DNA from: Sulfurimonas sp.
GTDB lineage: Bacteria; Campylobacterota; Campylobacteria; Campylobacterales; Sulfurimonadaceae
DNA: 43,785 nt
Reading direction: 5' to 3'
Assembly: GCA_002899765.1 (NCBI GenBank)
Contig: PPDH01000025.1
Coordinates: forward strand, 108,198 to 151,982
The position numbers were made by a program, and so were the translations under genes. Below are positions 1 through 43,785 of the stretch, piece by piece. The notes under the pieces are model-generated. The model was given only the letters and a program-made list of their open reading frames with translations, was not told the DNA's origin and searched no databases. Numbering within the stretch: position 1 is the first letter of the stretch; every line of letters begins with the position of its first letter.

Positions 1-99
1 ACTAGTGTCAAGTACCATGGAGTATTTTATTACTATGCCCTACTTACAGTTGTTTTAGAAAGCATATCGATTAAAATTAGGTGCGAAAGCTCAGTAAAT
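1..99 (-). repeat. Left copy of 99-bp inverted terminal repeat; probable rRNA operon leader
   Basis: Bases 1-99 are the exact reverse complement of 43687-43785; the match stops at base 100. On the minus strand a TATTAT box (117-112) lies 12 nt before the repeat, so transcription would run outward off the contig. The repeat contains TGCTTTCTAAAACA (64-51 on the minus strand), resembling the boxA antitermination element of rRNA leaders. No convincing ORF occupies it. I infer the start of an rrn leader cut at an assembly k-mer; an IS end cannot be excluded. Confidence 0.75.
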
Positions 100-201
100 T
101 TATTAAACAAGATAATAGTACAATCACGAAAAAGTTTGATTATAATGATTCCTTAAATGGAACACTTATTGTATGGAAAATAAAGATATCAGGAGAGATT
201 A

Positions 202-528
202 ATGACAGTTTATAATTTTGCAGAAAAATTTTGTAAAGCACCAGGCCCACGAACTGAAAATATTGGTCCATGTTCTGGAGAAAAATTTAGAGTAGAAGTA
301 CTAGAAAAATGGTTTGAAGCAGGCGATCCAATTGAAATTGATGTATCAGATACTGTTTTAAATTTTGGTCCATCATTTTTATCTGAGGCTTTTGGAAAAA
401 TTGCTATTAAATTTGGAGAGAAAAGGTTTTATGAAATCATTCATGTTTCCGACAAAGGCAATAGAAATAAAAAATTAAAAGAATTAATTATCAAGCATGT
501 AACTATTGCTTTATCAAAGTCAAAATGA
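202..528 (+). CDS. STAS-like DUF4325 family protein
   Basis: A 108-residue soluble protein. The N-terminal segment with PGPRT followed by SGEKFR, then a hydrophobic strand (IEIDVSD) and the GPSFLSEAFG motif, match the DUF4325 (STAS-like) family as I know it. These are small proteins of unknown biochemical role, often beside signalling or defence genes. The start has a good AGGAGA ribosome site 7 nt upstream, and a TATAAT box at 141-146 could drive it. The stop overlaps the next ATG (ATGA at 525-528), so the two genes are translationally coupled and probably act together. It sits in the accessory end of the contig. The family call is fairly sure; the function is not known. Confidence 0.7.
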   Translation: MTVYNFAEKFCKAPGPRTENIGPCSGEKFRVEVLEKWFEAGDPIEIDVSDTVLNFGPSFLSEAFGKIAIKFGEKRFYEIIHVSDKGNRNKKLKELIIKHVTIALSKSK

Positions 529-896
529 CTTCCTCTGATACTATTGCATCTATCGCTGTTCTTTTTTCTATTGGAAGTTTTGGTTATACAATTTACTCAA
601 ATAACAAAAACAATGAAAATATAAAAACAAGAGAGCAATTAAGTTATCTAAAATCGTTAAATAGGATAGTTAAAAGTATCACATATGAAACAGATTCAAA
701 TATTAAAGAATCAACCTTAGATACATTAAGAGATGAATTAAATTACTGTACATGTTATGACAATAAAGTTGAATTTGAAGACTTTTCAGCTAATGTTGAT
801 GACTTTTTCTTTGCAATGACCTCTGCTTCATCTAAAAATGATTATTCCGATTTAAAAGAAAAATGTTTAAACGAAATACAGAACTTCAAGCCATAA
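525..896 (+). CDS. Small membrane-anchored protein coupled to the DUF4325 gene
   Basis: I do not recognise this 123-residue protein. Residues about 7-25 form one hydrophobic segment (SIAVLFSIGSFGYTIY), followed by an Asn/Lys-rich stretch and a mostly helical, acidic soluble domain of about 95 residues, so it looks like a single-pass membrane anchor with a cytosolic tail. Its ATG overlaps the stop of the upstream gene, which argues for a stoichiometric pair. No catalytic motif or Cys pair with an obvious role is visible. It could be a membrane effector or anchor for the STAS-like partner; that is inference from context only. Confidence 0.6.
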   Translation: MTSSDTIASIAVLFSIGSFGYTIYSNNKNNENIKTREQLSYLKSLNRIVKSITYETDSNIKESTLDTLRDELNYCTCYDNKVEFEDFSANVDDFFFAMTSASSKNDYSDLKEKCLNEIQNFKP

Positions 897-980
897 TATT
901 TTTAAAAATATAACAAAACCTAGCACCAAACAGGAAACCTGTCGGTTAAGTCAAACGTTAAGTTTCTAAACCTCTTATAT

Positions 981-1077
981 TTGGAACACAAAGCACTCAA
1001 GTGAATTTTCGGTGTTCCAAAAAGCGTTCAAAAAGTAAAAACTGCAAAGTTCCACAAACCTTAAGGTATTATGGAAC
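981..1077. repeat. Two nested inverted repeats built on TGGAAC
   Basis: The gene-free stretch 897-1134 holds TTGGAACAC (981-989) facing GTGTTCCAA (1012-1020). It also holds GTTCCA (1049-1054) facing TGGAAC (1072-1077), with a perfect inner palindrome ACCTTAAGGT (1058-1067). The second can fold into a long cruciform. It lies just past the 3' end of the leftward coupling-protein gene, but no clean T-run follows on either strand, so a plain terminator is only one option. Confidence 0.5.
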
Positions 1078-1134
1078 AAAAAAAGTGAGCTTTTAAATTA
1101 TATATTTAAAGCTTCATCGGCGAACAAAAAAAGT

Positions 1135-2913
1135 TTATGCAATATACTGAGATGATATTGTTTGCTCTTTCCCAGCTTGATTAAAATATGGAAAATCTCT
1201 TCGAATCAATGGGTCACATATCCTTGCACTCTCTTGATATCCAAACTTAATCTTACTCACTGGAAAGTTCCCGATTTTAATAAACGCTTGTAGTTGTTCA
1301 AGGTTAGCAAATTCACTCTCCAGCACAATTTTTTTGATCTTCTCTTCTTCACTCTCGTTGATTCTATCTTGTTCGATTTGAGTGGCTCGATTGATTCCCT
1401 GCTTTTTGCGATCAATTTCCTGTTCTCCTAAAAATTGGCTCAAAACCTTTTGTCCGTATGGTTCACTGTATTGAAGAACGATCTTTGTTCCGCACATTTG
1501 AAACAGTGACTTCAAGAGATTATCTCCAACTACTTCATTTGCCTGAGTCAAACCCTGAAATGCTATGAGTGCATTTAAGCCTTTACTTCGACTTTCTGCT
1601 AATGTATTGATAAGCTCAGATATCAAATATTTTCCAAGAGCTTTGTTATTGGTAGCAAGACTCATCAGCTCATCTAGCACCCAAACAATTCTTCTTGTCT
1701 TGGAGTTTGGCAATGAGAGGATATGTTTATAAAGCAAGGTAAAAAACAATCCGAAATAAAGATTGTACGCTCCTGATTGATCAGATGTATTTACAATAAA
1801 AAGGCGAATATCTCTGTTTTTATCTCTAAGTAAATCTATAAACTCTCTGACTGAAAAATCACTCTCTTCATAATAAAACGCACGGTTAGAGAGATTTTTG
1901 AACACTTTGTTACATGTTGCATAAACCGAGGTTGCTTGATTATCCAATGCACCTTTCGAATCTACCGTGAGAGCACCTATAACAGTGTTGTCTACTCCAA
2001 ACAGTTTCACAGTAGAATTATTTATCAACGCCTCTCTTAATCCTTTTGGCGTTGGATGTGCTCTTAAAAAATCGATTAGGGATTTGTTTGTTGCATTGTC
2101 ACTTCCTGCAACTGCAAGCAAGACAGCTTTTATTACACTTTGCGCTTGTTCTTCAAAGTGTGATGCTTTTGAATCTGATACTGGCGCAATAGAATGCACA
2201 AAGAAGTCCACCATTATTTCATCTATTGCACCATTTTCATCAAGCATATCATTGAAAATATTCCACTTTATACAATCTCTGTCTCTCGGATCAAAGAGAT
2301 AATCTTGTCCTCTTCGATACAAAGGTGCAACGAAATCATCACCTTTTCGCTCATAGCAGATCAGCGGCTCATTGAAATCAACGATCCCACCTGAGAGCTT
2401 TTTCCCTTTCTCATTGACGTTGCCAAGCAATAGGGAATAAATTGATTGTGATTTTCCCGAGCCTGGCATACCGACAAAGAGAGTATTCTTGACTTCTTGT
2501 GAGTATGGGATAGGTATTTGCTCAATACCAACCGTAAGCCTATATGTATCGTAAGGTTTTCTGAGCGCTTTTAAAATATGTTTTCGTAAACTTTTTGCAT
2601 CAAGCAGCTGCGATCCTCTTTTGAATATCTCTTCTTTCGTTTGATTAAATCGAAACAAGATGAAAAGTGTAATTATCCATGATGGCAAAAAGTATGTTAA
2701 AAACACTGAAAAGTGAGGTATTAAAAAGCCTCTCAATGTTTGCTCATAGAGCCAAGAACTGATCCCTTCAATATGATCAGGCATAAAATCAGCGATGTTG
2801 ATATATGGCAATGGGATCTCTATCCTTGTAATCGCAAGACCAATTCCAAATCCTATAAATGTTGCTATTACAGTAGCGGTTCTAAATTTTCTGCCAAACT
2901 CTATATGTGTCAT
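1135..2913 (-). CDS. VirD4/TraD-type type IV coupling protein
   Basis: This 592-residue protein is an inner-membrane ATPase that would deliver the relaxase-DNA complex to a conjugation pore. Two hydrophobic segments lie at about residues 13-29 and 63-87, followed by the ATPase core. Walker A is GMPGSGKS (148-155) and Walker B is IVWVLDEL (D414, E415), followed by a region (TLAESRSKGLNALIAFQG) typical of the VirD4/TraD/TraG fold. It is the last gene of a leftward block with the relaxase and accessory genes. No mating-pair-formation genes are present, so the element is probably mobilizable using a helper's pore. A GAAGGAAG ribosome site precedes the start, only 10 bp after the upstream gene. 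Confidence 0.85.
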   Translation of the reverse strand: MTHIEFGRKFRTATVIATFIGFGIGLAITRIEIPLPYINIADFMPDHIEGISSWLYEQTLRGFLIPHFSVFLTYFLPSWIITLFILFRFNQTKEEIFKRGSQLLDAKSLRKHILKALRKPYDTYRLTVGIEQIPIPYSQEVKNTLFVGMPGSGKSQSIYSLLLGNVNEKGKKLSGGIVDFNEPLICYERKGDDFVAPLYRRGQDYLFDPRDRDCIKWNIFNDMLDENGAIDEIMVDFFVHSIAPVSDSKASHFEEQAQSVIKAVLLAVAGSDNATNKSLIDFLRAHPTPKGLREALINNSTVKLFGVDNTVIGALTVDSKGALDNQATSVYATCNKVFKNLSNRAFYYEESDFSVREFIDLLRDKNRDIRLFIVNTSDQSGAYNLYFGLFFTLLYKHILSLPNSKTRRIVWVLDELMSLATNNKALGKYLISELINTLAESRSKGLNALIAFQGLTQANEVVGDNLLKSLFQMCGTKIVLQYSEPYGQKVLSQFLGEQEIDRKKQGINRATQIEQDRINESEEEKIKKIVLESEFANLEQLQAFIKIGNFPVSKIKFGYQESARICDPLIRRDFPYFNQAGKEQTISSQYIA

Positions 2914-2923
2914 CTTCCTTCAC

Positions 2924-3241
2924 CTACGCTATAAAGGAATGATTCTGATTGCTGAGTTTAGTTGTTTCACTGTTACGAATATCACTTGGTGTATTACATG
3001 AAATATCCATAGTTTTATTGCGTTCAATCATTGTATTTGCATAGGTAAGTAGAGCAGTTATCACTAAAGTAATATAAAGCAGTAAGAGTGCTGCTAATTT
3101 CGAGAAGCTGAGAGGTATAAAGAGCACAATAACGATCAATATCACCCATAATGCTACTGTGATATACAGGAAAAATTGTTTTAGTGGCATAGTTGTATGT
3201 TCAGCTGCAAAGTCATTCAATTGTTCTAAAAATGTTTTCAT
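2924..3241 (-). CDS. Small two-helix membrane protein of the mobilization block
   Basis: A 105-residue protein that I cannot assign to a named family. Residues about 25-45 (LYITVALWVILIVIVLFIPL) and 49-68 form two membrane segments. A short N-terminal helix and a polar C-terminal tail of about 35 residues would both lie on the same side of the membrane. It sits between the relaxase and the coupling protein with short gaps on both sides, all on the minus strand, so it is probably co-transcribed. A helper of the coupling protein is a reasonable guess, from position only. Confidence 0.55.
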   Translation of the reverse strand: MKTFLEQLNDFAAEHTTMPLKQFFLYITVALWVILIVIVLFIPLSFSKLAALLLLYITLVITALLTYANTMIERNKTMDISCNTPSDIRNSETTKLSNQNHSFIA

Positions 3242-3252
3242 TATTGTACTCC

Positions 3253-4149
3253 TTATAGTGAAAGTAAAGTTTGATTTTCTTTGTCATTTGATTGATTCAT
3301 CTGTTTTTCAAAAGATTGATCACGACCATTTTCTAATTTTTGCTCTTGCAACAGTTCATTCGTTTTTTCTCCGACAGTCTGCTTAAAAAGTTGGAGATGC
3401 TCTTTTGTCATATTGATTTCATGGCTTTTGCCATGACTCAATACATGTGCGTGAATCTGGTCGGTATCGGTATGGATTGCATAAACATATTTAAACTGCT
3501 TCCCTGATTTTTCTTGAAACTCTTGTAGTGACTCTCTAACCAAGCGATTCATGTCATCACGATCTAAATCGCTTTGACCAACATCGATGACTGTTCTGCG
3601 AAATGCATCTACACCAGCATTGAGATCTTGTTTTAGCTTTTCATATTCATCTTTGCTCATTCTTTCGCCATCTTCATCATAAATATTAGATAGGGATGGA
3701 TTATTCTCTAAATCTCTTGCTCCGTGATTTTCCATATAGCTTAGATTTGCCGATGCATGTGATCCCAATGTTTTAGCGTTGTTGCGTTTTCCCTGTTTGT
3801 TCAGTCTACCTGCCATTTCGAAATTTGACTTAACAATAATAGTCTGCTTGTTTACAACAACTCCACCCTTACTTGTATGATTTGCAATAGAACTGCTTTT
3901 ATTTTGAGACGCAGTGGTTATAGTATTTTTGCCAAAGCTCATATGAAAACTGCTACCTCCTCTTATTGATGCACTATGAGACGCACCAAACGAATGATGC
4001 GATCCACCACTTGAATATGAATGTGTAGAGATTACGGGTTTTGAAAAACCGCTTGAACTGTGAGATGATGAAGATGGCGATCCTTGTTTGGATGTCATCT
4101 GTCGTTTCAGGCACTCATCGAATGGCATTTCTGGTGGACAATCAATCAT
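3253..4149 (-). CDS. Compact relaxase with three-His motif (MOBP-like)
   Basis: A relaxase nicks one strand at oriT and pilots it during transfer. The metal-binding HxDxxxxHxH motif is present as HTDTDQIHAH (H226, D228, H233, H235). The upstream segment ANLSYMENHGARD looks like motif I, with Y138 as the likely nucleophile. Residues 20-90 are a Ser/His/Gly-rich low-complexity tract, unusual because relaxases normally carry the catalytic Tyr near the N-terminus. At 298 residues it is short and lacks the long C-terminal domain of large relaxases. The ATG overlaps the end of the ribbon-helix-helix gene by 8 bp and has an AGGAGG ribosome site. The relaxase call is firm; the exact MOB class is inferred. 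Confidence 0.75.
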   Translation of the reverse strand: MIDCPPEMPFDECLKRQMTSKQGSPSSSSHSSSGFSKPVISTHSYSSGGSHHSFGASHSASIRGGSSFHMSFGKNTITTASQNKSSSIANHTSKGGVVVNKQTIIVKSNFEMAGRLNKQGKRNNAKTLGSHASANLSYMENHGARDLENNPSLSNIYDEDGERMSKDEYEKLKQDLNAGVDAFRRTVIDVGQSDLDRDDMNRLVRESLQEFQEKSGKQFKYVYAIHTDTDQIHAHVLSHGKSHEINMTKEHLQLFKQTVGEKTNELLQEQKLENGRDQSFEKQMNQSNDKENQTLLSL

Positions 4150-4528
4150 TGTTGTATCCTCCTTTTAAATCATTCATGCACTGCTTTATTCCTGATCCAT
4201 AAATAGTGTCGAGTTCATCTTTCTGAATAGTTCCCTCTCTAACTGCTGCTGTAATTGTAACTCCATATATTTTTCCAAGAGTTCGTGATTGACCAATTAA
4301 CACACTGATTAAACGATCAGTATTTTTCTTATCGGCATCAATAAATCTATTGATATGTTGTGTGACTCTATCTGCTAATTGTTCAGCGATTTGAGTGTTC
4401 TCTAATCCCCGTAAAATTAGATATTCAACAGCTTGTGAAAGTGAATTACCGCTGTGTGCAGAATAAGCTTTCACTGCTTCAATTGTCTCTTTTGACAATG
4501 TATAACTCTTTACTTGTTTTTTGTTCAT
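4142..4528 (-). CDS. Ribbon-helix-helix relaxosome accessory protein (MobC-like)
   Basis: This 128-residue protein begins with a basic strand and helix pair (KQVKSYTLSKETIEAVKAYS) followed by GNSLSQAVEYLILRGLE, the pattern of ribbon-helix-helix DNA-binding proteins. Such proteins bind oriT and assist the relaxase, and often repress their own operon. I chose the internal ATG at 4528 over the longer frame (4597) because AAGGAGG sits 5 nt before it. The 3' end overlaps the relaxase start. The C-terminal half (about residues 60-128) is helical and probably oligomerizes. It is the promoter-proximal gene of the leftward mobilization block. Confidence 0.65.
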   Translation of the reverse strand: MNKKQVKSYTLSKETIEAVKAYSAHSGNSLSQAVEYLILRGLENTQIAEQLADRVTQHINRFIDADKKNTDRLISVLIGQSRTLGKIYGVTITAAVREGTIQKDELDTIYGSGIKQCMNDLKGGYNND

Positions 4529-4670
4529 AATAACCTCCTTAATAGTTTTTCTCATAGTGAAAGATGTCGCAATAAGCAAAACAACTTTCAGTAACAAGTA
4601 TATAATATTAATAAATATTAATCTTTTTATTTATAAAAAAATATTTTATTCTTTTGAAAATTCTCGAAAA

Positions 4671-4722
4671 ATAGGGTCCCCTCTGGGGTAAAGCTATAAA
4701 TGCTATGAGCATTCTTATAGCC
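4671..4722. other. Candidate oriT: paired hairpins upstream of the mobilization genes
   Basis: The 490-bp gap between the mobilization block and the rep gene holds a CCCC-TCT-GGGG hairpin (4678-4688). A larger stem follows at 4693-4721, pairing GCTATAA with TTATAGC and ATGC with GCAT around a TATGA loop with a 2-nt bulge. Inverted repeats next to the accessory and relaxase genes are where an oriT is expected. I see no match to a named nic consensus, so this is a positional prediction. The rest of the gap is AT-rich and must also hold the leftward promoter. Confidence 0.4.
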
Positions 4723-4988
4723 CTTATCTGTGCCATCCTCTCTTTCTTTTTATTCTTATCTATAAATATATCTATTCAATCTTTATCATCCAGTGCAAAA
4801 ACTATCCCAAAAAAAGACGTAAAGAAGATGCTTTTAAGGCTTTTTTGGACCTGGTATGAATAAGAGTCTATATTCCTTATCTTTTCTATTTATCAAGACT
4901 AACTTTCTTCAGTATCAAAACAATAATACTGTTAGACCGTCACAAATACACAAAAAATTCTACTTCTTATATTTTTTAAATCTCGCCC

Positions 4989-5009
4989 ATATTACATATT
5001 ACATATTAC
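4989..5009. repeat. Three tandem copies of ATATTAC
   Basis: The 7-bp unit ATATTAC occurs three times without interruption, about 80 bp before the replication initiator gene. Short AT-rich direct repeats at this place could be initiator-binding or strand-opening repeats of a plasmid origin. Three 7-mers are too few to be sure. Confidence 0.4.
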
Positions 5010-5045
5010 AAGGAAAATAAATAATCAACACATCTTAACCATTAG

Positions 5046-5086
5046 CCCTTTTAGGGTTGCCCAAAAAATAACAGGAGCAACCCTAC
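5046..5086 (+). promoter_or_regulatory. Mutually exclusive hairpins over the rep ribosome site
   Basis: AGGGTTGC (5053-5060) is the exact complement of GCAACCCT (5077-5084). The ribosome site AGGAG (5073-5077) lies in the loop and touches the second arm, and the ATG is at 5087. The same AGGG can pair instead with CCCT at 5046-5049, giving a small upstream hairpin. The two folds exclude each other, as expected for a switch controlling initiator translation. The pairing is seen; the regulation is inferred. Confidence 0.45.
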
Positions 5087-6214
5087 ATGACTATAGATTT
5101 AACCGACGACAACGATGCATTATTAATGCTTCTTCTCAGAAGCCTACCAACTAAAATCAAAGCTGGCAATGAAAAACATTTGTCTAATATTCGTACATAC
5201 CCCACTGTTGTAGCATTAAAAACATGTAAATTCATTAACTTTAATTCAAAATATAAAATATCTATGATGATATTTGATATTGACGAATTCAGAGATAAAA
5301 CAGCATTGGAGTATTTTAAAAATATAAAAGGTTTTTTAGAATACATTATAGAAAAAATAGGATGCGAGCCTACATACGTTTTAGAAACGCAAAAAGGTTT
5401 TCACTTCGCCTATCATCTAAAAAATCATGTATTTATGCATCAGCCAAAAGCTGTGACATACTTACAAAATATCAAAAAAGCTATAGGTGAAATTTTAGGT
5501 TGTGACCCTATCGCTTCTAATCGCCTAAACGGCGTCTGGCGAAATCCGTTACTCCACACATCATATTTCTCGGAACAAATAAATTATAAATTAGCAGATT
5601 TTAAAATTTTTCTGCCATCTCATCAAAAAAATAGAAGAAATACTTCAACGAAAGTAAAAATTAACGAGACACAACTTACAGAGGGAAACAGAAATGCCTA
5701 TCTGTTTGAATGTGCAATGCGTCACGCCAAAGGATTTTTATTGCTCACCACAGAAGAAATTCTTATTTTTTTAGAAGAAACAAATAGAAGATGTGAGGTG
5801 CCATTGGCATCACAAGAATTACCATCAATCGCAAGATCTGTTTATAAATATTGGTCACAAGGAAAGATAAGATTTGGCGATATCATAAAAAACAATATCA
5901 ATGAAGGAATAATGGAGTTTGAAAAAATGGCTAATCTGTCTTTTGATGAGTACCAAAAAGAAACCAAGCGGAGACAAAGATTATCAGCATTGCGAACCAA
6001 CGAGCTTAAGAATAAAGATAATATTGATGGACAACTTGCACAGGCTCGTGAAGCTTCAAGCATAAAACGAGAAGCTGCCGCAAAACGTAAAATTCAAAAA
6101 GCAATCAATTTTTTGAATCAGGAAAGTATCAAAGTGACAATAACTAGCATTAGCAAAATTACTGAACTTGATAGAAAGACAGTAAAAAAATATTATGAAA
6201 ATGTATCTTGCTAA
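5087..6214 (+). CDS. Plasmid-type replication initiator (replicase/PriCT-1-like)
   Basis: This 375-residue protein has the layout of plasmid replicases of the ColE2 Rep type. The N-terminal catalytic part includes MMIFDIDEF (about 60-68, acidic metal-binding pattern) and ETQKGFHFAYHL (about 99-110). A helical PriCT-1-like segment follows at about 200-265 (EGNRNAYLFECAMRHAKG onward), then a charged coiled region. It ends in a helix-turn-helix (residues about 340-372, ITSISKITELDRKTVKKYY). It would prime or initiate replication at a local origin. With a relaxase and coupling protein next to it, it makes this end of the contig look like an integrated mobilizable plasmid. The family is assigned from motifs and could be a related primase. 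Confidence 0.65.
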   Translation: MTIDLTDDNDALLMLLLRSLPTKIKAGNEKHLSNIRTYPTVVALKTCKFINFNSKYKISMMIFDIDEFRDKTALEYFKNIKGFLEYIIEKIGCEPTYVLETQKGFHFAYHLKNHVFMHQPKAVTYLQNIKKAIGEILGCDPIASNRLNGVWRNPLLHTSYFSEQINYKLADFKIFLPSHQKNRRNTSTKVKINETQLTEGNRNAYLFECAMRHAKGFLLLTTEEILIFLEETNRRCEVPLASQELPSIARSVYKYWSQGKIRFGDIIKNNINEGIMEFEKMANLSFDEYQKETKRRQRLSALRTNELKNKDNIDGQLAQAREASSIKREAAAKRKIQKAINFLNQESIKVTITSISKITELDRKTVKKYYENVSC

Positions 6215-6293
6215 ACAATGCCTTTTTATATATTTGATAACAGATTTATTTGCAATCAGTATAATTGATATTGATTGCAAAGGTTCTTATCGT

Positions 6294-7211
6294 TTATGAT
6301 TCAAACTGAAATATTTCTGGTTGATAAGTATGATTATTAGCAGCATTGCCAGATAGATTTTGTTGATATATCTTAATGATTTCAGGTTTTGTGAACCATG
6401 CCACGCCACCGCTTACTGACGATAAGCCATTCCATATGATTAATCTAAAATTATTTTTAATAGTTTCTATATTAATACCAGGTACCACTTTAATGTAGTA
6501 ACCACGATTATTGGCTGATGGTATTTCTATTGGATTGGAAGGTGCGGCACCTTTTATAAAAAAGTCATAATCCTCTTTTGTGGCAAAACTAAAATGATGA
6601 GATTTTTCATATTTAGTTGGATCAAAGCGTAAGCAATCGCCTTCGCTTCTTTCAAATACAAAAAATGAACATGGTACATGATAAGACTTTCCATCCAATA
6701 GAAAAGAATCATCGGGCAAATTTAATATTTTTTTTAATCTGAAATCTGATGGAATAGCTTTTTGCAGAGTATATTTTTGAAATACGTCTGGCAATACAAA
6801 GGCGATAGTCTTAACATTCGCAAACGAAGCCGCATGAGCAATGAAAGCCTTACTCAAATTATTGCGCTTCCCAAAAGGAGGGTTTCCGATTACAAGAACA
6901 CTTTTATATTTTGGATCTATTGTATAGTTAAACCAGTCTTGCTGTGTGATTAGCTGGTTGTCTTCTGGTAATAAGTCAATACCTTCTTTATTATCGTGAT
7001 TAATTTGATCAAAGAAACTGCCGTTACCAGCTGATGGTTCTATAATAAAATCATAATCGTTTAATTTTAATTGTTGTATGCATTGTAAAGCTATATATGG
7101 TTTGGTATAAAATTTATCTAAATCTGCTTTATTACTATATATGCCGTTCAGATTATTTAATACTTCAATTTTATTGTTTGCGCATCCTTTTGTTGATTTG
7201 TTATTTTTCAT
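6294..7211 (-). CDS. Orphan DNA adenine methyltransferase (NPPF type)
   Basis: A 305-residue SAM-dependent methyltransferase. Motif I is EPSAGNGSF (about 58-66) and the catalytic motif IV is NPPFGKR (about 110-116), the signature of N6-adenine methylases. A downstream Phe-rich block (PCSFFVFER) fits the same fold. The start at 7211 is preferred over the longer frame because AGGAGG lies 7 nt before it. No restriction gene is adjacent on this strand, so it is probably a solitary, plasmid-style methylase that marks or protects the element. It faces the rep gene convergently with an 80-bp gap. Confidence 0.75.
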   Translation of the reverse strand: MKNNKSTKGCANNKIEVLNNLNGIYSNKADLDKFYTKPYIALQCIQQLKLNDYDFIIEPSAGNGSFFDQINHDNKEGIDLLPEDNQLITQQDWFNYTIDPKYKSVLVIGNPPFGKRNNLSKAFIAHAASFANVKTIAFVLPDVFQKYTLQKAIPSDFRLKKILNLPDDSFLLDGKSYHVPCSFFVFERSEGDCLRFDPTKYEKSHHFSFATKEDYDFFIKGAAPSNPIEIPSANNRGYYIKVVPGINIETIKNNFRLIIWNGLSSVSGGVAWFTKPEIIKIYQQNLSGNAANNHTYQPEIFQFES

Positions 7212-7249
7212 AAGTGTTCCTCCTTTTAGGTATAAAACATTAACACTTA
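7211..7249 (-). promoter_or_regulatory. Inverted repeat enclosing the methyltransferase ribosome site
   Basis: On the minus strand TAAGTGTT (7249-7242) is complementary to AACACTTA (7218-7211). The second arm follows AGGAGG (7224-7219) directly and ends on the A of the start codon. The ribosome site would sit in the loop next to a paired start. The arrangement mirrors the one at the rep gene, with different arm sequences. Confidence 0.4.
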
Positions 7250-7459
7250 TATTTTCAGAAAACAACCCACAAATTAAAAATTATTTTTAAAAAATTTTAT
7301 AGATCATTAAAGTTTTATCAATGTTAGAGAAAAAATTTGTATATTTTTTAAAAAAAACAGCTTGAAAGAAGATATTATTTGAAGCTAAAATTGCTAAAAT
7401 TAGACTAATTATTACAATAGATAAGATTCGAGAAATTTTTCAGAGCCAGAAGTTAAGCA

Positions 7460-7564
7460 ATGGAACTTTCAGATGATGAAAAGCTCCAATATCTAAAACT
7501 GAAATAAGAATACCCTGAAAAAAAGCATCAGAAGACTCTATTAATAGACAAGGCAAATAAATGA
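7460..7564 (+). pseudogene. Small ORF before mod, interrupted by TAA
   Basis: From ATG 7460 a frame reads MELSDDEKLQYLKLK, then TAA at 7505-7507, then EYPEKKHQKTLLIDKANK and a TGA that overlaps the mod start as ATGA (7561-7564). The overlap and the charged, protein-like sequence on both sides of the stop suggest a real 34-residue gene with a GAA to TAA change. A chance ORF remains quite possible, since the ribosome site is weak. The rest of the gap 7265-7459 shows only AT-rich DNA. Confidence 0.35.
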
Positions 7565-9519
7565 AACACCTTAAACAAGACATACTCACACAAGAATCAA
7601 TCAACGAGCGCAATATAGCTCTGTTGCGAGAAAATTTTCCTGGAGCTATCGAAGAGAATATTGATGGCAGTTTCACGGTCAATGCGAATAAACTGCAAAT
7701 GCTCATAGACCCTAAAAATGCGACCATAGAAGAAAACGGTTACGAACTCAACTGGGTTGGAAAAAAAGAAGCCTATCACACGGCATTCAGCAAAAACACC
7801 AAAATCCTTAAGCCTCTCAAAGCCGATAGCAAAGACTTTGACACGACCGAAAACATCCTCATCAAAGGGGACAACCTCGATGCCTTGAAAATCTTGAAAA
7901 ACAATTATTTTGAAGCGATCAAGATGATATACATCGACCCTCCTTACAATACTAAGAGTGAGAATTTTGTCTATCGTGATAATTTCACCAAATCACTTGA
8001 AGAAACGATGGAGGAACTCGGTTATGATGCCGAAAACATTGATTATATCAAAAATATTCAGGGGGCTAGAACCCACAGCGGTTGGCTCAGTTTTATGTAT
8101 CCTCGCCTTCTTCTTGCCCGTGATTTGCTAAAAGATGAAGGTGTTGTTTTTATCAGCATAGATGATAATGAGCAGGCAAATTTAAAAGTCCTTGCCGATG
8201 AAGTATTTGGAACTGGAAATTTTATCGCTAATTTGTCAGTTATAATGAATCTAAAAGGCAACCAAGACTCATTTGGTTTCGCTGATACTCACGAATATAC
8301 ATTAGTCTATGCCAAAGACAAAAATAAATGCTCATTGGGCGTTTTTGATATTGATGAAGATGAGTTAGATGATTGGACGGAAGATGACTGGGGACTATAC
8401 AAAAAGGCCGATACCCTCAGAAGAACAGGGCAAGACGCTTCAAGAGAAAAACGTCAAAAAGGATGGTTCCCTATCTTTATTACAGAATCTGATGAAATTT
8501 ATGTCTCAAATGATGACCAACCAAAAAATCAAAACGACATTATATTGTGGCCAATAAATGAGGATGGCGAAGAACTGTCTTGGACTTGGAGCAAAAAGAA
8601 AATTACAGATGAGCCACACAATCTAATTCTAACCGATGGACGGCAGGGAAAGAATATTTATAAAAAACAACGACCAAAGCTGGGTGATTTACCTACAAAA
8701 AAACCCAAAAGTGTGTTCTATAAACCTGAATATAGCACCAGCACAGCAACAACACAATTAAAAAATCTACTTGGAAAAAAAGTTTTTGACGGACCCAAGC
8801 CTGTTCCATTTATTAGCGACTTAATTATGTTAGCAACTCAGGAAAACGACATCATATTAGATTTTTTTGCCGGTAGCGGAACGACTGGGCATAGCGTAAT
8901 GAAATTTAATGCAGAATACGAACAAAATCGTAAATTTATACTTATTCAATTACCTGAAATTATTAGTTTAAAAAAGAACAAAGATGCTTATGAATATGTA
9001 GAAAAAACACTCAAAAAAACAACTTCAACAATCTTTGAAATTACTGCTGAGCGATTGAGACGAAGCGGAGAAGAGGTTAAAAGCATGTATAAATATCTTG
9101 ATAATATTCAAAATCTCGATATTGGATTCCGTGTATTCGAAATCGTTAAAGACGAAAAGCAAGCCATTTACAAGAAGAGCCTTGAAGAGGCGAGCCAAGC
9201 AGACTTAACCTTGCTAACAATGCCTCAAATGGAAGATATTGATACCGTTCTTTATAACCTTCTTGTAGCCGAAGCGCTACCTCTGAGCACAAAAATCAAC
9301 TGCCTGAAAGAGAACGCTTTTTATATCGCTGATAATGTTGCCTTCATTGTTGGAGACATCAAATTGGAAGAAGTCTCCAAACTTCTCGCAGAACATAAAA
9401 AGGTCGAATATATCACCATCTATTCACCGCTGGTTAATGACAATAAGTTTTCATTGGAAGTGGGAAATGAATTAACTCGACTTGGATTCAGTAATGATAA
9501 ACTGCGATTTAGAGGATAG
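7561..9519 (+). CDS. mod: Type III restriction-modification system, Mod methyltransferase
   Basis: The 652-residue Mod subunit recognises the target site and methylates adenine on one strand. It also gives the restriction complex its specificity. The beta-class order is clear: motif IV DPPYN (126-130) comes before motif I DFFAGSGTTG (434-443), with the variable target-recognition region between them (about 215-400). The phrase ILIKGDNLDALKIL ahead of DPPY is typical of this family. No simple-sequence repeat tract is visible, so there is no sign of the phase variation known in some mod genes. The stop is 5 bp before res, forming a two-gene operon. It may have the small interrupted ORF as a coupled leader. 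Confidence 0.92.
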   Translation: MKHLKQDILTQESINERNIALLRENFPGAIEENIDGSFTVNANKLQMLIDPKNATIEENGYELNWVGKKEAYHTAFSKNTKILKPLKADSKDFDTTENILIKGDNLDALKILKNNYFEAIKMIYIDPPYNTKSENFVYRDNFTKSLEETMEELGYDAENIDYIKNIQGARTHSGWLSFMYPRLLLARDLLKDEGVVFISIDDNEQANLKVLADEVFGTGNFIANLSVIMNLKGNQDSFGFADTHEYTLVYAKDKNKCSLGVFDIDEDELDDWTEDDWGLYKKADTLRRTGQDASREKRQKGWFPIFITESDEIYVSNDDQPKNQNDIILWPINEDGEELSWTWSKKKITDEPHNLILTDGRQGKNIYKKQRPKLGDLPTKKPKSVFYKPEYSTSTATTQLKNLLGKKVFDGPKPVPFISDLIMLATQENDIILDFFAGSGTTGHSVMKFNAEYEQNRKFILIQLPEIISLKKNKDAYEYVEKTLKKTTSTIFEITAERLRRSGEEVKSMYKYLDNIQNLDIGFRVFEIVKDEKQAIYKKSLEEASQADLTLLTMPQMEDIDTVLYNLLVAEALPLSTKINCLKENAFYIADNVAFIVGDIKLEEVSKLLAEHKKVEYITIYSPLVNDNKFSLEVGNELTRLGFSNDKLRFRG

Positions 9520-9524
9520 GGGAA

Positions 9525-12467
9525 ATGGAATTAAAATTAAAATTCCAAAGACTTGACTATCAAAAGCAAGCAGTTGAGAGCATTTGCGGTGTTTTCAAAA
9601 ATATCCCGATTCAACATTCGTTTCAATCAGAAGCGAATCCCGCTTTTGATTTGGAAAGCACAAAGCATATCCTGACAAGCAATATCGAAGAGCAAAGAGC
9701 ATCCAACGGTGTTGATATTGGAGAAGTGCTCATTGACGATGCCTTGAATATAGATGTTTTGATGGAGACGGGGACGGGGAAAACCTTCACCTATATCGAA
9801 ACGATTTATAGGCTTTACAAAGAGTATAAGCTCTCCAAATTTATCGTCCTCGTTCCCAGTAATGCGATTCGTCAAGGGGCAGTTAAAAACCTCGATATCA
9901 CCAAAGAATTTTTCCAAAAAGAGTATGGAAAGACTATCTCCATCTTTGATTACTCTGATAAAACCATCCTCAACTATATTAATAATTCGAATCAAAATAT
10001 TTCGGTGCTCATCTCGACTTATCAGTCGTTTAACAAAGAGACAAACACCATCAATAAAAATTCTGTAGAGAAGATTCTTATTGGTAAAGCCAAAAGCTAT
10101 ATGGGAGCACTAGCAGAGCTTCGCCCCGTCGTCATTATCGATGAGCCTCACCGTTTTGAAGGGAAGAAAACGGCTGAATACCTCACTAAATTCAATCCCC
10201 TCTTCACTATCCGATTTGGGGCTACTTTTAAAAACAAAGAGTATAAGAATCTTCTGTATATACTCGATAGCCATACAGCGTTTAAAAATGGACTGGTCAA
10301 AAGTATCACCGTCGAAACCATCGGCAATGAAAGCATCGATGCCCATACACTTAGGCTGACCGATGTCATAGGCTCGAAAGCTTCAGATTACAAAGCTTCT
10401 ATCAGCTATAAAGACATACATTCCAAAAATAAAACAGTCAAACTATCGGCGGGCGATAATCTGGGAAGTAAAGCCGAAATCGAATATCTCAGTGGCTATG
10501 TCGTTGAGAAGATTACTAAAAAAGAAGTCTTATTCACGAACGGATTTACCTTGCCAATCCAAGAAGATGCATCTTATGGAATGCTTCTCGATAATATTCA
10601 AAACTCTATTATCGAACAGACGATTGAGACCCATTTTGAGCGGGAAGAAATTCTTCACAAGATGGGAATCAAGGCATTGTCTCTCTTTTTCATTGACAGC
10701 GTTAATAAGTATCTATTGGATGATGGAAGCGCAGGAACACTCGCCAAAAGATTCGAAGAGCTTTATGCTAAAAAATTGACAGAGATACTGGCTAATGACA
10801 AACTTGATGAAGCGTATCGAAAATATTTGATGCGCTCCAAAAATAATGTCTCCAAGATTCATAAGGGCTATTTTGCCAAGTCAAACAAAGACAAAGAGCA
10901 AGAAGCGTCTATCAAGCTGATATTAGAGGATAAAGAACGGCTGCTCTCGTTTGATACCGACCTACGCTTTATTTTCTCGATGTGGGCACTCCAAGAGGGT
11001 TGGGATAATCCCAATGTTTTCACACTGTGTAAATTGGCTCCAAGCAATTCAGAAATCTCAAAACTTCAACAGATTGGACGGGGCTTGCGTCTGGCAGTAG
11101 ACCAAGAGGGCAATCGTATCACTCAGGAGCACGAATATTTTGACTTTGTTAATGAGCTGAATGTTATCGTTCCATCGACAGAGGGCGATTTTGTCGAATC
11201 CATCCAAAATGAGATTCAAGCAAACAGCATCAAAAAGTTTTCTCGAAAAATCGATGACAAATTGCTTGAAGAACTTGGAATCACAAGCAACACACGAACC
11301 GCTAATAAACTATTGGACTTGTTAAGTGAATATGGGATTGTCAATCTCGATGATGAAACGGGTGAAGCAGAACTCATCGCTTCAAGCAATGAGTATTTCG
11401 CATCGATTCAAAAGATTATGAGCGGAGCAAACGCAATAAAAGGGGTTGAAGCCGATAAGCTCAAAAACTACCTCGATGATTATTATATGAGTAAGAATAA
11501 GGTCAAAACGAAGCGAAAAGACACCAAACAAAGTATCTCTATCAATCAAGAGCACTATTCAAAGTTTAAATTACTTTGGGAAAATCTCAACAGAGATGCC
11601 ATCATCAAATACGATGTCGATACCGAAGTGTTAATCAGTGATATTGTCGCCAAAGTCAATGAGAATTTCATCATCAAAGAGCAAGAGATTATCATCTCGA
11701 CACACAAACGGGTCGAAGATGCGAATGCTAACGAAATGACAACCAAAAGAAAGAGTGTTGCGTATCACTCAGTTTTTACAATATATGAATTTATCAAAGA
11801 ACTTGCCAACGGCACAAAGTTGAGTTATCAGACAATCGCAATAATCTTACAAACCATCAAGCCTGAAAAATTTGCGATGTTAGCCAAAAATGAAAATCTA
11901 GCACTATTTAGACTCAAAGAGATTTGTCTAAATTCCCTCTATGAAGTCCTCTTGAATAAAATCTCGTATGAGATTAAAGAGATTAGAGCCAAGAAAACAA
12001 CATTGACCGACAATAAAGGCAATGCTCTTGATAGCATTTTGGCGGGTAGCTGTGGAGTTGAAGCTTACCCAATCAAAAATTCAGTCGTTAGAGCCAAATC
12101 ACTCTATGGCGAAGATTATATGGAAGTCGATAGCGGTATTGAAAAAACCACTATCGATGAATCATCTCTGGATGAGATAACCGTATTTGCCAAGCTTCCA
12201 AAGGTCAAAATCCCGACCCCTAACGGCACCTACAACCCCGACTTCGGTTATGTTATCAAACGAGATGGGAAGCAAGAGCTTTATATGGTGGTTGAAACGA
12301 AGGGGTATGATGACTTTGAGCAAATTGGCGATAGCGAAAAACTCAAAATCAAAAGTGCTGAAAAGTTTTTTCAGACCTTACGAGACAAAGGGGTAAATAT
12401 TCACTATGAAACGAAGCTCAACAATAAGCAATTAGCCGATATTCTCGGTGAAATCGAGAAAAATTAG
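9525..12467 (+). CDS. res: Type III restriction enzyme, Res subunit
   Basis: The 980-residue Res subunit is an ATP-dependent translocase and endonuclease that needs Mod. The helicase motifs are intact: Walker A METGTGKT (80-87), DEPH (206-209) and motif VI QQIGRGLRL (from 515). The C-terminal nuclease has PDFGY with D906 and VVETKG with E924 and K926, a complete PD-(D/E)xK site. Length is in the usual range of about 900-1000. A short spacer with a purine-rich ribosome site links it to mod. Both subunits appear intact, so the system should be able to cut DNA. It is cargo of the accessory region and ends shortly before the tRNA junction. Confidence 0.92.
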   Translation: MELKLKFQRLDYQKQAVESICGVFKNIPIQHSFQSEANPAFDLESTKHILTSNIEEQRASNGVDIGEVLIDDALNIDVLMETGTGKTFTYIETIYRLYKEYKLSKFIVLVPSNAIRQGAVKNLDITKEFFQKEYGKTISIFDYSDKTILNYINNSNQNISVLISTYQSFNKETNTINKNSVEKILIGKAKSYMGALAELRPVVIIDEPHRFEGKKTAEYLTKFNPLFTIRFGATFKNKEYKNLLYILDSHTAFKNGLVKSITVETIGNESIDAHTLRLTDVIGSKASDYKASISYKDIHSKNKTVKLSAGDNLGSKAEIEYLSGYVVEKITKKEVLFTNGFTLPIQEDASYGMLLDNIQNSIIEQTIETHFEREEILHKMGIKALSLFFIDSVNKYLLDDGSAGTLAKRFEELYAKKLTEILANDKLDEAYRKYLMRSKNNVSKIHKGYFAKSNKDKEQEASIKLILEDKERLLSFDTDLRFIFSMWALQEGWDNPNVFTLCKLAPSNSEISKLQQIGRGLRLAVDQEGNRITQEHEYFDFVNELNVIVPSTEGDFVESIQNEIQANSIKKFSRKIDDKLLEELGITSNTRTANKLLDLLSEYGIVNLDDETGEAELIASSNEYFASIQKIMSGANAIKGVEADKLKNYLDDYYMSKNKVKTKRKDTKQSISINQEHYSKFKLLWENLNRDAIIKYDVDTEVLISDIVAKVNENFIIKEQEIIISTHKRVEDANANEMTTKRKSVAYHSVFTIYEFIKELANGTKLSYQTIAIILQTIKPEKFAMLAKNENLALFRLKEICLNSLYEVLLNKISYEIKEIRAKKTTLTDNKGNALDSILAGSCGVEAYPIKNSVVRAKSLYGEDYMEVDSGIEKTTIDESSLDEITVFAKLPKVKIPTPNGTYNPDFGYVIKRDGKQELYMVVETKGYDDFEQIGDSEKLKIKSAEKFFQTLRDKGVNIHYETKLNNKQLADILGEIEKN

Positions 12468-12484
12468 AAGCGTTAACTCGCTTC
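12467..12484 (+). terminator. Weak stem-loop after res
   Basis: GAAGCG (12467-12472) pairs with CGCTTC (12479-12484) around a 6-nt loop, starting at the last base of the res stop codon. Only a weak T-content follows (CTTAGAATT), so termination may be poor or factor-dependent. Confidence 0.3.
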
Positions 12485-12596
12485 CTTAGAATTAATGAGT
12501 ATTATTAAAAGCATAAAAAAAAGGATCGGAATGAATGTGAAAAGTACTATCTTCAAAGTTAAACTATAAGATTAAATCTTGTAAGTATAGAAAAAC

Positions 12597-12774
12597 TGTG
12601 GAATAGGACAACAATCAAACTGTGCAATAGAAGAAAATCACTCAAAATTTTTTGTGCAATAGATTGTGCAATAAAGCTAACAATTTATGTGTATTATGAC
12701 AATTAATAGGCTATTGTGCAATAAATACAAGGTGAAATATTTGTTGAGTAAACAGGCTTTAATCGCCTTGTATT
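12597..12774. repeat. TGTGCAATA repeat cluster and 9-bp inverted repeat beside the tRNA junction
   Basis: TGTGCAATA occurs at 12621-12629, 12653-12661, 12665-12673 and 12715-12723, with a one-mismatch copy TGTGGAATA at 12597-12605. All are on the plus strand. Next to them AATACAAGG (12724-12732) faces CCTTGTATT (12766-12774). The cluster lies 100-220 bp from the truncated tRNA-Leu, where arm-type integrase sites of an attachment site would be. It fills most of the gene-free stretch 12485-12819. Plasmid iterons are the alternative. Confidence 0.55.
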
Positions 12775-12819
12775 AGGTGTTTTAAGAAGTTTTTATAATT
12801 GATTTTATATTTTCGGGTT

Positions 12820-12862
12820 ACGGATTTTGAATCCGCCGTGTATACCATTTCACCACTCTGGC
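12820..12862 (-). pseudogene. Truncated tRNA-Leu(CAA), 5' part only
   Basis: On the minus strand the sequence starts GCCAGAG (acceptor 5' strand). It continues with a D-arm (GTGGTGAAATGG) and a full anticodon arm with loop TTCAAAA, anticodon CAA. After about nucleotide 43 it turns into AT-rich DNA without variable arm, T-loop (no GTTCGA) or 3' acceptor CTCTGGC. A TATTAT box at 12879-12874 suggests the old promoter survives. A tRNA cut at the anticodon arm next to plasmid-like DNA marks an integration or deletion junction. Confidence 0.75.
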
Positions 12863-12946
12863 TTAAAGACGAAATAATAGTGACTTATTACTTAAATCTA
12901 AGTTATACGGTAGAAAGTAAATAAATTTTTGCCGATATGGTTTGTA

Positions 12947-12962
12947 TGGAACTTTTGTTGCT
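12947..12962 (+). promoter_or_regulatory. Sigma54 promoter of flgL
   Basis: TGGAAC (12947-12952), five bases, then TTGCT (12958-12962) matches the sigma54 -24/-12 pattern. The start site would fall near 12973, ahead of ATG 13004. Many flagellar rod, hook and filament genes of Campylobacterota are known to use RpoN, so this agrees with the gene and settles its start. Confidence 0.8.
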
Positions 12963-13003
12963 TAATATATTTAGGCAAGAGAGTAAAAAAATGGAGGCGC
13001 GTT

Positions 13004-15166
13004 ATGAGAATTACAAGCAGCATGTATTATAACAGTATATATAGTCAGAGCAATGCGCAATTGAGTGAGAATCTTTTTGATGTAAACAAACAAATAGCGT
13101 CAGGTTTAAGTATCCAGTATGCTCATGATGATGTAAGGACATTTACTGAAACGATGAGGCTTGATAATGAAATAGCGGTACTTGGGCAGATAAAAAAAAG
13201 TACTGAAAGCGCCCTTAAGATGTCTAATCAGACGGATACGGTTTTAGGAGAATTTGAGACGTCGATGAACCGAACAAGGACGCTTCTTCTAAATGCGGCA
13301 AACGGCGCAAATAGCGAGACATCACTTGATGCTATTGCAGAAGAGTTAAGATCCATCGAAGATCATCTTAAAAATTTGGCAAATACATCTATAAACGGGC
13401 AGTACTTGTTTTCAGGCTCAGCCATAGATATCAGACCGATTACCGATGACGGAACATATATGGGCAATGATGGAGTGCTCAAAGCATTTACCGGTTCAAA
13501 AACATCTCAGCAGTACAATATAAGTGGAGATGAATTATTTCTTGGAGAGAAAAAACTTGTAAAAAGAGAGATAACTACAAATGTTGTTCAAAATAATTTA
13601 AGCGCTAAATATCCTGATTTTTTAGATACTACCGTTTCTGGAGTTTCCACTCCGATTACCCAAAGCAGCACTGTTCGTGATTTAATGGGTGACGGTGACA
13701 ACTTGGTTGACGCTGGAGTTGACAAACACTTTTTTTATATCAATGGAACAAAAAGTGACGGTACCTCTTTTAAAGAAAAAATTTCAATGAGCGATGATGA
13801 AAAAATCAGTGATCTCTTAAAAGAAATCGGTGATTTATATGGGAATACTCCAGAAGTAGATGTTGTAAATGTCAGTATGAATTCAAATGGGCAGATTGTT
13901 ATAGAGGATAAAATAAAAGGTTCAAGTAAGATAGATTTCCATATGGTCGGTGCTACAGATTTGCTTAACGGCGCAACAGCATTGGATGCGGCTGACATAG
14001 ACAATGCGGCTCTTTATGGTGCAAATGCAGGAAAAATTGATAATTTAGGCTCAGGCGAGACAAGCTTTGAAAAGATAATGTTTGGAACTTCTACTGCACT
14101 AAACCCTTCTTTACATGTTAAAGAGTTTATGAAATCATCCTTGACATCTGCGGGTAGTGTTTCGGCTGCGAATGCTATTGAGGGTACTATTTATGATAGA
14201 GCAGAGTTTCGTAAAGAGGGTTCTAGGATATCTTCGGCATCCCCTCAAATCATAAGAGAAACAAACGCATTTGCAACGGCTTCAACAAAGCTCTTTGATG
14301 TAGCAGACCTCTCTCAGGGGACTGCCGACACACTTGATGGCACCTCGTTTATAGTAGAGGGTACCGATATAAACGGAACTGCTTACAGCGCGCGGATTGA
14401 TTTGGCATCTGCAGGTTCGACATTTTCTATAGATACGAATTTAGACGGTGTTTATGACAACGGAACATATAATATTTATAATGTTGAAACGCCAAGAGCA
14501 GCTGTAGATGGCGATGATATGACATATAAACAGTTTATGGATGTCGTAAATATGCTTTCAACAGGTAATCTTCCTGCAACTGCTCCAGGAACGGCAACAG
14601 AGTATGACGGGGCGATTGAGACGTCTGACTTGATGGGAAGAACATTTTTAAGCCATGACGGTAAGATAGAGTTTGAAGAGATAAATAGCGGTAACACAAA
14701 AGCAAGCCTTGCTATTTATGATGCAAACAGCGGTAATTTTAGCGCAGATGCCTCTGTTATGACATTTAACACAAATAATGCGCTTACCGTACGTGACCCA
14801 AAGACAGATTTTTTTAAAACATTTGATGAAATTATTAAATCAGTTGAAAACTATAAACTCTACCCAGACAGCAGCTCCGGTGATGTAAGAAACGTGGGAA
14901 TTGAAAATGCAATTGCCATGATGGATGATCTTCAAGACCATGTTTATAGAGCGCATTCACAAGTCGGTGTACAGACAAACTCGCTAGATGCATCTACGCA
15001 AAGAGCGGCATTGTTGGAAATAAGTGCCATGAGTCTAAGGTCATCTGTAGTAGATACCGATTTTGCCGAAGCTTCATTGACTCTTGCTAGATTAAACACT
15101 AATTATGAGGCGATGCTCTCAACAGCAGCTAAAGTTTCAAAATTAAGCCTTGTTAATTATCTATAA
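13004..15166 (+). CDS. flgL: Flagellar hook-associated protein 3 FlgL
   Basis: FlgL is a flagellin-like junction protein joining hook to filament, exported by the flagellar type III system. The conserved N-terminal helical region (MRITSSMYYNS, then about residues 20-130) and the C-terminal helices (ALLEISAMSLRSSVVDTDF and the final 30 residues) bracket a large variable middle. That middle explains the length of 720 residues against about 300-450 in short FlgL proteins and is typical of this phylum. The longer frame from 12929 is rejected because it starts upstream of the sigma54 promoter; ATG 13004 has GGAGG 7 nt before it. It is transcribed alone and ends in a terminator. Confidence 0.88.
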   Translation: MRITSSMYYNSIYSQSNAQLSENLFDVNKQIASGLSIQYAHDDVRTFTETMRLDNEIAVLGQIKKSTESALKMSNQTDTVLGEFETSMNRTRTLLLNAANGANSETSLDAIAEELRSIEDHLKNLANTSINGQYLFSGSAIDIRPITDDGTYMGNDGVLKAFTGSKTSQQYNISGDELFLGEKKLVKREITTNVVQNNLSAKYPDFLDTTVSGVSTPITQSSTVRDLMGDGDNLVDAGVDKHFFYINGTKSDGTSFKEKISMSDDEKISDLLKEIGDLYGNTPEVDVVNVSMNSNGQIVIEDKIKGSSKIDFHMVGATDLLNGATALDAADIDNAALYGANAGKIDNLGSGETSFEKIMFGTSTALNPSLHVKEFMKSSLTSAGSVSAANAIEGTIYDRAEFRKEGSRISSASPQIIRETNAFATASTKLFDVADLSQGTADTLDGTSFIVEGTDINGTAYSARIDLASAGSTFSIDTNLDGVYDNGTYNIYNVETPRAAVDGDDMTYKQFMDVVNMLSTGNLPATAPGTATEYDGAIETSDLMGRTFLSHDGKIEFEEINSGNTKASLAIYDANSGNFSADASVMTFNTNNALTVRDPKTDFFKTFDEIIKSVENYKLYPDSSSGDVRNVGIENAIAMMDDLQDHVYRAHSQVGVQTNSLDASTQRAALLEISAMSLRSSVVDTDFAEASLTLARLNTNYEAMLSTAAKVSKLSLVNYL

Positions 15167-15172
15167 TAACGG

Positions 15173-15202
15173 GCTTTAAAAATCCTTTATAAAGCATTTT
15201 TT
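15173..15202 (+). terminator. Terminator after flgL
   Basis: GCTTTA (15173-15178) pairs with TAAAGC (15190-15195), followed by a run of six T, just after the flgL stop. A TATACT box right behind it (15205-15210) may serve the next gene. Confidence 0.6.
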
Positions 15203-15293
15203 GTTATACTTTGCTTTCATTTATATACATGGGAGAGAGCTCTCCTTTGTCCATACAATTAAATTTTTTTAAAGTAAAGAAGGAAATTATAGT

Positions 15294-17495
15294 TTGAAAG
15301 ATACTTTATTTATAATAAGTTTTGGGTTATTAATCTATCTTGGATTTGCCACTGTTTTAGGTGACAGTGCTCTCATGGGGAGCTACGGAGCCACATTTGC
15401 GTCATACAATCATAAATATTTTGGCTACATGTCTTATGTATATATCTTTGCTTTTTTGATTCCCCTTTACTATTTTTATAAAGAAACTACGTTAAATTTA
15501 AGAAAGTTCGAATTAACAGTAGTATCTATCTTGATGCTGTTTTCGTTCTTGTTGGCACAGGCTCTGCTTGTAAAAGATAGTTTACGTGGGGAAATCGGTG
15601 CCGGCTTTGCAGACTTTTTATCTCCGTATATAGGGTCATTCGGACTCTGGACATTTTGGTTTATTATTACGCTGCTTTCTGTGGTCATTATTTTTGACAA
15701 AAGCGCACATGAGATGGTTGATATCTTTTTAAATGGAGCAAAAAAGAAATTTTTTAGTGCCAAAAGTATTGCATATAAAGAGATAAAAAAAGAGAGTAAA
15801 AGCAAATATACGGCAGAAAAAAAAGTTGAGCAGAAAATTTTGCAAAAAACAGAAGCTGCCAAGGATATCCTTGAAGAGAGCTTTGAAGAGGAGATAGACA
15901 AGCCTGCTTATCTTAGAAAAGAGGTTGTTTCAAAAAAAGAGCAGCCGGAAACAGTTATGGAACCATCAGAGGTAAAACAGCAAAACATAGTAGAGCTTGT
16001 AAATGAGATAAAAGAGCAAAAAAATGCAATTATAGTCGACGAGCTTGAGGAAAATGCAAAACTTTTGGAGTCTATTGAAAAAGGTGTTGTTGAGAAGCCT
16101 AAAAACTTTAAACTTCCCTCTGTAGACTTTTTACAAAAACCGAATAACAAAGCACACAGCGTAGATGAGAGTGAGCTTGACGGCAAGATAAAATTTCTTA
16201 TAGAAAAGCTTGCACATTTTAAGATAGACGGGGATGTTGTCAGAACATATGCAGGTCCCGTAGTTTCAACTTTTGAGTTTAAACCTGCGGCAAATGTAAA
16301 AGTCTCCCGCATTTTAAATCTTCAAGATGATTTAGCCATGGCGCTTAGTGCCGAGACTATCCGTATACAGGCACCGATTCCGGGTAAAGATGTCGTTGGA
16401 ATCGAGATACCGAATGAAAAAATTGATACGATATATCTTAGAGATTTACTTGATAGTAAGCTTTTTAAAGAGTCATCTTCACCGCTGACTATTGTTTTAG
16501 GTAAAGATATAGTCGGTAAACCTTTCATAACCGACCTTAAAAAACTTCCTCATCTCCTTATTGCAGGAACTACCGGAAGCGGCAAGAGTGTCGGTATAAA
16601 CGCGATGATTCTTTCGCTTCTTTATAAAAATTCACCCGATCAGCTTAGACTGCTTATGATTGACCCAAAAATGCTTGAGTTTTCTATCTATAATGATATT
16701 CCTCATTTGCTAACTCCCGTTATCACAAAGGCAAAGCAGGCGATCGTTGCACTGAACAACATGGTATACGAGATGGAGAGACGTTACTCTCTCATGAGTG
16801 AAAACAGAACAAAAAATATTGAGAGTTATAACGAGAAAGTCACAAAAGAGGGCGGAGAACATCTGCCTTATATAGTAGTTATTATAGATGAGCTTGCCGA
16901 TTTGATGATGACAAGCGGAAAAGATGTTGAACACTCTATCGCAAGGCTTGCACAGATGGCAAGAGCTTCGGGAATACACCTTGTTGTGGCAACTCAAAGA
17001 CCTTCAGTCGATGTCGTAACAGGACTTATCAAAGCAAATCTTCCTTCACGTATCTCGTATAGAGTAGGGCAGAAAGTTGATTCTAAAATTATCTTAGATC
17101 AGCAGGGTGCAGAATCGCTTTTAGGAAAAGGAGATATGCTCTTTACGCCTCCAGGTTCAACAGGCTTAGTGCGTCTCCATGCTCCATGGAGTACGGAAGA
17201 GGAGATAGAAAAAATCGTTGATTTCATAAAATCACAAAGAGCGCCGAATTATGATAAAAGTTTTTTGCTAGAAGACAGTGAAGAGAGCGCATCATCAAAC
17301 GACACGTATGAGGAGCTTGACCCTCTCTTTGGTGAAGCCAAAAATGTTGTTTTGTCAGATAGAAAAACTTCCATATCTTATCTTCAAAGAAAACTTCAAA
17401 TCGGCTATAACAAATCTGCTAGACTTATAGAACAGCTAGAGGGCGAGGGTGTTTTGTCATCTCCAAACTCTAAAGGCATACGTGAAATACTCTAA
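15294..17495 (+). CDS. ftsK: DNA translocase FtsK
   Basis: FtsK pumps DNA at the division septum and helps resolve chromosome dimers. The N-terminal 160 residues carry about four membrane helices. A charged linker (about 165-290) leads to the motor: Walker A GTTGSGKS (425-432) and Walker B VVIIDEL (D532, E533). The C-terminal winged-helix gamma domain (ISYLQRKLQIGYNKSARLIE onward) reads DNA orientation. At 733 residues it is shorter than the E. coli protein because the linker is short, as is normal in this phylum. The start is TTG 15294 with AAGGA upstream; no better ATG lies before the first helix. The stop overlaps the next ATG by one base. Confidence 0.93.
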   Translation: MKDTLFIISFGLLIYLGFATVLGDSALMGSYGATFASYNHKYFGYMSYVYIFAFLIPLYYFYKETTLNLRKFELTVVSILMLFSFLLAQALLVKDSLRGEIGAGFADFLSPYIGSFGLWTFWFIITLLSVVIIFDKSAHEMVDIFLNGAKKKFFSAKSIAYKEIKKESKSKYTAEKKVEQKILQKTEAAKDILEESFEEEIDKPAYLRKEVVSKKEQPETVMEPSEVKQQNIVELVNEIKEQKNAIIVDELEENAKLLESIEKGVVEKPKNFKLPSVDFLQKPNNKAHSVDESELDGKIKFLIEKLAHFKIDGDVVRTYAGPVVSTFEFKPAANVKVSRILNLQDDLAMALSAETIRIQAPIPGKDVVGIEIPNEKIDTIYLRDLLDSKLFKESSSPLTIVLGKDIVGKPFITDLKKLPHLLIAGTTGSGKSVGINAMILSLLYKNSPDQLRLLMIDPKMLEFSIYNDIPHLLTPVITKAKQAIVALNNMVYEMERRYSLMSENRTKNIESYNEKVTKEGGEHLPYIVVIIDELADLMMTSGKDVEHSIARLAQMARASGIHLVVATQRPSVDVVTGLIKANLPSRISYRVGQKVDSKIILDQQGAESLLGKGDMLFTPPGSTGLVRLHAPWSTEEEIEKIVDFIKSQRAPNYDKSFLLEDSEESASSNDTYEELDPLFGEAKNVVLSDRKTSISYLQRKLQIGYNKSARLIEQLEGEGVLSSPNSKGIREIL

Positions 17496-17887
17496 TGTAT
17501 AAAGCACATTTTGTTTTTACAAAATTTCACAACTCCTTTAGTGTACATGTAGAAAATTTAGAGCAGTTGTCTGTTGAGCAGATACAAACCATAGAATCCT
17601 TTGTTAAACAGAGAAAGGGTCTTTTTGATTTTAACACCTACACTTTTGTTATTCAAAAAAGATTAGAATTTAGCGAATTTGTCTCACTTTTACAAAAAAG
17701 TGCAATTGATGCTGTATGTGAAGAGAATTTTTTAAAAGTTCAGCAGACTCAGAAAATAGAATTTGGAAAATATAAGGGATTGGCATATAGCGACCTGCCG
17801 GATTCTTATCTTTTGTGGTTAAAAAGTAACTATAACGGTAAAAATAGAGAGACAATAGATGCCGAATTGAAATTTAGAAATCTATAG
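17495..17887 (+). CDS. DUF3820-like protein downstream of ftsK
   Basis: This 130-residue soluble protein ends with FGKYKGLAYSDLPDSYLLWL (about 88-107), the hallmark of the DUF3820 family (once described as a quorum-sensing-regulated virulence factor family). The N-terminal 80 residues are not recognised. The biochemical role is unknown. It overlaps the ftsK stop by one base (TAATG), so it is probably made from the same message. No signal peptide or membrane segment is present. Confidence 0.6.
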   Translation: MYKAHFVFTKFHNSFSVHVENLEQLSVEQIQTIESFVKQRKGLFDFNTYTFVIQKRLEFSEFVSLLQKSAIDAVCEENFLKVQQTQKIEFGKYKGLAYSDLPDSYLLWLKSNYNGKNRETIDAELKFRNL

Positions 17888-17947
17888 TGTTACTAAAATA
17901 AACATATTTTAAAGAATATTTGCTGCTTTTGTTTAGTTTCGTAACAC
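17887..17947. repeat. 18-bp imperfect inverted repeat upstream of acnB
   Basis: GTGTTACTAAAATAAACA (17887-17904) and the reverse complement of 17930-17947 agree at 16 of 18 positions, with a 25-bp spacer. It starts within the stop codon of the DUF3820 gene and lies just upstream of the acnB promoter. It has no T-run. It may be a two-site operator or a long terminator-like hairpin. Confidence 0.5.
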
Positions 17948-17952
17948 CAGTG

Positions 17953-17980
17953 TTTTACTCTTTATATATTTAGTTATAAT
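17953..17980 (+). promoter_or_regulatory. Probable acnB promoter
   Basis: TTTTAC (17953-17958), a 16-bp spacer and a perfect TATAAT (17975-17980) precede acnB by about 30 bp. The -10 box is strong and the -35 box poor, as usual in this phylum. Confidence 0.55.
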
Positions 17981-18009
17981 CACTCATAAATTTACAAATA
18001 GGAATAACA

Positions 18010-20559
18010 ATGGCATTTATAGAAGAGTATAAAGCGCATATAGTTGAGAGAGAGGCACTAGGTGTTCCACCACTTCCTCTTTCTGCTGAGCAAACTGCTG
18101 CATTAGTTGAGATGATTAAAGCCGAAGAAGGCGATATGGATCAAAATATAGATCTTCTTACAAACCGCGTATCGCCGGGTGTAGATGATGCTGCATATGT
18201 TAAAGCGGCATTTTTAAATGATGTTGCATCTGAGAAAATCAGCGTTAAAGCAATCTCTCCTGCACATGCCGTAAAAATTATGGGAATGATGCTTGGAGGA
18301 TATAATGTTAAACCTTTAGTAGATGCATTAACTTCTTCAAACTCTGAGGTTGTAGAAGCTGCAAAAGAAGCACTTAAGCATACTCTTCTTGTATATGATG
18401 CGTTTAATGATGTTGAAGAGCTGCATAAAGCAGGAAACGCACATGCTACTGAAGTTATGACTTCATGGGCAAACGCTGAGTGGTTTACTCACAAGCCTGC
18501 ACTTTCAGATGAGATAACCGTAACGGTCTTTAAAGTTCCTGGTGAGACAAATACGGATGACCTCTCACCTGCTTCTGAAGCGTTTACTCGTTCAGATATT
18601 CCACTACATGCAAACTCAATGCTTGTTGCAAGAATGGATGACCCTATAAACACAATCAAAAAACTAAAAGAGCAGGGTAACCCTATCGCATACGTCGGTG
18701 ATGTTGTGGGAACGGGAAGTTAAAGAAAGTCAGGTGTCAACTCTGTTCAGTGGCATATGGGTGAAGATATCCCGGGTGTTCCGAACAAACGTACGGGTGG
18801 TGTTGTTCTCGGTGGAATAATTGCGCCTATCTTCTTTGCTACATGTGAAGACTCAGGCGCACTTCCACTAGAGCTTGATGTTACTCAGATGGAGAGCGGT
18901 GATGTTGTTACTATTTATCCTTACAAAGGTGAAGCGCATAAAGACGGAAAGTGTATAGCAACATTTAAACTAAACCCAAATACTATAACAGATGAAGTTA
19001 GAGCAGGTGGACGTATCCCGCTTATCATCGGTCGAGGTTTGACGGCTAAAGCACGCGGTGTTCTTGGTATGGGAGCTTCTGCTGTGTTCTTGACTGCTGA
19101 GCAGCCTGCAGATACAGGCAAAGGTTTTACTCTAGCACAAAAGATGGTAGGTCGTGCATGTGGTATGACCGGTGTGCGTCCAGGCATGTATGTTGAACCT
19201 GTAACTTCAACCGTAGGAAGCCAAGATACAACAGGCCCTATGACTAGAGATGAAGTTGTAGAGCTTGCTGCACTCGGTTTTAGTGCTGATTTGGTTATGC
19301 AGTCTTTCTGCCATACTGCAGCGTATCCAAAGCCTTCAGATGTTGTAATGCACCATACGCTTCCTGATTTTATATCTAAGCTCTCAGGTGTTGCTCTTCG
19401 TCCAGGCGATGGAGTTATCCATTCGTGGTTAAACAGAATGGTTCTTCCTGATACCGTAGGAACAGGTGCAGACAGCCATACTCGTTTCCCAATCGGTATA
19501 TCTTTTCCTGGTGGTTCAGGAATTGTTGCGTTTGCAGCAGTTACTGGTTCTATGCCTTTAACTATGCCGGAGTCGGTACTTGTTAGATTTAGCGGAGAGT
19601 TGCAGCCGGGTATCACGCTTCGCGACTTAGTTAATGCTATTCCTTATCAAGCGATTAAAGAGTGTCACTTGAGTGTTGCTAAAAAAGATAAGAAAAATAT
19701 CTTTAACGGTCGTATTTTAGAGATAGAAGGGCTGCCTGATTTAAAAGCAGAGCAGGCGTTTGAACTCTCAGATGCATCAGCTGAGAGAAGTGCTGCTGCA
19801 TGTACGGTTCTTTTAAATGAAGAACCCGTAGTTGAGTATTTAAAGTCTAATGTTGTTCTTTTAGAGTCAATGATTGAGGCAGGTTACGAGGATAAGCGTA
19901 CACTTCAAAGAAGAATCGATAAAATGAATGAGTGGCTCTCTAACCCGTCTCTTATGAAGCCTGATTCAGATGCAGAATATGCAGCGGTAATCAATATCGA
20001 TTTAAATAAAATTACCGAACCTATCTTGGCATGTCCAAATGATCCTGATGATGTTGCAACCCTCAGTGAAATTTTAGCTTCAGAGCGCCCTACAAAAATT
20101 GATGAAGTATTTGTCGGTTCATGTATGACAAATATCGGTCACTACCGCGCTCTTGGCGAAGTTTTAAAAGGCGAGGGCGCCGTTCCTGCACGTTTGTGGG
20201 TTTGCCCTCCGACAAAAATGGATGAAAAACAGCTTATAGAAGAGGGGTACTATGCGCTATTTGGTGCAGCGGGTGCTAGGACTGAGATTCCTGGATGTTC
20301 TTTATGTATGGGTAATCAAGCACGAGTTGCCGATAATGCTATAGTTTTTTCAACATCAACTAGTAACTTTGACAACCGTCTGGGCAAAGGTGCTCAGGTT
20401 TATCTAGGTTCTGCCGAACTTGCAGCTGTTTGTGCGATGCTAGGACGTCTTCCTACGGCTAAAGAGTACAATGAGATAGTACCTAAGAAGATAGCAGGCA
20501 AAGAGGCTAATATCTATAAATATCTAAACTTTAATCTTATAAAAGATTATAAACTGTAG
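18010..20559 (+). pseudogene. acnB: Aconitate hydratase B, interrupted by in-frame TAA
   Basis: AcnB interconverts citrate and isocitrate; in a reductive TCA cycle it works toward citrate. The frame of 850 codons is normal for AcnB. The iron-sulfur ligands are C705 (in GSCMTNIGH) and C763/C766 (in CSLCMGNQ). The frame is broken only by TAA at codon 238 (18721-18723), between GTGS and [10 protein letters not shown]. The family normally reads GTGSSRKSG here, so TCA to TAA is the simple explanation. Sequence on both sides is conserved, with no decay, so the stop is recent or a sequencing error. Read literally, the peptide would end before the iron-sulfur domain. Internal Met codons after the stop would not give a working enzyme. 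Confidence 0.9.
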
Positions 20560-20606
20560 TTAAATTTTCTATATAAATAGAGATTTTTTTGATTACAATT
20601 CAAACC

Positions 20607-20637
20607 GTTGCAATAACCCAAATGTGGTTGTTGCAAC
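20607..20637 (+). terminator. Strong stem-loop after acnB
   Basis: GTTGCAATAACC (20607-20618) pairs with GGTTGTTGCAAC (20626-20637), 12 bp with one G-T pair and a 7-nt loop. No T-run follows, so it may stabilise the 3' end or act with Rho rather than terminate alone. Confidence 0.4.
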
Positions 20638-20735
20638 ATATACTCATCTTTACTTCTTGCTCTTACACCTTTTCTAAATATTTCTTTTGTTATAATTGTC
20701 TTTAAAATATGAGGCTATATTAAAAAGAGGTATAT

Positions 20736-23105
20736 ATGGAAAAATTATCTAAAGTTATTGTTCTCATTTTGTTTCTCATTGGAGGAACATTGTTTTTATT
20801 TAACAACTTTGTATCAAACTATAATCATCTGATTGAAAAGACTGAACATAAAATAGAGGGTGTTTAATTTGCGCAAAAAATTCAAAAATTTATACTTAAG
20901 CTACAAAAATTAAGAGGCTATAGTCAGTTTGAAAAAAATTTTCTAAGCGATGCAAGCTGGAGTGTCGTAGAAAACAATGTTTTATTGATTAAATCCGATA
21001 TTAAAAAAGATCTGCTTACGATAAAAAAGTTCAATAAGCTTTATCCTACTCTATACAGTAGCGACTACGACAATATTTTAAAAGAAGTAGAATCTTTAAT
21101 CGAGAAAGATTACGAAGACAGAACTGTTTTGTATCAAAAATATACATACATGATTGAACAGCTTCAAGAGAAGATGTACAATCTTGGATTTAAATCCGAA
21201 CTATTGCTTGAGTCGGAGAGTGATAAATATTTTCTTGTAGAAACTATGCTTAGATATATACCAAATTATATAGAAGTTATCGGAAAAATAAGAGCAAAAA
21301 CCAGCAAAGCAATCACGGATAATTTTACGGACGATGAGCTTATCTACTCCATAAAAAACAATTGCCAGCTTTGTGATGAGCATGGAAATCTTATATACAA
21401 GACTATCAATGAAATAGGTAACGATGTCGAAAAAACAAGACTTTTGTCACAGCTTGATAATGTTACAAATGAAATAAAAAAGATGAAGGATTACGTTAGA
21501 GAAACAATTATCTCAAAAAAAGAGCATGTTGATGCGATTGAATTTTTTACAATTGCTACAACAGTTATAGATAAAGCCTTCTCTCTTTATAGTATAAATG
21601 CAGAATTTTTGAATCAAAAACTGCAAAAAAAACTCGAAGAGCTAGAAGAAGCAAAATTTTACGGTATGGTAATAGGCGCAGTTGTGGTATTTTTTATTAT
21701 AGCAACTATTGTTTCTATGATTAGAAGTTATATACTCTACGCAAAAAGTGAAAAAAAGATAAAAAATAATTTAACATCAATTATAAAATTAAAAAATAAT
21801 TTAGAAAAATGTAAAACTATTTCTGAAATATCTTCAAAATCTCTCTATTTTTTTGCCGAAAAGTTCAATATAGTTCAGGGTGCTATTTATCTCTTTAACG
21901 AAGAAAACGAAAAGCTCTATCTCGCTTCGGCTTATGCTGCAAATGAGATGAAGCATATAGTTGAGCTGGGAGAGGGCTTAATCGGTGAAGCTGCCGTTCA
22001 AAAACAGTATATTTATACGTATTTAGGAGAAGAGAATAAGAAGTTTTTTAATATCGAGTCCATAACGATAGAGCCGACAAATATATCTACAATTCCACTC
22101 ATAAGTTATGAAAAACTTTTTGGTGTGTTACAGTTGGGATTTATCAAGAAGAATTCAATCGTACATAATGATGACTTTACCTATTTTACAGATATGATTA
22201 TCGGTTTTTTACGAGATGCAAAACATCTTGAGACAACTAAAAAATATATCGAACTCATAGACAATAATGTAATTACCGCTAAGACAAATAAAAAGGGAAT
22301 AGTTACTGATGTAAGTGAAGCTTTTACAAAAATTTCAGGATACTCAAAAGATGAGATTATCGGAAAAACACAGGCAATTGTTTCACATCCCGATACGCCA
22401 AAAGAGTTACATAAAAATATGTGGGATACTATTCTTGGCGGAAATATATATAGAGGCGAGATAAAAAATTTAAATAAAAACGGCGAAGAATATTGGGTTG
22501 ATATTACGATAACCCCTCAGGTTGACAGATATAACAATATTTTAGGTTTTTCCGCAATTTTACGTGATATTACAGATAAAAAAAGGATAGAAGAGTACTC
22601 AATTACCGATGCCCTAACAGGATTGTATAATAGGCGTTTTTTTGATTCAAACTTTGCAAAAGAGTTTAATATTTCTAAAAGAGAGAATAAAAATCTTATT
22701 TTATTGATTTTGGATATAGATTACTTTAAGCAGTATAACGATTTTTATGGACATCAAAAAGGGGATGAAGCATTAAAATTTTTATCAAAAACTATGAAAT
22801 TATTTTTTAAGCGTGCAAATGATTGTGTTTATAGACTCGGCGGGGAAGAGTTTGCTATTTCATTTTACGCAAGTGATGAAAAAAATGCATTCCAAAGAGC
22901 CGAAACTTTGCGAAAGAGTATAGAGGAGCTAAAAATTGAGCATAAGGCTAGTAAAGTTTCAAGTTATATTACCGTCTCAATTGGATTATCAACTATAACA
23001 AACGGCTGTTAAATGGAAGTAGACGAGATATATAAAATAACTGATGAAGCTCTCTACAGGGCTAAAAATGGTGGAAGAAATAGAGTTGAGTTAGCAAACC
23101 ACTAA
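20736..23105 (+). pseudogene. Membrane GAF-PAS-GGDEF diguanylate cyclase, two in-frame TAA codons
   Basis: The 790-codon frame encodes a sensor that makes cyclic di-GMP. Layout: membrane helix 1 (about 6-23), a periplasmic helical sensor region, membrane helix 2 (about 308-330), a GAF-like domain (about 345-480), a PAS domain (about 511-620) and a GGDEF domain. The active motif GGEEF is at 702-706. An RxxD inhibitory site (RAND) lies exactly five residues before it, so product inhibition is expected. TAA at codon 44 (20865-20867) and at codon 759 (23010-23012) interrupt it; the second removes the last 31 residues. The sequence after each stop reads as normal protein (ITDEALYRAKNGGRNRVEL closes the domain). 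The gene ends convergently with lolA, the stop codons overlapping. Two stops make true loss more credible here than in the essential genes. Confidence 0.82.
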
Positions 23106-23617
23106 TCTCTAATAATATCAAACTCTAACGGAAAAGAGGGTGTAAATAGTGATTTGTCAAGATCGTGATTCTGTTTTTTATTTTTAAAAGTTATTGTAAC
23201 TTTATTTTCAAATTCATCTAGGTAGGATATTGACTCTATTAGATTGCCATTTTTTACTATGCTGAATTTAGAGTCCCTGTAATAGGCCGTATATACATTT
23301 TCGTCAATTTTTTTTGCATTGGATATTATTTTAAAAAAGTCAAAATTTGATTTGAGTCTTTTTATAAGTACCTGCTCAATTTCTGGCTCAACTATAGTTA
23401 CTTCAAAATTATTTATGTAGACATCTTTATGAACCGGTTTTGTATAGCTCCACTTTGCATTTTGCGGTTTTAATGCCGTTACATGACCATTGTAAATAAG
23501 TACCTTATCTTTTTCATCCGTAATGCTTTGTGTAAAGTCTGCTTCAAATGAAACAATCTCTTCAAGCGACGCAAATAGCTGTATGCTTATTAAAATAGTA
23601 AAAAGAAATTGTTTCAT
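23102..23617 (-). CDS. lolA: Outer-membrane lipoprotein carrier LolA
   Basis: LolA ferries lipoproteins across the periplasm from the LolCDE transporter to the outer membrane. The 171-residue protein starts with a signal peptide (MKQFLFTILISIQLFASL, no lipobox Cys). It continues with FEADFTQSITDE and the alternating beta strands of the LolA half-barrel, including AKWSYTKP. Length is slightly under the E. coli mature protein and normal here. It is divergent from secA across a 180-bp gap and overlaps the end of the diguanylate cyclase gene by 4 bp. A Lol-type permease gene lies beyond secA. Confidence 0.8.
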   Translation of the reverse strand: MKQFLFTILISIQLFASLEEIVSFEADFTQSITDEKDKVLIYNGHVTALKPQNAKWSYTKPVHKDVYINNFEVTIVEPEIEQVLIKRLKSNFDFFKIISNAKKIDENVYTAYYRDSKFSIVKNGNLIESISYLDEFENKVTITFKNKKQNHDLDKSLFTPSFPLEFDIIRD

Positions 23618-23748
23618 ATATACCCCTGATTTTTGAAAATTATAGCGAAGTGATTGTTTACATATTGTTTAGTATTAATTTTTAAAAAAATGATTTTATG
23701 ATTTATGCAAATTATTATTATAAGTATGATAAAATAAAAAGAATTTCA

Positions 23749-23817
23749 ATGATGAGTGCCGCAGGGCGCGCACTTGTCTATAATAAGGTTGCGAATGCTA
23801 CAAGCATTAATGGGTAA
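23749..23817 (+). CDS. Possible 22-residue leader peptide overlapping the secA start
   Basis: ATGATG at 23749 opens [22 protein letters not shown] and ends with TAA at 23815-23817, past the secA ATG (23795) in another frame. It begins in a short GC-rich patch that stands out from AT-rich surroundings. secA is known to be controlled by an upstream secretion-monitor peptide in E. coli, but this peptide has no resemblance to SecM that I can see. The ribosome site is poor. Treat as a candidate only. Confidence 0.2.
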
Positions 23818-26368
23818 GATTTTTGGTACTACAAATGATCGCGAATTAAAAAAATATGCAAAGACCGTAAGTAAAATAAATGATTTACAGAGCAAATATC
23901 AGGCATTAAACGATGATGAGTTAAAAGGTGCATTTTCTCAACTTAAAGAGAGTGTTTTAAGTGGTAGCAAAACATTAGACGATGTTCTTGTTGATTCGTT
24001 TGCTATAACAAGAGAGGCGAGTATCAGAACACTCAATATGAGACACTTTGATGTTCAGCTTATCGGAGGAATCGTTCTGCATGAGGGCAGAATTGCGGAG
24101 ATGAAAACAGGTGAAGGCAAGACACTTGTTGCAACGCTTCCGATTGTTCTAAATGCTATTACAGGCAAAGGCGTACATCTTGTAACAGTCAATGACTATC
24201 TTGCTTCAAGAGATGGGAACGAAATGAGGCCTCTCTATGAATTTTTGGGCTTTAGCGTCGGCGTTATTACAGAAAATATGCATGAGCCGTCTGTAAAGAG
24301 AGAAGTTTACAGTGCCGATATAACATACGGAACTAACAATGAGTTTGGCTTTGATTATCTAAGAGATAACATGAGCTACTCTAAAGAGCAGATGGTTCAA
24401 AGAGGTCACAACTTTGTTATAGTGGATGAAGTTGACAGTATTTTGATTGATGAGGCCAGAACTCCGCTTATAATCTCCGGACCTACAAATAGAACACTTC
24501 AAGATTTTGCAGATGCAAATAAAATTGCTCTGCAGTTAGTTAAAGATGAGCATTTTAGCGTTGATGAAAAAGACAAGGTTGTTTTGCTAAGTGAAGAGGG
24601 TATAACAAGAGCAGAGGAGTTGTTTAAAGTTGAGAACCTTTACAGCCCTGAAAATGCGTCACTTTCGCATATACTTGATCAAGCGCTAAAAGCTAACTAT
24701 CTTTTTGAAAAAGATGTTGATTATGTTGTAAACAACGGTGAGGTAGTAATTGTAGATGAGTTTACGGGTCGTTTGAGTGAAGGACGCCGTTATTCTGAGG
24801 GTCTGCATCAGGCACTAGAAGCAAAAGAGGGTGTTGAAATCAAGGAAGAGACACAAACTTTGGCTGATATCACATTTCAAAATTACTTTAGAATGTATGA
24901 CAAACTAGCAGGTATGACAGGAACTGCACAAACGGAAGCATCTGAATTTTCTCAGATTTACTCACTTGATGTTATCTCTATTCCTACAAATATTCCCGTT
25001 ACAAGAAAAGATTTGAACGACCTTATCTATAAAACAGAAAAAGAGAAGTTTGAAGCTGTTATACAGACAATAAGAAATCTCTCAAAAACAGGTCAGCCTG
25101 TTCTCATCGGTACAGCTTCTATAGACAAATCTGAAGTACTTCATGAGATGCTTAAAAAAGAGAAGATAGCACACACCGTACTCAATGCAAAAAATCATGC
25201 TCAAGAGGGTGAAATCATTAAAAATGCTGGTGCAAAAGGCGCAGTAACAATCGCTACAAATATGGCAGGGCGCGGGGTCGATATCAAGGTTAATGATGAA
25301 GTGAGAGATCTCGGCGGTTTGTATATAGTAGGAACGGAAAGACATGAAAATCGCCGTATAGATAATCAGCTTCGCGGAAGAAGCGGACGCCAAGGCGACC
25401 CAGGAACTACACAGTTTTATCTATCTCTTGAAGATAATCTTCTTCGTATTTTTGGAAGCGATAAGATTAAAAGCATCATGGAGAGACTCGGCGTTGAAGA
25501 CGGCGAATATATAGAGTCTAAAATGGTTACGCGTGCAGTTGAAAAGGCTCAGAAAAAAGTTGAAAATATGCACTATGAAGGCAGAAAGCATATTGTTGAG
25601 TATGATGATGTGGCAAACGAGCAGAGAAAAATAGTCTATAAATTTAGAAATCAACTGCTTGATCCTGAGTTTGAGATTTCTGCAAAAATCAACGAGATTA
25701 GAGGAGAATATATCGCGCATGTTTTAAATAGCTGTGATATTTTTGAGGGCGGAGATAAAGAGGATTTCAATTTAGAAAAAGTTTTTAAACTGCTGCATGA
25801 AGAGCTTAATATGGAACTTGATACAGAGAACTTCTCTTAGCTTGAGTATGAAGAGTTACTAAAAGCGATACTAGAGAGTGTTAAAAAAGCTTATGATGAG
25901 AAGATGAGCGTACTTGACGATAATGTATGCAGTGAGATAGAAAGAGAGTTATATCTCAAAGAACTTGACAGCGCGTGGAGAGAGCATCTTTATGCTATGG
26001 ATAATATGAAAACGGGTATAAGGCTTAGAGCTTATAACCAAAAAGACCCTCTTGTAGAGTACAAAAAAGAGAGTTTTAACCTCTTTACGGAGCTTATATC
26101 CGATATTAAATTCAATACTATAAAAACTCTTCAAGTTATTCGTTTTAGAGTTGAAAATCCAGAAGAAGAGGCGAGAAAAGTTGCCGAGCGTATGGATATA
26201 GAGAGAAAAATAAATGAAGCTGCAATGCAGTTTAATCTCTATAACAATGAAGAACAAAACAGTGAAAAAAAAGTCTCAAGAAATGATCCATGTCCATGTG
26301 GAAGCGGCAAAAAGTATAAATTGTGCTGTGGCAAAAGCGGTCCTAAAAAAGGTGTATTTGCTTCTTGA
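23795..26368 (+). pseudogene. secA: Preprotein translocase ATPase SecA, interrupted by in-frame TAG
   Basis: SecA drives proteins through SecYEG. The 858-codon frame has the full domain set: Walker A TGEGKT (105-110), DEVD (211-214), TNMAGRG and [11 protein letters not shown] of the second RecA fold, and the C-terminal zinc motif CPCGSGKKYKLCC. I start at ATG 23795 ([11 protein letters not shown]); a GTG at 23756 gives a longer frame. TAG at codon 682 (25838-25840) falls between ENFS and LEYEELL, in the helical C-terminal part; GAG to TAG is the simplest origin. SecA is essential in bacteria studied and all else is intact, so a sequencing error or a very recent lesion is likely. The stop overlaps the TTG start of the next gene. 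Confidence 0.9.
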
Positions 26369-27567
26369 AAACATCAATTGTTTCCTATTTAGTAAAGCGT
26401 TTCTTGCGCTTTGACAGCGAGCAGCCCTTTATCTTTCTTTCTGCTTTGTTGGCATTTTTGGGTATTACTTTAGGAGTAATGGTTCTTATAATAGCCATGG
26501 CGCTTATGAACGGTTTTGACAATGAGTTCAGAAAAAAATTGACTATCATGAACTACCCTCTAACGGTTATTCCGAAATTTTACGGAGCCGTTGACGAAAA
26601 TCTTCTTCTAGAACTTGAATCAAAATTTCCAAATCTAAGATTTAGTCCATACGTACAATCATCTGTTATGGCAAGAAGCGGTTCAAAGCTTGAGGGCGGA
26701 TATATCTTTGGTGTTGATTTTAAGAGTGAAGCAGAAGTAAACAGCGTACTTAAAGAAGCAATCAAAAAAAGCAGCTTTGATAAGTTTGATATTCTTATAG
26801 GTAAATCGCTCAAAGATGAGCTGGATCTTCACATTGATGATAAACTTATGTATATATTTACACATGTAGAACCCGGCGGAATGTCAGTTACTCCTAAGAT
26901 TAAAAGATTTAACGTAAGTGGAGTTTTTGACTCAGGACTGTCTGCGTACGACAAGGCATATAGCTATACAACACTTGCCTCTCTTCAGGCAATAATGAAT
27001 CTGCCGAGCAATCACTACAGCGGGATTCATATATTTTCTGAGGATCCTCACAATGACATACTAAAAATAAAAGAATATCTCCCTAAAAGCGCATCTATTA
27101 AAGGATGGTGGGAAGATAATGTGAATTTTTTTGCGGCATTAGAGCTTGAAAAGGTCTCTTTGTTTATTGTTCTTATGCTTATAATACTTATCGCTGCCAT
27201 AAATATTATATCTTCTCTTTTAATGACCGTCATGAACAGAAGGAGCGAAATAGCGTTGCTTTTATCACTTGGCGCTACTCCTGCCGAGATTAAAAAAGTA
27301 TTTTTATACCTTGGGGTTGTTATAGGAGTCAGTGGTATTTTTGCAGGCATAGCCTTAGGCATGAGCGGCTTATGGGTACTTAGTACGTTTGATATAGTGC
27401 ATCTGCCCAAAGATGTTTACCCGACATCTACTCTGCCGCTTGATTTAAGTCTTAAAGATTTTGTATTTATAGTTGTTGGAGCATTTGTTATAGTTGTTCT
27501 CTCTTCTTTTTATCCGGCTAAAAAAGCGAGTGAAGTCGATATATTGACTGTTCTTAGAAACGAATAG
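26365..27567 (+). CDS. LolC/LolE-type lipoprotein-releasing ABC permease
   Basis: The 400-residue permease has one N-terminal membrane helix (about 22-46), a large periplasmic domain, and three C-terminal helices (about 267-290, 312-335, 362-385) in the FtsX/MacB arrangement. The cytosolic segment MNRRSEIALLLSLGATPAEIKK is the coupling helix of this family. It would release lipoproteins from the inner membrane to LolA, whose gene is 3 kb away. The start is TTG 26365, overlapping the secA stop (TTGA), so it is coupled to secA. LolC and LolE cannot be told apart here, and a single homodimeric permease is plausible. The ATPase LolD is not in the window. Confidence 0.8.
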   Translation: MKTSIVSYLVKRFLRFDSEQPFIFLSALLAFLGITLGVMVLIIAMALMNGFDNEFRKKLTIMNYPLTVIPKFYGAVDENLLLELESKFPNLRFSPYVQSSVMARSGSKLEGGYIFGVDFKSEAEVNSVLKEAIKKSSFDKFDILIGKSLKDELDLHIDDKLMYIFTHVEPGGMSVTPKIKRFNVSGVFDSGLSAYDKAYSYTTLASLQAIMNLPSNHYSGIHIFSEDPHNDILKIKEYLPKSASIKGWWEDNVNFFAALELEKVSLFIVLMLIILIAAINIISSLLMTVMNRRSEIALLLSLGATPAEIKKVFLYLGVVIGVSGIFAGIALGMSGLWVLSTFDIVHLPKDVYPTSTLPLDLSLKDFVFIVVGAFVIVVLSSFYPAKKASEVDILTVLRNE

Positions 27568-27620
27568 AACTTTTTTACTATCTGATTATGCACTAAAACG
27601 AACTCGTCCGTTTTAATGGC

Positions 27621-27674
27621 AGGGACTAAAGTCCCTACAACCCCCTAAAGTTACCCCTATCTCTAGGATAGGGG
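27621..27674. repeat. REP-like double palindrome
   Basis: AGGGACT (27621-27627) faces AGTCCCT (27630-27636) across two bases. CCCCTATC (27654-27661) faces GATAGGGG (27667-27674) across five. They lie between the ends of two convergent genes. Two strong GC-rich hairpins in AT-rich DNA without T-runs look more like a REP/BIME element than a classical terminator, although they could end both transcripts. Confidence 0.45.
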
Positions 27675-27724
27675 AGAAAAACTGACACTCTACGCTCTTT
27701 TTTTACAAAAGTGCGTAAGGTCAG

Positions 27725-30700
27725 TTACTCTTTACTTTTTTCGTCGTCTTTAAAGAGGCCAAACGGATACATGAGAGTTCTTTTTATGATATTAAAAGGT
27801 GCCACGGCTATATCTTTTGCTATCTGCGTAGATACATCAGGATTCTCAAGAGAGCCTGTAATCTTTAGCGAGGTAGAAACGCTCTCTTCTCCAAGAAGAA
27901 TATGCCCCACAAGCGGTATCTTTGAAATAGAGCTGCCAAGATCTGTTCTTAAGTTTAAATCCAAATCTATACTGTCTTTTTCAATACTCGCCTCCCCGCG
28001 GCCGACAATTTCAATCTCTTTTGATTCAAGATAGATATCACTTATATTGTAAACATCATCTTTAAATTTAAAACTAAGATATGTTTTTTTAGCAGCTATT
28101 CCTTTTTTGTTGTATCCCGGCAGAGAGAAAGTTATTAGAGACGGAACGGTATTTACGAAAGCAAGAATATTGTTTAAAATCTTATAATCAAGAATAGTGG
28201 TCTCTTTTATGTACATAGTTCCGCTATACTCTTTGGTCGAACCGCTTATGACAAACTCAAAAGAGCCTCCCTTAAATTTAGAGAGAGTAAAGAGACTATT
28301 CATAAATTCATCATTAAACTCTCCACCATAAATATATAATTTATCATTTTTCAGAGTAAAAAAAGCACTTCCTTTGTTATGTGAAAGTTCGGCAGAGATA
28401 GCTCCATCAAGATACTTTAAATTAATTTTATCGGAAATTATACATTTGTCTTTTGTTAAATACAGATATGAATTTATCGCTTCAAAGTCAAGTTTTATAT
28501 CCTTTTTCATATCTGTTTTATTCTCTGTTTTATTAAAGAAGTTTATAATTTCTTTTATATTTATTCCGGTGTCTTGAGCTTCTATCTTTATCTTATCCCC
28601 AATTTGTACATAAACAGTATTGTTAATCGTAAGGTTTGTATTTTTTGTATTTAGGTCATATTTTCCATTTATAAGATAACTCTCTATCGGTTTGTCGGTT
28701 GTTGTTAGAAATTTATATTTATAGTTGCTGCTTATAGAAAATTTTACGTTTTGCTGATTTTCTTTTTTCTCTATTTTAAAACTTCCATTTGTCAAATCAT
28801 ACTTTTTTAGAATTTCTGAGTCTTTAAAAATTTTTTCTATAGAATTTGCATTCACTATCCAACTGCTGCCGTCATTGAGATATTCGAAATCATGCTTTTT
28901 TGAACTTATGATGGTTTTGTTGTTCTTTTGTTCTATAAAAAGCTCAATATTTTCATCTGTTTTAAATATTTCGCCAAAATAATCATCTTTAATTTCGCTG
29001 TTTTGAAGATTTACTGCTCCTGATGAGTTTTTTAAATTGTAATCCAAACTAAGCGTTGATTTTATAACATTGTCAAAATTCAGAGATATGCTTTTAGCCT
29101 TAATGGACTCCGGCATGATAGTAAACGCCAGATTTTCAACAGTTGCTGTTTTTTCGTTTATATCCAGCAGGATTGTTTTTTTGCTAGAGAGAACAAATGC
29201 CCCTTCTTTATATAGTAGATGAAATGAGGGGTGGGGACTATTTAGCTTTATGTCAGGGTAGTGCAATTTTAGCAAATCGATATTTAAATCAGCCCTGTTT
29301 GGTTTAAAAAATATATCTCCAGATATTAAAGCCAAACCAAGATTGGGAGAGTCTAAAGTAGTCTTAGGTATATATGCTTTAAGGTTTTTCATGTCAAAAG
29401 GTATCCGCATTGCTTCTGCGTTAATTATCTGTTCTTTGTATCTCCATGTAGATTTATCAATCGATATAAAATCTCCTTTTGGAGTGATTGTATACGTTGC
29501 ACTAAGAGGTTTTTTGAGTATTGATAGTGCTAAGTTGTTCTCTTTTGAATCAATCTTGTCAAATTTAAATGCCAGCTTGCCTTTTGACTCTTTTGCATCA
29601 AATATCAAATAGACATCCGCAGCGGCAATGTCTTCATATTTTGCTGCCATATTATCGACTTTTACATGTGTATTTTTTAAAGATACGTTAGCGTCTGATA
29701 TATCAATATCCAGACCTAGATACTCGATTTGTGCCTCTTTTGCATAGAAACTTCCATCTGCTTCGACATCTAGCGTTCGCAAATCCACTTCCAACATTAA
29801 ATCTGTGTCAATCAGACCTTTTTTTTGGACAAAGGGGAGTTTGATTTTATATCTCTCAAGAAGCGCTAGAATATCTTTGTTTGCTTGTGCCCTAAAGAGC
29901 AAATGAAGTGTTAAGAGTTCGCTTTTTTTTGAAAAATCAATTTTTAACCAGCTTTTATCAAGAAAAAAATCATAAGAGTATGCTTGCTTGGGTCTAATAT
30001 AGAGCACACCGTTTTTAAACTCCAAATCGGTCTTTATAGATTTGACAGGGGCAAGTTTTTGATCGTATGTGTAATTTAAATCGTTTGCAGCGGCTTTTGC
30101 ATGCAGATTCAAATACGCTTTATCAAGATTTTTGTACTCAATCCAGCCGCCAAAGCTCTCAATGGATAAACTTGACATCTCTATGGCATCATATACCCAG
30201 TACTTAATATTTGAATCCAAATCAAAAATGTTTACTATCTCTTTTGTGTTTTTTATACTTTTGTCTGATTTTAGTTCGTAAATAAGTTTTTGTGTATTGC
30301 CATGAACATATAGGTTGAGCTTTTCGTTGTCATGTATAGTTATGTTTAAAAATGATGTAAATGTCAACTCTTTTTTTGTATTTATGACAAAGTTACCGTT
30401 TATTTTCAATTTTTTATTTAGGGATTTTAACTCTTTGATTCCTATTTCTAAAGAACCGTTTTTTGACAAAAGAGAACTATTTAGTGTAAAACTCTCAGAT
30501 GTAAGATTGAGGTAACCCTCTTTATCATCTATATATTTAACACTGCCTTCTATATCAGAGAGTAAAATTTTCTCAACATGTAACTCTTTAAGCCAACTTG
30601 TAAAAGGGAGTATCTCTTTTATTATTTGAAGAATCTTTTCATATTCTACATTGGAATCTTCATTACTTCTGTCTTTGGTAATACTGATCTCTTTAGCATT

Positions 30701-30892
30701 CAGCGTTATTTTTTAATCCCATTTAATGTATAATTTCTTAACTTTAATATTTTGGAATGATATATTTTGTAGATATATTCCGTTTTGAAGAAGTATAAAT
30801 GTACTAAAGAGTAGTAAAAACATGAAAGATAAAACGCTAAGCAGCATAAAATGGATTTTTGATATAGTATTGATTATTATGCTATCGTTCAT
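27725..30892 (-). pseudogene. DUF3971/AsmA-like (YhdP-type) envelope protein, in-frame TAA near the start
   Basis: Large AsmA-superfamily proteins with one N-terminal helix and a long beta-rich periplasmic body are linked to phospholipid transport to the outer membrane. The frame is 1056 codons. An N-terminal hydrophobic segment (about 14-36, MLLSVLSFMFLLLF and on) is followed by repeating beta strands. The C-terminal part has the typical SGSTKEYSGTMYIKETTILD and KITGSLENPDV phrases. TAA at codon 60 (30715-30713) splits LYIKWD from KITLNAKEIS; GAA to TAA is the likely origin. I chose ATG 30892 because AGGT precedes it and the helix is complete; ATGs at 30847 and 30823 are alternatives. Its start region overlaps mltG on the other strand. 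Confidence 0.75.
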
Positions 30893-31766
30893 GTATTACC
30901 TAAATAAGCCTATAAAATCCCCTAAGGTTATATATATTCCCAAAGGTTCTATTAATAAGATTATAACACATTTGAATGAGAAAAATTTCAATGTAAGTAA
31001 ACTGGATTCACTGCTGCTTAGGGTTATAGGCTCTCCACAAAGCTGATGGATAAATATCGGTACGAATATTAGCTCAAGAGGAGATTTTTTATACAAACTC
31101 ACAACAGCAAAAGCAGCTCTTCAAAATGTTACTTTAATACCTGGCGAAACTACATATATATTTCTTGAACAATTGGCAAATGAATTAAATCTTGATAGAG
31201 ATTTGCTACAAAAAGAGTATAGACTCCAAACAGACCAAATTGAGGGAGCTTTCGTTCCAAACACATATAGTTTGCCTAGGGGCATAACTGAGAAGATGGC
31301 CATGAAAATATTGTTAAGCGAATCGTCATCACAGATGAAAAATTTTTCAATAAAGATATTCGGTACATATAATGAGAAGAAATGGTTACATTTTGTAACA
31401 ATTGCATCTATTATTCAGAAGGAATCTGCAACTATTGAGGAGATGCCCCTCGTAAGTTCTGTTATATACAACAGGATAAAAAAAGACATGAAATTACAGA
31501 TGGACGGAACTCTAAATTATGGGCAGTATTCACATGTCAGAGTTACTTCTAAGATGATAAAAGAGGATCGCTCAATGTACAATACCTACCTTCACAGCGG
31601 TATTCCAGAGGCTCCGGTCTGCAACGTAAGTTTCGATGCAATCAAGGCGGCAATTTTCCCCGCACAAACAGATTACCTCTATTTTGTTAAATCAAAAAAC
31701 GGCACTCACACTTTTTCACGTAACTATTCTACACATTTGGCCAATATAAAGGGTGCTACCAAATGA
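30822..31766 (+). pseudogene. mltG: Endolytic murein transglycosylase MltG, interrupted by TGA
   Basis: MltG (YceG) cuts nascent glycan strands and helps set their length. The 315-codon frame has an N-terminal anchor (about 11-25), a LysM-like segment (YIPKGSINKIITHL) and the catalytic domain. The active Glu lies in ASIIQKESA, with the conserved QMDGTLNYG region after it. TGA at codon 75 (31044-31046) interrupts GSPQS and WINIGT. The family has Gly at this place (PQSGW), so GGA to TGA explains it. The rest is well preserved. The start ATG lies inside the divergent DUF3971 gene's 5' end, so the two genes overlap head to head by about 70 bp. Confidence 0.82.
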
Positions 31767-31885
31767 AACAGTTTTGTAAAATAAACTAATCTTTACATAT
31801 CCTTACCTCGGATTATTACATCTTAGTGATATCATTGAACTTGTAAATTTTCATACACTTGATGAAAATAAAAATATAAACTTGA

Positions 31886-34069
<2,184 letters not shown>

Positions 34070-34085
34070 ATTATCTGCCCCAAAT

Positions 34086-34119
34086 AAGCTGTTTCCGCAT
34101 AGATTATATGCGGAGGCTT
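34086..34119 (+). terminator. Terminator after icd
   Basis: TCCGCATA (34094-34101) pairs with TATGCGGA (34107-34114) across GATTA, with an outer AAGC/GCTT extension (34086-34089 with 34116-34119). A T-rich tail follows. It separates icd from the mdh operon. Confidence 0.6.
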
Positions 34120-34255
34120 CTACTTTTTATCTTTTTCTTTTTTTGTGAAACCCATTGGTTCTACATAAAAGGCAAAAAAGTCTTTATATGATGTTTTAAA
34201 GATACCTGAATAGTATTTGATTAAAATATCGTAATAATTTACTCAAGGAGTGTAT

Positions 34256-35212
34256 ATGAATCAAGGAAAAAGAGTGGGAATAGTAGGTGCCGGAAATGTC
34301 GGCGCAACAGTAGCTTACTCTTTAGCAATGCTTGGTTCTTGTCATGAGATAATTCTTCGTGATAACAAGATTGATGTTGCTAAAGGAAAAGCACTTGATA
34401 TGAGTCAAGCTGCTTCAGCCGTAAGAAGTCACACTATAGTAACGGTGGCTGAAGATATGTCTGATTTGACAAATTGTGATGTAGTTGTTGTAACTGCAGG
34501 ATGCCCTAGACTTCCTGGGATGAGTCGTGACGATTTGCTTATGATAAATGCAAATATTACAAAAGAAGTTATTCAAGGGATTGCAAAATATTCTCCGGAT
34601 GCAATTATAATCATGGTCTCAAATCCATTGGATGCCATGACTTATGTAGCACTTAAAGAGAGTGGTTTTGAGAGAAGCCGTGTAATCGGGATTGCAGGTA
34701 TTTTAGATAGTGCGAGAATGGCTAGTTTTATACAAGAAAAACTTGGATACGGCGGGGGTCAAATTCGTGCGTCAGTTATGGGCGGGCATGGTGATGACAT
34801 GGTTCCTCTTCCACGTTATTCTACTGTAGCAGGTGTTCCTCTTACGGATCTTTTAACATCTGCAGAGATAGATGAAATTGTGATTCGTACACGTAACGGC
34901 GGTGCAGAGATTGTAAGTCATCTTAAGACAGGTTCGGCATATTATGCACCCGCGAAGTCGACGGCTATAATGGTTGAAGCTATTTTGAAAGACACAAAAC
35001 AGATTCATCCATGTGCAATCTATTTAGAGGGCGAGTACGGCTATTCTGACGTAGTCTCTGGTGTTCCCGTAATGCTCGGAGCAAACGGCGCTGAAAAAAT
35101 CATAGAAATAACTCTTGATGATTCAGAAAAAAGTATGTTTAAAAACTCATGTGACTCAGTTAAATCTCTGATTGACACGTTAAATAAAAATAAATTTTTT
35201 GAAGGAGAATAA
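34256..35212 (+). CDS. mdh: NAD-dependent malate dehydrogenase
   Basis: This 318-residue enzyme interconverts oxaloacetate and malate and is of the LDH-like MDH type. The Rossmann motif GAGNVG is at 11-16, substrate-binding Arg residues occur in [11 protein letters not shown], and the catalytic His is H178 in [11 protein letters not shown] start at ATG 34256 because AAGGAG ends at 34250; the GTG at 34250 overlaps that ribosome site. The gap to fumC is 2 bp, so the two are co-translated and consecutive in the pathway. Confidence 0.92.
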
Positions 35213-35214
35213 AT

Positions 35215-36606
35215 TTGAGCACTCGTATTGAAAAAGACACAATGGGCGAGATAAAAGTTCCGTTAGATGCATATTGGGCTGCACAGACTCAAAGATCGAT
35301 AGAAAATTTTGCTATAGGTGAAGAGGCGATGCCTTATGAGATTACAAGAGCTTTCTCGTATCTTAAAAAAGCTGTAGCACTTGTAAACAAAGACTTAGGC
35401 AAGTTGGATTCTAAAAAAGCAGACGCGATTGCGCAAGCTTGTGATGACATGTTAGCAGGCAAATTAGATGGAAATTACCCTCTTGTTGTATGGCAAACAG
35501 GTTCAGGCACACAATCAAATATGAACAATAATGAAGTTCTTGCAAATCGTGCTACAGAGATATTAGGCGGAGATTTTAGAGTTGAAAAACTTGTACATCC
35601 AAATGATGACGTAAACAAATCACAATCTTCAAATGACACTTATCCGACTGCTTTACATGTAGCTTCTGTAATTGCCGTAGAGACTCGTGTTTTGCCTGCG
35701 ATTGCCAAACTTAAAGCTACTCTTATAGAGAAATCTGCAAAGTTTGACTCTATTGTAAAAATAGGGCGTACTCACCTTCAAGATGCTACACCGTTAACTT
35801 TAGGACAAGAGATTAGCGGCTGGGTAGAGATGCTTAACAAGTGTGAAAAAATGGCTAAAGATTCTCTTGAAGCAGTTCGTGAATTAGCCCTTGGCGGAAC
35901 AGCTGTGGGAACAGGACTTAATGCTCATCCGGAGCTTGGCGAGAGAGTAGCACGTAAACTAACTGAGCTAACAGGACACAATTTTGTCACTGCTCCAAAT
36001 AAGTTTCATGCACTTACTTCTCATGATGCTCTTGTTTTTGCTCACGGTGCACTAAAAGCACTCTCTGCAGATATGATGAAAATTGCAAATGATGTTCGTT
36101 GGTTAGCATCAGGTCCAAGATGCGGAATAGGAGAGATTACTATTCCTGAAAATGAGCCAGGTTCTTCTATTATGCCGGGAAAAGTAAATCCTACACAATC
36201 TGAAGCAGTAACAATGGTTACATGTCAAGTTATGGGTAATGATGCAGCTATTGGTTTTGCAGCTTCTCAAGGCAATTTTCAGTTGAATGTTTTTAAGCCT
36301 GTAATAGCATATAACTTTTTGCAGTCATGTCGTTTATTAGCAGATTCTATAATCTCTTTTAATGACAACTGTGCAGTAGGTATCGAGCCTGTAGAAGATA
36401 AAATTGATTTCTATCTGAATAATTCGCTTATGCTTGTAACCGCGCTAAATCCTTATATAGGCTATGAAAATGCGGCAAAAATAGCTAAGACTGCGCATAA
36501 AAACAATTCGACTCTAAAAGAGACTGCTATAGAGCTCGGTCTTCTTAGTGCCGAAGAGTTCGATAAATATGTCATACCGCAAGATATGATAGCACCCAAG
36601 GCCTAA
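35215..36606 (+). CDS. fumC: Class II fumarate hydratase
   Basis: FumC hydrates fumarate to malate, or the reverse in the reductive cycle. The 463-residue protein carries the superfamily signature [11 protein letters not shown] (316-326), the substrate-binding [10 protein letters not shown] stretch near residue 97 and [17 protein letters not shown] near 185. It is oxygen-stable and needs no iron-sulfur cluster. The start is TTG 35215 with GAAGGAG 7 nt upstream. It follows mdh by 2 bp and precedes sucCD after a hairpin, giving a mdh-fumC-sucC-sucD order. Confidence 0.93.
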
Positions 36607-36614
36607 AGGATGGT

Positions 36615-36641
36615 GCAGAAAAAAACTAAATTTTTTTCTGC
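36615..36641 (+). terminator. Stem-loop between fumC and sucC
   Basis: GCAGAAAAAAA (36615-36625) pairs with TTTTTTTCTGC (36631-36641), 11 bp with a 5-nt loop. The T-run is inside the stem, so read-through or processing between fumC and sucC is likely; 45 bp later comes the sucC ribosome site. Confidence 0.4.
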
Positions 36642-36686
36642 CAAAGCCTACTAAAAAGCGTAAATAAATTAAACCAAGGAGAATAG

Positions 36687-37859
36687 ATGAATATACATGA
36701 ATATCAAGCAAAACAGATTTTTGCTAAATATGGCGTTCCTACGCCAAAAGGTCTGATGGCTGAGAGCGTAAAGCAGGCAGTTATTAATGCAGAAGAGCTG
36801 GGCGGACCTATTTGGGTTGTAAAAGCTCAGATACATGCAGGCGGTCGCGGACTGGGCGGCGGGGTAAAACTTGCTAAAAGTATTGATGAAGTGAAAAGCT
36901 TAGCAGAAGAAATTCTTGGAATGACGCTTGTTACGCATCAAACAGGACCTGAGGGTAAGTTAGTTCAAAAACTCTATATTGAAGATGGTGCAGATATAAA
37001 AGATGAACTTTATCTTGGTGTTGTTCTTGACCGTGCGCGTGAAATGCCTGTGATTATGGCTTCTACTGAGGGTGGTATGGCAATAGAAGATGTTGCACAT
37101 GATACCCCTGAAAAGATTATCAAAGTTGCAGTTGATCCTGCTATCGGCTTTCAAGGCTTTCATGGAAGAGAACTTGTTTTTGGTTTAGGCATTACAGACA
37201 AAGCGGAGCAGGGTAAATTTATTAAACTTGCAGCAGCGCTTTATAAGCTTTACTTAGAAAATGATGCTGAGATGATTGAGATTAATCCTCTGATTAAAAC
37301 AGGTTCCGGAGATTTTATAGCGCTTGACGGTAAAATGGGATTTGATGATTCTGCACTTGGACGTCATCCTGAGATTGAAGCGATGAGAGATATTAGCGAA
37401 GAGGATGCGGATGAGCGTGAAGCTAGTCAATACGGTCTGAGCTACGTAAGCCTTGATGGTGAAATCGGCTGTATGGTAAACGGAGCAGGGCTTGCCATGG
37501 GTACCATGGATACAATCAACTATATGGGCGGAACTCCTGCAAACTTCCTAGACGTTGGCGGTTCTGCCAATGCGCAAACTGTTGCAAAAGGGTTTGAGAT
37601 TATTCTTAAAAATCCTAATGTAAAAGCTATATTTGTAAACATATTTGGCGGAATCGTTAGATGTGATCGTATCGCAAACGGTATTTTAGAAGCAACAAAA
37701 CTTGTTGATGTTCATGTACCGGTTATTGTTCGTCTTGATGGAACAAATGCGCTTGAAGCGGCTGAGATTTTAAAAGAAGCAAATATAGCAAATGTTATAG
37801 CAGCAACAGATTTGGCAGATGGCGCGGCAAAAGCGGTAGCTGCAGCTAAAGGAGAGTAG
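36687..37859 (+). CDS. sucC: Succinyl-CoA synthetase beta subunit
   Basis: SucC provides the ATP-grasp nucleotide-binding and dimer-interface half of ADP-forming succinate-CoA ligase. The 390-residue protein opens with [18 protein letters not shown] and has the Gly-rich loop [10 protein letters not shown] and the metal-binding EINPL segment. The C-terminal domain includes [10 protein letters not shown]. In this pathway it activates succinate to succinyl-CoA for OorDABC. AAGGAG precedes the ATG. The gap to sucD is 5 bp. Confidence 0.95.
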
Positions 37860-37864
37860 GTTTT

Positions 37865-38737
37865 ATGAGTATATTGGTAAATAAAGATACAAAAGTTATC
37901 GTTCAAGGTTTTACTGGCAAAGAGGGTTCTTTTCATGCTGAGCAATGTTTGGCATACGGAACAAAAATCGTAGGCGGAGTTACTCCAAATAAAGGCGGAA
38001 CTGAGCATTTAGGAAAACCTGTTTTCAATACCGTTAAAGAAGCCGTTGCATCCACCGGTGCAACCGTGTCTATGATTTTTGTTCCGCCTGCTTTTGTGGC
38101 GGATGCAGTCATGGAAGCTGCGGATGCAGGGATTGACCTTGCTGTAGTTATTACGGAAGGTGCTCCTGTTCGTGACATGCAAGCAGCTAAAGCATACGCA
38201 ACAAAACATGGCATGAAAACCATAGGACCAAACTGTCCAGGTATCATAACTGCCGAAGAGTGTAAAATCGGTATTATGCCCGGTATGATTTTCAAAAAAG
38301 GAAATGTTGGACTTATTTCAAAATCAGGAACCCTTACTTATGAGGGTGCTAACCAAGTTGTTAAACAAGGATTTGGAATCTCAACGGCAGTGGGTATAGG
38401 CGGAGACCCAATTATCGGTCTTTCTTATAAGCAGCTTTTGCCAATGTTTGAAGCAGATCCTGATACACATGCAATTGTCATGATTGGTGAAATCGGCGGA
38501 GATCTTGAGATACAAGCAGCAGCATTTATTAAAGAGCATATTACAAAACCTGTTGTTGCGTTTATAGCAGGTCAAACTGCTCCAAAAGGCAAAAGAATGG
38601 GTCATGCCGGAGCTATCGTTTCAGGCGGGGCAGGGACTGCGGCAGAGAAGATGGCGGCACTAGAGGCAGCAGGCGTAAAAGTGGTCGTTTCTCCGGCTGA
38701 TATCGGCAAAGCGGTAGCAGAGGTTTTAGCTAAATAA
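37865..38737 (+). CDS. sucD: Succinyl-CoA synthetase alpha subunit
   Basis: SucD binds CoA and carries the phosphohistidine. The 290-residue protein has the CoA-binding N-terminal fold ([14 protein letters not shown]), the [20 protein letters not shown] block and the active His in [14 protein letters not shown]. It pairs with SucC just upstream. A 190-bp gap with a promoter then leads to oorD, so the oor genes may be transcribed separately. Confidence 0.95.
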
Positions 38738-38898
38738 TTATGCTTTAGTGCGAGCCTCATTAGGTAACATTATATATTATTTAACAGGCGTTACCAGCAC
38801 ACTTTAGATAGTTGTTAATTAAACTTAGTTAATCTGTTTATGAAAAATAAATTAGCACTAGTTAAGAAATTAGGGCTAAATGCAGTATAAGCATAAGC

Positions 38899-38904
38899 TA
38901 TACT
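38899..38904 (+). promoter_or_regulatory. Probable -10 box of the oor operon
   Basis: TATACT lies 22 bp before the oorD ATG, with a GAGGAG ribosome site between. The upstream 150 bp are AT-rich and include GGTAAC facing GTTACC (near 38771-38800). No clear -35 box is seen. Confidence 0.4.
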
Positions 38905-38925
38905 TTAAATAAAAGAGGAGAGTAA

Positions 38926-39258
38926 ATGGGAACTTTTAAAACTAAAAACCCAGGCAATCAACCTGTTTGGGTAAACACAAACAACTGTAAAGCATGTGAT
39001 ATTTGTGTTTCTGTATGCCCTGCGGGCGTTCTTGGAATGGTGTATGAGCCTACATCGACTCTTGGTGCTATGATATCTATTCAGCATCCAGAAGCATGTA
39101 TCGGTTGTATGGAATGTGAATTGGCATGCCCTGATTTTGCTATATATGTAGCAGATAAAAAAGAGTATAAATTTGCAAAACTAGTTGATGAATCAAAAGA
39201 GAGACAAGCAGCGGTTATTGTAAACAATTATATGTCACTCAATGAAAAAAGGAGCTAA
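38926..39258 (+). CDS. oorD: 2-oxoglutarate:ferredoxin oxidoreductase, delta (ferredoxin-like) subunit
   Basis: This 110-residue subunit carries two [4Fe-4S] clusters. The first motif is CKACDICVSVCPAG and the second CIGCMECELACPD, both complete CxxCxxCxxxCP patterns. It passes electrons between external ferredoxin and the catalytic subunits. It is first of four tightly packed genes (D-A-B-C) in the order known for Campylobacterota. It is 3 bp from oorA. Confidence 0.93.
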   Translation: MGTFKTKNPGNQPVWVNTNNCKACDICVSVCPAGVLGMVYEPTSTLGAMISIQHPEACIGCMECELACPDFAIYVADKKEYKFAKLVDESKERQAAVIVNNYMSLNEKRS

Positions 39259-39261
39259 GTA

Positions 39262-40395
39262 ATGGCAACAAGAGAAGTTATTTCAAACGGAAACGAACTG
39301 GCTGCATTGGCTGCAAAAGATGCCGGATGTAGATTTTTTGGAGGCTATCCTATTACTCCCTCAAGCGAAATTATGCATGAAATGTCTGATTTGATGCCGG
39401 AAGTCGGCGGAGCTTGTATTCAAATGGAAGATGAGATAGCAGGAGTTGCAGCAGCAATCGGTGCCGGAATGAGCGGTGTTAGAACTATGACTGCTACTTC
39501 AGGCCCCGGTATTTCGCTCAAAGCAGAAAATCTTGGTTTAGCTCAAATGACTGAAGTTCCTTTGGTTGTAGTAAACGTTATGCGCGGCGGCCCATCAACC
39601 GGTCTTCCGACTCGTGTATCTCAAGGGGATGTTGCTCAAGCAAAGAATCCTTCACATGGTGACTATAAATCAATCACGTTATGTGCAGGTTCATTGTCAG
39701 AGTGTTATACTGAAACAGTAAGAGCATTTAACTTAGCAGACAGATTTATGCAGCCCGTATTTGTTTTACTAGATGAAACATTGGGACATATGCATGGAAA
39801 AGCAATGCTTCCTACAGAAGAAGAGGTTGCTGCAGTAATTGTTCCTAGAAAAACATTCGAAGGTCCTGCAGAGGAGTATTTTCCATATGAGTGTGAAAGT
39901 GATCAACCTGCAGTTTTAAATCCTATGTTTAAAGGGTATAGATACCATTTTACAGGTCTTCACCATGATAAAAGAGGGTTTCCTACTGAAGAAATTGAGA
40001 CATGTAGAAAACTTATCCAAAGACTTGAAGATAAAGTAGAGCTTCACAAAGATGAGTTGGAATCTTACGAAGAGTTTAACACGGATGACGCTGAAATACT
40101 ATTGGTTGCATACGGTTCTGTTTCTCTTGCTGCAAAAGAGGCAATTCGTCACTTAAGAGCAGAAGGTATTAAAGCGGGATTATTCAGACCTATCACACTT
40201 TGGCCTAGTCCGGCAGAGAAGATGAAAGAGCTTGCAGATAGAATCCCGAAAGTTTTATGTGTCGAGCTGAATATCGGTCAATATAGAGACGAAGTACAAC
40301 GCGCTACGGGGAGACTTGATATTGATGGCTTATTTAAAGTAAACGGAAGACCAATTTCTCCTTATGAAATTGTTAACAAAGTAAAGGAGCTGTAA
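39262..40395 (+). CDS. oorA: 2-oxoglutarate:ferredoxin oxidoreductase, alpha subunit
   Basis: OorA forms the pyrimidine-side half of the thiamine-diphosphate site. The 377-residue protein has the family opening GNELAALAAKDAGCRFFGGYPITPSS and the glycine-rich TATSGPGISLKAENLG, with the C-terminal transketolase-like domain from about 270. With OorB it reductively carboxylates succinyl-CoA to 2-oxoglutarate, one of the oxygen-sensitive marker steps of the reductive TCA cycle. Its stop is 1 bp from the oorB start. Confidence 0.95.
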   Translation: MATREVISNGNELAALAAKDAGCRFFGGYPITPSSEIMHEMSDLMPEVGGACIQMEDEIAGVAAAIGAGMSGVRTMTATSGPGISLKAENLGLAQMTEVPLVVVNVMRGGPSTGLPTRVSQGDVAQAKNPSHGDYKSITLCAGSLSECYTETVRAFNLADRFMQPVFVLLDETLGHMHGKAMLPTEEEVAAVIVPRKTFEGPAEEYFPYECESDQPAVLNPMFKGYRYHFTGLHHDKRGFPTEEIETCRKLIQRLEDKVELHKDELESYEEFNTDDAEILLVAYGSVSLAAKEAIRHLRAEGIKAGLFRPITLWPSPAEKMKELADRIPKVLCVELNIGQYRDEVQRATGRLDIDGLFKVNGRPISPYEIVNKVKEL

Positions 40396-40396
40396 A

Positions 40397-41254
40397 ATGG
40401 CATTTAATTATGAAAACTATTTAAGACTTGAAAAAATGCCCACACTATGGTGTTGGGGTTGTGGTGACGGTGTTATTTTAAAAACTTTTGTTAGAGCAAT
40501 TGACAGTCTCGGCATAAATAAAGATGATATCTGCCTAGTTTCAGGAATCGGATGTTCAGGAAGATTTTCATCATATGTTGATTTTAATACAGTTCATACA
40601 ACACATGGAAGAACAATAGCGTTTGCAACAGGTATTAAACTTGCAAATCCAACTAAACATGTTATCTGTGTTGCGGGTGACGGTGATGCTTTGGCTATCG
40701 GCGGTAATCACACGATTCATGGCTGTAGAAGAAACATAGACATTACGTTTATTATTATTAATAACTTTATTTATGGATTAACAAATTCTCAAACGAGCCC
40801 AACTACTCCACAAGGTATGTGGACAGTATCGCAACAAGCCGGAAATATTGATCCAACTTTTAACACTTGTAATCTGGCTATTGCATCAGGAGCTTCTTTT
40901 GTGGCAAGAGAGACCGTTAATGATCCTAAAAAACTAGAAAAAGCTATGGTAAAAGCATTGGAGCATAAAGGTTTTTCACTTCTTGAAGTTTTATCAAACT
41001 GCCATATAAACCTTGGTAGAAAAAATAAAATGAACTCTGCTATTGAAAATCTTAACTGGATAGACAGCATTACAGTTTCAAAGAAAAAATATGACACTAT
41101 GACGCAGGAAGAGCAAACAAATTTACTTCCTACAGGTATCTTAAAGCAAGATACGGAAGCAGCTGAATATTGTGATATGTATGCTGAAGTTATTAAAGTA
41201 CATCAGGGTAAAAGAAAAACGATTACTCAAGATGACTTTAAGAAAAAAATATAA
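40397..41254 (+). CDS. oorB: 2-oxoglutarate:ferredoxin oxidoreductase, beta subunit
   Basis: OorB holds the diphosphate end of thiamine diphosphate and a proximal cluster. The 285-residue protein has WCWGCGDG near the N-terminus (CxxC cluster ligands) and the Mg-diphosphate motif GDGDALAIGGNH followed by NNFIYGLTNSQTSPT. These are typical 2-oxoacid:ferredoxin oxidoreductase features, with no sign of damage. A good AAGGAG-type site precedes it at the end of oorA. Confidence 0.95.
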   Translation: MAFNYENYLRLEKMPTLWCWGCGDGVILKTFVRAIDSLGINKDDICLVSGIGCSGRFSSYVDFNTVHTTHGRTIAFATGIKLANPTKHVICVAGDGDALAIGGNHTIHGCRRNIDITFIIINNFIYGLTNSQTSPTTPQGMWTVSQQAGNIDPTFNTCNLAIASGASFVARETVNDPKKLEKAMVKALEHKGFSLLEVLSNCHINLGRKNKMNSAIENLNWIDSITVSKKKYDTMTQEEQTNLLPTGILKQDTEAAEYCDMYAEVIKVHQGKRKTITQDDFKKKI

Positions 41255-41265
41255 GGAGGCACAGG

Positions 41266-41823
41266 GTGGCTAGAACATTAATGAGATTTACAGGTGTTGG
41301 CGGACAAGGTGTTCTTCTTGCTGGAGAAATTTTTGCAGCTGCAAAAATTAAAACCGGCGGTAATGGATTGAAAACAGCTACATACACTTCACAGGTTCGT
41401 GGTGGACCGACTGTTGTTGATATTACTCTGGATGATGATGAGATTTATTATCCGTATGCAAATGACGGCGAGATTAACTTTATGCTTTCTGTTGCACAGG
41501 TAAGCTATGATCAGTTCAAAAGAGGAGTGCAAGAGGGCGGAACTATAGTTGTAGATCCAAATCTTGTTAAACCTAGTGATGAAGATAGAAAAAAATGTAA
41601 TATAATCGAGATTCCAATTATTACTATTGCAAAAGAAGAAGTCGGTAACGTTATTACTCAATCGGTTGTTGCACTTGCAATAGCAAATACGATTATGAAA
41701 CCTCTTGATAGAGAAGTTTTAATTGAGACTATGCTCTCAAAAGTACCTGCTAAAGTTCATGATGTAAATAAAGTAGCATATGATCTTGGTGAAAAATATG
41801 CCAACGAAGCAATGAAAAAATAA
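41266..41823 (+). CDS. oorC: 2-oxoglutarate:ferredoxin oxidoreductase, gamma subunit
   Basis: The 185-residue gamma subunit begins MRFTGVGGQGVLLAGEIFA, the signature of this family, which completes the CoA-binding part of the enzyme. The start is GTG 41266, 5 nt after an AAGGAGG-like site ending near 41260; an ATG 15 bp later (MRFTG) is possible. It is the last gene of the oor operon and is followed by a strong intrinsic terminator. Confidence 0.93.
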   Translation: MARTLMRFTGVGGQGVLLAGEIFAAAKIKTGGNGLKTATYTSQVRGGPTVVDITLDDDEIYYPYANDGEINFMLSVAQVSYDQFKRGVQEGGTIVVDPNLVKPSDEDRKKCNIIEIPIITIAKEEVGNVITQSVVALAIANTIMKPLDREVLIETMLSKVPAKVHDVNKVAYDLGEKYANEAMKK

Positions 41824-41832
41824 TTATATTTT

Positions 41833-41863
41833 AAGACGGTCTTTAAAAGACCGTCTTTTTTTT
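41833..41863 (+). terminator. Strong intrinsic terminator after oorC
   Basis: AAGACGGTCTTT (41833-41844) is complementary to AAAGACCGTCTT (41846-41857), followed by six more T. It ends the oor operon and, with an A-run on the other side, may also end the convergent tetR transcript. Confidence 0.9.
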
Positions 41864-41910
41864 AAAATTCCCTAAATATTAAATAGTATGAAAAATCATA
41901 TTAAAAAATA

Positions 41911-42528
41911 TTACACTTTGATACTCTCCCAAAAAAACTCTACATGCTTTTCAAACTGTGTTGAAAGAGTTGTTGTAGGCGTACTGTCAAATCTTAGAAG
42001 TGTAATCTGAAGCCTTATGTAGAATAAGGTGGATATAAACTCATAAGCAACCATCATAGGATCTGCAGAACGTATTAATGAGTTCTGCATCATGACAAAA
42101 AATGCTTCTGAGAGCATTTTAATATTTTCATTATGAAATTCATTCATAAACTGTTCTCTAAGCTCTTTATTTTGAAACAACTCTATCATGAGTAGTCTAA
42201 ACATATTTTCATTGTTTTTATCAAACGTGAGAAGCTTATACTGCATAGTAAATTTTTGTAAAAAAACTTTTCCTTTTAGTGCAGACTCTTTTATATCACG
42301 ATTCTCTTCAGAGAAGGGAGTAGTAAATATCTCTTTTGCTACACATAAAAATATCTCCTCTTTGTTTTTGAAGTGATTATACAAAGCACTCTCTCTAATG
42401 CCTACTTCTGAAGCAATTTTTCGCACACTTGTAGCCTTATAGCCATGCTCTGAGAAGAGTGTAGATGAAGCTTTTATGATTTTTTGCTTTGTATTTGATT
42501 TCTTTGGAATCGTCGTATTTTCGGGCAT
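41911..42528 (-). CDS. TetR family transcriptional regulator
   Basis: The 205-residue protein has a TetR helix-turn-helix (about 31-58: TSVRKIASEVGIRESALYNH) and a helical ligand-binding domain without an obvious known type. It is usually a dimeric repressor released by a small molecule. Its own upstream region has four palindromic GAACA-type sites, two of them flanking a TATAAT box (42579-42574) on its strand, so autorepression is expected. No efflux pump or other usual target is next to it; the neighbours are oorC and rnpB. The ligand is unknown. Confidence 0.85.
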   Translation of the reverse strand: MPENTTIPKKSNTKQKIIKASSTLFSEHGYKATSVRKIASEVGIRESALYNHFKNKEEIFLCVAKEIFTTPFSEENRDIKESALKGKVFLQKFTMQYKLLTFDKNNENMFRLLMIELFQNKELREQFMNEFHNENIKMLSEAFFVMMQNSLIRSADPMMVAYEFISTLFYIRLQITLLRFDSTPTTTLSTQFEKHVEFFWESIKV

Positions 42529-42550
42529 TTTGCAACCTTTTTTAGTATAT

Positions 42551-42657
42551 GAACAACTGTTAGTTTAAATAAAATTATATATGAACAAGTGTTAATTTAT
42601 CCTTAGAGTACATGAACAGTTGTTCTTTAAACAAAGCCATCAAAAGAACAACTGTTC
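42551..42657. promoter_or_regulatory. Array of four palindromic operators
   Basis: Four 12-bp sites: GAACAACTGTTA (42551), GAACAAGTGTTA (42583), GAACAGTTGTTC (42613) and GAACAACTGTTC (42646). The last two are near-perfect palindromes. Centre spacing is 32, 30 and 33 bp, about three DNA turns, so dimers would line up on one face. They lie between tetR and rnpB and are almost certainly the TetR protein's sites. Confidence 0.8.
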
Positions 42658-42693
42658 ATATTGCTAAAAAACATACTTAAAGCAATTTTTTTG

Positions 42694-42699
42694 TACAAT
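42694..42699 (+). promoter_or_regulatory. rnpB -10 box
   Basis: TACAAT lies 7 bp before the first base of the P1 helix of RNase P RNA (G42706). A T-rich stretch precedes it, and the nearest palindromic operator ends 49 bp before the start. Confidence 0.65.
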
Positions 42700-42705
42700 T
42701 TTGCA

Positions 42706-43058
42706 GGTACAACAGATAGTTACTTGATTGATTTCAAGAGGAAAGTCCGAGCTGCTATAAGACAGTGTTCCATTTAACTAATGGCCGTAGTAATACGAGG
42801 TAAAGTGCAACAGAGAGTAGACTGCCGTTTTAATAGCGGTAAAGGTGAAAGGGTGGTGTAAGAGACCACCAGTCTCTATAGCAATATGGAGAGCTTGTAA
42901 ACCCAACATGGCAGCAAGAAACAGATGGTCAGCGTCTTAATGGGAGGATTGCGGTGGAAACACTGCATCTCTTCTTATGCTACTGTTTCGCTAGAGTTAC
43001 TATGTAAATAGTAAAGTAGATTAATGCTATCAAAACAAAACTCGGCTTATGTTGTGCC
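42706..43058 (+). ncRNA. rnpB: RNase P RNA (type A)
   Basis: The catalytic RNA of RNase P, which matures tRNA 5' ends. GGTACAAC (42706-42713) pairs with GTTGTGCC (43051-43058) as helix P1. The universal core GAGGAAAGTCCG is at 42738-42749 and its P4 partner ACAAAACTCGGCTTA near 43035-43049. The internal GAGAGTAGACTGCC, GGTGGTGTAAGAGACCACC and AAACCCAAC segments fit the family. Length is about 353 nt, normal for bacteria. Ends are set by P1 pairing. Confidence 0.92.
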
Positions 43059-43379
43059 TATATAAACGTAACATCTTCTTAATATTTCTTAATATCAAGA
43101 CAAGACTACTCAACAAAAATCAGTATTACAACCTAACGGAGCACTCTTGAAAAAGAGATAATATTTTTTAAAGAGAATTTACATTATGTTAACCAATGTA
43201 TTAAATCAAGCAAGAAGTATATATATGTATTATCAAAATAACAGAATCATTGTAATACACTTCTGCTCTTAAATAAACTTCTTTTATAATCATAAACTTG
43301 TAGTGCAAACTTGCAATGGCGAGATTCTTAAGCTTTAGAAAGAATTTTAATTAAAAATATCATATATAAAGAATGCAAC
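43059..43379. other. Gene-free AT-rich gap after rnpB
   Basis: No ORF, RNA or strong terminator is visible. It contains short inverted repeats only, such as ATTCTT facing AAGAAT near 43323-43345. The promoter of the following small gene must be here. Confidence 0.5.
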
Positions 43380-43586
43380 ATGTGCAGAAAAGAACAACTA
43401 ATACTAGATATTCAAAATTTACTAAATAGTTATGAAGGAATTCATAAGACAACTATTAATCCGGATTTATTAGAGTTTATGGATGAAGAGACCCTAGTAA
43501 ATATAATAGATTCTCTTCTTACTCAGAAAGAATCTTCTAAAGAGTCTGATTTGGTATGGCTTGAAACATTTAAAAAACATAGCTAA
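43380..43586 (+). CDS. Small conserved hypothetical protein
   Basis: A 68-residue acidic, helical protein. The pattern (EQLILDIQNLLNSYEG, NPDLLEFMDEETLVNIIDSLL, then a final WLETFKKHS) looks like a small uncharacterised protein that I associate with Campylobacterota. No domain of known function is seen, and there is no signal peptide or Cys pair. The start has only a weak AAAGAA ribosome site. It stands alone between rnpB and the contig end. Confidence 0.6.
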   Translation: MCRKEQLILDIQNLLNSYEGIHKTTINPDLLEFMDEETLVNIIDSLLTQKESSKESDLVWLETFKKHS

Positions 43587-43643
43587 TAACACCCTGCTTC
43601 GTGCTTTTTAGTTATGTTTCAATTCTATTCAATTATAAATTGT

Positions 43644-43673
43644 TTGATTTGTTACCCAAATATCTGATATAAT
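43644..43673 (+). promoter_or_regulatory. Strong promoter pointing off the right end (putative rrn promoter)
   Basis: TTGATT (43644-43649), an 18-bp spacer and a perfect TATAAT (43668-43673). The repeat begins 13 bp later, so the transcript starts at or just before it. Confidence 0.6.
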
Positions 43674-43686
43674 TCTACATATTTTT

Positions 43687-43785
43687 ATTTACTGAGCTTT
43701 CGCACCTAATTTTAATCGATATGCTTTCTAAAACAACTGTAAGTAGGGCATAGTAATAAAATACTCCATGGTACTTGACACTAGT
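43687..43785 (+). repeat. Right copy of 99-bp inverted terminal repeat; probable rRNA operon leader
   Basis: Exact reverse complement of bases 1-99. It follows a good promoter and contains TGCTTTCTAAAACA (43722-43735), boxA-like. Read rightward it has no ORF. It would be the first part of an rRNA leader, cut where the contig ends. Confidence 0.75.

Follow-up and report, generated by a model that had tools for sequence, protein, structure and literature searches.

The window, a stretch of 43,785 nt from a Sulfurimonas sp. genome (G000:C2:108198-151982; assembly of 2.39 Mb in 45 contigs, 98.5% complete), contains a truncated tRNA-Leu(CAA) gene 142 bp from flgL. Read on the minus strand from 12862 to 12821, the stub is GCCAGAGTGGTGAAATGGTATACACGGCGGATTCAAAATCCG and consists of the acceptor 5′ strand, the D-arm and the anticodon arm with the anticodon CAA. 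Past position 12821 it gives way to unrelated DNA, with the break in the anticodon arm, and ARAGORN found no complete tRNA anywhere in the window. Elsewhere in the window lies an RNase P RNA gene of bacterial class A (42704-43064).

A search of the same genome returned a tRNA-like match 3.5 kb ahead of the window start, and the missing 3′ half of the host gene was located outside the window, 3.8 kb before base 1. The two halves share a 15-bp core in the anticodon arm, which stands as a direct repeat inside the tRNA gene at both ends of the intervening DNA. When rejoined, they give a perfect 84-nt tRNA-Leu(CAA) by ARAGORN with 7/7 acceptor pairs. The original prediction, made from the window's letters, had read the stub as a truncated tRNA at an integration junction separating mobile from core genes, and had advised looking for its 3′ half at the far side of the element; the 5′ half ending after the anticodon arm, the 3′ half and the shared core bear this out, as does the gene content on either side. 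Looking from the other end, the left junction reads ugd, host 3′ half, four GTGCAA repeats, a complete tRNA-Leu(CAA) and the integrase gene. The element measures 16,601 bp from core to core, with a G+C content of 33.4% compared with 36.2% in its surroundings (Table 1).

Table 1 Features of the element, its insertion site and the stacked stubs in relatives. Window positions count from base 1 of the window; C2 positions refer to the contig of G000.
Feature	Location	Strand	Evidence or remark
5′ half of host tRNA-Leu(CAA), nt 1-42, right end of element	window 12821-12862	-	42/42 identity to rejoined gene
3′ half of host tRNA-Leu(CAA)	C2:104375-104431		
15-bp direct-repeat core CGGATTTTGAATCCG, right copy	window 12821-12835 (C2:121018)	.	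sequence comparison of halves
15-bp direct-repeat core CGGATTTTGAATCCG, left copy	C2:104417-104431, ~3.8 kb before window base 1		sequence comparison of halves
flgL, host gene beside insertion site	window 13004-15166	+	
Part of the 16,601-bp element inside the window	window 1-12835	.	left 3.8 kb (integrase and spare tRNA-Leu) precedes base 1
Complete spare tRNA-Leu(CAA)	C2:104587-104669		ARAGORN; between integrase and host 3′ half
Tyrosine integrase, 384 aa	C2:104749-105903		PF00589 2.9e-19; phrog_1 integrase 3e-37
TraD/TrwB-type coupling protein	window 1135-2913	-	PF10412 5e-48; TraD
MobA/VirD2-type relaxase	window 3253-4149	-	PF03432 2.7e-7
Replication protein (Rep, PriCT_1)	window 5087-6214	+	3.3e-5
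Type II-like DNA methyltransferase	window 6294-7265	-	
Type III restriction-modification Mod	window 7561-9519	+	
Type III restriction enzyme Res	window 9525-12467	+	
Arm-type-like repeat cluster	window 12597-12723	+	TGTGGAATA at 12597 (one mismatch); exact TGTGCAATA at 12621, 12653, 12665, 12715
Second cluster, four GTGCAA, other end of element	C2:104470-104535		orientation as in window cluster
Stacked stubs, L162	G194:C8, 2353-2634		
Stacked stubs, L160	G151:C72, 2600-2822		
Stacked stubs, L163	G221:C118, 520-740		

Besides the genes in Table 1, the element encodes a HATPase-like protein, a STAS-like DUF4325 protein and a 90-aa protein without a family match, whose likeness to helix-turn-helix excisionases was judged by eye only. 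Pfam gave no match to type IV secretion channel families among the main ORFs of the element. By its predicted gene content, with a relaxase and a coupling protein and without mating-pair genes of its own, the element is an integrative mobilizable element (IME) with restriction-modification cargo. Relatives of its integrase in GTDB genomes belong to Sulfurimonas and its neighbours within Campylobacterota. In phage and plasmid records such relatives reach only ~25% identity, and the exact sequences of the spare tRNA and of the element ends had no match in IMG/VR.

Near the right junction, four exact copies of TGTGCAATA and one mismatched copy form a cluster in which all five repeats point the same way. 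In 300 order-2 Markov shuffles of the window, cluster size did not rise above 1, compared with the four exact copies within 110 bp seen here. TTGCACA-type repeats also occur near the element ends in G035, G177 and G209, and the present element has TGTGCAA clusters. The TGTGCAA or TGTGCAATA repeats at both ends are likely arm-type sites of the integrase, in agreement with the role first proposed for the cluster in the window, and we treat them as candidates.

The complete tRNA-Leu(CAA) at the left junction, in the following called the spare, is identical to the host gene at 56 of 85 aligned positions (66%). The host 5′ stub pairs with the 3′ acceptor strand of the spare at 4/7 positions, compared with 7/7 for the displaced host half. 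The 40 tRNA hits in the assembly include the class II members Leu TAA, TAG, GAG and CAA, three Ser and one Tyr. Because no second CAA gene is among them, the spare is the only tRNA-Leu(CAA) found in this assembly, a draft (45 contigs, 98.5% complete) from which another could be absent. Direct matching places a TATAAT box 27 bp upstream of the spare; the promoter scan listed no sigma-70 site for it. The host tRNA function is probably restored through this whole foreign gene and not through the usual 3′ fragment carried on attP. The original prediction had called the tRNA unrestored, which holds for the split gene itself but overlooks the complete substitute at the other end of the element. The intact genomic copy it had advised seeking does exist, yet it is the element's own gene, not a rebuilt host gene or an additional copy of the host.

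The empty site can be recognized in about 20 relatives lacking the element. There, the start of flgL is 119-173 bp away from an intact tRNA-Leu(CAA), the single gene of this type at the locus, and flgA often flanks the tRNA gene on the opposite side, at 53-119 bp. Thus flgL does lie beside an intact tRNA-Leu in relatives, as had been asked originally, and in none of these genomes was the truncated sequence seen next to flgL without the element.

We then searched for the same arrangement in other genomes, by BLAST with one query per anticodon, so that the number of cases is a lower bound. Among the integrase relatives from GTDB genomes, 11 of 13 loci have an orphan tRNA 3′ half ~100-190 bp beyond the integrase gene; these halves are cut at the anticodon loop and are of the types Leu-GAG, Val-GAC, Arg and Met. 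A stub, a whole spare tRNA-Leu and a displaced 3′ half occur together in nine genomes (G004, G144, G163, G005, G177, G209, G186, G252 from Sulfurospirillum and G253 from Malaciobacter), and further pairs of stub and spare in G133, G147, G151, G160, G186, G194, G209 and G221. The whole-spare design, for GAG or CAA, thus recurs in Sulfurimonas, Sulfurospirillum and Malaciobacter, which represent at least three bacterial families. In the Leu-GAG layout (G004, G144, G163, G005, whose two element ends lie on separate contigs, G252 and G253, Malaciobacter halophilus), the order is host 5′ half, a different complete tRNA-Leu(GAG), element, integrase and host 3′ half, with ~45-50 bp between the host 5′ half and the spare. 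The Leu-CAA version was found in G177, G186 and G209, and partly in G005 and G244.

All 12 tested pairs of stub and 3′ half, once joined, were called tRNA-Leu by ARAGORN, 11 of them with 7/7 acceptor pairs; the stubs matched the spares at 4-6 of 7 acceptor pairs. The exception is the CAA case of G005 (L100/L101; G005:C1:178306, 297610), where the halves are opposite in orientation, 119 kb apart and pair at 5/7 acceptor positions, which may reflect an inversion, two combined events or a misassembly. In every case examined, the anticodon of the carried tRNA equals that of the split gene (CAA at CAA sites, GAG at GAG sites). The architecture is also present in the single-contig genomes G144, G177 and G186, and in G144 the spare is the sole tRNA-Leu(GAG) found at E ≤ 0.1; sole-copy statements for single-contig relatives come from BLAST.

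The spares themselves appear to be mobile and persistent. A stretch of 136 bp, comprising the element end and the spare, is identical in Sulfurimonas G004 and in Sulfurospirillum, beside unlike host halves, and G177, G209, G156 and G175 share an identical spare tRNA-Leu(CAA). A decayed element lies by flgL in G156 (L175; C1:1545000-1553000, 2860-4885), where the 5′ stub is gone beside a transposase-like ORF and the phospholipase gene is truncated. The spare tRNA-Leu(CAA) is intact there despite this decay and is the sole CAA gene detected; in G175 the spare is present and the host halves are unrecognisable. The mobile identical spares and their survival in G156 and G175 suggest that the spare is functional and speak against tandem duplication of the host gene. 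In G194, G151 and G221, two or three 5′ stubs of tRNA-Leu(GAG), mostly trailed by similar element-end sequences, are stacked ahead of an intact spare. The simplest reading is serial invasion, with later elements inserting into a spare that an earlier element had brought. We had also considered the rule that the anticodon stem of the spare is always altered, so that the integrase could not cut it. This is true here and for most others, and was dropped as a rule because the G163 spare has the anticodon stem of the host and the stacked stubs show that spares are invaded.

Two further loci differ from this scheme. In G177 (L151; C1:2543000-2553000, 2992-7160), a 4.1-kb unit between the tRNA-Leu(CAA) halves carries a spare tRNA and no integrase; its cargo is a CD-NTase with a patatin phospholipase (CBASS) and a SoFic-like Fic protein. 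This unit may be mobilised in trans or may have lost its integrase. In G006 (L103/L104; C1:21994-22049, C55:14403-14442), the element that interrupts tRNA-Leu(CAA) encodes a different integrase and has GGTGTAC repeats, and neither a spare nor another CAA gene was found in this draft genome.

From this analysis, we consider it highly probable (about 0.88) that an element with a tyrosine integrase split the host tRNA-Leu(CAA) and that a whole divergent gene substitutes for it, in place of repair by an attP fragment. As read from the DNA, the gene is split and the element carries a spare, which is presumably expressed and functional. According to the published rule, islands entering tRNA genes rebuild their target with an attP-carried fragment of that gene (PMC4383910). 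Such classical restoration was indeed found where members of this integrase family target a Val tRNA (G130, G143; L124, L125, Sulfuricurvum; integrase 10001-11023), as well as in G117, G184 and G021. Judging from its two displaced Val 3′ halves (C15:3648 and 12966), G143 may hold a tandem array. It is very improbable that the present element is an ordinary island of this kind, with a restored host gene and the truncated tRNA as the displaced fragment. Both host halves are stranded, which rules out classical attP-fragment restoration at this site; no fragment completes either of them, and the intact tRNA shares only 66% identity with the host gene, with mismatched acceptor strands.

Many phages carry tRNAs, and the spare might likewise be a passenger that serves translation of the element's genes, the host surviving through tRNA-Leu(UAA). 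The host genome has a tRNA-Leu(TAA) gene, and UUG is possibly readable by tRNA-Leu(UAA) through wobble. We therefore do not claim that the spare is essential to the host. As an account of the spare, a passenger role is nonetheless unlikely, given the matching anticodons at all sites examined, the location of the gene close to the att core, at an end of the element, and its outlasting of the rest of the decayed element in G156. Since the host and spare tRNA-Leu(CAA) sequences lie only ~160 bp apart at the left junction, they could also be two tandem host genes, one of them broken by the element. The chance of this is as slim as that of the ordinary island: the locus holds only one such gene in element-free relatives, the two cores enclose the spare, and identical spares stand beside different host halves and in two families. 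Least probable of all is an artefact of the 45-contig draft assembly that fused unrelated contigs, as the halves match perfectly, share a contig and agree in orientation and flanks, and the layout recurs in the three single-contig genomes.

For the split with substitution by a whole gene, we propose the following course. Guided by the candidate arm-type sites, the integrase would swap strands in the anticodon arm of the tRNA-Leu(CAA) gene between flgL and ugd/flgA. The insertion has left the 5′ half with the old promoter at one end and the 3′ half 16.6 kb distant, and the divergent tRNA-Leu(CAA) of the element would take over decoding of UUG. The target would have to match only over the short anticodon-arm core, not in the acceptor stem or the variable arm of the host gene. 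A fragment must pair with the host acceptor stem and a whole gene need not, which would explain how the same element end suits hosts whose tRNA-Leu genes differ. Unless excision is precise, the host would then rely on the element for tRNA-Leu(CAA). It speaks against this course that the spare lies at the integrase end in the present element but at the 5′-stub end in its closest integrase relatives, the GAG group. In that group, the short spacer between stub and spare is usually without a -10-like box at a suitable distance, and transcription of the spare may start at the host promoter and run through the stub. Spares on the side of the 3′ half (present element, G244) have a TATAAT box 25-27 bp upstream. 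Because the promoter scan lists no site for the present spare, this division of promoters between the two spare positions is only a suggestion.

Among known systems, the islands of the Islander class with anticodon-site 'A' integrases (PMC4383910) are similar in their tyrosine integrase, anticodon-arm crossover, direct-repeat core and displaced fragment at one end. Unlike these, the present element strands both target halves and restores by a complete, divergent tRNA gene. The archaeal pTN3-type integrases, which target the 5′ half (PMC8371274), resemble elements with the spare at the integrase end in that the original promoter does not drive the working tRNA; pTN3, however, regenerates the original tRNA gene, whereas the host gene here remains in two parts and is replaced by a foreign one. 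IMEs with defence genes share the integrase, relaxase and coupling protein, the restriction-modification cargo and the lack of a type IV secretion operon in the scanned ORFs, but not the spare tRNA module. Tycheposons are likewise tRNA-bordered islands with a tyrosine recombinase; the summary in PMC10872708 gives them one bordering tRNA gene and does not describe a split target with a whole substitute. A study of tRNA gene fragments described partial plus complete copies (PMC9897764). In the searchable open literature, we found no description of whole-gene tRNA replacement.

The recurrent group thus breaks the rule of repair by fragments, in that a mobile tRNA gene takes the place of a core one, which is lost. 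Such islands could be misplaced or overlooked by tools that seek an intact tRNA together with a fragment of it, since here the fragment does not derive from the intact copy. We see even odds that these elements form a class in Campylobacterota hosts with a distinct target repair, one that breaks the host tRNA-Leu, substitutes its own gene, serves hosts across families, ties the host to itself, and whose spares are re-invaded or kept after decay. This could explain how one element uses hosts with unlike tRNA-Leu sequences, and it leads one to expect that the element and its defence cargo are strongly retained. If true, small integrase-less versions with defence genes, such as the unit with CBASS and Fic in G177, may move in trans. 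A gene of the translation machinery becomes part of the mobile gene pool, and persistence and re-invasion of spares would, if this holds, drive the horizontal turnover of tRNA genes.
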